From NCBI GenBank assembly GCA_002900995.3, contig CM035307.1:4092001-4156000 (forward strand): 64,000 nt of DNA, read 5' to 3'. Of the stretch, positions 1 through 64,000 are shown piece by piece; position 1 is the stretch's first letter; each line of letters starts with the position of its first letter. The stretch comes from Ganoderma boninense. Lineage: Eukaryota; Basidiomycota; Agaricomycetes; Polyporales; Polyporaceae. The notes under the pieces are model-generated. The model had not been told where the DNA came from. It worked only from the letters and a program-made list of their open reading frames with translations, and ran no database searches. A program made the translations under genes and the position numbers.

Positions 1-107
1 AGACGACGCATCTGCGACACATTCTACGCCAAGTTTTCGAGGAATTTGGAACACAAGTTGCCCCAGGAGAGGCCACCAAAAAGTTGACAGGCCCAGTGGA
101 ATCTGGA

Positions 108-988
108 ATGCAGCAGCCCTCAAGTGACCATGTTACCATCGGTATCCTAGGTATAACGCTCAGATGCTCCATTGATTCGAGGAGAAATGGACTGATCGCA
201 CCGACTGGGTCCACAGCCCTCCAAGGTGCCTTCGCCGAGCACCAGGTGATGCTGCAGAAACTCTCCCTCAAGAAGCGCGTCGTCATCGTCCTGGTCCGTC
301 AACAAGAGGACCTCGACAAGTGCGACGCACTCATCATACCCGGCGGAGGTGCGCAGGAAACACACTCGTCTCACGCGGCGTGATCTCTAACAACGGCCTC
401 GGGTGGTTATCCCCATCCTCACCCACAGAGTCGACCACGATCGCCCTCCTCGCGCGCCTCGCAGGGCTCCTCGAGCCCATGCGTGAGTTCCTCAAGAGCA
501 AGCCCGTCTGGGGCACCTGCGCCGGCGCGATCCTGCTCGCGCGCTGGGTCGAGAACGCCAAGAAGGGCGGGCAGGAGCTCCTCGAGGGCGTCTCCGTCGC
601 CATCGAGCGCAACGGCTTCGGCTCGCAGGTCGAGTCCTTCGAGGCCCCGCTCGAGGTCGACGGCCTCCGCGAGCCCAACCGCCCCTTCCCCGGCATCTTC
701 ATCCGCGCCCCCGTTGTCCTCGCCCTCCGCCCCGCCCCCGCCGACCCGCCCATCCAGATCATCTCCCGCGTGTCCGCGTCGCTCCTGCCTGCCGGGCAGA
801 CGGCCGTCTCCCCGGACGAGGACGACACGGACCCCCGCGACCCGCGCACGATCGTGGCGCTGCGCCAGGGCATGCACCTCCTGACGACGTTCCACCCGGA
901 GCTGACCAAGGACGACCGCTTCCACGAGTACTTTGTCAAGGAGTGTGTCATGCCGACGTTGGGCTCGCGGGCGTCCTCTCCAGCATGA
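108..988 (+). CDS. SNO: Pyridoxal 5'-phosphate synthase glutaminase subunit (PdxT/SNO family)
   Basis: This is the class-I-like glutamine amidotransferase that feeds ammonia to the PdxS/SNZ synthase in the DXP-independent vitamin B6 pathway. I read three exons: 108-150, 217-348 and 429-988. Splicing restores two family hallmarks broken in the raw reading frames: GILALQGAFAEH at the N-terminus (intron 151-216) and IPGGESTTIALL (intron 349-428). The catalytic cysteine lies in VWGTCAGAILL, and the His and Glu of the triad in TFHPELT near the C-terminus. RNGFGSQVESF is also typical. The length, about 244 residues, is a little above bacterial PdxT because of an inserted acidic loop (SPDEDDTDPRD). 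The ATG at 108 is the nearest start before the conserved beta strand. No synthase gene lies in the window. Family assignment is secure; the exact start is inferred. Confidence 0.93.
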
Positions 989-1958
989 TGATTCAAACAT
1001 TCTATATGGTGTACATACTTATACAGTGCCATAGAGATAGATATCCCGTTGTACGACTTCGCTATGCTGTCTACGTTCTTGCGTGTCGTGTTACAATCTA
1101 CTCGCCCTCATGTTGTAGTTTTTTTCGGTATCTGCACAGTTAGAGCGTCCTCAAATTTCTAGACCCGGAAACACCACCACCCACGGTGTTTGTGCTCAGG
1201 ACGTTGGATTATATTACTATGCTCCCGACGAACGTGCACGCACGGAGGAAATTACATCGTGTAGCCACAAACGCGCGGGGTCAGGTATACATCACCTTAT
1301 CCTTGTCCACTTGTCTAGGTTTTTCAGGCATGCAGTAATGACAGTAAACAGTGACATCAAAACGTGGAAGATTCTGCATTGTTAATGCGTAACCCCATCA
1401 AAGGACCTGGCACTCAGCTGGAGCTGGCAATTCTGACTGGGTGTCGCTCAAACCACTCAATGGATCACGTTTATAACCTTTCTCGTCCATCTCTCTGATT
1501 TTTCCTGGGTTGTCCAGGTCAACGACTACATGCTCAGCTGGTCCGGAAGCTCGTACAAGGGCGGACTCGCCCGCCCGCAGTGCGCTGTGCCAAGGACCTC
1601 TTTCCAGTGATAAGAGGAGAGTACCCTCGAACACTGCTGAATAGTACACATATAACTCTACCGTGGCCAGGGGCAATAATGCGCTATATATGCGATGCTA
1701 CAAGATAATAACAATAGCAATAGCTGCAAACGACACATACCCACTCCGTCGCAGACGAGGAGATACTTTAAGGTTACGATTATCACAGCAGAGAACGATG
1801 GATACAGAGGAAGCGATGCAGGATTCGACAGCAAGAGCAGAGCTGGTTACTTACAAGACGGGATACACAAGAGAGCGGACGGAGAGCGGAAGAGCCGATT
1901 ACAACGGAAGGTATCCGCGAATAGATATCGATACGTTCAGCACACGACGGGCGCGTTA
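989..1958. other. Intergenic region, no gene seen
   Basis: About 970 bases between the stop of the PdxT-like gene and the 3' end of the minus-strand gene that follows. It must hold the 3' untranslated regions of both convergent genes. Only short open frames without recognisable motifs or splice-consistent continuation are present. It is AT-richer than the flanking coding DNA, and I see no RNA gene or repeat. Confidence 0.6.
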
Positions 1959-3529
1959 CTACGCGCAGAAGTATCCGCCCTCAGGGCGTATGGCGAACGG
2001 CGACCCCAGCGTCGAGCCGGGGGCGGCGAACGGCGACAGCAGAGGCGAGGCTTGCGACGCCGCACGATCGGAAGAGTCCAACGACTGCGAGCAGCTGAAG
2101 CTGCGCGCGAGCGCGGGCCGAGAGACGCGGAGGAGCGCGGTGCGCGTCAGGTCGGACGACGTGGACGAGCTCGTCCGTGTCAAGACGTGCCTCGTCCCCT
2201 CGCGCGCGAGCGTCGGGGAGAGGCCTCTGCCGATGTCGAACGGGGAGAGCGCCTGCGGAGACGGGGTGCCGGTGAGGCGGGCACCGTGACTGCGAGGGGC
2301 CGCGAGGAGCCCGGGCTCGGTAGGGGCGTTGGGGATCTGGAGGCGGCCGAGGAGGGGTTTGCCGGCGTTCGTGGGGCAGAGCGGGTGCGGGACGAGAGGA
2401 AGGGCAGGGGATTCGAGGGGGGACGACGCGTCCTTGCGTGTTTGTACGTTGAGGCGGGACCATGTGCCTGGGGCGCAAGGGACCAGGCGAGGGAGTTTTG
2501 GAGGAGTGAGAGGCGTGTGGACTATCTGGTCGATGGGGGTAATGGGCTGGCTTGTGTTGCTGCTGGAAGAGAGCGAGCGGCGGAAGAAAGCGGCTGATGC
2601 GGTTGTGTAGGTAGGGTTAGGCCGCAGGAAGAGCCCGAAGGCGATGTAGATGCCGATGGAGCCCAGGGAGGAGGCATGGTAAGGGGGAAAGGTAGAGTTG
2701 GCCTCTGGCGAGCAATGCGGTAACGCGACACAGGAGAGTCAGGCGCGGATGGACCGGACGAGGAGGTAATAACGATAGGGACTGCGCGAGGTGTCGGAGG
2801 TGGCAGGGTGTCCACAGGGCTTGTACAGTGATCTGAAAGCGGTTTGATCAGTCCAATTGACACGATGGACGCGAAGCTATTGAAGTGGGGAAGCATGACA
2901 CGCGTCAGGTATTCACCCGCGTGAGCATGGCCACGGACAGCTGGGTATATGCGCTCGTAAACGACCAGAAATCGAAATACTTACCTGGAGTTAGGCCTTG
3001 AATGGACGACAGGATTTGGCTCAGAGGACAATAGCGACCTGTCTCTCTCCGAATGTCCGTTTGGACTCGGCGGGCTACCGTCTGGAGGTTGGCCGAGTTC
3101 GAAGGCTTCTTCGCTCCAAAACGAGGCGCGCTCGCGTTCGCGCAGACATGGTGTCCAAAAGCTGCAATTGCACGCGTTAGCAATGGGTCTACGCGTTCAA
3201 AGTCATAAAGCCTACCTTCGAGGAATATGGCGCGCAGGTTCGTGGACAAGAGAGATGTCCTGCGTGTATTAATCTGGAGGCGCGGCATGTCGATTAGGAT
3301 TATAAAGAGAGCGTTCAATAACGGCGTCGTTAGAGAGTAGATCGAGAGTAGGGCAAGAACGTAGGAGAGAACGGCGGGAGGTCGACGATGGACGTCTGGG
3401 AGCAAGTTGAAGTTGAGTTTGGAGTCTCGCGAGCGCCGTCCCACTCCAACGCGAACCGCAGACGCATGATGACATCCGCGTCTCTTTGCCAGTTGCCATC
3501 ATCTCCTCCACCCGCCTGCAGTCCATCAT
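1959..3529 (-). CDS. Unidentified spliced gene with a candidate membrane segment and a long Ser/Pro-rich tail
   Basis: The best-supported part is the C-terminal exon, open from about 2745 down to the stop at 1959. It starts with a hydrophobic stretch (SLGSIGIYIAFGLFL) followed by about 230 Ser/Pro/Arg-rich residues with strong coding composition. A consensus intron (gtaagt at about 2992 to ctttcag at about 2841) joins it in phase to a hydrophilic exon containing SEEAFELGQPPDG. A further intron probably runs 3225-3172. Upstream, the frame around 3330-3440 encodes a second hydrophobic stretch (VLALLSIYSLTTPLLNALFII), but I could not connect it in phase, so the start near 3529 is a guess. The arrangement of membrane spans plus a long phosphorylatable tail would suit a receptor-like protein, but no family motif is visible and I make no functional claim. 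Confidence 0.4.
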
Positions 3530-3547
3530 CGACAGCTAGCACCACGC

Positions 3548-4210
3548 ATGCGCCTTCAAGTTCCAGGCTCAGCACTCCGTCCTCTGACGAAACCGCGCTG
3601 CAGTGGGTCTCCCTGTCCTGGTCTTCACCTAGCGGCACGGCGGTACTCTGCGGACCCCTCGCACTGGAACGAACCCTTAGCTGTCTCCGACGAGCTCACC
3701 CAACAGAAGTCTAAATTCCAAGCCTACGCAACAACATACCATCAAGTTCAAGCCCAGGCGGACGGGATGGCGCACGCTGGCACCCCAAGCCTCATGAAGA
3801 CAAGCGTCGTCCCGCGGCTCCTCGCACACATCCAGGACGTCGACCCACATACTCGCCGCGCCTCGCATGCCATGTATGCGTGGCGCGTGCGCCCGACATC
3901 GACAGCAAGATCCGCTGGTGCGCCTCCGAACATGGTCCTCTTCGGGTCGTCCAACGGCGGCGAGGCCGGGGCGGGAGAGCGGCTGGAGCGTCTGCTCGAG
4001 CTGGGGGGCTGCGAAGACGTCATCCTCGTGGTCTTCCGGTGGTATGGGGGCACTAAGCTTGGGTCTGATCGGTGGAGGTGCATTTCTTCCGTGGCCAAAC
4101 AAGCCCTCGAACGCGGGAGCTTTCTGCGACGCGACGGCTCAAGAGGTGATGGTCAGAACGGCGGTGGTAGCGGCGGTGGTACTAGCAGGAGTAGGAAGCG
4201 AGGGAGGTGA
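3548..4210 (+). CDS. IMPACT/YigZ family (UPF0029) protein with possible mitochondrial presequence
   Basis: One uninterrupted frame of 220 residues. The UPF0029/IMPACT-N hallmarks appear in order: KSKFQAYATT (about residue 54), ASHAMYAWRV (about 105), GEAGAGERLERLLEL (about 138) and VVFRWYGGTKLGSDRW (about 157), followed by the helix SVAKQALERGSF. In yeast and animals, family members (Yih1/IMPACT) bind Gcn1 and damp Gcn2 amino-acid-starvation signalling. This protein lacks the RWD domain of Yih1, so it is a stand-alone domain closer to bacterial YigZ. The first 40 residues are Arg-rich, without acids, and end in AARRYSADP, as in a matrix-targeting presequence; that localisation is inference. 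Gly/Ser/Arg-rich residues close the protein. The start lies about 18 bases from the presumed start of the divergent gene, which is unusually tight. Confidence 0.82.
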   Translation: MRLQVPGSALRPLTKPRCSGSPCPGLHLAARRYSADPSHWNEPLAVSDELTQQKSKFQAYATTYHQVQAQADGMAHAGTPSLMKTSVVPRLLAHIQDVDPHTRRASHAMYAWRVRPTSTARSAGAPPNMVLFGSSNGGEAGAGERLERLLELGGCEDVILVVFRWYGGTKLGSDRWRCISSVAKQALERGSFLRRDGSRGDGQNGGGSGGGTSRSRKRGR

Positions 4211-4720
4211 TGGGCTTGTGGCGGTGAGTGCATGTTTCCCCACGTCTGTCCGTACGTCCTGAACTTGTAATGGGTGCTGCTCTTAGGTCAGTCGCTTATG
4301 CTGTACATACAGTTCATGTGGGACACTGCCTATATATTTTGCGACCTCAGTCGATGTCCAGTCACACTTGCTCTACGAGGTACGCATATAGCTATGCGCC
4401 TGTCTCCTTTCTGCATGGTACGCCGTGTCTCAGTTATTGAATCACACGTAGAGAGTTCTCCCGCCCGTTATCTCCAAGATCCTCGACACGGCTTACTTAG
4501 ATCGAAGCCCGAAACATGCGGGAGATTCGGACGAGGGCGACTCAGGACTCTGCAGAGAATGCAATTACATGGAAGTTGTGCAGAAACCAGGGCCGAGTCG
4601 CCCACCACGATGTGAGTGACATGTCTCTACGAACTCTATAGCCTGACATCTAAGTCTAAGGACATCTCGTATGCCAGTCTACTTCTCGCTGTTCAGCACG
4701 ATGTCTCTACACCATTTACT
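4211..4720. other. Convergent intergenic region
   Basis: About 510 bases between the stop of the plus-strand IMPACT-family gene and the stop of the minus-strand dehydratase. It should hold both 3' untranslated regions. No additional gene or repeat is supported. Confidence 0.6.
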
Positions 4721-6210
4721 CTACGCTTCAATGCACATCGGCACCACGAAATTTTCTCCATTATACGCAATGTTCCAGCCCTTCCCTGCGGCTACTTCGG
4801 ACGCGACTATGGCCTTGTATTCGTCCAGCTCAGCCAGCGAGACCTTGAACCCACCGCAAACGATGAAGACGACGGTCGTCCGTTTGTCGGTCTGGGGAAT
4901 AAGTTTGCGGAAGAGCGTTGGGTTGTAGGCAGGAGAGAGGGTTGTCGCACACGCCAATTCCGCCAGCATCTTGTGATCCTCTGTCCTCCGAGAAGCCAAT
5001 GCCCGAAGAAGTTCCCTTGTCAGAGGAACGGTCTCTTTGCCTAGAGGCGAGCCGATACTTACCTGCAAAGAGCAGCGTCGTCTGCATCGCCATCTCGTCG
5101 GAGATGCATATGCTTTTCACGCCTCCGCTTCGATCCAGCGCCTTCCTGACGATTGCGCCGGAGGGCGACGATGCCCCTAGAGAGGTGGCGCGGGAGCTGA
5201 GTTTTGACAGGTGCGCAACGTTCACGTTATGTTGCTCGCAGTGCTCGACGGTCGTCCCCTCTGGCGCAGGCCTCGACGCCACACTGCCGGCGAACGGCCC
5301 GTCGTTCAGGGACAGCGACTGGGAGAAGCAATTCGAGCCGTGCGTCTCCACGGTCACAAGAGGGACTGCGCAACACGCACACAGGAACAGAAAAGATCAG
5401 GATTCCCCGCAAAGCCAGGTTGCGACTTGCGAGAAGGGCTTACCGCCGTCCCACCCGACGGCCTTGCAGCCTTCCATGACTCCGCCGGCGAGCCCCGCCC
5501 CGCCCACGCTGCAGAAAATGGCGTCGGGCTTGACGCCCTCGGGAAGCTGGCGCTGGACCTCGTGCACCATGCTCGCGTGTCCCTCCCACACCAGCGGATC
5601 GTCGTACGCAGGGATCATCACACTGTGCCATCCATCCCATTGGTCAGCTCGCAGCAACATATGCGGTCGACAAGCACCGATCGATGCATCGCTCACGCCT
5701 TGGGGTCCGCCGCGACGGCCGCCTCGGCGCGCTGGAGGGCCTGCAGGTAGCAGTCGCCGCCGATCTCGACCGCGGCGCGCTCCCTGCGCAGGAAGGCGAG
5801 CGTCGGCTCGCTCGCGCCGCTAGGCAGGAAGACGGTGCACCTGGCCTGGAGGACGTTGGCCGCGCACGCGGCGGCGAGGCCTGCGTTCCCGCCCGACGCG
5901 ATGACGAGGTGCGTGTCGGGCCCGTGCGTGCGGACGGCGTGCTGCGCGAAGTGGGAGATGCCTCGGTACTTGAAGGATTGCGCCGGGTGGAGGTTCTGCG
6001 GTGCGGCGGGAAACGTTGGGAGAGGCCGGCGGATGGGGATGGGAGGAAGGAGGGTTAGGTTACTTCGTGTGAGACTCGGGCTGCGCAGGGATGAGGAGGG
6101 TGTCGGCTTACTTCTAGTTTGAGGTATGCGTCGCACCCGAGGAGCGTGGAGATGTGGCCGGAGCGGAGAAGGGGGGTCTCTTGCCAGAGAGTGTCGGCGT
6201 ATGTGGCCAT
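4721..6210 (-). CDS. L-serine/L-threonine ammonia-lyase (PLP-dependent dehydratase)
   Basis: Fold-type II PLP enzyme converting serine or threonine to pyruvate or 2-oxobutyrate plus ammonia. I model five exons on the minus strand: 6210-6112, 5995-5697, 5622-5444, 5365-5063 and 4980-4721, all joined in phase. The protein starts MATYADTLWQETPLL, as in the eukaryotic serine dehydratase (CHA1/SDH) subfamily. The PLP lysine is in the QSFKYRG motif. SGGNAGLAAA is the substrate/phosphate loop, and FCSVGGAGLAGGV the glycine-rich phosphate-binding loop. TVETHGSN and ISDEMAMQTTLLFAEDHKMLAELAC match the C-terminal half. An earlier acceptor at the exon 4/5 junction would add about 20 residues, but the long intron restores the conserved LLFAEDHK. 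There is no regulatory ACT domain, so this is the catabolic type. It shares a 591 bp divergent promoter region with the transporter. Confidence 0.92.
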
Positions 6211-6801
6211 CTTGGCTTACAACGGTATACGTAGTTAGCGGTGTTGGATGTCGATGTCGCTGCGTTCGTCAGAATATGATGAGCAGCCGTCGACTCTACG
6301 CAATGAATGAATTCGGATGAGTACGTGTTGCTGGGTATCGGTTTAATCAGCGAAGGATGGCCACGCTTCAAGGGAGTACGGTTCGATGCAAGAGCTTACA
6401 GGGCGCATCACCAGCGACTGGGGCCGGCGACGACATGCGCTAGATAGAAACTTGGACCGAGTCAATAGGCTGAGTATAGGTCAGCATCCTAATAGTCAGA
6501 CTTTGTAGCTTTATAAGCTTGAAACGAGCTTGTTAAAGGGAGCAGTATGGATGAGTAAGAAAGTGTTGCCACGTCGACCACTAGATTTGTAAGGAGACTT
6601 GTTATAAGTAATCAATCACATTTAGCGCCTTTCAAGGCTGTCTACAAACCACCACCATTATCTTCCTTGTTTTCCTGTCCGCTTCCCCTCCCCTCCTTTT
6701 TTATATTAAATCTCACACCGACGGTCGTATCAATATTTATCCTTAGGATTGAATAGACCTACAAGCTCCGTGTAAAATTAAAATTTGACTCTCAAGCCAC
6801 C
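6211..6801. promoter_or_regulatory. Shared upstream region of dehydratase and MFS transporter
   Basis: 591 bases separate the two divergent start codons. The stretch before the transporter start is pyrimidine-rich (cttgttttcctgtccgcttc near 6667), as in fungal core promoters. No specific operator could be recognised. The layout would allow co-regulation of an amino-acid catabolic enzyme and a transporter, but that is inference. Confidence 0.4.
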
Positions 6802-9484
6802 ATGACCGGTAAGTATTTGTTGAAACACTCAACATAAGGCGTTCCGTCCAATCGGACCGCTCTTAAACGAGGTTGAGCACTCAGACTTGGAGCAGGAACG
6901 ATATTCACCACCCTGGGACCGGTACGTCAACCCCCCTGGCATAGCCATGGCACCGGGCCCGTTCGACACAGCGTTGTTGCCAGAGAAGACTCATCTCATG
7001 GTTTTCCAGCTCAGACAAACACTGCAAAGCTCGCGAAACTCACTAAGGTACATCTCCTTAAACGAAGTTCGATTAACAAACCTACGATGCACACCAAGCG
7101 TGTACCAGGCACGGAGGACACTCTGGGGAAATTATCTGCCGATCTTTATGAGGCTTTGTATCTTCAGGTCCGTCTACTTATCCAGAGTCTCCAGCAGCCT
7201 TTGCTCATCATTCTTCAGCCATATGCCGACGAGCGCATCCAAACGACCCGTGCGGCGAGGCTGAACGTGCGGGCGGGGGCACAGTTACGCCGACCTCCAG
7301 CCCCACAGCAAATCAAAACTGAGACTCTCGGCCTGCAACTGCATGTGCAGGCTTGGTGTTTCCATGTCCTGAGCGCGNNNNNNNNNNNNNNNNNNNNNNN
7401 NNNNNNNNNNNNNNNNNNNNNNNNNNNNNNNNNNNNNNNNNNNNNNNNNNNNNNNNNNNNNNNNNNNNNNNNNNNNNCCTGCACGGCGGCGACAAGTTCA
7501 TCTGGGTCGGCTCCGCCTATGCGCTCGCGAGCACCGCGATCCTGTTCCCCTGCAGCCGCTTCGCCGACGTCTTCGGGCGGAAGGGCGTCCTGCTGGCCAG
7601 CATCACGTCGTTCGCGATCGGCAGCGCCCTGGCTGGGGCGTCGCAGAACATGGACATGCTCATCGCCGCGCGGGGTACGTGCATATAGTCTGTTTTTCTT
7701 TCTGGTGTGTGCTGACTTATCGTCGTCGCCGAAGCACTCCAAGGAGCTGGTGGCGGCGCCATATTCTTCATGTCGAACATCATCACGTCGGATCTTGTGT
7801 CCCTCGCAGAGCGGGGCACCTACCAGGGCTACCTTGTTTTAACTTATTGTCTGGCATCTGGCGTCGGACCTGCAGTGGTAAGTATCTTGCCGAAGTTGAC
7901 CGCAAATGCACACTCATCGACCGTATGTAGGGCGGAGGTTTGTCCGCTAGCGCGTCCTGGCGCTGGATTTTCTGCAAGTGCCCTTCCTTCAGCATCTAAA
8001 TGCTAGGTGCTGACGATGCTCCCGTCGCCACAGACATGAACCTTCCAGTGACGGGCCTGGCGGTCTTCTTGGTGTCTGTCTTCTTGCGCGTCCGCGCTCC
8101 TGAGGGTTCTATTCGAGAAAAGCTGGCTCGGATGGACTGGCTGTTCGTGTTTTCCGCTCCTATCTATCCCTATCGACTGATCTGACCGTCTCCATCCGCA
8201 GCGGCAACGCACTTATGGTCGCTGGATCAACGCTGACTCTCGTTGGCCTCACATGGGGAGGGATCCATTATCCTTGGAGCTCGGTCCACGTATTGGTCCC
8301 TCTGGTCCTGGGGATCGTCCTAATGGCTATCTTCGTTTTTTACGAGTGCCTGGTCGTGGCCGAGCCCACACTGCCATTGGACATTCTCAGCAACCGCACG
8401 ACACTATCTGCGTGAGTCCGGGCCGAGTGCTTGCTCATCCTAGCTCTGTTAGGCTGACGAGAATCGACCGTTCTCCAGGAACTTCGCCACGTTCGTCCAC
8501 GGTGTCGCAAGCATCGCTGCCATCTGTGAGACCGTTCGCGCCCTCCCGTGCTCACGTGGTGCTGATGCCGGGGCAGACTACATGCCCGTGTTCTTCCAGG
8601 CCTGCAAGGGAGCCTCGCCCGTGCGGTCGAGCATCGACACCTTTCCCATCGCCTTTGTGCTGTCCCCCTTCGCGCTCATCAGCGGCATCCTCATCAAGGT
8701 CGTCCAGAAGTATCGCCTCATGAACCTCGCAGGATGGGTCATCTCCATTGTCGGCTTTGGCGTTCTGTCGCTCTTGCGGCCTGACAGCGGACTGGGGGAG
8801 CAGGTCGGCTTCCAGTTTATTATGGCGGCTGGTGTTGGCATAGTGGTACGTCTCGCCGGGTACGATGAATCACAATATATCTCACCGTGCGCATAGTGGA
8901 CGGCCACTGTCTATCCTGTCCTGGCGCCTCTGCCAGTGTCTAGGAACTCCGCCGCGCTTGGCTTCTTCGCCTTCTGCCGCGCATTTGCGCAGGTCAGCTG
9001 TATTCCACTCGTTGCTTTACTCGGATGACTTCATACTGACCGACTGTCCTCGATAACTCAGACCTGGGGCATCACCATCGCGGGCGTGATCCTGCAGAAT
9101 CAGCTCAAGAGCAAGCTCCCAGCAGCATTCTTCGCGCAGTTCTCCGAAGGCGTCCAGCTCGACACGCTATACGCCGCCATCCCCACAATAGCAGCCCTCC
9201 CTGAGCCCCTCCGGGGGGAGATACAAGGCGCCTTCGCGGACAGCTTCTCCGTCATCTGGAAGGTCATGCTGGGGTTCTGCGGCGCAGGCCTTCTGTCGGT
9301 CTTCTTGCTCGAAGAGATCCCGATGCTCCAAGACACGGACGAGACTTATGGGCTCAAGAGCAAGGAAGCTCGCATAGCACGGTCACAGATCTGGAGAAGG
9401 GCAAGGACTCGCATGGCGCGTGATATGACGACTCAGATTGAACCCATACACAAGCATATCTTAACCGCCGTCATCATATTCTAG
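6802..9484 (+). CDS. Major facilitator superfamily transporter (DHA2-like, 14-TM type), assembly gap inside
   Basis: A proton-coupled efflux-type MFS permease for the plasma or vacuolar membrane. The start is a 7-base exon (6802-6808), spliced to 6885-6921 and 6945-7047, giving a hydrophilic N-terminus beginning MTDLEQERYSPPW. A 100-base N-run (7378-7477) removes the region of TM1. After it the family signature is clear: FIWVGSAYALASTAILF, motif A (RFADVFGRKGVLL), then ALQGAGGGAIFFMSN and YLVLTYCLASGVGPAV across introns at about 7675 and 7877, then WRWIFYMNLPVTG, IFVFYECLVVAEPTLPLDIL, and a C-terminal TM pair around GLLSVFLLEEIPML. At least nine short introns are evident. The pattern resembles Aspergillus/Fusarium toxin and drug transporters, but the substrate cannot be told. 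The exons before the gap (7087-7370) read poorly as TM1, so a local assembly fault is possible. Confidence 0.85.
7378..7477. other. Assembly gap (100 N)
   Basis: Exactly 100 unknown bases, the conventional filler for a scaffold gap of unknown size. It falls where the first transmembrane helix of the transporter should be encoded; the reading frame is open on both sides (ending in LSA before, starting with LHGGDKF after). Confidence 0.99.
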
Positions 9485-9725
9485 ACGTAAGCGGCGTGTA
9501 CTAATACTACGTTATGCCTGGAGGTCGCTTCGATGTATCGCAGCAGCATGGGAGGATTGATCATTGGAGGTATCGCAAGTGTAGCACAGGTCTTCGTACA
9601 TTATGGTATCGTACAACTCGAAAATGAACGTTACACCTTACACCTACGTTAAATACTTAGTAACAATAGAAGCCAATACACACCAGATACGCGACTACGG
9701 CCAGTAAGGCCGGCGCGTCTCAGCT

Positions 9726-10640
9726 TCAGTCAGCGGGCACCCAGACCTCGGGTGTTCCCATCTTGCGCTCCTTCACCACATACCCGCAGTCTACGTCGCG
9801 GCAGGTGTATCGCCGGTGCGTTTGGTTCCCCCATACCTTCCAGTCGTGGGCCCCGCCAGACAGGCACTGCGGTATGAACGGCGTCGCGACAGGAGCCTGA
9901 GGCTTCGGGTTCGGCGCAACCAAGGGCCAGGCCGCAGTAATGGCGGGGGAGGGGGCCAAAGACCGAGTTGAAGAGGGACTGCCAACAAACTCCGTGCGCG
10001 GAGGGGACGCGGGCGTGCGGAAGCCAGCAGTCGAGCCGGACGTCCTGCGCGAGCGCGAGCCCGCAGAGACCTGGCGAGGCCGGCCTATCGGGCTCGAGAT
10101 GTCGGATCCAGGGCGGGCAGGGAGACGCCGCAAGGGGAGTCCGCACAGAGAACTAGGGGCGTCGGATGCTCCCGATGTACGAGAGCCAGAGGATCGCCGG
10201 GAGGGATTCGGAGGGGGAAGTTCTTCGACGGGGATGGGAGGCGTGCGTTCGTCAGCGGATACATACACGGACATGCCAGAATCTGAGTCGGAGTCGCTCG
10301 AGCCATCGTCGTCACCGTTTTGCGTAGATTCCTCTTGCACAGTGCTCAACGACGAAGTTCGCCTCCTCCTCGGGTAAGGGGGATGATCTTCGTCAGGCTC
10401 GGGTTCTGGCTCGGGCTCGGGATGGGGACGTCGCGGTTGGCGTGGCGTGTGACTGGGCTCGCGAAGTTCACCGATGGTGTACTGGACCGAGACCCAATAC
10501 CCGTTCTGCTTCTTCTCCCGAACCTCAATACCACAGGCGCAGAGGTACCGCCGAGCGGTACCATTGGAGGAAATGATATTCCATTCGTGGCTAGCGGTTG
10601 AACACCTGGTTGGAGGGATGCGTACCCTGGTGGCAACCGG
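9726..10640 (-). repeat. Two internal Cys-module repeats in the RdRP tail
   Basis: The tail carries two copies of a module of about 45 residues: first H-E-W ... R-R-Y-L-C-A-C-G ... W (about 10510-10620), then H-D-W ... R-R-Y-T-C-x3-D-C-G ... V-W (about 9730-9870), each preceded by NPKPxAPVAT. The shared H-x-W, RRY and C-x(1-4)-C-G spacing suggests a small zinc-binding or nucleic-acid-binding fold. The module family is not one I recognise; the repeat itself is visible directly in the translation. Confidence 0.7.
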
Positions 10641-13600
10641 CGCTCGCGGTTTCGGATTCGTCGTGCAAGGGACACCCGTAAGACGCTCCACAGGTTCAGT
10701 GGTGCACCTGCGTGAATGCTCTCCTCCTCGAGGTTCAGCAGTATCGTTTGGGATGGGAGGTCGGCGGCGATCGCGGCAGTTCACCGGCGTTCGGACCTTG
10801 GTGGCGGGCGGGTCCTCGTCAGGAACCATCTCGCTATCGATGTCCATGGGGACGTCATCCGTAGTAGTCTTGGTACGGGAAGAAAAGGCTTGCTGAGTGC
10901 TCGACGGCTGGCCGAGGAGCGTGGCTTGTGAATCACCCTGACAAAATGGTACAGCAGAGGTGACGATAGGACGGGGAATCGCAGCTCCGACAAAGAGCGG
11001 CGGCCTGTTGCCGTTTGACCACCCTGCGAGAACGCACTCAGTTATCACTCGATCGACACCGCGTAGCGTCCGAGTCACACGCACAGGCTTTGATCTCGTT
11101 CAGATACCGTTCCCCGAGCCACGCGAACGCGGGCTTGTCTTTCGTATAACCGTAGTAGTACCTAAACGGATCGTTCAATTGAGCAAATGATGAATGTTGC
11201 TGCAGAATGCAGGTGTATAGTACAGACCAAGCTGACGCCCGCATTCGCTGTTCGCGTCGCGTTTCCTCGTTTCCTCCTAATCGCGCCGCGTGGCGCACAA
11301 GTCAATCACCTGTCTCGAGCCTGAACGAGCAGAACGCGGACCTCCGAAGTATCGTGACTGATACAGCTGCTTCACTCTGTCCGCGTGCCGTGGCACGTCG
11401 CGATCTTGGCTATGCTGCGAAGCCGAACCGAAGTTCTCCGCTAGAATAGAGGCTGTGAGCACTGTCAAACGCGATGCTTGAGAATGGTGCCACACTTACC
11501 TGATTCTTGGTCGACGCGGATGGCCTGACAGAGCTCCTGATTGAACTTTGGAAGCGCCTTCACGGCCTCAGAGACGTGGTACTGCCACCGAGCGGGATCT
11601 TCGTCTCCGAGGACTAGGGCCTGGTCTTGCAAACCGTCCAGGTCTTTCAAGGGCTCGCTGTCTCCTTGCGGAATCATGTCGCGCAGTTGCTGGATCGGGC
11701 TCCGATACCCTGCCGGGTTCTGGCTCGCCCGAGCATGGCGAGAGCGAAGCGCCTTGAATCGCCTTTCGAGCTTTGCAGAATCTTCGCCAGATTTCATAAT
11801 GTCCTGTCGGGTCATGTAAGGGGGCATAGGTGTACAAAGGGAGCGAAGATACTGACCAGGGCAGACTCTACGAGTGGAACCAGTTCACGACAATACAGGG
11901 AATCTGCGAGCTCCGGCGTCAGCTCTACGTGTCGCATCCACTCGTTCGACATCATGCCGAGCAGCCTCGAGAACTTGAGCTGCATGAACGTGTCGATTGC
12001 CGCTTGCGGCATGTCTGAGAGCTGACGAGCCGGATGTTGTGTGGGTGCGGATGCGGATACGGAGGTGGCAGATGGCGTCCGGTTGAACGGGGGCGCCTCG
12101 CGAGGGGGGATGAGGGACGGGTTCCAGCAGACGAAGTAAAGGTCGCCATCGAGATCACCCGACGCGATCGTGTCCGGGACCGAGTGCGCCGCTGTCGCCG
12201 AGAACACTGCAAGGGTCTAAGTAAGACTTGTGGATCCGGTCAGGAACGATGCGATCTTACCGATGCAGTTGCGGTGGTGCCGGAGCAAGGGGTGGTCGAC
12301 CGCACGGAGCTTCCGGAAATCTACGGGTACTGTTAGGATGCAATGCTGCCACATATATGGAAGGCGGACTGACCGCCGGGGTGATAGCAGGGATTCCTAA
12401 AAGAAAGTTTGTGTCAGACCGGGACTGTTTGGCGTGATGGATCTGCGGTCCTACCGAGCGACGATCACATCTCTAACCAATACTCCACTCCGGCTCGGCA
12501 AGTTCACATAGACCTCATCGGGTCCCAGCACGCCTTCCTCGTCCACCACCCCGAACAAGTAGGCAGATTCATGTATCCTGAGGTTCATTTTGTTGCGCAG
12601 GGTGGTGAACTGTATCTTCTGGAACGCTTGGAGACGTTGCCTCACATATGGTTCCGAGAGTTCCTGCCGCGCCAACAGCATGGAATAGACTGCGATCGGG
12701 ATGTGAATGGCGTGAAACCAGATGGTAGAGAGAACGACTCACGGCCTTGTACGAACTCATCCTCTGCAGCGGCGTCCAGGTCGCCTTTGATGTAGTCCAG
12801 CGCCTTCTCACGATCAGTGAGAATGCTTGCGATGAGGTCCAGCTGATCTTGCACGAGCCTCTTGAAGACCTCAAGTGGCACACCGAGCGTCAGAAGTAAC
12901 ACCGTGAACTGGATATTGAGCCGTGCAGCGGCAGGCGGGGAATTATGGTTGTTCAGCTCGAGGACGGTCGGCCCACCCCCGTATTTGAACATCGAGGGAC
13001 GAAATGCGATCATGAAATGTCCGTTTCGCGCTTGGGGATGCTTCCTACAGTGTCGATCAAATGCATCGTCCGGGTAGCGAACGAGCAAGCCTTTGATGCC
13101 TCCACGTCGGATCTGAAATACTGCATAGGTGGTCAGACACAAAGAAACACTAATCTGTCTGCGACAAATGCCCCCATAGTGGTTGAGAAAGGACAGCACT
13201 CGAGAATTGAACATAATTGGTGTGGCATGGTGTAGACCTCTTTGGAGATGGCGGCAAAGGTGGCCTTAGAAGTTGCAAAGCCTTATAGGCCTGGATTGGG
13301 CCATTTAATATCCATTGAAGTGACTGAGTGGTCTATTGGCTTGCACCCGCCAATGGGGACGGAGATTTACGGCAGCCTGCGAACACGCCGTGTCATGCCC
13401 TTCAAAGGTTAACACGTACCTGTCGTATCGGGCGGTAGGTCATGCCGATTGCACACTTGGGCAGCGAAGGTATCGCGGATCATCCCGCAGCCGTCGCTGT
13501 GGAGAGACCCATCGGGAGCCAAGAGGTCGGGGATCTCAATTGCGCACTCGTGAGGGATCTGTGTGCATCCAACTTTAGCACACATTCCGAGGGAGGAAGA

Positions 13601-14088
13601 CAAGAAGCACTCATACATCAAGTGACTGGATGGTGGAGGAGAAGGACAGTCCCAGACGTGCGGCGTACTTGCCGTATCCCGACTTGAGGTACACAGCAGG
13701 AAGGTCACCGAAGCTCTCGAGAACCCGCGCGACTGTCCAGTCGTCGTCTTCGCGGAAGAACATAAGCTTTCCGGCCTTCACCTGGGACTCTGTATATCCC
13801 AGGAATCGGTAACTGTGGAGTAGGTTGAAGTGCGGGTGACATCGTAAACGATATGTGAACTGACGGTTCGCCGTTGTGATCGAGTCCCTCGTGCTCCCAT
13901 CTTGCCAGAGTCTGACGAAGGACACGATCGTCGGCCTTCTTGTTGACAGAGACGATGAGGAAACGTGTTGTGCGATCGACTGTTCGCGTGCCGCGGGACG
14001 CTGGATGGCTTTGTTCCTCCCAGTTGGTGACATTGATTCCATCGTGGCACTTGGCTGTATAAATGGAAACACTTGATTTTTGTAGCAT
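9726..14088 (-). CDS. RNA-dependent RNA polymerase of RNA silencing (QDE-1/RDR family) with a C-terminal double Cys-module tail
   Basis: Cellular RdRP that makes double-stranded RNA for Dicer. Exons I could place in phase: 14088-13865, 13812-13617, 13558-13420, 13120-12743, 12689-12455, 12396-12374, 12320-12261, 12206-11857, 11803-11500, then less certain exons through about 11440-11040 and a long last exon to 9726. Hallmarks in order: PYRFLGYTESQVKAGKL; YGKYAARLGLSFSST; DGSLHSDGCGMIRD; VFQIRRGGIKGLLVRYPDD; RPSMFKYGGG; NPCYHPGDFRKLRAVDHP; and the catalytic DxDGD loop SGDLDGDLYFVCW (around 12150), with all three aspartates. The N-terminal region is short for fungal RdRPs; upstream exons may be missing. 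The last exon adds a Ser/Arg/Pro-rich tail with two related Cys modules (RRYLCACGIEVREKKQNGYW and RRYTCRDVDCGYVVKERK). A decayed inverted copy lies at 60.6-62.35 kb. Confidence 0.88.
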
Positions 14089-15920
14089 GTCTACGGGAGT
14101 AATGAGAGCGTAACTGGTCGTAAGAAGGAATAGGGAAGAGGAGAACAAGGGTATATGAGGGTATGGGAAAGAGTGGCGGGAAGTTCAACCAACAACGTGC
14201 GACATTGATCTTATTTGTATTTCCTTTTTCGATAGCCGGCAAGCGCCTCTCAGCAGCTTCAAGCCTGTCCCAAGTTCCAGCAACAGGGACCGGCAGGAGG
14301 CAGCATGCCATTTTCTGGAGGGGCAGGGGAAAGTATGAGCAGAGAGTATATTCATGAGATGCAACATCCACATCCAAGTCCATGGTCCCCTGGCGCACAA
14401 TCAGCGGGGCTTGTCACAAGTCCATTCAGCTGCCCCAGATTTGCAGCTGGTAATTCATCATCGCCGTTCAGTCATCTAGAATATATGTGGAGGCTCTTCG
14501 CAGCACTTGGCCCATGTGGTGCGTGTATCGGAAGCCGAAGAAGCTTAGGCGGTGCTAACCTGGGGTCAGCGCTGGTCACCTGAACTGGGGAAACCTGGGG
14601 AAGAAATTCCCTAACGCCTGCGACCCTGCGCTCATCTACCACCACCGCTTCACACCCACACGGGGACAGTCTGAAAACCGCCCCCACGGACGCAGAAAGT
14701 CCGACACCTCACACTAAACAAGGGGTCTCCTGCAGAGTCTTACGAACACAATTGAATCCATGACTGTCGTTGCTCAGTTGCACCTCACGACCTCGGTATG
14801 TCACTTGACGCTCTATGTAGAGTCGAACAGTTATTCATAGGTGAAATAGGACCCTGGAGCAGCCACTAAACCCTCCAGAGGTTGTAAGATCATACTAACT
14901 GGGCGGTGGTCATGCTGGTTGTCGACTGCGCAATGCAAGGATCTCCACTCATGCTGGCATAGGACCAGTCTTCAGGGGCAGTCGGGTTCCATTCATACCT
15001 ACACGAGATGGCCGAACACCAACGGCATATCCCAAGGCACTCTCGAGAAGCCCTTATGACTTTGGGGTGCAATAACCAATGGAGCTGTCCGCCGATCATG
15101 GGGCCGAGGCAGATGACGCGGAGAGGGACCTAGGATGCTTCCTCATTCAACGAACGCAATCAAACATCTGGAAGACAAGAATGCGCCGTCCCGGGAAGGC
15201 GCATGAATGTGCGAAGATACGGCCGTTTCTATCTGTCCCCCGTGTCCGACTCCCTTGGCCTGAACACCGGCTGCGGGGGTGCCCGCGTCACTCCACCTCG
15301 TGTAGGGGTTCGCTGAAACCCTTGACGTATGTGCTCCTAGGGTTGGCGTGCTGAAACAGAGCTATTATTCAGGAGATTGTCTGCCATGCCAGTAAGAACG
15401 TATCCGTACCTGTTCCCTCAGTGAGTTCCTCTCCTTGCATCTTAACTGCCGATTGGCCGTGCTAATGTTGGGCTTCTGTAGTCGTGGGTAGGCGGGGATG
15501 GTAGGACGCTGATAGAACCCCGTCACCTTTGAGCCGCATCTTGTGGCGCCAATACAGCGGCCCCATGCTCGTTACGAGTTACGCACTATCCATTTTTCAC
15601 TCCACTAACGGTGCGCGCATGCTCTCAGGCCCCCTATTCCGGCAGCCAGTCTGCGACGCGCGGGGTGGTTCCCTGCTAAACCGTCTCGAGAGTTCCCGTC
15701 CAGCTGACGTCCCTGCTTATGCGAAACAGCTGCGATGTGGGAGGCCCATGACTTCGCGAACGAGGCCTTGGGAACTGCGCCGGCGGGCGAGAGATAGCAT
15801 GCCCCTTCGAGGGCAGCATAAAAGCCCCTCGAAAGAATGGAGACACCCCATCCTCGTCCGAGGCTCCCAGCCCTATTCTTACCGCCGCTCACCTGCCCCA
15901 CTCTCGCACACTGAACCGCC
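14089..15920. other. Intergenic region upstream of RdRP and alcohol oxidase
   Basis: About 1.8 kb between two divergent genes. The first 70 bases (to about 14155) are shared with the pseudogene copy at 60.6 kb, so the duplicated unit starts just upstream of the RdRP start codon. The part next to 15920 is the alcohol oxidase promoter. No gene, RNA or clear repeat is supported between. Confidence 0.6.
15818..15824 (+). promoter_or_regulatory. TATA box of the alcohol oxidase gene
   Basis: ATAAAAG lies 97-103 bases before the start codon in a GC-rich context (gggcagcataaaagcccctc). That is the usual distance for highly expressed basidiomycete genes. Confidence 0.6.
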
Positions 15921-18496
15921 ATGGGCCACCCTGAGGAAGTCGATGTCGTCGTCTGCGGGTACGTTGAGACGGCGCCCCCACCTCTGCCCGCCTGACCATC
16001 GCAGTCTAACTATGTATGTCTGCGCCGTCTCTCCAGTGGTGGGCCCGCCGGGTCAGTCGTCGCAGGTCGTCTGGCCTACGCCGACCCCACCCTCAAGGTG
16101 ATGCTCATCGAGGGTACGTAGTACTTCACCTCTCGAAAGGTAGTCTATGGCTAACACGTCGAGAACAGGTGGCGCGAACAACCGTGATGACCCTTGGGTG
16201 TACCGCCCGGGTATCTACGTCCGTAACATGCAGCGCGATGGGATGTAAGCACCTACATTTTTATATTATTTTGCAACGAGTAGTGGTTAACGGTTTGACA
16301 GCAACGACAAGGCCACCTTCTATGTCGACACGCAGAAGTCCTCGCACCTCCGTGGCCGCCGGTCCATCGTGCCCTGCGCGAACATCCTCGGCGGTGGCTC
16401 CAGCATCAACTTCCAGATGTACACTCGTGCCTCTGCGTCTGATTGGGGTGAGTACAGCTTGCGTCCTCTCTCCTAAGACTGTTTCCGACACTATCCGTTC
16501 CAGACGACTTCAAGATGGAGGGCTGGAAAGCGAACGACCTTCTTCCCCTCATGAAGCGTCTGGAGAACTACCAGAAGCCGACGAACAACGACACGCACGG
16601 CTACGACGGTCCCATCGCTATCAGCAACGGCGGACAAGTCCAGCCCGTAGCCCAGGACTTCCTTCGGGCATCGCACGCAATCGGTGTGCCCTTCAGCGGT
16701 TGGTTTCGCATCCAAAAATGTTCCCACCCATTTTGAGGGCTCACGACTTTTGGCACAGACGATATCCAGGACCTCAAGACTGCCCACGGTGCCGAGATCT
16801 GGGCCAAGTACATCAACCGCCACACTGGGCGTCGGTCCGATGCTGCGACTGGTACGTACCACTTTCAAACTCCTTGTCCGAGTCTTCGTCAGCTCGCTCA
16901 ACGGTGTCACACAGCCTACGTGCACAGCGTGATGGACACGCAGAACAACCTGTTCCTCCGCTGCAACGCGCGCGTCAGCCGCGTCCTCTTCGACGCGAAC
17001 AACAAGGCGGTCGGCGTCGCGTACGTGCCCTCGCGCAACCGCGCGAACAACGCGGACGTGCTCGAGACCATCGTCAAGGCGCGCAAGATGGTCGTTCTCA
17101 GCTCCGGCACTCTTGGCACGCCTCAGGTAAGGGCGAAGATCGAACTCTGTGGAGGTCATGGGACGAACACTAACACTAACCGTGTCTTCCTCGGCAGATC
17201 CTCGAGCGCTCTGGTGTGGGTAATGCCGAGCTTCTCAGCAAGCTCAAGATCCCCGTCGTGAGCGACCTTCCCGGCGTCGGCGAGGAGTACCAGGACCATT
17301 ATACCACCCTCTCCAGTGAGTCCTTCGCGCTTCATCGTCCCTCCAGTGAAACTAACCGTGTGTCCCTTCCTTAGTCTTCCGCGTATCCAATGAGACGCAG
17401 ACCCTCGACGACTTCCTGCGCGGCGACAAAGACACACAGAGGGAGCTGTTCGCCGAGTGGGAGACGAGCCCCGAGAAGGCGCGCCTCTCCTCGAACGCGA
17501 TCGACGCCGGGTTCAAGATCCGGCCCACGGCGGCGGAGCTCGCGGAGATGGGCCCCGAGTTCAATGCGCTCTGGGACCGCTACTTCAAGGACAAGCCCGA
17601 CAAGCCGGTCATGTTCGGCTCGATCGTCGGGGGCGCGTACGCGGACCACGCGCTGCTGCCGCCGGGCAAGTACGTCACGATGTTCCAGTACCTGGAGTAC
17701 CCCGCGTCGCGCGGGAAGATCCACGTGCGCTCTGCGAACCCGTACGTCGAGCCGTTCTTCGATTCGGGCTTCATGAACAACAAGGCGGACTTCGCGCCCA
17801 TCCGCTGGAGCTACAAGAAGACGCGCGAGGTCGCGCGCCGCATGGACGGTGCGCGTTCTCCTTCTCCCCTTCACAACATTCTACCATCGACTGAGCGCGT
17901 TCGCTAGCGTTCCGCGGCGAGCTCGCCTCGCACCACCCACGCTTCCACCCGGACTCGCCCGCGGCTGCGCGCGACATCGACCTGCAGACCGCGAGGGAGC
18001 TGCTCCCGAATGGGCTCACCGTCGGGATCCACATGGGGACGTGGCACAGCCCGTCGGAGCCGTACGACGCGTCCAAGGTGCACGAGGACATCAAGTACAC
18101 GAAGGAGGACGACCAGGCGATCGACGACTGGATCTCGGACCACGTCGAGACGACATGGCACTCGCTCGGGACGTGCGCAATGAAGCCGCGCGAGCAGGGC
18201 GGCGTCGTCGACGCGCGCCTCAACGTGTACGGAACGCAGAACCTCAAGTGCGTCGACCTCTCGATCTGCCCGGACAACCTCGGCACGAACACGTACTCGT
18301 CGGCGCTCCTCGTGGGCGAGAAGGGCGCGGACCTCATCGCGCAGGACCTCGGTGCGTGCTATCTGTTTATGTCATATGTAGGTGCTTCGGGGTTGACTTA
18401 CGGTGGACTGTAGGCCTCAAGCTTCGCTTCCCTCACGCACCTGTCCCGCATGCGCCGGTCCCGACTGGCAAGCCGGCGACTCAACTCGTTCGGTGA
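15921..18496 (+). CDS. aox: Alcohol (methanol) oxidase, GMC family AA3_3
   Basis: FAD flavoenzyme oxidising methanol and other short primary alcohols to aldehyde plus hydrogen peroxide. In wood-rot fungi it recycles lignin-derived methanol and supplies peroxide. Eleven exons splice cleanly: 15921-15958, 16037-16113, 16169-16244, 16302-16447, 16504-16698, 16759-16851, 16915-17126, 17198-17315, 17375-17848, 17908-18351 and 18414-18496. The protein starts [20 protein letters not shown] (Rossmann GxGxxG-type loop), followed by [18 protein letters not shown], the GMC signature [34 protein letters not shown] and the C-terminal active-site region THSxGT-like [14 protein letters not shown] with [15 protein letters not shown]. 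The C-terminus [21 protein letters not shown] matches the insertion typical of basidiomycete enzymes. There is no peroxisomal SKL-type end and no signal peptide. The similarity to Gloeophyllum-type alcohol oxidase is very high from memory of the family. Confidence 0.97.
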
Positions 18497-19308
18497 GGCC
18501 ACTATGCGCGCGCTGTGTTCGTCACCTGCCAGCACGAAGGTGGCTTGTAGTTCTATTGCATGACACTTTACTTCCCTGCTTGTGCATCGCCCGGCCTGCA
18601 ACAGTTGTGTGTATGATTATCGCATATCTCTCCGCTTGTATGTACGAATAGAAATGCTAGTATCTTCAATACAATGACAGTACTACGGGCTATCGCTCCT
18701 CAATAATTGCTCTGAAAGTTGTGCACTCAGTTATATTTCACACAACTCGGAGGGGTTGTTAACGGTGACGTAGACATGCTCTAGTGTCAGAGACTGGAGG
18801 TTTACCAGCATACGTGTTAGAGGTGTGACTCAAGCACTCGGGTCCACCGGCATTATAATGCTTGATATTGCCACAACTGAAACCGGAACGACGATGGGGA
18901 TGCACTGCCATGAGCTTAACCACAACGGAATACGTCAGACTCGGTACAAGATTCCGATCTAAACTAGTGTATGTTCGAGCTCTGGATCTGACAGTTGGCA
19001 TCGAGCCAGGCTTGAGACGCGTCGAGGTTGCGATCGGCTCTCCGGGCCGGTAGCACAGCCACCGAAGCGTAGCATCAGGATTGCCATATTCGGAACGCGT
19101 GGGTACTTAGACTTCCACCAAACTCTCACAAACTTAGAACGGCTGCCTCTGTTCGTTTTCTCTGAATATCCGCTGCCCTCATGCTCTCTCCTACCACCAT
19201 CATCTCGACGCCATCAACGTCCTAGCTCGCTGCCTACGACTCTCTGACGACTGCTGACGATCCTAACGAGCACTCCATCGTGGAACTGTTCACCTGGGAC
19301 TTGGGGCA
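18497..19308. other. Intergenic region
   Basis: About 810 bases downstream of the alcohol oxidase stop, holding its 3' untranslated region and the promoter of the next plus-strand reading frame. No gene or RNA is supported. Confidence 0.6.
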
Positions 19309-19763
19309 ATGTCAGTGCCGACGGACGCGGGACCCGAACCCGCCCGTGGACCCACTCCGACGCGCTCGAACTCCATCCCATTTCCTTCGGATAGTGGAGA
19401 CCAGAGGTTGAAAGGTCAGTAGCTTGCGTTAATGTGATCCGAAGCACTGCTCATCGGCCGCATACTGTCGCAGAGTCGCACTCCTCCTCATCGAACCTGA
19501 CCAGCTCGGACAAGCTCACCGCCCTCCCGACACAATCCACTCCTGTCCTCGATCGCCTCAAGACCTTCACCCGCGGCGGCCGGCGAAGTACCGATGCGTC
19601 TCTCACTTCCATCGATTCCGCATCCGGCAGTCTGCACGCGTTGCACTCGCTCCCCGACGCGACCGACAGAGCGAGTCGGACTCTTCAGTCGCGAAGGACA
19701 CCCCGAGGGCAAGGAACGAGAGCGGCCGCTCTCTTCCTGGGTCGTTTCAGAATGTCAGAGCCG
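19309..19763 (+). CDS. Two-exon N-terminal fragment, Ser/Thr-rich, of an unidentified gene
   Basis: ATG at 19309 opens an exon to 19414, ending in phase 1 before gtcagt. The acceptor at 19473 restores the frame to 19763, before gtgagt. The predicted product begins MSVPTDAGPEPARGPTPTRS and continues through LTALPTQSTPVLDRLKTFTR, a soluble, Ser-rich, low-complexity start. I cannot find a convincing continuation in the next 1.7 kb. It may be the 5' end of the membrane-protein gene whose main exons start at 21497, interrupted by a long intron, but the phases do not match as I read them. Otherwise it is a truncated gene. Confidence 0.4.
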
Positions 19764-21496
19764 GTGAGTACGATGCCTTCCGTCGTCCCCTTGCCTCTTT
19801 CCGTGCCTTTCTCCTCCGTTCCCTGCTGCTCTGTCTTCACGTAGCGGGAGTGCGTGGTCTCCCCTTCCCGTGTCCATGAAATGTCAGATTACCGTCTGCT
19901 TTTCACCAAACTGTTCCTTGGTGACATCATTCACCGTGGATCGTTTCGCCAAGGCGTGATGGGACACCATCCAATGCACGTCATTGGGTGCCATGGTGGG
20001 AAGTTCTCTACGAACATGATCTATAGGTCCCGGTGACGTCCGTAGAGGTGGTCTACGCGTCACGAATGCGCCCTGAAGGAGCTGCCGAGTGTTTTGTCCA
20101 TATATGCTGAACAAACTTCCTTGTTCTCGGAGCTCGAAGCAGACCATGCCTGAGTTGTCGAGCTCTCACGAATCCGACTATGACCGTGGTCATATTCCCT
20201 TGCCCATACGCAAGGGCCCGTAGGCAAGGCAATATGATGGAGGAGAAAGGTATACTTGAGAGTGCAATCGCGACCGCGATTGCTCTCTCCATCATGGCCA
20301 TGTTTTGCCTTTTCCCTCCCGCGCCCTATCTCGGAGGTGACGCGTACAGTTGTCTCCCTTGGGCCTCGCCGATCTGGAATGGCGGTCCCAAACGGGACTG
20401 CGGATAAACCTTGTTGCAGAGCCCACTCCTCGCCTGGTGTACAGCCATGGCTATGGCTGAGAAAAGTAAACTTTGTCAATTCACGGGAATATATTTTCCG
20501 TAGACGATTCAATGCGCTTGGTCTCTCTCGCCTCTCCTTTCCTCAGCAGCTACCTCCCCTCTCGCTCCTCGTCCTTTGAAATCTAAAGCAATGAATGTGA
20601 ACTTTGCCTTAATTTTTGGGGGCGTGAGGTCGAAGAGGAACTTCGCCCTGTGTCGTACTTGCAATACAGTGGCGGTGTTCTGCTAACCGCCCAGGCCGCT
20701 CCGCTGTCTTGTACCTTTTCTCGGATGGCGGCTTAGCGGACTTGACAGCTGTTTTCATGACTATAGGCCCTTTGAGCACTTTTCTATACACAGGCGGACA
20801 TCGAAGTTCGATCATGATCTGCGCCTTTCGTTAGCTGTATATCTGTATCTCAGCTCTGTTCTGCATTGATGCCGCGCCTTCGATGTTTGGGCTGAAAGCC
20901 CACCTGGGCGTGTAACACGTGCCTGAGATTCAGCTAGAGTAAAATCGTCGTGGTGCCTACAGTCCCGAAGACGAATAGCTTTCTTGGCGGTGGTTGGCCG
21001 CCAGTGTACCACTCCAATAGCCCTCCTGGCGCCAAGTTGTCGTTATAAGATCATAGACAACTGGAAAGGAAGAAGGGCCTCCCCAACAAAGGTCATCCCT
21101 TGGTTCCCGATCTATTCTTCATGTCTATCTCTTGTGAAGCGAGTGTAGTCATGCAGTAGATGGACTGGGCTCACCGTAGGAGATTGGCACGTAATTGGAG
21201 CTCCCATTCGATTATCCAATGGTTGGGGCACATGTGATCTGTCCTTTCCTCTGAGAATACGTTCAGACCTGGTAATGTCTGGATGGGACTCAAGCTATCG
21301 CTAGAGGCCCATGGCAACTAAGCATGAGTATGCATGTGGCGTCGAAGAAGAATCGAGTCTTTCTGTGCCCTCGAGGGGTTGCTGCACTGGTATCTATGTT
21401 GCGAATAGCCGACGGCTTTCATTGATATCGAGAACAGTCCTCTTTTTGAATCATCTGTTCTTCTGGCAGTTACTGACCAGCATTGTTTACCACAGC
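19764..21496. other. 1.7 kb non-coding block with palindromic cluster
   Basis: No reading frame here looks coding. It is either a very large intron of the 19309-23226 gene or intergenic DNA. It contains the nested hairpins at 20191-20310 (separate entry). The rest is unremarkable. Confidence 0.5.
20191..20310. repeat. Nested inverted repeats (foldback structure)
   Basis: The first hairpin has 14-base arms, 20191-20204 and 20223-20236 (13 of 14 paired), with an inner cccttg/caaggg pair. It overlaps a second: ATGATGGAG at 20234-20242 pairs perfectly with CTCCATCAT at 20287-20295, enclosing a tight hairpin whose 9-base core GCAATCGCG/CGCGATTGC (2-base loop) extends to 14 bases with one mismatch. 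The outermost AGGCAA/TTGCCT pair at 20222 and 20304 extends the second arm. The whole looks like a foldback element or the core of a small palindromic transposon remnant. Confidence 0.75.
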
Positions 21497-23226
21497 CGCC
21501 CTAGGTCGCTTAAGCCATAACGACTCGCCGTCTTTCTACTCCCGCGACAGTCCAGCACCAACGCGGGGACAGGTATATAACCAATCGCCTCCCCCTTCGC
21601 GCGGTCGCGGCCGGAGTACGAGATCCCCCGACCACAACTTGTCGCCCCGCATGCAAGGTCGAGATACCCTTCAGACACCGCCTTCTCGCTCCCCTGCTCA
21701 GTCACGAGCTGCGTCACCTCTACGCATCTTGCATGGCTGGAATTTGCACCGTAACCATACCCGCGACGAACGCTTTATACCCCCAGATCCTTTCAGCTCG
21801 CATATCCGCTGGTTTGGGTTCCGCCGAGAGCATTCCCCGTCGCGCCCTTTGGAGGCTACGCCTCCGTATGTCCCCGGTTCTCCGGCCTTCTCCCCGAGGA
21901 CATCACATACAACGCCGAATCGCCCGCTTTGGTCACGCGTGGTGATCGCCGTGTGCCCCGTCCGTGCCCGCAAGGGCCTTGACGAGGACGAGGATGAGAA
22001 GCGGAAGAAGCGCAAGCGCAACGCATGGCGCGTGTACCTCAGCGATGCCAGCTTCTTCTTCACATACACCCTCCCCCGTCTCGTGTACCTCAACTTCCTT
22101 CTGCAACTGCCCGCTCTCTACTGGCAGCGTGTCGCGCGCGTGTTCGAGGACGCCGAGCTTAGCAAGCCAGAGATCGAGCGGCTCATCGATGCGTGCGGCG
22201 ACTTCGCGCACGACCCCTCGGTCGACGCGTTCATAGCGGCGGGTTTCACGACGCCGACTCACAACGTGAAACCGCTGCCTAACGGCCTGCCATATCCAGA
22301 GGAGTGGACGCCGCCGACGGTGTCGCCCGCGCTGGCGCGGTTCAAGATCTCGTGGGAGAACTTCGTGGACACGCTCATGCGCGAGTGGAAGACGTTCAAC
22401 CTCGTGTCCGCGCTGCTCACCACGTAAGCTCTTATCATTTATCCCGTCGAGGGCGCGAACTGTGCTGACGGCAGCGCGCGCAGCGGCGATCCTCACGATC
22501 TTCCAGATCGAGGACGCCGCGAACGACCCCGTGACGCGCTGGGCGTCGCTCTTCTCGCTCATCTTCGCGATCATGTCGCTCTCGTTCGGGTGCGTGTACA
22601 TCGTGCACTTCGGGACGATGCGCTCGATGGACCGCGCGTCGCGCTGGGCGGAGGAGGCGCGCAAGACGCGCGCGGCGGTGCTCTGGAACATCTGGGTGCT
22701 GCTCGCGACGCCCGCGGTCTGGCTCGCGTGGTCGATGATCACGTTCTGCATCGCGATCCTCTCGTTCGTGTGGCGCACGGGCTCGGAGGACGACGTGAAC
22801 GGGTACCCCCCACTCACGAAGGGTCAGGCGGTGGGCGTGCGGGTCGCGATCTCGATCGTCTTTGCGTTCGGGCTGTTCAACTTCGCGATGATCATCCGCA
22901 CGTTCTCGGCGTACTCGCACCTCTCGGTCAAGCGGGACCGGCAGAGCCGGTTCCGCGCGGAGTGGGAGGAGGAGCGGGGCAGGCGCGAGCGGCGGAACAA
23001 GCGTCGACAGTCGGACGACGAGAAGGAGAGGGGGAAAGAGAAGGGGAAGCGGATGTCTCCGTCGATGGTCGGACTTGGGCTGTCTGGCGTTGGGGAGAAG
23101 GACGCGAGTTCGGCTGGGGTCATTCTCGAGAACGTCGACTTGGAGAAGGGGGATGGGGTCTACCTGGCTGGGGAACGACTTCGACCGTTGGGCACGATGT
23201 CGCCGAGATTATCGCCCAAGCTCTAG
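21497..23226 (+). CDS. Multi-pass membrane protein of unknown function (5' end unresolved)
   Basis: Exon from an acceptor near 21496 (ttaccacag) to 22423, then 22474 or later to the stop at 23226. No ATG precedes the acceptor in frame; the first internal one is at 21651, so an upstream exon is likely. The protein has an Arg/Ser/Pro-rich N-terminus (about 140 residues), a basic stretch KRKKRKRNAWRVYLSD, and a membrane-like segment FFFTYTLPRLVYLNFLLQLP. The second exon carries segments WASLFSLIFAIMSLSFGCVYIV, AAVLWNIWVLLATPAVWLAW and ISIVFAFGLFNFAMII, then a charged tail. The consensus donor at 22424 leaves two bases while the usable acceptors need one, so the splice is out of phase by one base. 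I know no function for this basidiomycete-type protein. Confidence 0.72.
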
Positions 23227-25489
23227 TTCGAGGATGGGGGGATCCGTTAGATTTTGGACGAGTAGGGGATGAGGGAGATATGAGCTGACCTGCTGGCTTT
23301 CGGGTGAGTGCTGACCTTCTCGAGAGGAAGTGGAGAGAGGAGCAGTTCAGTAGCCGTTGCTCACGGGGGTCTCGTTTGCAGGGCTTTCGACGTTATTGAC
23401 GCTCTCACATGAAGTTCTTGGACAATGCATCCGCACGTGTATACCAATACCCACACACAAGTTTCTGTCAATATGTTATCGATATCTGGGCATGTCGCAA
23501 TACCATCTTGCTTGACTTGGAATGAATGGCACAAGACCCCTTCGTCTCGATATACATGGGTCTCATATCTCCTTTGACGGAAGGACGGGACGGAGGTTCT
23601 CCACAGTCTTATTGTTGAAGACTTGGCGAAGTAAAAACACAGCCAATTGGTCAGCTCGCCGACTTCAACGCTGTCATTGAGCGTAGCCGGCTCTCCGCAT
23701 CCGTGACACTGTTCACCGACGCGTATCGCGGAATGTGAGTAATGCTCTTTTGCCCTCCTACAAAGCCTTACGATGCGAACCTCGTCCTTTGGCACAGTAT
23801 TTGGAGCCGTCCATGCTCTCAGGTCATATTCAAGGGGAAGACACTACAGTTGAAGCAAGTCCTGCTGAGAGCTGTTAGCTTCGGCTATGGCACGCGAAGA
23901 CCAAGAGGGCGGTATCCGCAGTATTCCGATGACTAATGCTGTGGTGAGTATTCCATCCAGGCGAACCGTTTTCAAGCTTGTTTGCTACCTGCGCGCACAC
24001 GAGCCACCCAGAAACCTATCCTAGACATGGCGTCACGTTGCGTCCATGTGCGCCAAGGGCAAGAAGAGTGTATCCTTAAACCTCCTTTTGCACAGCCAAG
24101 TCCTCTTGGAACCCTGCCCAAGCACAACCGTGCCGCATCTCAGCAGTGTTCGGATAGAGTCCGAGTCCTGGTCAGCACGCAAGTTCCAATGATCCTCGGT
24201 GCCTGAGCCCGTAACCATGGATTCGGGAGTCGGAGGAAGAGAGCGTGTACAAGCCGGAGGTTATACTCCTACCAAGTAAAGAAATGTGGGCACCGGACCC
24301 AAGGTTGAACCACCGAGTTGTGTGCCGACCGTTCAACTCGGTAGAGATCATCCTCCTCGCCGCAATGCGATCCAAACACGGCGTCATCAGTCAATAGTTG
24401 GTCGCCCCACTGCACAGAGCACTAGTGCTGACCAAACATCCTCCTTCGTTTGCTGCGCGTGGGGAGCATGGTACACGTTGAGGCGGAGATCAGCATGGGA
24501 ATGCGCAGTAAAGTTCCCCTCGGACCTGCCTATTCCGCCGGGAGTCCGCTCGTCCGAACTCATCTCCGAGCCTGTGCGTCATAGAAGGTGCTTGGTTGTT
24601 TATGCATTGTTGGTCTATACTGACGATGGAGGTTGTAGTATGCCAGGATCGCTAGAATCAAGTATGACATAAAGGTCCACCCGATTGACTATAAAGGCCG
24701 CAGACTCCAGTTTCCTTAACATTCTCGACCAGCCAGACACGGCTGCAGGTTTTTCAAGAAAATCTCTCAGACTTGCCGTTCGTGGGCTTTGAAAAACTTT
24801 CCGTCTTACAGCCTTTGGCACCAGGTTCTTGATTCCCTTGTGTATCTCACCCCCCACCCGCAGTGAGAAACGTGAACTCATAATCTGTAGCCAAGCTTGA
24901 TCTATGGGAACATCTCCAAAGAAGACAGGTGACCGGACCTGATGTCGGACAGGACCCGAACGAACCTCAGAGGATCCAAGTTGTTAAAACTATCCAAGAC
25001 TTCACCGGGTACTGTGCATTTACACGTTCCGTGGCTGGACGCTGAGCCTTTCCCAGAACCACAAGCATGGATCTCTTCTCACAATGTTGTCGGGATAGGT
25101 CCCTCGTCCCAACACTGAGTCGTCCAGCGCATTGGAACAGCAGCTCAATAAATGGCTCGTCAAGTCAACACAGACATCACATTTGTAGGGTGTCAGCTTT
25201 GCAAAACAACTTGGCATTTGTCTTGCAGTACGTTTACCTCCGCTTCAGGACTGTCAGGATGTTTATTTTTAACCCATCGCAGCTACTCCCACAGCGATGC
25301 CAAGAACCTATGTTGAGCAGAGATCTCCTGCTGCGTCGTCTCCAACGCCGCGCAGAGAACGAACTTTTCTCAATGCCAAGGTAGTATTGCACCATCTCCA
25401 AGCGCTTTTAGCATGGATTCACCCCTGTTCGAAATTTAGCCACCTTTTGTGTGGAATGTTCTGGGCTACTCGATGGTGGTATAAAGAGG
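23227..25489. other. Intergenic region, no gene seen
   Basis: About 2.3 kb without coding-like composition, splice-consistent exons, RNA genes or clear repeats. The last part is the promoter of the secreted repeat-peptide gene. Confidence 0.55.
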
Positions 25490-25495
25490 ACTCTC
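25490..25495 (+). promoter_or_regulatory. TATA box of the repeat-peptide gene
   Basis: TATAAA (followed by gagga) lies 76-81 bases before the start codon at 25571. This canonical box suggests a strongly regulated or highly expressed gene, as is common for secreted fungal peptides. Confidence 0.65.
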
Positions 25496-25570
25496 CTCGA
25501 AGACAATGACCTCCAGCCTCGCAGCTCCAGCTATCCGCTCCATCTGAATACGCCTTCTCGTCTCATCGCC

Positions 25571-27448
25571 ATGCAATTCAAGAACAACTTCGTCTTGCTC
25601 ATCATTGCGGCCGTCATCTCGGCTACCGCTGCTGTCCCCGTAAATCTCTCTTCCATCTGCCCATTCAAGCCTCACTCTTTGATGACGCTTGCACCCTTAG
25701 CTTCCGGGAGGTGTCGGCGTCGTATCTACCACCGGTAGTGTTATCGACAAGCCCTCTCTGAATGGCTTCCCGGTCCGAGGGAGAAGCCCCGTTAAGGTGG
25801 AAGCACGCGACCCGCGCCACGGCCATGATTCCGGAAGCCGTGGCCGTGGAGACAGCAGGAACCGCCGTGACGTGTGTTGATTTTTCCTACCCCAATGCGA
25901 ACACTGCTCACCCGTTTCTCTCCCCAGCTCGAGGCCCGTCGTCACGGCGGTGACAGCGGCAGCCGCGGCCGAGGCGACAGCAGGAACCGCCGTGGTGTAG
26001 GTCTTTATGACGAGTACCACATGCGGTGTGCTAACCACCTCATTATATAGCTCGAAGCTCGCCGGCACGGAGGCGACTCGGGTAGCCGTGGTCGTGGCGA
26101 CAGCAGGAACCGTCGCGCCGTACGTTCACATTCAAGTAGCGGTGCTCGTGTTCCCCACTCACCAACGGCATTCCAACAGCTCGAGGCGCGCCGCCACGGC
26201 GACTCTGGAAGTCGCGGTCGAGGGGACAGTCGGGTCCGCCGCGACGTACGCATGTCACACTCAATGCCAAATGCCATTCGTAACATCATCTGGTTTTCGC
26301 AGCTTGAGGCTCGCCGCCACGGATCCGGTTCTCGTGGACGTGGTGACAGCAGGAACCGTCGCTCCGTATGTTGATCTTTCTTTCCACCGACGTCCTTAAC
26401 AACTAACCGTCGACTTTTTAGCTTGAGGCCCGCCGCCATGGCTCCGGGTCTCGTGGTCGGGGTGATAGTCGGAACCGTCGTGATGTACGCCATTTCTTAT
26501 TTCTACTGTTGTGTACTCTCAACTGACTTCCATGATCCTTCTAGCTCGAGGCTCGCCGCCACGGCTCTGGCTCTCGTGGCCGTGGTGACAGCCGCAACCG
26601 TCGCTCCGTACGTCTTGTCTTCTGCCTTTTGGATTGAATGACCGTGAGCTAATTAGATGATATCCCAGATTGAGGCTCGTCGCCACGGCTCTGGTTCTCG
26701 CGGCCGTGGCGATAGTAGGAACCGTCGTTCTGTAAGTATCAGGAATTGTAAATATTACGACACCCTTTCTGAAGCCAACCTAACAGCTCGAGGCTCGCCG
26801 TCACGGTGATTCCGGAAGCCGTGGCCGCGGCGATAGTCGCAACCGCAGGACTGTAAGTCGTTTACATTCTAGGAGGTTTGAACGTCGGGCTGAGGTCAAA
26901 ACAGCTCGAGGCCCGCCGTCATGGATCGGGAAGTCGGGGCCGCGGTGACAGCAGGGGTCGTCGTGCCGTACGTTTCCGCTTCCGCGCTTTCTACAATTGT
27001 AAACTCAGTACTGATATATGTCTGCTCTAGCTGGAAGCTCGTCGCCACGGTTCCGGCAGCCGTGGTCGTGGAGATAGCAGGAACCGTCGCGAGGTATGTT
27101 TACAGTTAACTCGCGTCAGCCTCCTTTACTCACGAGACGACAAGCTGGAGGCCCGTCGCCACGGATCTGGGAGTCGCGGCCGTGGTAATAGCAGGAACCG
27201 TGGTGATAGCAGGAACCGCCGTGGCGTAAGCATTTCATTGCTCTCTCACACAAACCTTTCTGACGCATCGTGGATGTAGCTGGAGGCTCGTCGTCACGGA
27301 GGTGACTCTGGTAGTCGTGGGCGTGGAGACAGTCGGAACCGTCGTGGGGTATGTCCTTCTCTACTCCAAGTATCTTGATTGTGTTCATCTTTACCTTGTG
27401 TAGCTCGAGGCTCGTCGCCATGGGTCCGGCTCTCGTAGCCGTACCTAG
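25571..27448 (+). CDS. Secreted tandem-repeat peptide precursor, one repeat per exon (KEP/RiPP-like)
   Basis: Fifteen exons splice without a single frame problem: 25571-25639, 25701-25871, 25928-25996, 26051-26119, 26180-26245, 26303-26365, 26422-26484, 26545-26607, 26669-26731, 26787-26852, 26905-26967, 27031-27093, 27145-27225, 27280-27348 and 27404-27448 (360 residues). Exon 1 is a signal peptide (basic start, core FVLLIIAAVISATAA). Exon 2 holds a pro-region and a degenerate first repeat. Exons 3-14 each encode one unit (21-27 residues; consensus LEARRHGSGSRGRGDSRNRR plus one variable residue). Exon 15 is a truncated unit before TAG. Each full unit has RR after LEA and at its end, fitting Kex2 cleavage to 13-15-residue peptides H...N and four-residue X-LEA spacers. 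The architecture resembles Kex2-processed repeat proteins (repellents, dikaritin-type precursors), but the core sequence is not one I recognise. No modifying enzyme is obvious nearby. Confidence 0.9.
25771..27448 (+). repeat. Tandem exon-repeat array (14 units)
   Basis: Exon-intron units of about 110-140 bases repeat head to tail. The exonic parts are near-identical in protein and mostly synonymous in DNA, while the 51-63 bp introns are essentially unrelated beyond splice signals. Units differ by the insert G, D or GD before SGS (exons 2-5, 10 and 14), by the last residue (D, G, A, S, T or E), by a V or G in place of N in two units, and by an internal six-residue duplication in exon 13. Exon 9 starts with I instead of L. 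Thirteen of 14 units contain RGDS. Confidence 0.92.
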
Positions 27449-27862
27449 GCTCTACGTTGCCATTCCAACGATGGCGCGACACCTCTGCTTGGAACTAGTC
27501 GCAAAACCAAAGATGGAATCTCCTCAAGGATTGGTTCGGTTTGCTGATATGTGCTCCCCTCGCCTCCCAGTCGGATTCGGTTGAAAACAGTTTGGGTCGG
27601 GTTGACATGGCTGTTACGTTGTACGATAAGAGCCCCTATGACTTTGTGGGTGACCTGCGGTCGTGGTGGGTATGAACTCTGTCTGGTGATTGTACCATCG
27701 TGTCGAAATGCATCGTGGATTAGTGTATTAAGCTCAACGGAGGGATATGGAAACAATGTCAATGTCATGACTTTGAGGTAAGTATAACCAATACCATAGA
27801 CAACCATACATGCTGCGACGAAACAAGGGGAAGGAGCACACAAGAAACCGCTATACATATAC
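27449..27862. other. Convergent intergenic region
   Basis: About 410 bases between the stop of the repeat-peptide gene and the stop of RFC1. It holds the two 3' untranslated regions; no further feature is seen. Confidence 0.6.
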
Positions 27863-30800
27863 TCAGCTCTTCTTCAAGGCTTTTGGTTTAGCTGCGGCTT
27901 TGCCCTTGCCTGTGGCTGTCGCTTTGCCCTTCTTCGGCGCCTTAATGAGGCTGTCGTGTTCGGCGTCATCATCGACCTGCTTCTCATCTTCCTCAGCCTC
28001 TGGGACCTCGTCATCAACCTGAAAAGGTTGTCTCATTAAAACAGCGACGTCGCAACACAACACTGAGGCAATATACTTACATCGAAGGCTTCTTCAAGAT
28101 CTGGAGCGGGTCCTGCCGCTGCGATCTTCTTAGGCGCCTTACCGAGCGCTTCCGCCTTGTGGAACGCGACAGGGTGATCGCGTGAGTTGTACCTGGTTGA
28201 AAACATGTCAATGTCGGCAAACGAGACAAAGAATTTAAAAACATACTTCTTAGTGAATGACGTCTTTGTCGCAGTCGAGATCTTCTTGAGTACATTCCCG
28301 TCGATATGGTCGCCGACCCCGAGCTCGACGATGGTGTCCCAATCTTCGCGAGTGAGGAAGTACTCATCCATGAATTCGATGGTCTCATCTACCGCGCTCT
28401 GCAAATGATCGTCAATGTCAGCAAGCATTCAAGGATTGCAAGAAATGCGTACAGCTCCTTGATCCATTAACGGCTGGACAAGATGAGGGAACAGCGCTGG
28501 GATGTACGATTGCCTGATTTCGGACTTGTCTCCAGATGTCTTCAGTCGCATCCGGGCCTGGACGTCTGTCAGCTGGCGACTTAGCTTCGACTGCTTAGAA
28601 TTCTGCCCCAGCCATCTACAATTTCGGGTGAGTGAATCGCCGTATCAGCCTGAACGAAGACGACATACTGAGGGAACGACATCGCGTTCGGCCCGCCGTA
28701 CCCGGCGCCCCATCCCATACAGGAACGACGCAGGACGAATAGTCGAGCAGACGGCATGAAGCGGCATGAGCGACCAGTACTGGTTAGGTCCATGGATCAG
28801 ACTGTCGACCAAGTCGCCGTCCGATAACGATTGTGCTGCCTTGTCCATGAGCTCGAGGTGCTTCAACGTCTTCTCCGGCCCGTCGGCGTTCCGGATGCGG
28901 GAGGGCTGCGTCTTCAAGTAGTTCTCCTGCATGAAGAGCGGCACGAACGACGGGTCATGGAAGTACATCTCCATCTTGTCATTGAGCGTCTCGCGCGAGG
29001 TTGGCAAGAACATCCCAGGCCCAAGGATCTTGTTGATGACGCCGAACGGCGTCATGATGGTGTACTTCTCGTTCGCCTTTACACTGGAAGCGGTGTGTCA
29101 AGTCAGCCGCAATAACGTCGGGATTGTGTAGCACTTACAGGCTCTTGCCCTCGTCGAAGTCGATCGTATTGCTCGACAACCTCCATGTTGAGAGCATGTT
29201 CAAGACCTGACGGATGTCCGACTGTGCACCCTGAACCAGCTGGTCGACGACATTGGCCGGTATCTTCATCTTCTCCCTAATGCATCGTTAGTTGAACGCT
29301 CATCAACGCAGGGCGGACGAAAGACAAACGTACTTGAAGGCTATACTCAGTATCCTCGAGCGGATAACATTCGCCTCAGGACGCTTGAATGTGAGGTTGT
29401 ACGTCGCGTTGATGAGGGGCTTGAGCTTCTGTGCGCCGCGGTCGTTCGCAATGCAAATGATAGGGATCTTCGACTTCCTGATCAGAGCCGTGAGGGCGCC
29501 GACACCTCCACGGTCACCAGCGGACATGCCGTCGACTTCGTCCATAATCAAACAGGACTTGTCTGTGATTGTGACGCCGGCAGCATTCGTTTTCTACACA
29601 CCAGATAGTCATGAGCAAGAAAGGTTGGGCCCGACACATCCAACGGGACGTACCTTGCCGCCTCCCATCCAGCCATCGAGAGACGTATTCATGATGTTTG
29701 TGCTGTTCTGTCACCACATATATCAGGACGCCTCGCACAACACCAACCGGCTCCATGCCTACCTCGACGAGCTTCTTGCTCCTTGCATCGCTCGCGTTCA
29801 GCTCAATCGGCGTGAACCCTGCCAGCTTAGCACACAAGTGCGCACTCGTAGTCTTCCCGATCCCAGGGGGACCAGTAATCATGACCGCCCGGAACACGTT
29901 CATGCCCTCCTTGCCCGGCTTCTTGAAGTCGCTTTTCAGGCTCGCCGCCCAGCTGCTCAGCCAGCCCTGCAGCTTCTCGATCTGTCCCTTGTTCCCGCAG
30001 ATCTCCTTCAGCGTCTGCGGCGCGTACCTGTCCGTCCATAGCTGATTCCCTGCAACCGTCTTTGCTCCAGGACCCGCCGAGGACGCAGCGGCCTTCGCGG
30101 CCTGCTTCTCGCGCTGCTCCATTTCCTTCGCATTCTGCCTGATCGCCTCCTGCTCCTTCTCGATCTTCTTGCGCGTCTTGTCATCTAACATCGAGTCGTC
30201 CGTCACGCGCGTCGCGATGAGATTTAGGAATCCGTCCTCGTCGAGCGTCTTGAGCTTGTTCTTCTCGATCGCCTTGAGCTTGCTGGGCCCTGCATCTGCC
30301 CCTAGGATGACGTACGACGTCTTCGACGAAGGTTGGCCCACCACACGGCTGTAGACATGTCAACACTGCAAACGGCACGCGAAAGAAGAGTCAGACGCAC
30401 CCGCCGTAGCGCTTCGCGAGCTCGACCGCCTCGTCGCGCGACAGGCTGCTAAGCTCGCCCGTGAAGACGAACGAAAGGCCTGCGAGACAGTTCGGGTCCT
30501 CTGGAATGGGTATCTCTTTCGAACCTGGGGCTGATGGCCCTGCGCGCCCAGCCTTCATCGCGTACCAGCTGTAAACAAAGGTTAGTGGTCACCTTGCGAA
30601 TCCACCGCGGAAACGTACTTGGGCTTCTTCGCCGTGGCCTTGTCATCGTCCTTCGCAGGCTTCTTGTCGTCGGCTTTGACAGGCTTCTTATCCTCAGCTT
30701 TCGCGGACTTTTGATCCTTGGTCTCCGCCTTGGCTTTAGCCGTCTTTGCGGGCGTTGCCTTCGCAGGCGTCGACTTTGCAGGAGCCTTCTTCGCCGGAGC

Positions 30801-32592
30801 GGTCTTCTTGTTCTTCTTCGGGACATCCAAGTCCTCGTCGTCGTCGTCGACTACGAAGTCATCGTCTTCATCCTCATCGGACGACACAATAAAGTCGTCG
30901 TCCTTGGTCGACTTCTTGCGCGAGGATGACGCTGCGGGTTTGCGTGGGGACGGCTTCTTCGGCGAGGGCTTGTTCTGCTTGGGTTTCGACGTCGAGGCAC
31001 TCGCGCGGGATTTGGAGGGAGAGGCAGGAGTCGTAGCCTGCTTCTTCTTTGGCGGAGGTGGCTCATCGTCGTCTTCCTCGTCGCTCGAGATGACAACCTT
31101 CGCTTTGCGTTTCACAGGGGCGGATATGGGAGGTTCGTCGTCATCGCTGTCAATGTCCATGGCCGCCTCGCTCTTGAGCTTCTGTGGAAGACAAATGGAG
31201 TCAGAAAGTTGAGTGCACAAATTCTGAAAAGAAACAAACAAAAGAAACAAAAAAAAATGATCAGGCTTTGTCTCTAGTGTGTGATTTTTAAGGAATATTG
31301 GAGGTCTGACCAACTTCCAAAAGTATTAATATAGGTTCGATGGAGACTACACGACGGGCAAGGGCGGATACCTCAGGCCGGAATAAGGTTGTAAAATGAC
31401 CGGGAATGGTCTCCTGTCACAACCATATTCCGCACCTGAATCTTTGGTAAGCGCCGTATAGATCAACATAACAAAACGTACTTAGTCGCTCAACGGATCA
31501 ATAAGGTGGAATTATTTCCTATGTTCATGAGCGCCTTTGAGAATTCAGGTCCTGGATATGGCGACAGGAGACCAGTCCCGGTTCTTTTACAAACGTATTC
31601 CGCCCAGCGGTATCCGCCATTGTCCGTCCTGTAGTCCCGGACCTGTCTGTCAGGCTGTCCAGGACCGGAATCTTGGATAACAGACCATGATAAGGTCTTT
31701 GTTACTCAATGCATATGACGCTTTCGAGATTCGGGTCCTAAACCAGCCTTGCGACCGTGAATTGTAGCCAGGACATATATCATAATTGCAAGGACTTTCT
31801 GAAGAAGTGCGGAATCGGACATTGCATGTCGTGCATGTTCACAGAGCCATGCATGACCATAAGTGGTGAACACCGCGCTTCGGGCGCGGGTAATCCCGCA
31901 CGAAGCGCAGTGTGCATCGTCCCGATGGCCAGGTTCACTCAGAGGCGGAATATATGCGCCGAACTTTGAGCTCAGGACGCAGCTGGGGAATACGCATGAC
32001 GAAATAGAGTGCGGAGTGCATTGGAACAAGCCCATGGCATCACGAAACGGCTTGCCTGCGGTTTAAGAGAAGGGAACTCACAGGCGTCGTTTTGAGCGCT
32101 GCTTTTGTTGCTGGAATGGGTTTGGGGGGAACCTTGGTGATTATAGACTTCCTGAGGGAGCGATAAACGCAGTATGAGGATAAGCTTAGCGGCGCCGGCT
32201 GTGAGAAACTGACGCACGACGCTGGTGGCTTCTTGGGCTTGCTGTCGACCTTTCAACAACCGAAACGATTCTGTGTAGTCGAAAACTCACCTTCCCTCCT
32301 CTTCCTCATCGTCACCTTCCGAGCCCATAAGCTTTGATAACGAGGTGCTATCTGAACATAAGACTCACTGATCTCTATCGTGTTGCCTTGCGCCGTTCCA
32401 TTTGCACGTCGCTGAACCACCCTCTGCATCCTAGACAGCATACATAGTAGAGGTACCACTCACCACTCCGTTGGCCTTATGAACCGGTGTCTGTGAGCTA
32501 CCTGCCGTCGTCTGACTGCTGCCCTTGGAGAAGAAGCCGCGAATGTCGCGTCCGTGCGTTTTGGTCGCGGCCTTGGCCTTCGTCGTCGCCAT
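27863..32592 (-). CDS. rfc1: Replication factor C subunit 1 (large clamp-loader subunit)
   Basis: ATP-driven loading of PCNA onto DNA. Exons placed from the 5' end: 32592-32464; one or more exons around 32427-32060; then 31181-30619, 30568-30401, 30348-29763, 29707-29654, 29593-29334, 29276-29139, 29083-28669, 28615-28453, 28398-28247, 28192-28081 and 28018-27863. Domains in order: an N-terminal PIP-like motif (DIRGFFSK), an acidic/Lys-rich linker, BRCT (PNCLAGLSFVFTGELSSLSR to SSKTSYVILG), AAA+ with Walker A GPPGIGKTTSAHL and Walker B LIMDEVDGMSAGDRGG, sensor-1 region PIICIANDR, and the RFC1 C-terminal domain (PGMFLPTSRETLNDKMEMYF; FPQWLGQNSKQSK), ending in a basic tail. One base too many near 28704-28712 breaks the frame between SFLYGMG and AGYGGPN. 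The linker is split by an intron of about 0.9 kb carrying inverted repeats. A MluI cell-cycle box lies 101 bases upstream. Confidence 0.93.
31182..32060 (-). other. Oversized RFC1 intron (about 0.9 kb)
   Basis: Between the exon encoding SIITKVPPKPIPATKAA and the acidic exon starting at 31181 lies about 0.9 kb without coding signal; all other introns in this gene are 50-60 bases. It contains the inverted repeats at 31375-31418 and 31563-31605. The donor is probably the gtgagttccc just below 32085. Confidence 0.6.
31375..31605. mobile_element. Putative small inverted-repeat element in the RFC1 intron
   Basis: 31375-31418 and 31563-31605 are inverted copies of about 43 bases. Aligning the first with the reverse complement of the second pairs roughly four bases in five, with the best block ggtctcctgtc/gacaggagacc. 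The interior is about 145 bases without an open frame. This fits a non-autonomous MITE-like insertion, but no flanking target-site duplication is certain. Confidence 0.5.
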
Positions 32593-32913
32593 CGTTGTAA
32601 TCCGGCAGTCGATCCCAGCAAAGCAGGTAGCACAACGGGGTCGAGGAGGTGGTGGGGGACGACAGGAGAGTCCGAGCCGGTGACGAGCGCGAACGCGTGA
32701 GTCGGCGCGGTTGTGGCGCGCGCTCGGACGCGGGGAGTCACATAAGTCACAGTCACGTGCCCTGAGAAGGCGTGTGATGCGCGTCACGGTGTCGGCCTCT
32801 CTCAGCCTCCCACTGCCAGTGTCTGCTTCCGCTTCCAATTCCCTTGCCGCACCTCTTCCTCCAACCACCACTTGCCTCTTAGCCGTCCGTTGGCTTCTTC
32901 GTCGCCATTCAGG
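32593..32913. promoter_or_regulatory. Bidirectional promoter of RFC1 and the unknown gene
   Basis: 321 bases separate the start codons of the divergent genes. It includes ACGCGT at 32693-32698, 101 bases upstream of the RFC1 start, which matches the MluI cell-cycle box bound by MBF-type regulators in fungi, and CACGTG at 32754-32759, an E-box. Function of either site is inferred from motif identity only. Confidence 0.55.
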
Positions 32914-35900
32914 ATGTCGCTGCCTAGCACAAGGTATTTGATTCATGTATACCGTTCCAAGCAGTGGCGCTGAGCGTACAGCAGATTCGCCGCCATCTAC
33001 GACTCGTTACCCCTGGATGTGCAAAATGTCATCGTCGAGAAGCAGCTCATTCCTCTCCTCGACACAGCATCAAAGGCGAGGCGAAGAAAGATCCTTGGGA
33101 GCGCATCCAAGATGCACCGCCGACATGCAGCCATCCCTGTGCTCGACCTCCGCTCGAAGAAACGCGAAGTGAACGGCCTCCTCGACGAAATCCACCGTGA
33201 CGCCAAGAGAGCATTCGTCAGAGAGCGCTCCCATCGCAACGAGCTCCTGGAGCAGACGGTCGAGAGCGTCACCTGCTGGCTGAACGATATTTGGCGAGTG
33301 GTTTACGAACACAACGTCGACTTCCTCCTGGCACACAAGTGCCTCATCTTCACCGTCAATACCATCGATCAAATAGGACATGGTCGCCCTAGGTGAGCAT
33401 CTTTGCCTCTCCATTGTGTCCTCTATAGGCTTCTCTTCCCTTTCTGCGTCCCTTGGGCGTGCGATCGCTCTATTTCTCCTATTGGACTGGCATGCTGCTG
33501 GTTGTATGCCTGTAATTTAAGATGAGTCGCATATATGTGGTGCCTCGAAGCGAATTCATTTGTTTCACTCTCCCACTGGTGTGCGGCAGCGGTAGCTGCC
33601 GAGAACGATGCATTTGGAATATGGATAGTTGAAGGCAACGAAGTCATCGAGGGTCAAATGTCAGCCCGTGAACCGCGCCCCCTTGACCCTTGGTTGTTTG
33701 CTATATGCTGTTATATGCGTTTATACGGATGTAACACGCATGTAATAAATAAAAGACATTATCGCGATGCGATATTCTGCACTCAGTCTCCATCAAGCGT
33801 GCCCTGGGATCCGGTAGGACAGCGATGCGACGTATCATCCAAAACAAGTTCATGCCCAGGGTATTTTACTGTCACGGCATGCATCCTCAGATACCCCTGG
33901 TCATGATATGTTTGTTAAATTACCTTGATGTGTCTTGCATGGCCGCAAGATGCTCGAGGGCACTTCATATCTGCCATAAGGGACTCCACGAGTATTGCAC
34001 GAACATATCACGTCCAGGGGAATCAATAGGGAAAGTCAGAGTTGGCGATTCCCCCCTCAATTTTGGGTTGATTCTCGAGTGATTTTGAGGAACGTCGAGG
34101 GTCTTGAATTGTGCTAGAATCGCGCCAAGCTTGACCATCCCGCTTTTGCGTCCGAAATCGCGGGTGGTACAGGCCGCTGCAAAGAGCGTTTGGGGCCACC
34201 AGAAGTAGCCAGAGAATTGAGGAGGCAGAAAGGGCGATTCTACCTACAAGAGTGACTCCAGAGTCGCTTTTGCAAAAACGCCGTTTCTGGCTCGTTTCTG
34301 CCTTAGCGCCTGATTTCTGAATATATCTGACCTCGATTCCCGCAAGAAGCGAATCCAATAATCGGTCTCGGAAACGAGCAGAATCGCCAACTCTGACTGG
34401 CCCTAATGTCGGGATTGATGCCGTGTGTCTCCTGCAAGCTGCGAGATCCGCTATTCTGATTGTCAGCGTGGAAGGGTGAAGCGGCGTGAAATTCGGAACC
34501 ACCGTTTCGGCCCGGAGGCAAAGTCCACATTATCCACACTTTCTCTGAATTTAACCTCGGAAGCGATCCCGAGCCATTGAAGGTACCACTTCCTGTTCCT
34601 TGGATCGCCCATTCGACTCCGTGTCGTCTGCCATGCCTGATCAGTGGAGCTCCGCGAGCAGAGTGGCTATTTCTCGGCGAGCTACCGAAATTGATCACTT
34701 TCAAAACATGCGGTAGCACTCCCAGTTGGGAGGGGCTGTGTTGGTCAGCCTCTTCGGGGATGGCATTGTGGCTTAAGATTGAATATTGAACGGTGACTTT
34801 GCTCCATTGTTGTATGGACATTTCGCTCAGATTTTTCCGCTTCCAATTTCTTTCAATCCTCGCGTCAAAGCGTCGTTGCTGACCTTCGCACAGTACTTGT
34901 CGATGCGCATTCACCAACATGTACGTTCCGATCACGATCAAGCGAAAGTCTGGGAAGGTCGTGAAATCTTGGCAAGTGAACGGCGCGCACAACATCGAGG
35001 AGGTCCTCCAGTTCATCTGGCGCGATCTCTTCCTCAGTTTGCTCGCTACGGGCACCCAACGGCAGATCGACCAGATCCCGGAGATGCTGGACGACATCGA
35101 GGACATCATGGGCTGGACAGCACTTGAGCGGTTGTTGTACGGTGGTCGAAAATGTGAGTCGCTTCCTACTTGGCTGTTGACGTGGCTGATGGCAGTTCAC
35201 GTAGGTCCACATGACGAGTATGGCCCTGACGAGGAATGGACCGACGTCGATTCAGACGAAGACGAGGACGAGGACGCATACACCGATGACGACTCGGACC
35301 TTGACGCCAAGGTGACGGCCGAAGAACCCGACTTGGTCCCGAAAGTGAGCAAGAAGACGACGCCATCGCACGCGAAGCACTGGTCGCACCGCATCAGCTC
35401 GCAAATGTGGCAATTCCGCAAGCACATACACACTGGGATGCTCGCCGTCTTCAAGCTCAATCCCTCCCTCCGGCTCTACTCCGCGCTCCTCTCGTCTTCA
35501 ACGGACCCCGATGCAACAGGGGCAGAACTCATGTCGTTCCTGACCGACACGGCGACGTCGTGTCCTGAGGTCTTCGCCGCTGCGCTCGACATCCACGCGC
35601 TCGAGAACAACACCGCGACGATCGCGACACTGCTCTCGACGCATGCGCACCTCCTCCGCCCGCGCGACGCCCCCGTCTTCCAGCGCGCAGTCGCGGCGCT
35701 CGCCGAAGACCCGTTCCAGCAACTGCACGCGCTCGAGCTGATCGAGAAGGAGCTCCTCGACACCGTCGCGTGCGTCCGCGCCTCGCTCGTCGGGCCCTTC
35801 TCGCGCATGGACACCCCAGCGAACAAGGCGGACCTCGAGCAGCTCCTCAAGCTCCGCCAGGCCGACCGGCAGGACCGCATCGAGCGCTGGGTGGACGCGA

Positions 35901-36652
35901 TCTCGACGCCCGGCACGGGCAACCCGAACCCGATGGCGCTCGCGGCGATGGTCATGGGCCTCCCGCTGCCGATCGTGCCCCCGCTGGACGGGGCGGAGGA
36001 CGCGGACCCGCTGGGCTACCTCGACCTCGACCCGGCGGACCCGGACACGGAGGACCTGCGGGAGGAGTTCCGCCCGCGGCTGAAGCAGCGGTTCGAGGGG
36101 TGGTCGGACACGGCGCAGCGGGTCAAGGGCGGGCCCGCGGTGCTGATCAAGGTGTACAAGGAGCTGGCGAAGGCGATGCCGTACCTGCGCGCGGCGGACG
36201 TCGTCGAGGACATGCTCGCGCGCGTCTCGGAGAAGCCCGGGAGGCAGCACATCATCGACGCGGTGGACGCGCTCGCGGCGTTCGCAAAGGTCCAGCGGCG
36301 CAAGCTGCACAAGTCGGACCAGAAGCGCCGCACCAACAACGCCGGCACCCAGACGTCCTCCGCCACCGCTACTGCTGCTGGCCCCTCTGCGCCGGTGTTC
36401 GTGTTCGGGCCGCCCCCGCCCCCGACGGTGCAGACGGTGCCGGAGGACGACGTGGATATGGACCAGGACCAGGACCAGGACGACACGCCGCCCCCGCTCG
36501 AACCCGCGACGCCCCCGCACCCTGATGCTCCCCTTCCTGCCCCGCCGCCTCCGCCGCTGTTCACGTTCTACACTGGCCCCGGGTTCGTCCCTGGCCCGCC
36601 CCCTCCGATGGGCGGGCAAGCTGGGTGGAACGGGATGGACGACGTCGACTAG
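32914..36652 (+). CDS. Large protein of unknown function split by a 1.5 kb intron
   Basis: Exons 32914-32933, 32985-33392, 34894-35153 and 35205-36652 join in phase to about 712 residues. The N-terminal part is conserved-looking and Arg-rich (FAAIYDSLPLDVQNVIVEKQ; SKARRRKILGSASKMHRR; CWLNDIWRVVYEHNVDFLL). The next exon continues CRCAFTNMYVPITIKRKSG and VLQFIWRDLFLSLLATGT, then comes a run of Asp/Glu, a helical middle and a Pro/Gly-rich end. No domain is recognised. The third intron (33393-34893) is 1,501 bases, against about 50 for the others. An alternative reading is two genes, the first ending soon after 33392 (AATAAA-like signals occur near 33745) and the second starting at the ATG 34919. 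The in-phase donor and strong acceptor (gctgac...cttcgcacag) favour one gene. Confidence 0.65.
33393..34893 (+). other. 1.5 kb intron with insertion-like content
   Basis: Donor gtgagc, branch-like gctgac, acceptor ttcgcacag. The interior has an AATAAATAAA tract near 33745 and the perfect inverted pair at 34035/34400. No open frame in it looks coding. The size is about 25-fold above the local intron norm. Confidence 0.55.
34035..34401. repeat. Inverted repeat, about 366 bp apart end to end
   Basis: An 18-base sequence (AGTCAGAGTTGGCGATTC) near 34035-34052 recurs as a perfect inverse (GAATCGCCAACTCTGACT) near 34383-34401 in the large intron. The interior is non-coding. This is the geometry of a short non-autonomous DNA transposon, though clear target-site duplications are not visible next to the arms. 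Confidence 0.55.
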
Positions 36653-37679
36653 AGACGTGTCAAGGGCGGGAGGAGAACTAGAAGGGTGGGAGAGAGAAGG
36701 ACCCTTGCCGTGTATTTCTTACGCTATTTGATTCGTGTTCGCAACGTCTTTGTTCTCGCTGTCTGCGCTGTTCGAGTCGCGCTGAGGGGCCTCGTCACTT
36801 CACACCTTGGTACCTTACAGGATCTTTCAATACTATACGTCATGCGGCTGTGTGCCGGCTACAGCAACAACATGCGTTGCGCTGGGATCTCAACACGGAG
36901 TGGTAACATGGCTCGAATGCGTCGTCGGTCGTGTAGCGTTCCTGTCATTGCCAACCTCTCAACGTTCTCTCGACGACTGGTTAGTGGCTGTGCAATCAAA
37001 AGGGCTGGCTTGATTTCAGTCAAGATGCGATGAGCACAGGTGCTCGTTAACCACAAACAGTCTCCACGACAGTAAAAACGACCTCAGTCATGTACGTGAT
37101 CTTTTTGATCTTTCAGACATGAATTCGTTGGAGCAACGACTGACAAATTCTGTGCCCACTCCCATAGTTATTCAGCCGCATTCGTGCACGATCCCCTATC
37201 CAACTGTTGCACAGCCACAGCCTCCACCCTTGCAGCCTGCAGGATCGTGGTTTCGGAGACGAGTTGGCCCTTCTTGTGCATGGCGATGCTACATTCCTAT
37301 AGCAGTCCTAGTTGCAAGTCGCCTTCTTTTTGGGAACGGTGTTGCGACTCCATGCGGGGCAGGAGTGGTTGGATCAAAGTTGGGTTTCGGGCAAAAAAAA
37401 ACCATTGCGCTGACAGGGACGTATAAGCAACTTTCCGCAGGACGAGCGACCTTTCAGCAACATGATCTCGGGGTAATGTCGTTTAATCTCCCGAATAAGC
37501 TTCCTCTGTTGTTATCTTGGGAGTGCTCCTCTGGTGACCTGTAAACCTGGGCGACTCCTACTAGACGGTGCTCCAAGTCCCCCCACTCGACTCTCGAGGT
37601 TATCACTCGGGAGATTGTACCCCTCATTCTTAACAACGGGAAGGAGATTGTCAGTAAGCGACGGAATCCGTCGTAGGGG
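36653..37679. other. Convergent intergenic region
   Basis: About 1 kb between the stops of two convergent genes. No gene, RNA or repeat is supported; short frames only. Confidence 0.6.
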
Positions 37680-39730
37680 TTACATGTCTGCCAGCAGCTC
37701 CGTGCTGCTCAGTCTTCCCCTCGCAAGTCGTATCATCTCTTTCTGAAACTCCTCGTTGTATCCGACGCACTTCATCGACCATGCTTGGATGCTCTGCGGA
37801 GAGATGTTCAGCATAGGATGATCGTCACAGTAACCTATTAGACATACCTCCTCTCCAGAGTCAAGTGCCTCTCGGACATCTGCCAACGTGATATTCTTGA
37901 ACTTCCCCTGCGCATCCTCTACCTCCTGTCGTGTCGGCTCTCGACCGAGTGTCCGACGGAGGTGAATGCGTGCACGGACTGGGATCCCCCAGTTTCGCTC
38001 CGCGATCTCTTTTGGCCATATCGCGCGATTCTGCTATACCAGGTCAGCCCTCGGCCCGGGAATCGGAATTGAAGGTGCGTTTCGGTGCTACGCACCGTTT
38101 CGTGCATCGCGTCCCACTGCTCCACGGTCAACGGCGTAGCCCGACTCAACTCGTACTCGCCGAGGTACAGCCACTTTCCCTGTGCGAGCCTCGTAAACAG
38201 TACCTGCACGGGTGAATGCTTCGTGTTGGCTGTCCACGGGTCGCCCGGCCATACGGTGGTCTCGAAGAACAGTCCGCCGTGTCCGGGGATCTGCGGTCCG
38301 TGGGGGTTCCAGAGGAGGTTGATGCACATGAAATTGTCGTAGCCGTGCTCGGCGATGCGCCTCGCATTGGGTCGGGGAAACGTTTCCATCGTGTTGCCCC
38401 CGAAACGCTCCTTCAGATGGTCGCGGGTCACGGTGACGGAGCGCTGGCGCTCTGGAAGAGAGATGGGATAGGGACGCAAGGCGGCGGGAGCCAGGAGGTG
38501 CGCGACGTCTTCGTCCTTGAGGAGTAGCTCTTTTTTGACCTCAGCTTTGGGCTGCCACCACAGAATTAGCAACCAACTAGAAGTTCGAGATTATTGAAGG
38601 GGAGAATGCACGCACATTGGCCAGCTGTCTGACCACACTGTCTTGCACGCCCGCCGAAGACTGCGGATTAATTGTAGCATCCTCCGAATGAAGGGCCTGT
38701 TGAGATTCTTCTTCCTTTTTGGATGGCTTGGGGAAGTGAAGTCAGGAATGAAGCGTGCTAGTGGAGCAGATAATCAAAAGGTCTATTATGCTCACGGACC
38801 TCGCCCTTCCATTTCCTGGGTCGAGTCACGATGGGAACTCGCCTCGAGTCAAATTCTCTCGGAATCTCCGTGTCGATAGGCTTCGTATCGGGCTTCGTAT
38901 CCTGTGGAATCTCAGCTAATCAAGTCCTTGCTCAATCAAAAACAACCCACATGCTGATAGCTACAGGTACTCACCGGCATGGTTCAGCTTCCGCTGTTTG
39001 CGTGGCGAGCTTTCCGACAAGACATGGTTTTCAGCTTTCACCACAACTTCCGCTTTGGTCTCTCCAGCACTCTTCCTGTGGCGTTTAGGCTTTGGTCGAG
39101 GCGTTGGAAGCCCCGACGATCTCCACATCGGGCTCGGAATCAGTGAGCTCGATGACATCAGATAGATCCACTTTCTTCTTCTTGCGAGGCGGAGATGAAT
39201 GTACCCGCACAAAGTCTGGACGCAACGGCTGAACGGCGACTTCTTCGTCGGAGCCGTCGATCTCCATCGGCTTGGCTCGACTGCCGTCCGGCCCGTCATT
39301 GATGCCCTGAACCGCTCGGCCCCGTTCCCGCGAACTTCTCTCTATCGCCTGAGGAAGCATAAACATGGTAGAACGCGCGGCACCGAAGGTACGAGGGTGC
39401 GTGCTCACCAACACTGTATCCTTGCTGGGGCTAGCCGTCCTGGAAGATCCTTCAGCTAATGCTTGTCGTTCATAGCTCGCTAGCTGTTGCTTTAGAGCTG
39501 CAATTTCCGCATCTCTTTCCGTCAGTAGCCTGCGCAGGGCGCTGATGTCTTGTGCTTCTGGCTCTGGTATCTCCGCCCTTCGTTTTCCGTTCCTATACCT
39601 ATACTCCGCCGCCCACCTTCAGACATGAAAGAAAAGGCCGGACTCTAAATACGCACCTGCCTGCCCCACCATTGTGCCTTGGCAATGCCTTCCCATCATC
39701 GCCGTATTCTTCCTTGAATGGTGGCTTCAT
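37680..39730 (-). CDS. DUF6697-like protein with N-terminal coiled coil (copy 1)
   Basis: A basidiomycete-specific family of unknown function. The start at 39730 (MKPPFKEEYGDDGKALPRHN) splices at 39657/39598 into a short coiled coil (LLTERDAEIAALKQQLASYE), a basic/acidic linker with KKKKVDLSD and a TEIP-DTKPDTKP repeat, and then the conserved block: RFGGNTMETFPRPNARRIAEHG, FMCINLLWNPHGPQIPGHGG, LFTRLAQGKWLYLGEYEL, WPKEIAERNWGIPVRARIHL and AWSMKCVGYNEEFQKEMI. Stop at 37680. Introns recognised include 39657/39598, about 38578-38525, 38094/38032 and 37850/37797. Near 39090 the frame ending GASNASTKA meets the frame starting PKPKRHRKSAG with no usable intron, an apparent one-base frame break. A paralogue lies at 53.8-56.0 kb. 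The family name is from memory of the W(x)5G-Q/E-Y...CVGY pattern. Confidence 0.75.
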
Positions 39731-40642
39731 CTAGGGCCTTAGACGCACTCAGTTCAGGACTGCTGGGTCGTGGGGGGACCAAGTGTGGGGGCTCCGGCCG
39801 TCGTTACTAGGAAGTCCAAGGTCTGATGTTCGCTTCTAGGACCTGGGGAAGTAAAGGATCGGACAGAAGCACGTCCGATAATGGCCCCAAGGAAGAAATG
39901 AGAGGTGGGAGGTAGTGGAGATGACGGAGGACTGGGAGGGCTCACCTCGGCGCCTTCATCCGTTATGCCTCACCCCCACCTGTCCTAGGATTTCGACAGC
40001 CTGCAGGCATTCAGCCGACATTGCCGACCTTCTCGGATAAAAAGCGTGTACGTCGTGAGGGCTCGAGTTAGCGAACGGTGATGCGCCTTCTAAAGGGGGT
40101 AGAGGTGTGACCAAAAACCCAACGTTCCTGGGGTCGAGGATGACGGCGGCGAGCATTTCGTCTCCGAACGATGATCGGACCGTCAGCGCCGTCGTTCATC
40201 GCCATCGAGAGGAGGTTAGATGCAGGGTTAGAATAGGCAAGTGTAGTACTTGGATGCGTGCTGGTAAAGAATGCGGTGAAGCCGCCAAGTTCAAGTCAAG
40301 GTTTGGCGCTTGCAATGGTCAGCAGTGTTCGCAAAGCGTCAAAAACTCACCTTCAACTGCTACTTCGCGGTGCTCAGACGACCTGTTCGGTCATCAGTAC
40401 GATTCAAAACCAGACACATCGTATCCTCGTGCATATTGTGGCATGTATATGTAGGGGAGTTACATGTAGGAACACCAACGGAATGATAGTGGAACAACAA
40501 CGTTAACGGCGCGACGCTAGGTATACACTCAGGCTTGCGTAAACTGTACAGAGAGACCGTGACCGGCTCAGATCTGCTCAATAACATACACACACGGCAT
40601 GACAATGATGCAGTCGGAAGCGAAGAAAAAAATCCAATAACC
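39731..40642. other. Region with one doubtful minus-strand reading frame
   Basis: About 0.9 kb. A minus-strand frame at 39956-40156 has protein-like composition (LAAVILDPRNVGFLVTPLPP) and ends at a possible donor (caggtggggg), but I cannot build a gene from it; it may be a decayed or very small gene. Nothing else is seen. Confidence 0.35.
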
Positions 40643-43600
40643 TCAGACTCCATTAACGTTGACACCCGCGTGCCCGTTCATCGGCAGCACGGGCCCCAAC
40701 GCTTGGCGCAACAAAAGCTCTACGCGCTCGCGGTCGTCGTTCAGCTTGCGCATCTCGTCGCGCCAGCGAGCCTCTCGCTGGTCGTAGATCGTAGAGAGGG
40801 CACCGAGGCTGCCGAGCGCAGTCTCCAGCGCGCGACGGAGGTCCATCTCTCCCGGGGGTGCCGGAGCCGGGCGAGCCGTCTGCGGACGAGTCGGAGCGGT
40901 TCGACAGACGCTCCGCAAGAGACATGCGCTGGGCCTTGCGCGCCGAGCGGCGCTGCGCTGCGAGGTGCGAGAACGAGCGACGGACGCCGGCGAGCGCGGT
41001 CGAGTTGATGAGGGCAGGGTCTCGGCGGAGCGACCGGGACGTGAGAGCGTGCAGCTTCGTGGTGTGAGGCGGGGCAGCGAGGACGACCAGCGTCGCGTCG
41101 GTCTCGCGATCGAGGGCCTGGAACTATTCAAACACGATGAGGCCTGGATGAAGATGGGTTGTTGGCCGAGTGACTTACCGCTTGCACCAGCGCATCCCAG
41201 CGCGTGTCGAACCGCCTCCGCCGCTTCTGCGGGTTGCTCACGTACGTGGGGTGGAACTCGAGGTCCAACAAATCTTCCTCCTCGCCGTCCTCCTCCTCAT
41301 CCACCCACTCCCCGTCATCCTCGCCCGGCGGAGACGCGTCGAGCTCCGCCCCGTTCCACTCTGGTCCTTTCCCGTTGAGCATCCCGTCCAACTCCTGCTC
41401 GTACTGATCAACAAAGTGCTCCTCGCCCGCGGTCTCCTCGCCGGACGACGGCTCCGGACTCGTGTCCCTCGGCTGCGTGCTGTCCACGCGCGGGGGCGGC
41501 TTCATCCTGCGCGCCACAGGACGCGCGGTCTGCATCTGCGCGCGCATGTGCCCGTTCTGGTCGCGCCGCCGGATGCCGCGGCCGCGCATCGGCGGCGGAG
41601 GCGGCAAGTGCACGGGCTCGTGGCTCGGGCTCGACCGGATGCTCGCCGCGGCGACGGTCTGCGGGTTCAGGCCGAGTCCGCCGCCCCCGGGCACGAACGC
41701 CCACGGGTTGTAGCCGGGGCCGGGGAAGGGCGTCGAGGACGGGGAGAACGCGGACTCGGAGGACGGCGGGGCGAGGCCGTTGTTGAGCGCGTAGATCTGC
41801 ATCTGGAGCGCGAGCTGCTCGCGGATGACGGCCGGGTTGTTCATGTCGTAGCTCGTGGATGGCGCCTGGAGCGGCCCGGACAGTGTCGAGCGGCGGATGT
41901 GCGTGAACGGGTAGGGATATGGCGAGCCTATCTGGCGCGGCTCGATGTCGGAGGGCGTGGCGGAGATGAGCGGGGACGGGGATGGGGCGGCAGTGTGGCT
42001 GTGGGGCGTCGGCGGGATGGGGGCACCAGGGCGGGCACTGGCAGAGCGGAGGAATGACTGGAGGTACGAGGACGTCGGGTCGTCGAAGAGGCTTTGCATG
42101 TCGTCCGACTGGACGCTCGAGTGGTTCCACCCGTACCCCACGCGCTGATCGAGGATGTTGTTCAAGCTTATCGGATACTGACGAGGGTCGTATTGAGGTA
42201 CTTGCTGTCTGGAAAACTCGGGTTGCAGCGCCGGGGGCGGCTGCTGAGGCGACTGCGATGCGCGCTCGCGTGCCGCGCTGGGGGGTGCGTCCTGCGCGCC
42301 GGAGCTCCTCAAGCTGTTGACCGTGTCGCGCTCGAACATCGTCAGATCGAAGCTGCGCATACCGAGCTGGTCCGTCGGCCCAGAACGGTGCTTGGCAGCG
42401 CGGATCGTCTTCTGGTTCTCTGCATACTGGCTTGTTTGTGATGCACCGTACGTCGCGGGCGTCCGCTCAGGGAGGGTCGTCGAGGGAGAACGCGGCGTGA
42501 ACCCGGACCCAGACTCGGAGTCTTCGCCGTTCTTGTTTTGCTGAATTTGTTCCTCGCCTTCTTCATTAAGGGTTTCGTCGTCGTCGTCGTCTCTGCGATC
42601 GTGGCGAGTGTCGTAACGTGTCGTGTGGCTGTCGGCGTACAAGTCGGACGAAGGCAAGGGCGAACCGTGGTGCCGATCCGTGTACTCCGGTTCGTCGTCG
42701 TCGTCGTGCCCGTTGTCCTCCTCGGGCTCCTGCAGCGGAAGCGAGCGATCGGGCGGCCGCGAACCCATGATCTGGAGCGGGGGCGTGTGCGTGCTCGTGT
42801 TCGTGCCCGTCGCGAGCTTAGAGGCAGCCGGGGGCGTGAGACGGGTCGCACTCGCCTCCGACACAACACCTGCCGGAACAGGCTTCCTCGGCACGTTCTG
42901 CTGCGCGCCCTGCAGCTGGCTCTGGGTCTGGGTCTGGGTCTGGTAGTTCTCCGGCACGTACTGCGCGTAGCCCGCCGTGCGTTCGCCCGGCGACGCCATC
43001 GGCGTCTGGTACTGCGGCGAGCCCCGGTACTCGGGCGTACGCACCTCGCCCTGGGCCGCCGCGAGCTGCTGCGACGTGACCGTGCCCGACCGCTCGCGCG
43101 TGTGGCTCTTGCCCGGGGCCCCCGTGGGGCTCTCGCGCGACACCACGCCCGCACTCTGCTCCTTCACCGGCAGCTGACGCTTCGCGACGCCGTTCGCGCT
43201 CCCGCTCACCTCCGAGTCCTTCGGGGACACACGGTCCGTCGCCTTGACGCGCTCCACGGCAGGGTCCTTGGCGGGCACGCGCACGCCGAGCGAGTCGTGG
43301 CGCTTCAGGGTGCTCGACGCCGCGCCGCCCGCGTACGCGACGCCCGACGTGCCCTCGGGGTCGAACTTCTGCATGTGCTCGCGCTCGAACTTGGCCATCA
43401 GCTCGTCCGTCACCGCCCACCGCTCCTCCTCCGTCTGGAACTGGTTCAGGAACGCGGGCGGCGCGCCCCGCGGCACGGGCCGCGGATGGTGCGGGTTCGG
43501 GAGGGCCTGGCTCACCAGCTGCGGCAGCGACGCGCTGTGGACGTGCAGGGCTGCGGGGGACGTCGGGCGCTCTGCCGTGCCCGACGCGAGCTTGGACGAC

Positions 43601-43908
43601 GTCGGCGAGATGCGGGACGTCGGTGGGGGCGATCGGCGGGACTGGTGGGACGAGTTGGACGTGGTCGGGCTGGGCTGCTGCTGGCTTTGGGGGTACATCA
43701 TCTGCACGTCGCGGCTGGCGAGGACCTGGCCCAGGGAGGGGACGCTCGGCATCGAGTTGGCTTTGATCGTCCGCGGTTTTTCGCGGAACGACGGCGACGG
43801 GGTCATCTCACGGGGCGTTATGTTCTGCATTGGACCTGCGGTGTGGGGTGGAGGTCTGATAAGCTGGGTGGGAACGTATAGGGAGAAGAAAGAAGCGTGC
43901 CGGGGCAA
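40643..43908 (-). CDS. Large, mostly disordered Pro/Ser/Gln-rich protein of unknown function
   Basis: The first exon runs 43908 (or 43830, the next Met) to 41180, and the second 41123 to the stop at 40643. The first about 850 residues are low complexity, with blocks of Q-T-Q-T-Q, D/E runs and P-rich patches. Short ordered-looking segments are WAVTDELMAKFEREHMQKFD and YDMNNPAVIREQLALQMQIY. The C-terminal region is conserved-looking: FHPTYVSNPQKRRRRFDTRW, DALVQAFQALDRETDATLV and a helix IYDQREARWRDEMRKLNDDR. Near 40850-40862 (ccccggg) the frame must shift by one to reach that helix, so there is an apparent one-base frame break. An Arg-rich exon around 44339-44174 with a good donor (gttagt) could be a further 5' exon. 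The composition suggests a nuclear scaffold or regulator, but that is inference. Confidence 0.7.
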
Positions 43909-46900
43909 GAAGTCGATTCCGGGCTCTCAAATATGACCAAACGGTTGATAGCCTAACAGGTTAGACGTAAAGCGCAGATAATAGAAACCAGACAATGGCT
44001 CGCCGTTTGGAGGGCGGACGATCCTGCTGGATGCGGTCTATCGCACATCTGCGGCAAGATCGCTCGGCGTGCCGCGCCCTCTATGACAATGCACGAAAGA
44101 CGGTGAAGTGAGAGGCCGGTGAAGCGACGCCACGCGAACAACAAAGGGTGATCAGAGAGCTCAACGAAGACTAACCTTGCTGTCCGAGGGGAGACTGGGC
44201 TACTTTCCGGCTGCGCTGGGGCGAGAGACTGGGCATAATCTGCAGCGGACTCTGGAGACCAAAGTCGCTGGATGGGGGGAGGAGAGAGGTGATACGTCGG
44301 AAAGGATAAACGTGCGGGGCGAGGAGATCGCACCTTCATAGGTGGCAGCGGCCCATTGTACTCGCGTTTCCAACGTGGCGGACGAGTGTGCGGGTACAAG
44401 GACGTCGTCCTCTACACAACGCGGTGGGCGGCCGGGTATGGCAGGTCATGGTTGCCTCGAGGCTGATTACCGCCGTTCGCAGCCCCCGGACCGGTGGGCC
44501 ACATTCAGCCCCTGCGCGCGCCGTGCCCTGGCGGAGTCCTGTCGGGTTCTTGCGTTCATGTCCGCGTCGCTGCCCGAACGTTCGAATCGACGCAGAAGGC
44601 AAAAATGCCACTTCTTGGGGGGCGCAGGTGAGCCTAAGCGACCGCCACGCCCGCCGCGCTCTGCCACGCCTCAGCGCCTCCGCGCTCCCAGACCCCAGCC
44701 CATGCCCAACACACATTGTCTCGTTCCTCATCCCAGCCTAATTGCCAGAAGCCCGCCAAGCGATGATATCGAAAGATAGAAACTGACAAACGGACGCCAC
44801 AGAGAGGGCGCCGCGCATGCGCTGCCGGGATTGGTGAGTCATTTCGATGCACCTTCCATATTCATTGCCCCAATGCCATATCGATGGACATTGGGCTGTG
44901 GGCAAGGACGGGTAGTTGTGATCGCTTACCAGCACCTTCACGGCTAGGTACACGTGGATGCCTAAAAGAACACGGAAGCTCTCTTCGCCGACGACAACCA
45001 ACAAGTCGTGGTGATATTAGAACCCGCCCACACCCCGCAACATGAGTGCGCCTGTATCAGTGATCAGGCCGGGGAGCGGGAGCTCGCAGAATCGAGTGTC
45101 GAATGCACAGCAGCGTTCCAAATTCGCCCTCGCGTCGTTCGAGGGTACATCCATTTGCACGCGTAGGCAGGATGTTCGACTCGCTCGACGCGACGGGGCT
45201 GCGGTGACCGGTGAAGGGGCGTCGGCACTTTGCGCGGTGACACACTGGAGACACATGGTGTCCACGCGACTGGTGGATGGAAGGCCTCCCACAGCAACCA
45301 AGACAAATGTCATCCCACCCGCATTGCACCGAAGATTCCATGTGAGTGCATCGTCGTATTCTCCGTTCGAGACGACAACCGCGAGGCAAAGCTCTCCTGA
45401 TCAGGAAGAGATGAGCGTGGGGTGAGGAGAACGGCGGTAGATTCACCGCCTGGCTGGCTATGGCTATGGTCATAGCCATAACCAGCCATGATGGTCGCTT
45501 GGACCCCGCTTGAAGTCCACCAAGTCGACGATCGAGATAATTGAGAAAACGGCGAAACTTCACTTGGCTTCAGCCGTCCGCGCAACATCCCCACGGAGTG
45601 CGGCAGAGAGCGCAAAGACACTCCTTCCTCTACTCCCCCTGAAATTTCCAGGGAAGTTTTTAATATCATGTTTCCTCGACTTGTGGCTGAATCCTAGAAA
45701 GCACGGGGAATGGGTAGGAATTCGCTGCTCAGGATAATGGAGAGTAGATGGTGCCGAGCGGGATCAACCCGACGGTGCCGCACTCGACTGCCTGAAGGAC
45801 CCCTCCGAGTTGAGGAAATTCACGCTGACGACAAGGGGGAGCGGCGTCCTTCAAGGCGGGTTTCGTGCTTTCTGGCACGTCATTGCCGTTACGTGGTCCC
45901 CGGGCCCGCGTGTGCCTTTCCGGACCAGGATAGAGACCAGGAAGCGCGAATGCATTTGCTTGCTCCGCGAGCGGGTGCATTCGCTCTTGTGATCACATAT
46001 CAAAAACCACCGGTGCGCCGCGCTCCAAAAGAAGTTGCGCAATCCTCGTACCTTCCTGATTCTGGCGTGATCTTTCGGATGTTTGCTCTACGTCTGGCTA
46101 TGCAGCGAGCGAGTTTTCCGGACTTCTCTGTAGCTTTGGTCTCGTGCCAAGATGGACGCAAGGCGGAAGAGTTGGCGTCAAGTGAGTTCGCTCGGCTGTG
46201 TGTTGAGAACGGTTCTGCGCCGGGCCATTCGAGACCCCGCGGACGCTGGACGGGAAGAAGGGACCAGGCTTCCGGGCCCGGTTTCTGTGCGCAGCAGGCG
46301 TCCTGTTCTTGTTCTTCGTCAGATATCCTATTCCGTGCCTTCCATTTCACACATTGACCGTAAGACCCGCATATATGTACTCACTGTGACCTCATCGCTG
46401 CTTTTAGAAGTAGCCGCCTCAATTCTCCGTTTTAATTGTCTCTCCCTAACGCCCTGATGTCACATCCAGCGCCCCCACCGGTGTTGAAGGAGCATCACCT
46501 CGAAGCCCCAAGGGACGAGAATAAAACCGAGAATTGAGAGAGGCGAGTGGGCTAAGTATCCCTGGCATGCCTACCGCTGGTGAGAGGTGGTATACTTCCG
46601 AGAGCTCGACCCAGCTCGTTGCAAGCGGTGAGCACGATACTTGCTTCAATTTCCTTTGCGTTTACTTCTGGAGACCGCCGCAGATCCCTTCCAAACGTTG
46701 TTCCATGCCAGATCCGCGTGTTCTTTGCGTGGTCTGTCAGTGTGTACGTCATCCGAATCTCTCGCTCGGCAAATCCCTGACACCGCCACGGCTCTCCAGT
46801 AAATACCGTTCGGCAATCGTCGCTTAGGCCTTGCGTCCTCTGAACAATGAAGGGCCGTCTGTATAGGAAGTACTTAAGGTGCGTTTTGAAGACTTTCTCC

Positions 46901-47867
46901 GCATGCGAAGACTTTACGGCACTGTGAGTGGTGTTGACTTGGACATGGTTTAGGCGTGGCGTGTGCAGGGAGCAGAAAATTCCGGGACATCGGGTGGCAT
47001 GCGGCTCGGCATGAAGGATGGGAGGCAAGAATGATGACAAGGACAAGTCGGTCCACAAGGACCGCTGCGGGCAATTTCGTTTCGACCTCCTTTCCATCGA
47101 ATAACGCACTGACCGGTCAACAATGCCTTTGCGCACTCACCCATCGGCCTCGACGCCGACTTAGTCCGGGTTATCTTCCCGGGCCGTGTCCCTCCTGTCG
47201 TTCGGATCTCTTTCAAGTCATAGTAAGCTTGCCAGAGGCCATCGTCCGAAGCTCAGTTCTGACGCCGGACTGCCAGAAGTTCTCAACTCCAAAATTAGCA
47301 TGCGATGCTGATGTGGGCCGTCGTGTTTCCCGGTCGTCTTCCGCCCATTTCCATGTCAGCATTGTGCACATTGCACAAGTGGCCATAGTTGCCCAAGGAC
47401 ACTGGTGAGCCTTCCATTCGCTGCAGCCTGCAGTAAGGCCCCTACAGTCAATTTAACCATCACTCTTCGGTGATAGCTTTCCTTCCAGGCTCTCAAACCC
47501 ACTGCGCGACTGGTAGCCTCGGTTTTCAGGCGACTCCGATGGGCGAGCCGCCGAAATGGTGCTCGTCCACACCGAGCACATCGATCTTCATGGCCAATGC
47601 ATATGAACCATCATGCAGACAAGTCCTACGGCTATAAACCCCTCTAACCCCAACGTCGTATATCCTCCCCCCACCCAGGGGGGGGCTCCCATGGAGGCGA
47701 GACATTGGAGCGTGGGGCTATTCCTCTGTCATACGCGCTCCGTAGCGCGGCGGAATGGAACACCTTTCATGGAGGTGTTCAACCTGGCGCTGACGCTCCC
47801 GTGCCGATTTCTCCTGCTCCTGGTATGGAATCCACGGGTCTACTATTCTTTCGACACCGTCCTTTCC
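43909..47867. other. Long intergenic region (about 4 kb)
   Basis: Apart from the possible exon near 44174-44339 and the palindrome at 45451-45488, I see no gene, RNA or transposon. Frames longer than 100 codons overlap in several phases and lack motifs or consistent splicing. The end contains the promoter of the first DUF6534-like gene. Confidence 0.5.
45451..45488. repeat. 38 bp near-perfect palindrome
   Basis: Arms of 18 bases (17 paired) around a 2-base loop; the core is ATGGCTATG-gt-CATAGCCAT. It could extrude as a cruciform or form a short hairpin RNA. Confidence 0.8.
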
Positions 47868-47879
47868 TATAATATATAT
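47868..47879 (+). promoter_or_regulatory. TATA-like element of DUF6534-like gene 1
   Basis: ctataatatata, 84-95 bases before the start codon at 47963. A counterpart (ctataata, 51364-51371) lies at the same distance before the second copy, so the core promoter was duplicated with the gene. Confidence 0.5.
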
Positions 47880-47962
47880 CCCGCCCGTCACTCACGAGAG
47901 TGCTTCCTCGACACCTCCCCCGTGCCATCTCACCGCACGGCGCACCCGTCTCCCAGCTTGCC

Positions 47963-50128
47963 ATGGTCGCCTCTGTCGACCATCCCATTCTGCCGCCAAC
48001 ACAAGTGACGATCGGGTGTATTCTGTTGGGCGTTGGTGTCGCACTCCTGTAAGTGCCCGTGCGCGCGTTTCTGAGCGCGATATTTTTTCGCGGGCTCACA
48101 GTCGCAATTTTAGGTTGTCCGGTATATTATTGTGCCAAGGCTACAGCTACTTCAGGACATATCGAGACGACCCTAAAGCCATCAAGCTGACGGTGGGCGG
48201 CACCGTTGTGCACCACAATGTCGCATGGGCTCAACTTAGAGGCTCACAGGTTGCTGTAATTCTGTACGAGGACCTCTAGTCTGCGTGCCAACATTCAACG
48301 TGTGCCTATTGAACACTTCGATTTTCTTAGGCTGGCAAACGCTGCCAACTTGGGCCTGGCAATGCATTTCAGGTGCGTTTCGTATTCATGCCACTGATTA
48401 GTCGGCTACGGTCAGAAGCTCACTGAAAGCACGGCGCAGTTGCTACTACATCGTCCTGAACTATCAAGAATCAGATTTGTTCACTCATGTACCAATGTAT
48501 GCCGTCTACTGTAATTTGTCCTTACCTGTATCCCGCAACGAACTTTTTATCCACAGCTCCGTCATAGTATGTCACCTCACTCTTTTCCGAGCCTCCACCG
48601 TCCGGCCATTGACTCAATCTACAGCTCACGCCTATTTCTATTGTAAGTTTCTACTCTTCCTCACGACATGTGACCAAGTCTGATGTCCATCAGCTCCTCT
48701 GCATTTCACCATGCCAATAGTGCGTCATAGAGTTCATATTTAATCTCACGACGCCCTCGTATTTAACCATTCTCTGTCTTTGGCAGCGTTCACACCAGGC
48801 GAACGTTTCTTAGCAAGTCATGCCCACTGTCGTTTCTCCAGGACCGGTACTGACTATCATAACAGTCCTCCCTCAGAGGTGTCGGTGGGCGTTCGTTGGC
48901 CTTGCAGTAAGCTCCAGAGTTTCTTCGCTTTTGATGATGCCGGGTATTACTGACCTGTATCCGAGGTCTTGCTATACAGTTCTGCTGCGGGTAAGGCCCG
49001 CATGGTCGGATATGCTTACTTATCTGAATGTCCTTCGTTGACGCAACGCTTCCGGGTTCTGCAGCTCTCATCGTCGGTAAGCATCTCCATCTCCATCATG
49101 ATCGCAGCTGATCCTGATTTTCTCCCCAGTTCTCACCGTGCGCGTGTAGGCAGACAAGCCCGTACTCAATTCCCTGCTGTCCGCCACCGCTGACAGCGCG
49201 TTTAGAGCATCTCTACCGCGGCCCTTCGAGTTCGAGCAATGGCTGAGGTACAAGGTCCGTCTCGGCCCGTCATCATACTGCGGTGCGACCATACCTTTCT
49301 CAATCGGTCGATCCATGCTGCAAAGTGGCTCGTGTCCGCCGCCTTCGGCTTCTCGGTGGTGGGCGATATGGCTCTGGCATGTATTTTAGGCGTGGTCCTG
49401 CATGTCAGCCGTACTGGCCTGAAACGGTAAGCTCCGGCTCAGAGTCCGGTCCCAACGACAGATCTTGCAAGGGCTGACTTTGTCTTTGTATGACTTGCGA
49501 CCCGCTGTTCAACAGGACCGACGCGGTCCTCAATGCTATTATCGCCAGCGCCTTCAGAAGTGCGATTTTTACGAGGCAATGCTTACACGTTGCACTACCG
49601 GGGTTCGCTGCATCACTGAGATTTCTTCTTCTTCTTCTTCTTTTGTTCTCTTTTGGCAGCATGCTGAGCTTGTTGTGCCTGCTAGTGGTGAGTGCACGAT
49701 TTCGACGTGCCCATCTTACATCGGACCTGAGATCTATCTATGTATCTTTACAGGCGGTGTTCGAGGGAAAGAACATGTTTGTGGCACCCCTCAGCCTGGC
49801 AGCCGCGAAGCGTGAGTCCCGAATCCTCGTGGCAAAGGCACTCCTTCTCTCCTTCCAGAACTGACTCTGACCGTGACGGCCAGTTTACGGAAACACGACG
49901 CTCGTGACGTAAGTCCTCGCCCCCTCACCCCGCTGGGCGTCCTTCGCTCTAACTCGTTTGGTACTGAAACACACGACTGGCAATTTCAGGTTGAACATTC
50001 GGCGGGATATGTGGGAAATGTTTCAGGCACCTCCGGGAAGCGATTTCCTGTTCGGCAGCTTGAGCGTCTTCCGTCGTCGGGATGCCACTCAGCCCGACGG
50101 AGGGATAGGGTCCTCGGCCAGAGAGTGA
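47963..50128 (+). CDS. DUF6534-like multi-pass membrane protein (tandem copy 1)
   Basis: An agaricomycete-expanded family of seven-pass-like membrane proteins of unknown role. Well-placed exons: 47963-48048, 48114-48192, 48250-48263, 48331-48372, 48440-48496, ..., about 49151-49250, 49326-49426, 49516-49575, 49660-49687, 49754-49811, 49884-49908 and 49990-50128. Reading order: PPTQVTIGCILLGVGVALL, LSGILLCQGYSYFRTYRDDP, CYYIVLNYQESDLFTHVPM, FEFEQWLRYKWLVSAAFGFS, VVLHVSRTGLKRTDAVLNAI, KNMFVAPLSLAAAK and LNIRRDMWEMFQAPPG. The exons between 48500 and 49100 are only partly resolved. The 14-base third exon is tiny but conserved in copy 2. The intron after 49575 starts with GC instead of GT. A (TTC)n tract sits in that intron. 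Confidence 0.75.
49623..49643 (+). repeat. (TTC)n microsatellite in an intron
   Basis: About seven TTC units just upstream of the acceptor at 49659. It serves as an extended polypyrimidine tract and is absent from the second gene copy. Confidence 0.85.
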
Positions 50129-51363
50129 GCAGTCTAAAGAGAGTACGACGACCACATGCTGGCAGTGGCAGCATTAACGGCGGAAGGCAGCCATTGAGGG
50201 GCCTGGGGCGACAGTAGCACTCCGATCGCGGGTCAGACGCGGACCGCGGCCGGACCGAGCAGCAGTGAACGACGATGTTCCAGGTTTCATCAAAGAGCGT
50301 ATGTCTACGTCGATTGTGATTAAAAATTGCGGGACATCCTACTCAGCAGGGGCAGCTGCAAGCTTCAAAGCTTCACGGCCGAGACGATGTCAAGGCACTT
50401 CAATTACCAAATTTGGATGAGAGGCATCTGATTTGGTCTCAAGTGCTCCCAGCTGCGGTTCGGCGCTCAGCTTTTGAGCGGGAACTTACTACTTGTTTTC
50501 GTTTGGAACACTGTTCGAGACATGGGCCCCACACAACTTTAGTGGAACCTCAGTAAACCCTCACTTGCCAATTCTCCTTTCTTCCCGAAGGCCACCTTTG
50601 CCCGAGTTCCTTCACACTCGAACCTTGAACTCCTCCGGCAACTTGAGTCGGGGAGTGGTCCAGGCATGATATTTTCCGGTTTTATTCCTTCCATTCTATG
50701 TCGAGCAGCGTTGCCTACTACAGCATAGCCGTGGCTATTTGTATCGAAGACGCTGGTAAGTCTTGCTCTCCCTGTGAACTACTCAACAATGAACTTAACG
50801 ACCATCCCCCGATAACAAGACTCGCTCGTGTTCTTCCAGGCTCTCCCAACCATCCCGCGACAGATGTATTTGTTTCGGCTCTCTGCGATGCCAACCACCT
50901 TACCCCGTACCAGTGCCAGCGAGCCGCCAAAACGACGCCCATCCACAACTTTACCTTATTCAGCCATGAGGAGTCACACCCTGCGGCTACCGGTCGCCAT
51001 TTATAATGGCGCAGCTATTTACGCTGGGCGAAAATGCAGGGGCAGGACTCTGATTCAGGATCAGCGATGAGTGAGTATAGTCTTTCAAGTTATCTCCAAT
51101 TCATATTTGTATATCTGAACTAGTAGCCAAAGACAATGACTCGGAACAACAATTCTTGAACATGGTCTCAGGCCTCTGTGGTAACTTCCGCGCCCCGTAA
51201 TTGCCGCGGAATGGAAGACCGTTCTCGCTAGAGCTCGATACTTCCGGGAATGCTGTCCGGCCGCCGCATGAGACATCGCCGCCGCTGACACTTCCACACG
51301 GATATCTCTCTTTCCTGGTACAGCATCGGTGGGCCTACTGCTGTTTTTCGAACTTCGTGTTCG
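50129..51363. other. Spacer between the DUF6534-like genes, with one doubtful small gene
   Basis: ATG at 50698 opens MSSSVAYYSIAVAICIEDA; it could splice (gtaagt at 50756 to caag at 50820) into a frame ending near 51070, giving an orphan of about 105 residues. It has no motif and is not scored as a gene. The remainder shows nothing. Confidence 0.35.
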
Positions 51364-51455
51364 CCTATAATACCCTGCCTGTCTCTCGCAAGAGTGCATC
51401 TTTGACGCCTCCCTCTTCCCCCTCACTATTATCTACCTGTCTCTCTCAGCTTACC

Positions 51456-53657
51456 ATGGACTCCTCCAACTATCCTGTCCTGCCGCCAACACAAGCGACT
51501 ATTGGAGGTATTCTGTTGGGTGTTTGCACGGCGCTCCTGCAAGTACCTTCCATTTCAGAGCGATACCTTATTATGCACTCACAATCAGCCGTAGATTCTA
51601 CGGTATATTGTTGTGTCAAGCTTATTGGTACTTCAAAACGTATGAAGACGACCCTAAAAGCCTCAAGCTTACGGTGCGTCTCATGCCCTACGTGGCCGCG
51701 GGTGTTCATCCAGAAAATGCGTCCATTAGGTCGCTGCAATTTTGTACGAGCATATCTAGTTCAAGCCTTTCCGAACTCTCACATACCCGCGAACACACGT
51801 CGGGTTTTGAAGGTTGACAAATGCCGTGAACCTGGGCCTCGCAACGCATACCTGGTCTGACTTACATGCCACTACCTAGTCCGTGGTCTGAACTTGACCG
51901 AAAACACAACGCAGTTACGACTACCTCGTCCTGAACTATCAAAAACCAGATTTGTTCACCCATGTACCAATGTGAGACGTCTCATTCTGACTTTCTCAAT
52001 GGCCACCACTGAACCGGATTTGCACAGCTCTCTCACAGTATGCTGCCCTGCATGATCTCTCTTTCAATTGATCAATCTCAGGTCATTGATTCGACATTCA
52101 GCTCACACCTATTTCTGTGGTGAGGTTCACTTTTCCCTGGGACATGAAACATTTCTAGTGCTGACCGAGTCGGATGTCCATCAGCTCCTCTGCATCGCAC
52201 CGTGCCAGTAGTGCGTGGCAAAGTCCATCTTTCGTCTTAGACGAGCCCCGACGAGTCACTCTTCTTTGGCGGCAGCGTTCACACCCAGCGAACATTTCTT
52301 AGTAAGTCATGCTAACGATCACTCGGATCCTAGGACGTCACTGACAACCAGCAAAGTTCTCCCTCAGAGCTGCAGGCGGATTTTCATTGCCTTCTCAGTA
52401 AGCTCCCCTGCTTCCTCGCTCTCGATGTCGAGGTGGTATGTAGTATTGACCCGTTTCCAAGGTCTTGATGTATACTTCTGCTGCGGGTGAGCCTCCCGTC
52501 GGATATATAAATGCACTTTGCTAAGGTTAACGCTTCCGGATTTTACAGCTTTCATCGTCGGTAAGCATCCGCGGAGAGTCGGAGGTCCATCGCGGCTGCT
52601 TCCGAGGCTTAGATGCCTTTTTGTCCTGTCGTTGACTTTGATCCTCTCTCCAGTTCTCACAGTGCAGTTGTAGGCAGATACGACTGCGACCTGATGTCCG
52701 CCGCTGACAGCTACGCATTTAGAACGACTACGCCGCGGCCCTTCACGTTCGAACGATGGCTCAAATACAAGGTCCGTCTCCGCTAGTAGTGACCCTATCG
52801 CAATGCGGCCACATCTTGCTGATGTATCTGGTTCACTGTGCTGCGAAGTGGCTCGTCTCCGCCGCCTTCGGCTGCCCAGTGGTGTGTGATCTGGCTCTGG
52901 CATGTGTTCTCGGCATAGTCCTGCATGTCAGCCGTACCGGCCTCAAACGGCGAGTTGTCTCAGACCAACTCAGCCTACATATCAAGGACTGACTTTGTTT
53001 GCGACCTGTTTGTCAACAGGACCGACGCTGTCCTCAATTCGATCATCATCAACGCCTTTAGAAGTGCGGTTGTTACCAGGTAAGATGTGCCGCACTGTCC
53101 ACTCGATTATTAGAAAGTTAACTGACGGGACTTGTATACTTAGCATGCTGAGTATCCTGTGCCTGGTAGTCGTGAGTGTGCCGATTTTCAGGGCGAGCGC
53201 ACGCGACTACATGCAGAAGCCCACAGGCGGTCTTCGAGGGCAAGAACCTATTTATTTTCCCTTTAAGCCTGGCGGTCGCGAAGAGTAAGTTTAAGTTCCC
53301 CGTGAACTTTCCTCCTCTTTCCAGAACTGACTCTGGTGGCCAGTTTATGCAAATGCGACGCTCATTACGTCAGTTGCATTCTGCGCTACTACGCTGTGTA
53401 TACCCATATCATCCTCTGACGCGGTTGCCATGTATATTTGCAGGCTGAATACTCGGCGCGATATGAGGGAGAGGCTCATCACGCCTCCTGGGAGCGATCT
53501 CCTGTTCGGGAGCATCTTCCGTTGCGCACCGCGACAGCATTGGTGGAGCAGGAGTACGACGCAGCCAGAGGAGGGTGCGGGGATAGTATCCGCCCCCAAT
53601 GGATGCACACTGGATAGCGAAGTGCGACAATCCGAGTCCGAGTCAGAGTCGGCGTGA
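51456..53657 (+). CDS. DUF6534-like membrane protein (tandem copy 2, degenerating)
   Basis: Direct paralogue of the gene 3.5 kb upstream, with matching exon layout and promoter spacing. The exons include 51456-51538, 51595-51673 and the final exon from about 53443 to 53657. Segments correspond one for one: PPTQATIGGILLGVCTALL, FYGILLCQAYWYFKTYEDDP, YLVLNYQKPDLFTHVPM, WLVSAAFGCPVVCDLALACV, VLHVSRTGLKR, KNLFIFPLSLAVAK and LNTRRDMRERLITPPGSDLL. Signs of decay: the first intron begins GC (51539) where copy 1 has GT; the donor after GLKR is also GC (52950); and the exon that should encode the segment before FTFERWLKYK has a TGA (52692-52694) in the frame used by copy 1. It may still be expressed through an alternative acceptor just after 52710. 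Confidence 0.68.
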
Positions 53658-53797
53658 AGCTGGCCCAGCTGCTGTGCGCTGTCGCTGATGGATTCTATGA
53701 GCATATTCTCGCAATTTATTGTGTTGTTCTCAAGAACCGTCGATTCCAAAACAGTCATTTCAATAGAAAAACAGGCGTAAACCACTTAGAAATCGTT

Positions 53798-56031
53798 TCA
53801 ACTCGTCCTCTGGCGCTTCACCGTCGCCGCTGCTCGTCTCGGGCGACCCGTCGAAGGGGGAGGCAAGTCCTCCGGCATTCCCTCATAGCTATCGTCGCTG
53901 CCAGCCTCGACATTCACTGCTCCATCGTCCTCCGAATCCGATTCAATTTCGATGGTTTTCCGCTTTGACCCTGTTCCCCTCCGTTCATTCCTGGGTTGAT
54001 TTTGAGCCTGAGGGGCACGAGCTTCCGCTTTGAGGGCCTTACGCCTCTGTTTCTCGAGTGCCTTCTCTCTTTCGAGCTCAATCCACTTGGGAACGTTACG
54101 GACGAGCACCTGAATGAACTCAGCCTCGTACCCCACGCACGTCATCCGATACGTCCCGATTTCCTAGTCCGAGCATTGAATTATATCATCATATCAACAC
54201 GTTCAGGTTTGATAGGCACACCCACCTGTTCGCCACGATCAAATGCGCCGATGACGTCCTCTTCGGTGAGGTTGGCCCGAATATGGTTAATCCTGGGCAA
54301 TTCCCGGTTGACTTGCTGCTGTGTGATCTTGTAGTCCGCCCCTCGCTGTTTGCGGAGCCAGATCTCCACGCAGTTTTCCGCGCCGAAGGTTTTCGTGAGG
54401 ATGGCCTTCGTCCAGGCCCGCCTCACCTGTGCTCGTCCCAACGATGAGCCATGCGATAGAGCGCAAGGAAAGGGGATAGAGGAGGACGCACCCCAGTCCT
54501 TTGCTGCGTCCAGTCGTACGCCGTGAGAGACAGGCCAGGCTCGAACTTGTACTGACCCATGTACACCCATTTGCCAGGAGCGACGCGGATGAATGTCCGG
54601 CGGATGTCGCGCTTATCATTTTCGGCTCTGTAACTCCTGAAGAACAGCCCTGAGTGCCCTGGCCTCGTGGGCGCGTGCGGATTGAGGTCGAGCGTGAGGA
54701 AGATCCAGTCCGAGAGCCCATGCCACTCTAGCTTATCTTCCGCCGGCTGGGGTCCGACCTCTTGAGTGTTGCCACCGTAGAGGTGCGATATGTAGTTGCG
54801 GTGGAGCGGGAACTCGGCCACCTCCTTCGGGAGCGGGACGGGGTACTTGCGATTGATTCCCTCCCAAGTCAACGCGTTGAGGACAAACTCGTCGCTCAGG
54901 ATTAGATCCTTTTTGACTTTGACATCGGGCTATACAAGCACGATACGCCATCGTTGACGTTAGCGTCACGGTCTGGTGATACTCGATCAGGAACGCAAAA
55001 GTCACATCGGCACACGTACATTTCGTAGGTTCTCGACGGCAGTGTGCAAGACCTCCCTGACTTCGGCCGGGCCATGATCCTCCAGCGCTACGAGCGGCAT
55101 CATCTCGTCCTCGGGTTCAGGTTTAATGACGGACAAGTTCTGGTGGTTCTGATCCAGGCGCATCGGCCCTGCTAGTTGACGCTGTTCATGTTGCTGACTA
55201 GCAGCACTGGCGGCCTGTCGTCGACGGACTTCCTTCAGCCTAGGCAGCAGGACCTCCACGGTAGGGCGTATTCGGCCGTCACGAAAATTGCGCTGCGCCT
55301 GTAGTGGAGGCTGAGGCGGCTCGGGGAAAGGCAGAGGTGACTGAAGACGCTGAGGCGAAAGGGAAGGACGACGTTCAGGGGGAGGTGAGGGCTGACGTTG
55401 CGGCGAAGGTGGAGGGGAAGGCCCTCGGTCAACTTGGGACCAATGATTTTGTGCAGGGTAGTCCTACATTCATCATAACGTCACTGACCCAGGCTATACG
55501 CACATCACGAACGTACTGGAGGATCCACATCGTCTTCAAGTTTGTTTACTGCCGGAGTAGGCCTCGGAATGTATAGTTGCCCATCAGCGCCGCGATCCCA
55601 AAGGCGAGCAGGGGAAAGGATTGGTTTCGTCTCGCACTTGGTGTGTTCTTGCTTGGTATCCTCCGGTTTGACGTTCATCGGTTCCTTGTCTTTGTGCTTC
55701 ACTGCATGAAGGTAGGTAAGTCTAAACATCGTCTCGAAGCTCTGTGAATCCTCCTCCTCACATCCGCCACGACCGTCAGAAGGCTCGTCTTTCTTGACTG
55801 ATGTTCTGAGAGCAATCGTTGGATCGGGATCGAATCCAGACGGGATCCTGATTCCCCAAGCATCGGAGTTTTCCTGTATAAATACGCCGTCAGCATCATG
55901 CGCGGAAGGACAAACGGATCTTGCGAGGGCACCTTCGTCTCCTCGCGATCCATTCTCATCTTGTCTTCTTCCTGGTCCACCTTCACTCTGCCAGCGCCTA
56001 GTTTTCCCTGCTTTTTGGTGTGTGCGGACAT
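53798..56031 (-). CDS. DUF6697-like protein (copy 2)
   Basis: Same family as the gene at 37.7-39.7 kb, same strand. It starts MSAHTKKQGKLGAGRVKVDQ at 56031, and the next exon begins ENSDAWGIRIPSGFDPDPTI (from about 55873). Then come a Pro/Gln-rich stretch (QPSPPPERRPSLSPQRLQSP), a linker TVEVLLPRLKEVRRRQ, and the conserved block ISHLYGGNTQEVGPQPAEDK, WIFLTLDLNPHAPTRPGHSG, FIRVAPGKWVYMGQYKFEPG, WTKAILTKTFGAENCVEIWL, EEDVIGAFDRGEQ and RMTCVGYEAEFIQVLVRNVP, ending in a basic/acidic tail with KKRK-like clusters. The conserved block is collinear with copy 1 (GGNT ... LNPHAP/WNPHGP ... GKW-Y-G-Y ... CVGY), but the flanks are unrelated, so the two are old paralogues. About seven introns of normal size are present. 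Confidence 0.75.
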
Positions 56032-56450
56032 GTCATAAACTGACCGAGGAGCTCTTGGTAGCCGAAGGAGATGATAATCGATGAGCGTCGAGGGCGCATG
56101 ATGGCAGGCTCGCTTGTGGGTTAACGTTCACCGTTCCCGGTCGCCTGCTTCTGCAGCGTGGCAAGGTCGTACACCCCACAACTTAAACTTTAACTTAGAC
56201 GAGGTGAGCAACACGTGACCGTGCGCCACAACAACCGTCTGGCGGGTCGCGACATTCAAATGAGGGCGTTACGAACAGCCTCGTTTTTCCGGCTTGAGCT
56301 TGCACTACTGAAAACGTCGAAAAGAAGGTAACTACTAGCCAGGAACACGATACCCTGGTCAGGTTTTGATAGAACAGTGAACTCCCCCACTGGCAACTCA
56401 CGGGTATATCTGTCTGCGCCGCCGCCGATCGTCTTCGCAGCCTGCCCCTC
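56032..56450. other. Short intergenic region
   Basis: About 420 bases between the start of the DUF6697-like gene and the stop of the GH79-like gene on the same strand. It holds the promoter of the former and the 3' end of the latter; nothing else is seen. Confidence 0.55.
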
Positions 56451-58205
56451 TCAATCAAACTCGACCAAAACCGCCTCCGTTGCCCTCAAATCCAGCCCCT
56501 TGCTCAGCTCCACCGTCTCGCTCACCACCGCCCCCACCGGCCGTGGATCGTTAGGCGTCTCGAAGCTCTGCCCAGCAAACGTCACGTTCGCCGTGTCGTC
56601 CGCGTGCTGTATGACCAGCCTCCGCGCCCTCGCGCTGCCCGTCGTCCCCGCAAAGTCGATGTGCACGGCGGCCGCGTGCCGGTGCTCGTCGTGAGCCACG
56701 CCTGCAGGTTGACGAAGACCGCGCGCGCGAGCCGCCCGCCCTCGAACGCGGCGTACCCGGACACGTCCGCGTCGCCCACGGAGAGCTCGACGACCTGCGC
56801 GGCGCCCGAGGCGCCGATGAAGGTGTTGACGAGGATGCCGGCGTAGTACGCGGGCTGGACGTGCGGCGGCTGGGGCGGGTCGAGCGCGGAGCCGTCGACG
56901 ATCGAGCGGTTCAGACTGATGGGCTGGAGCTGCCGAAGTTGGTCGTGCAAGCTCAGCGGGAAAGTCTATAGCTTAAAACGGGGGCTGGGGGGGCTTACGA
57001 AGTTGTACTTGAACCCGATGCCTTCGTGGAAGAACGCCTGCTTAATGCCGAGCGTCGCCGCCTGCAGCGTGTAGTCCACCACCCAAAGCGCGATGCCGGC
57101 CGTGTTGCTCACACCTGGGGCCCCATGACACGCGATGCTGTTCGTCTCGCTGCAAGGGCGGCGCGTCAGAGACCGACAATTACGTGTGGGCGGGTGAAAT
57201 GTGACGGCATACCCCAGGATGTACGTCAGCCCTTGCGCATGCGTCGCGGCGATGTCCGCATTGAAGATCGACAGGTTGCCCCGGACAGCAGCCTTGCTCA
57301 AGAACGAGACGAGCGGGAAGTTGCCCCCCTGGCAGAAGACCCCGGAATAGTGATGTTGCGAGATTCTGGTGCAAGGATGTTTCGAATCCATTCCACGAAG
57401 GAAGCGTGCTGGAAAGCACTCACACAGAGATCCCCTTGCCCGGGGCACTGTCGAGGATCCCGAGACCGAAAATCTCGCGCGGCGTGAACCCTTGGTTGGC
57501 AAACGACGCGCCTTGCAGCGTCACTGGGCCCGTATTCGTCGTGATACCCGCCGCCTCCGCCACCGGTCCTGCGACCGAGATCCAGTCCGGCACGTACGCG
57601 TTCACGTTATAGCTGCTCGGGCGCAGGACATTGTTCGAGTATAGATCCGCCTCGTTCCCGACCTCGATGCGCTCAAGGACGACCCCGGACTCGATGACCG
57701 CGGGAGCGGCGAACGCCCTGACGATCGCCTTGGCCATGTTAACCGCGTTCGTGACGTTGTCCGCGCCGAAGTTCACGCCCCACGTCATGCGCGTCCCGCG
57801 CGGGAGGAAGCGCGAGAGCTGGTAGAACGCGTCGCCGACCGTGATGTGCGTCGCCTCGGGGAAGGGCGTGATGGTGTTGGGCGGCGGGAACTCGTCCTCG
57901 TTGATCGTCACGGAAGGCGACCACACCGTCTTGTCCTCCGAATTGGCGCCAACGCGGATGTCGGGCGGCGTGCCAGTGAGGCCCGCGTAGTTGAGGAGGG
58001 CGCTGGTGGTGAAATCGTTAGGAGAGTCTGTCCCCACCCAGTCCGGCCACCTGTCCTGCTCGATCGAGAACGAGACGAGCGTGGGGGACAGCGTCTGTGC
58101 CCCAGACGGTGCGGAGCTGGGGACGGATACGTTGACAGCCACCACGGAGCCCCGAAGGGAAAGGAAGAGCACGGCGGCGGCGAGAAAGGTGCCGTGGCAC
58201 GTCAT
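56451..58205 (-). CDS. Secreted glycoside hydrolase family 79-like beta-glucuronidase
   Basis: Likely cleaves glucuronic acid from arabinogalactan or other plant or fungal glycans outside the cell. Exons 58205-57424, 57365-57213, 57149-57000 and 56929-56451 join in phase. The signal peptide is MTCHGTFLAAAVLFLSLRGS. Then VSFSIEQDRWPDWVG, YQLSRFLPRGTRMTWGVNFG, the acid/base Glu in RIEVGNEADLY, and the nucleophile Glu in TYILGETNSIACHG, followed by FHEGIGFKYNFLQPISLNRS and a C-terminal beta-sandwich (GH79 C-domain type; QHADDTANVTFAGQSF). The length, about 520 residues, suits the family. Near 56661-56690 (gcacgcggccgcc) the frame of VNLQAWLTTSTGTR must shift by one to reach AAAVHIDFAGTTG: an apparent one-base error in a GC-rich run. 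A TATAAAG lies about 50 bases upstream (58254-58260). Confidence 0.88.
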
Positions 58206-58253
58206 GGTGAAAAGTGTGAATGCCTGAGCGGGACTACCAGCAAACGCTGCGTA

Positions 58254-58260
58254 CTTTATA
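58254..58260 (-). promoter_or_regulatory. TATA box of the GH79-like gene
   Basis: TATAAAG on the minus strand, about 50 bases before the start codon at 58205. Confidence 0.55.
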
Positions 58261-60584
58261 TCCAGCCCCGCAAAGCGAGGCGTGGGACTCCGTCCATCAT
58301 GCTAAACATTCCGTCAGAGGCGATGGAAGCGACGGATGGCAAGCCAGCCTTCGCGAAACCGCCGGGAGGATGAATGGCATGACCATCGGGAGTACTAGTT
58401 CCTTATGTGATGGGCGTGGCCCTGGATGGAAGGTTGCGACACCGGCGGGGGTTCCCATGAACGAAGTCCAGGTTTTGCCAAATATAGTGGGTACCATGCG
58501 TCCTGGATTGTCCTTCCAGTAATAAAACGCAGCCGGAGGCATTGAGACACAGGTGTACTTACGAAAAGCGTACATGGCATGTGGTACAGCGGTCTCAGTT
58601 GTACAACCGTCCGACAGGTAACCCGGTTGATTGGACGCATCTTCGCGATTCCCTTGGGATCGTGCGGTTCTCAAGCCAGGGGTGGATCGGCGATGTGGAG
58701 TTTGGGATTTCTATCCGGGGATGAGGGAAGTCGTAGAGGAACGCATGGAAATGAGGAACGTCCAGATGCGACATCAGTGTGAGAGCATTCATCTCGAATA
58801 AAGTCACCGTGGATCGCAGTAGGAGTTCTGTGGGACAGGGAAGTAAAAAAACCGTCAGGCAACGTTTCTGCTTTCCAGAAGCAGGGGGGAGTATTTTCGT
58901 GGTCCGACACCGAGCTCGTCCCGCTGAGCATCAGCGTACATTCCTGGTGATCCAAAAGGAACTAGAATGACGCCTTGCGGAACAAACCTTCGCATGGACC
59001 GATCTACTTTCGTACCAGCGACAGTGCTCAGAGCAACTTTGGCAAATCGCATCCAGCGATGCTACGCCCTTTCGGCTCCATCTATGGCCATGCGTATTAA
59101 CAGCGGGACAATGCAAAAACTTCCCCAGCATGTATGGCACACTCAGATGCCTGAACGATATGCTACGCATTTAAAGCCGCACTTCAACCCTTGTCGAGCG
59201 GGCCTTCTCAAGCAAGCGGACGGTTGTTTGAAATTGATCACTCACCAGTCACTTGGAAGCCACAGAACGCCCCCGACCCACATCATGTGTTGGATGGCAA
59301 TTCAGCGACTCCGAGCGATTCTCCGGTGTGGAAGGGCTTCGGTGTGTAGCCATCTTGGCGGGTGGCACCCAGACGCTGGATGAGCGACAGCTTCACTGTC
59401 TACATAGCGTCTATATCCCTGAGCAAGCCTTTCAACATGCAGAGTAGGATGTTCGACATGAAAGGGGGGGTTATGAGTGGCTATATGCGCTGAGGTTGGG
59501 TAGCTGATTGTCGTCGAAGGTGAGTTGCTCGCGCCCGACAATGGCGCTCGCCCTTGGGATGGCTGCATTTGGTAACAGCACGTGCTGTCCACGTGAACCT
59601 CATCCAGAGGCGGGCGCTTTTCGAGTTTGCATCACTCGTCCCGCACACGATGGCAGCCAAGTCGAAGGCAAGGTGAGTGTTCCATGAAAGGGGCTTTCTA
59701 CAACTTCTGACTTGGAATATGCAGGACCCTTATAGTCCGGATGGTATCCACCGCCCAGACGGGCTACTTTTACACCACGCAGAGACTAAGGTTGGGGCCT
59801 AGGTTGGCAGCAGTGAAGTACGACCCCCGAGGTGCGTAAATCAGATTCTGCGTCCCGAAATTGCCTCTAACCACGCCACTTACATCCAGTAAAGAGCCGC
59901 GTTCTGTTTGTGGAGAGCAAAAAGACTGCAAAGAAATAGACGGTGTCGCCAGCGAGACCACTTATTCCTGCCAACACCTCTCAACTCCGTTTCATACGAC
60001 CATCTACCCTCTACTTGACAGCATTCGCTTGTCAAGGGCGTTTGCCAGAACAGCTCTCCGAGACGGTTGCGGGTACCTTTCTGTACGGTACAGAGCAGCG
60101 GTAGACCGTAATGCAGGAATAGAGATGCCTTCGTTGTGGGAGGATTCTGGTCATCAGGTGCGATGTATATTGGCCCCGTTATATTCCCCCACGATCTACG
60201 GAACGGCGGTTCAATGACGCCTATGAACACCGTCGGTGCGTTTAAGAAGCTCCTCTCCTACAATACCGCCTCTCGTTTTAGGGCTCTACAATCCCTCTTG
60301 GCCCCCACCACCACAGTCCCGAAATCCGGAATGCAGACTACACGAAGATTTTGGGGCGATGGAGAATCATACGCTTGAGAACGAAGATGATTATGGAGAA
60401 CGGCATCGGCAGAATAGCCCTTCGGTTGCGTAATCTGACAGCCTGCTGCATGCCTCCTGCTGAAGCTGAAGCACAGCTCAAAGTCAAATTGAGTGAACAT
60501 GGTGCTGCGGCAATAGCACAGACGCTTTAGCAGCAGAATGTGTCTTTTCAACCGTGCTGGTGAACAGGTTTCATGCAGCACCCT
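58261..60584. other. Intergenic region, no gene seen
   Basis: About 2.3 kb. It contains the promoter of the GH79-like gene and the upstream flank of the RdRP pseudogene. No coding, RNA or repeat signal is convincing. Confidence 0.55.
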
Positions 60585-62351
60585 TCTTTCTCCTCGCCGT
60601 CCCCCTCCCTTATTCCTTCTCACGACCATTTACGCCCTCATGACTCCGACAGACATGCTACAAAAATCAAGTGTTTCCATTCATACAGCAAAGTGCCACG
60701 ATGGAATCAATGTCACCAACTGGGAGGAACAAAGCCATCCAGCGTCCCGCGGCACGAGAATGGTCGATCGCCCAACACGTTTCCTCATCGTCTCTGTCAA
60801 CAAGAAGGCTGACGATAGTGTCCTTCGTCGGACTCTGGCAAGATGGGAGCACGAGGGGTCGATCACAACGGCGAAGTGTTAGTCCACATATCGTTCACGA
60901 TGTCACCCACACTTCAACCTACTCCACAGTTACCGATTCCTGGGATACACAGAGCCAGGTGAAGGCCTGAAAGCTTATGTTCTTCCGCGAAGACGACGAC
61001 TGGACTGTCCAACGGCTCCTAGAGAGCTTCGGCGACCTTCCCGCTGTGTACGTCAAGTCGGGATACGGCAAGTACGCCGCACGTCTGGGACTGTCCTTCT
61101 CCTCCACCATCCAGTTATTTGATGTACGAGTGCTTCTTCCTCCCTCGCAATGTGTGCTAAAGATGGGTCCACATAGATCCATCACGAGTGCGCAATTGAG
61201 ATCCCCGACCTCTTGGCCCCCGATGGGTCTCTCCACAGCGACGGCTGCGGGATGATCCGCGAAACCTTCGCTGCCCAGGTGTGCAAAGAGCACGACATTC
61301 CGCCGGATACAACAGGTACGCGTTAGCATCAACTTACAGAACGCTTGACACGGCGTTACGGTGTCGCGCCATGCGAACGTCGATTTTCCAAGCACTGTTT
61401 AACATGGTGCATAGTGTTTTAGGTCCGCTGGGGAGGCGTTAAGGGCTTGCTCGTTCGCTACCCCGACGATGCATTCGATCGACACTGTAAGAAGCATGCT
61501 CAAGCACGAAGCGGCCGTTTCAAGATCGCATATCGTCCCTCGATGTTCAAATACGGGGGTGGGCCAACCGTCCTCGAGCTGCACGACCATAATTCCCCGC
61601 CTCCTGCCGCACGGCTCAATCTGCAGTTCACGGCGCTACCTCTTGCACGACGAATCCGAAACCGCGAGCGCCGGTTGCCACCAGGGTACGCATTCCCCCT
61701 ATCAAATGTTCAACTGCTAGCCACGAATGGAGGATCATCTCCGCCAACGGTTACGCTCGGTGGTATCTCTGCGCTTGTGATATTGAAGTTCGGGAGAAGA
61801 AGCAGAACGGCTTTTGGGTCTCAGTCAGGTACGACATCGGTGAACTTCGCGAGGCCAATCATACACCACGCCAATCTCGCTGTCCCCGCCCTGAGCCCCA
61901 GCCCGACGAAGATGACTCCCCTCAACAGGAGAGGAGGAGGACCTCGTCGCTGAGCACGGTGCTGGAGGAGTCCGTTCAAGATGACGATAACGATGGCTCG
62001 AGCGATTCCGACTCTGCTCCTGATTCTGACATGTCCATCCGCATCCGCACGTCTGCCTCCTCCTCGCACGCGGAGTTAGCTGCCAGTCACTCTCCGCCTC
62101 TGTCGCCCGCACCCTCTCTGCCTATCGCTACCGCCGCGGCGTGGGCTCGGCCCTTGGTCGCAGACAACCCGAAGCCGCGAGGTCCTGTCGCGACGCCGCT
62201 CATATCGCAGTGCTTGTCTGGAGGGGCCCACAGTTGAAAGCTGTGGGGGAACCAAACGCATCGGAGATACACCTGCAGAGACGTAAGCTGCCGGTACATG
62301 GCGAAGGAGCGCAAGATCGGAACGCCCGAGGTCTGGGTGCCCGCTGAATAG
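60585..62351 (+). pseudogene. Inverted, internally deleted copy of the RdRP gene
   Basis: Collinear with the minus-strand RdRP, close to 90 percent identical by eye. 60585-61645 matches about 14155-12895 (start, VNKKADDSVLRRTLARWEHE; SGYGKYAARLGLSFSST; VKGLLVRYPDDAFDRHCKKH; RPSMFKYGGGP). The sequence then jumps to the match of about 10676-9726, ending at GTPEVWVPA-like residues. About 2.2 kb, including the DxDGD catalytic loop, is missing. Introns are retained, so this is a DNA-level duplicate, not a retrocopy. Further lesions: the GTCAGT donor after the first exon reads gtgttag; a base is lost before caggtgaaggcc, with GGA turned to TGA; and TGG to TGA at about 62235 in the last Cys module. 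It cannot make an active polymerase. Confidence 0.9.
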
Positions 62352-63267
62352 GGGCGCGGGGAGCAGGACATGTACTATGTATCCTGATCTGAGACGCGAT
62401 TGGCATGCAATACTATATGTGAGTGGAAGGACTGCGAGGACGTCTCTTTGTGTAATTTATCGAATGTTGGGAGACGCATGCATGAACTCCCCTGTCGTTC
62501 GGCGAGGACGGGTACTGGCATGGATACCGCTTCTCGACATGCACAAACTTACAGATATATTTGTTCGCTCGTTATTCGCGTTCATAACGAATCAAGCTTA
62601 AGTTCCGTTTGTCCAGATTTTCAAGTATCGACAGTACAAATTCGGACTGCACCTATTGAACGGCATCGCGGTACTGGTGGCAGGTGGAACCAGGCTAGGC
62701 CTGCCAGGAATGCGTGAGCGCCCGCAGAGCGCCCATCGGCGCTCCCCGAAGTTCTCGTCAAGAGTCCGCGAGCCTCGGGCCGATACTCGTCACTTCTCTC
62801 TACCTAATCCGCCTCCACCACTCCAGGTAGCTCTCCAGAACTACAATAGAGCGTGCACATTATTTTCATGCTCTACCGCCGCCCATCTGACACCTCCGCC
62901 CAACAACACGAACAGACCATTCTTCCACCCCGGGGGTTGACCTGAATATCTATCTCCGCTGTATGTACCCTCGGGCGGACGGTACACCATACAGCAGCAA
63001 TCTTGCAAATGTTATCGCGGAAGCACGACCTTGCCCATTCAAGTGCGACGTACTCTCCCGATCAATCACGAAATCGCATGGCAGTCTAAACACGCCCGGA
63101 ACAATAAGGGCGTAAACCTTCGGTGCGTTGAAGGAGCCTCTCCCTTCCCTCCTTCCTATCCACTGCTACATCCCAGCTATTACCACCATAGTCCTAATCT
63201 TTTGCTACGGACCCTGCGCCGTTACGATCGCGAGCTTTCCCGCTTTCTGAGAGCACGCTGGTGCACT
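62352..63267. other. Intergenic region
   Basis: About 0.9 kb between the RdRP pseudogene and the 3' end of the minus-strand gene at the window edge. No gene or RNA is supported. Confidence 0.55.
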
Positions 63268-63969
63268 CTAGCTCGCTTCCTGGTACATCGTAACGCCCAC
63301 GACCTGGGGGTTGGACGTATCGATCTGGATGATGAGGAACTTGCTGTTCATCCACGAGTGTGTCGGCGAGTCCGTCTCCACATGCCTGCAAAGCCAAGCC
63401 AGCCGTCATCAGCGCTGCCGCGTAATATGTCCACATCCCCGTCTCGCGAGGACCAAACCATGCGGACTTACGCGTACGTCCACTCGGTCGCCGTGTTGCC
63501 GTTCCTGTGCGCAGAAGGCATCCAAGGTCCACCCATGGTCAGCTGGCCGCTCTGGGACGGGCACACGCGTGGCACAGTGCTCAGCGATCGTGCTCACCAG
63601 ACGCCATTCATGGACACCGACGCGAAGTGCCCGTCTGCGCTCCAGGTGAGTGGCATGATGGCCCGGGGGAAGCCCAGCTCTCCCGGAGTGGAGAGGACCC
63701 CGTTGTCCGAAAACGAGATGATGTTCGCGACGACCTCGCCGGTTGTGACGTTCGACAGGCTCCCGCTACGTAACGGTATAGTACGACACGGAGTGTCTCG
63801 GTGACGTCAGTGATGCAACTTCAACAGCTTCGGCTTCGACTTCAAGGCGACGACGACTCGGAGCGGGGGACTTACCCGCTTGCGGCGAGATGGAGACGGG
63901 TCCCGAACGGCCCTATGGCGCTGTAATGGGCGGATGGGCTGAACTGCCCTGTGAGGATAGCGGTGAATT
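63268..63969 (-). CDS. 3' part of an unidentified gene (5' end beyond the window or at its edge)
   Basis: On the minus strand, exons from about 63960 read FTAILTGQFSPSAHYSAIGP and LHLAAS. An intron (donor gtaagt at about 63872) leads to SLSNVTTGEVVANIISFSDN, GELGFPRAIMPLTWSADGHF and ASVSMNG. After another intron come LTMGGPWMPSAHRNGNTATE and, after a third, HVETDSPTHSWMNSKFLIIQ and PQVVGVTMYQEAS, with the stop at 63268-63270. The frames are clean and the composition protein-like. I do not recognise the family. The upstream edge runs into a G-rich tandem repeat, so the start cannot be placed. Confidence 0.6.
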
Positions 63970-63997
63970 GGGGTGGGGGTGGGGGTGGGGGTGGGGC
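63970..63997 (+). repeat. G-rich minisatellite (TGGGGG)n at the window end
   Basis: About four to five imperfect units of GGGGGT on the plus strand up to the last bases. Four runs of at least four G allow a G-quadruplex on this strand; as a C-rich strand it would be the polypyrimidine side of the minus-strand gene. Confidence 0.85.
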
Positions 63998-64000
63998 GAC

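Follow-up and report, generated by a model that had tools for sequence, protein, structure and literature searches.

A short locus of the Ganoderma boninense genome (55.6 Mb in 74 contigs) raises the question of what is made from a run of small exons that repeat one arginine-bounded unit: a set of secreted peptides, an uncut repetitive protein, a precursor of cyclised peptides, or nothing at all. We analysed the 64,000-nucleotide stretch of DNA that holds the locus (the window), with its relatives in other fungi. We consider it likely that the gene encodes a precursor in the class of Kex2-processed repeat proteins (KEPs), belongs to a sequence family that is new, and would give linear hydrophilic HG..SGSRGRGDSRN peptides.

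The exon array and its predicted peptides

The 15-exon gene model read from the sequence occupies positions 25571–27448 on the forward strand and, if spliced as predicted, encodes 360 aa: a putative signal-peptide exon, a leader with unit 1, twelve one-unit exons and a truncated last unit. In the model all 14 introns run GT..AG, lie in phase 0 and measure 51–63 nt, and each of the 15 exons has a length that is a multiple of 3. The complete one-unit exons (exons 3–14, n = 12) take the form LEA-RR-HG(GD/D/-)SGSRGRGDSRN-RR-X, and the model places the borders of these exons between X and L, which keeps each core and both of its RR sites within one exon. The features are as follows.

25480–25486, + strand: TATA-like box (tataaag), 91 nt 5′ of the ATG; by eye only
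25571–25639, + strand: exon 1, putative signal peptide MQFKNNFVLLIIAAVISATAAVP; shape judged by eye, MQFK start recurring in relatives
25701–25871, + strand: exon 2, leader with VRGRSPVKVEARDPR, then unit 1 (HGHDSGSRGRGDSRN-RR-D); gene model, leader motif in relatives
25928–25996, + strand: exon 3, unit LEARRHGGDSGSRGRGDSRNRRG; gene model
26051–26119, + strand: exon 4, unit LEARRHGGDSGSRGRGDSRNRRA; gene model
26180–26245, + strand: exon 5, unit LEARRHGDSGSRGRGDSRVRRD; gene model
26303–26365, + strand: exon 6, unit LEARRHGSGSRGRGDSRNRRS; gene model
26422–26484, + strand: exon 7, unit LEARRHGSGSRGRGDSRNRRD; gene model
26545–26607, + strand: exon 8, unit LEARRHGSGSRGRGDSRNRRS; gene model
26669–26731, + strand: exon 9, unit IEARRHGSGSRGRGDSRNRRS; gene model
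26787–26852, + strand: exon 10, unit LEARRHGDSGSRGRGDSRNRRT; gene model
26905–26967, + strand: exon 11, unit LEARRHGSGSRGRGDSRGRRA; gene model, relative P0016 matching in order
27031–27093, + strand: exon 12, unit LEARRHGSGSRGRGDSRNRRE; gene model, P0016 matching in order
27145–27225, + strand: exon 13, unit with a 6-residue internal duplication, LEARRHGSGSRGRGNSRNRGDSRNRRG; gene model, duplication also in P0016
27280–27348, + strand: exon 14, unit LEARRHGGDSGSRGRGDSRNRRG; gene model, P0016 matching in order
27404–27448, + strand: exon 15, truncated unit LEARRHGSGSRSRT and stop codon; gene model, weaker match of relative P0041

The first-pass annotation had placed a signal-peptide exon, 14 further exons and the repeat unit at these coordinates, and all are present in the sequence, the signal peptide by its shape. 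Its description of every one of the 14 exons as a full unit with two dibasic sites fits exons 3–14. It does not fit exon 15, which is truncated, or exon 2, where 39 residues precede the first HG, the leader ends FPVRGRSPVKVEARDPR and unit 1 opens with RDPR-HG rather than RR-HG. In exon 13 an 18-nt tandem duplication (27180–27218) adds NSRNRG.

To predict the products, the spliced protein was cut at every dibasic site and the fragments were trimmed. This digest gives 12 HG peptides of 13–19 aa with RR on both sides (five of the 12 are HGSGSRGRGDSRN), one terminal 9-mer and 13 four-residue spacers of the form X-L/I-E-A; the unit-1 peptide would be released only if PR were also cut. Yeast Kex2 does cleave after PR in the K1 toxin. 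The first-pass estimate was up to about 13 peptides of 13–15 residues with four-residue spacers; the duplication in exon 13 gives one predicted peptide of 19 residues. Predicted masses M are 1341.62 for HGSGSRGRGDSRN, 1513.67 for HGGDSGSRGRGDSRN and 1456.65 for HGDSGSRGRGDSRN. No aromatic residue occurs in the predicted released HG peptides.

In the spliced protein, 13 HG fragments that are 8 aa or longer lie between or after dibasic sites, and 12 of these have RR on both sides; the array thereby has the KEP architecture as worded in PMC7329392, which asks for three or more tandem repeats, each 8 aa or longer, bounded by Kex2 sites. The protein is of low complexity and hydrophilic and looks disordered. 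Neither it nor the relatives P0001–P0006 (seven proteins) contain a Pfam domain at E 0.1, and its first 169 residues match no solved structure at E 1.

Divergence and selection among the copies

The alignment comprised the 21 codons common to the 12 complete unit exons (66 pairs); it omitted exons 2 and 15 as well as the GD/GGD codons and, in exon 13, the 18-nt insert. Across these pairs pS was 0.69, pN 0.084 and dN/dS 0.048. Differences from the consensus amounted to 134 nucleotides, 105.5 silent and 28.5 non-silent, a sum in which serine switches between AGY and TCN are scored as non-silent steps; the silent share of 0.787 compares with a mean of 0.260 (sd 0.035, maximum 0.388) when differences were placed randomly in 5000 trials. 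Outside the free residue X, three of 240 residues depart from the consensus (one I, one V and one G). The rate at which two copies use different codons for the same residue is 0.578; a random deal of the codons gives 0.619 (sd 0.009). A slight common ancestry, not much, is therefore still visible. Adjacent exons are no more similar than non-adjacent ones (0.595 versus 0.575), the longest exact stretch common to two exons is 21 nt (median 10 nt), and introns 2–14 have a mean identity of 0.598 versus 0.551 when shuffled.

Silent sites across the 12 full exons are near saturation; the array is not a young or homogenised DNA repeat, and its copies are old. As judged from these comparisons, each copy is kept by purifying selection. 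The short exons, the truncated last unit and the missing Pfam match are what a non-coding repeat, arisen by chance or decayed, might also present, a reading to which we give almost no credence in view of the strong excess of silent change, usable introns in 14 of 14 cases and relatives in several orders.

The silent-site result suggests a reason, open to test, for splitting a peptide array into exons. Unlike introns would leave only short shared stretches between the copies and so may have spared the array homogenisation or collapse; the copies could then persist, each under its own purifying selection, because the introns should prevent either outcome.

Relatives across the Agaricomycetes

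Three protein searches identified a family with RR-HG units, which is probably larger than seen because two of the three scored only the best 8000 candidates by word sharing. Genera represented among the named members are Lentinus, Cubamyces, Trametes, Pilatotrama, Grifola, Steccherinum, Phlebiopsis, Sanghuangporus, Ramaria, Sphaerobolus, Paramarasmius, Psilocybe and Gymnopilus. We looked up five of the species, and they are placed in five agaricomycete orders: Polyporales, Hymenochaetales, Gomphales, Geastrales and Agaricales. Among the candidates scored, the closest named protein matches are from Polyporales. E-values run from 7.4e-70 (Lentinus brumalis) to 4.0e-6 (Paramarasmius), figures that low complexity may flatter; for the weaker matches, those of Psilocybe (4.7e-4), Gymnopilus (0.014) and Phlebiopsis (0.15), membership is based on the repeat pattern. 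P0007, P0008 and P0048 (E 0.62, 8.4 and 1.9) were dropped as chance matches before units were counted.

Protein searches of the Ganoderma genome itself, with the best candidates scored, gave no convincing second copy, at a depth where a diverged paralogue could be missed. The first returned 15 matches, 13 at this locus and the others on contigs C10 (E 0.084) and C1 (E 6.5), where inspection revealed no repeat array; the second returned three, one at this locus and the others on C2 (E 0.16) and C7 (E 4.7); all six matches of the third were this locus. A DNA-level search with the unit pattern across the same genome was uninformative (370 + 358 matches versus 239 + 233 for the reversed pattern).

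The relatives share the start of the protein as well as the unit. MQFK opens 8 of the 16 annotated relatives, and the leader motif RGR(S/N)P..R(H/Q)G is found in 17 relatives and the window, among 46 sequences that include many fragments lacking the leader region; the form RGRSP..PRHG is common to many. PR stands ahead of the first core in 17 of the 18 leaders listed, P0017 having SR. The 46 sequences yield 112 pattern-found units. The core comes after RR in 90 of these units and after PR in 19, under a pattern that itself demands R before a two-residue set, and it opens HG in 105. Half of the Cubamyces units lack the second RR and carry SRSATVKT instead, and in some relatives units end LAK or LTK; the downstream site is therefore less conserved than RR-HG. 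Sphaerobolus and Psilocybe have a genuinely shorter core.

The core also contains RGD, which would suit peptides that mimic integrin ligands (GRGDS) and act against fungus-feeding animals: the 14 units of the array hold GRGDS 12 times and RGDS 13 times, and RGD lies near the core in 61 of the 112 family units. However, no RGD unit was found in Steccherinum (0 of 6), Phlebiopsis (0 of 4) or Trametes punicea (0 of 2), about half of the Cubamyces units have one, and RGD is thus not the family's common feature; moreover, RG-rich low-complexity sequence gives RGD easily. Our literature search found no paper making this link, and we regard such mimicry as very unlikely.

Many relatives are unspliced open frames on short contigs, with their introns showing. 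In 28 such frames, Q (a CAG acceptor) precedes 20 of 21 LEARRH or LQARRH starts, a count that is partly selected because a TAG acceptor would close the frame; the exception, in P0018, reads as lying inside an exon. At 33 pattern-found unit ends, V (a GT donor) follows after one residue in 22 and after two in 3, and is absent in 8, mostly of a subtype ending LAK, LTK or LAR. Judged from these reading frames, the unspliced relatives repeat the same intron borders. The annotated Lentinus brumalis protein retains one such intron as a V...Q stretch, and the Cubamyces-like P0013 and P0018 apparently have two units per exon.

P0016 follows exons 11–14 in the same order and carries the exon-13 duplication too, matching at 83% over 64 residues and 92% over 79 residues; its next-best long matches in the array reach 61.5% and 67%, and single units elsewhere reach 92% over 25 residues. 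The copy order therefore predates the split from this close relative. P0041 matches the 3′ end more weakly (46% over 93 residues, off frame). P0037 and P0038 had been position-matched by eye to exons 7–10 and 11–12, respectively, which alignment did not support.

A simplified count leaves 6 of the 16 annotated relatives with at least three HG fragments 8 aa or longer, although some of the others have a core that really is shorter. An off-frame unit signature exceeded all 500 shuffles of the same protein in P0002, P0003, P0004, P0024 and P0030, and did not exceed all of them in the other 11 of the 16. Read from the protein, some annotated relatives look as if they lose frame after a few units, with tails made of off-frame repeat units. 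The KEP survey described in PMC7329392 started from annotated proteins and would see such genes only in part, which suggests that surveys of this kind undercount exon-array genes. The L. brumalis entry OH76DRAFT_661961 may well be listed in the supplement of that survey.

Proposed processing, comparison with known systems and neighbourhood

We infer splicing, cleavage and secretion in vivo, the stabilising role of the introns and the biological role from the gene and its relatives. On the route that we favour, the signal peptide would bring the precursor into the secretory pathway, Kex2 would cleave after RR at both sides of each core and Kex1 would remove the RR, so that about a dozen linear hydrophilic HG(GD/D/-)SGSRGRGDSRN peptides and an equal number of XLEA spacers would be secreted. 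Kex2 is encoded in the genome: among the best candidates, taken exon by exon, one P-domain match lies at C3:3,557,608 with an S8 domain adjoining. PMC9769878 gives agaricomycetes three kex2 genes; here a single P-domain match stands among the best candidates listed. The encoded Kex2 and the architecture of the spliced model lend support to the KEP assignment made in the first-pass annotation.

The same low-complexity, hydrophilic protein could instead be secreted uncut, to serve as a structural or matrix protein rich in Arg, Gly and Ser whose RR-HG is simply one part of the repeat, and the second RR absent from some Cubamyces units and the PR at the first site would agree with this. However, RR or PR precedes 109 of the 112 pattern-found cores, Kex2 is encoded, a secreted protein with about 26 RR sites would be expected to be cut, and the structure search mentioned above offered no match. 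We consider an uncut protein unlikely.

The predicted precursor plan, a signal peptide with Kex2-bounded repeats, is also that of the dikaritins (the ustiloxin, phomopsin and asperipin precursors), a type of RiPP whose cores are cyclised by UstYa (DUF3328) oxidases, and the genome holds 19 UstYa (PF11807/DUF3328) matches. Dikaritins, however, have Tyr-containing cores and neighbouring UstYa genes, and neither is seen at this gene: none of the 19 matches falls in the 64-kb window, the nearest on the same contig (C4:862 kb) is 3.26 Mb away, and the cores are without aromatic residues. UstYa-type genes lie near 6.1% of Basidiomycota KEP genes in the account of PMC7329392. A dikaritin-type precursor is accordingly highly improbable, and linear, unmodified peptides are expected. 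The UstYa matches fall into groups at C4:835–862 kb, C6:2.56 Mb, C12:1.54–1.58 Mb, C11:2.08–2.28 Mb and C21:5 kb, which may mark true dikaritin-like clusters.

Within the KEP class, the gene most resembles in plan the Agaricomycetes KEPs of PMC9769878 (Coprinopsis KEP 497993, Pleurotus KEP 1091723 and Lentinula KEP 2599), with which it shares tandem dibasic-bounded peptide units, expected linear products and, going by the shape of exon 1, a putative signal peptide. Peptides of those KEPs were seen by mass spectrometry, and their sequences (such as QIPAELPTKSINGNIEPY or SGVAADW) are unlike HG..SGSRGRGDSRN. One unit per exon is a feature of this gene that the consulted text of PMC9769878 does not describe for its KEPs. 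A conserved Basidiomycota motif named in PMC6339444 is XSDW, and the widest KEP type, G-1/P-2, is Tyr-rich in the text description of PMC7329392, unlike the present core. Ascomycete alpha-type pheromone precursors likewise carry repeated secreted peptides freed by Kex2 and Kex1, but with STE13 (XA/XP) dipeptides directly before the core; here HG follows straight after RR, and the X-L-E-A spacer sits between two RR sites. Frog caerulein and bee apidaecin come from multi-copy animal precursors with repeated exons or acidic spacers, a likeness of plan only.

Text searches for RRHGSGSR, RRHGDS and SGSRGRGDS found no paper, supplements being outside their scope, and the statement that no described family has this core is to that extent upheld. 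Narrow multi-term text searches, a weak probe, found no paper joining the exon/intron plan with Kex2 or RiPP. The KEP class itself is known; neither the core nor the plan of one unit per exon was found in the paper text searched.

Mushroom secreted peptides are mostly uncharacterised. PMC9769878 reports that six Coprinopsis KEP knockouts had no phenotype in pure culture and that synthetic Coprinopsis KEP peptides had no antibacterial action; the knockouts imply that a role does not follow from the class. A core that is nearly fixed points to a specific extracellular partner; most likely the peptide would act outside the cell on a fixed partner, whether its own or neighbouring hyphae or another organism. 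Given a family in several orders, a nearly fixed core and predicted masses, its peptides can be sought directly. A broader reading is possible, and we put it forward tentatively: an ancient mushroom peptide family, partly missed by surveys as its arrays break gene predictors, in which unlike introns block homologous exchange, selection rather than homogenisation maintains each copy, and near-invariant cores, their N-terminal His-Gly exposed by Kex2, reflect one conserved partner (for instance a metal ion, a receptor or an integrin of animals). Since skipping any of exons 3–14 keeps the frame, splicing could, on this same tentative reading, set the peptide dose.

Pfam matches were obtained in 6 of the 27 window frames scanned (the other 21 gave none), an RFC1-like AAA piece among them, and none of the six suggests peptide modification. 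RFC1 is the large subunit of replication factor C. The neighbouring features are listed below.

12645–13265, − strand: RNA-dependent RNA polymerase piece (PF05183; Pfam), of the kind found in fungal RNA silencing
17356–17904, + strand: GMC oxidoreductase C-terminal match, open frame (Pfam)
28036–30359, − strand: RFC1 gene pieces, convergent and just downstream, with RFC1 C-terminal domain, Rad17/AAA and BRCT (Pfam)
37922–38590, − strand: DUF6697 domain (Pfam, E 6e-29)

Rfam and tRNA scans of the window returned no match. A GGGGTG hexamer repeat of 4.5 copies lies at the window's edge (63970–63996).
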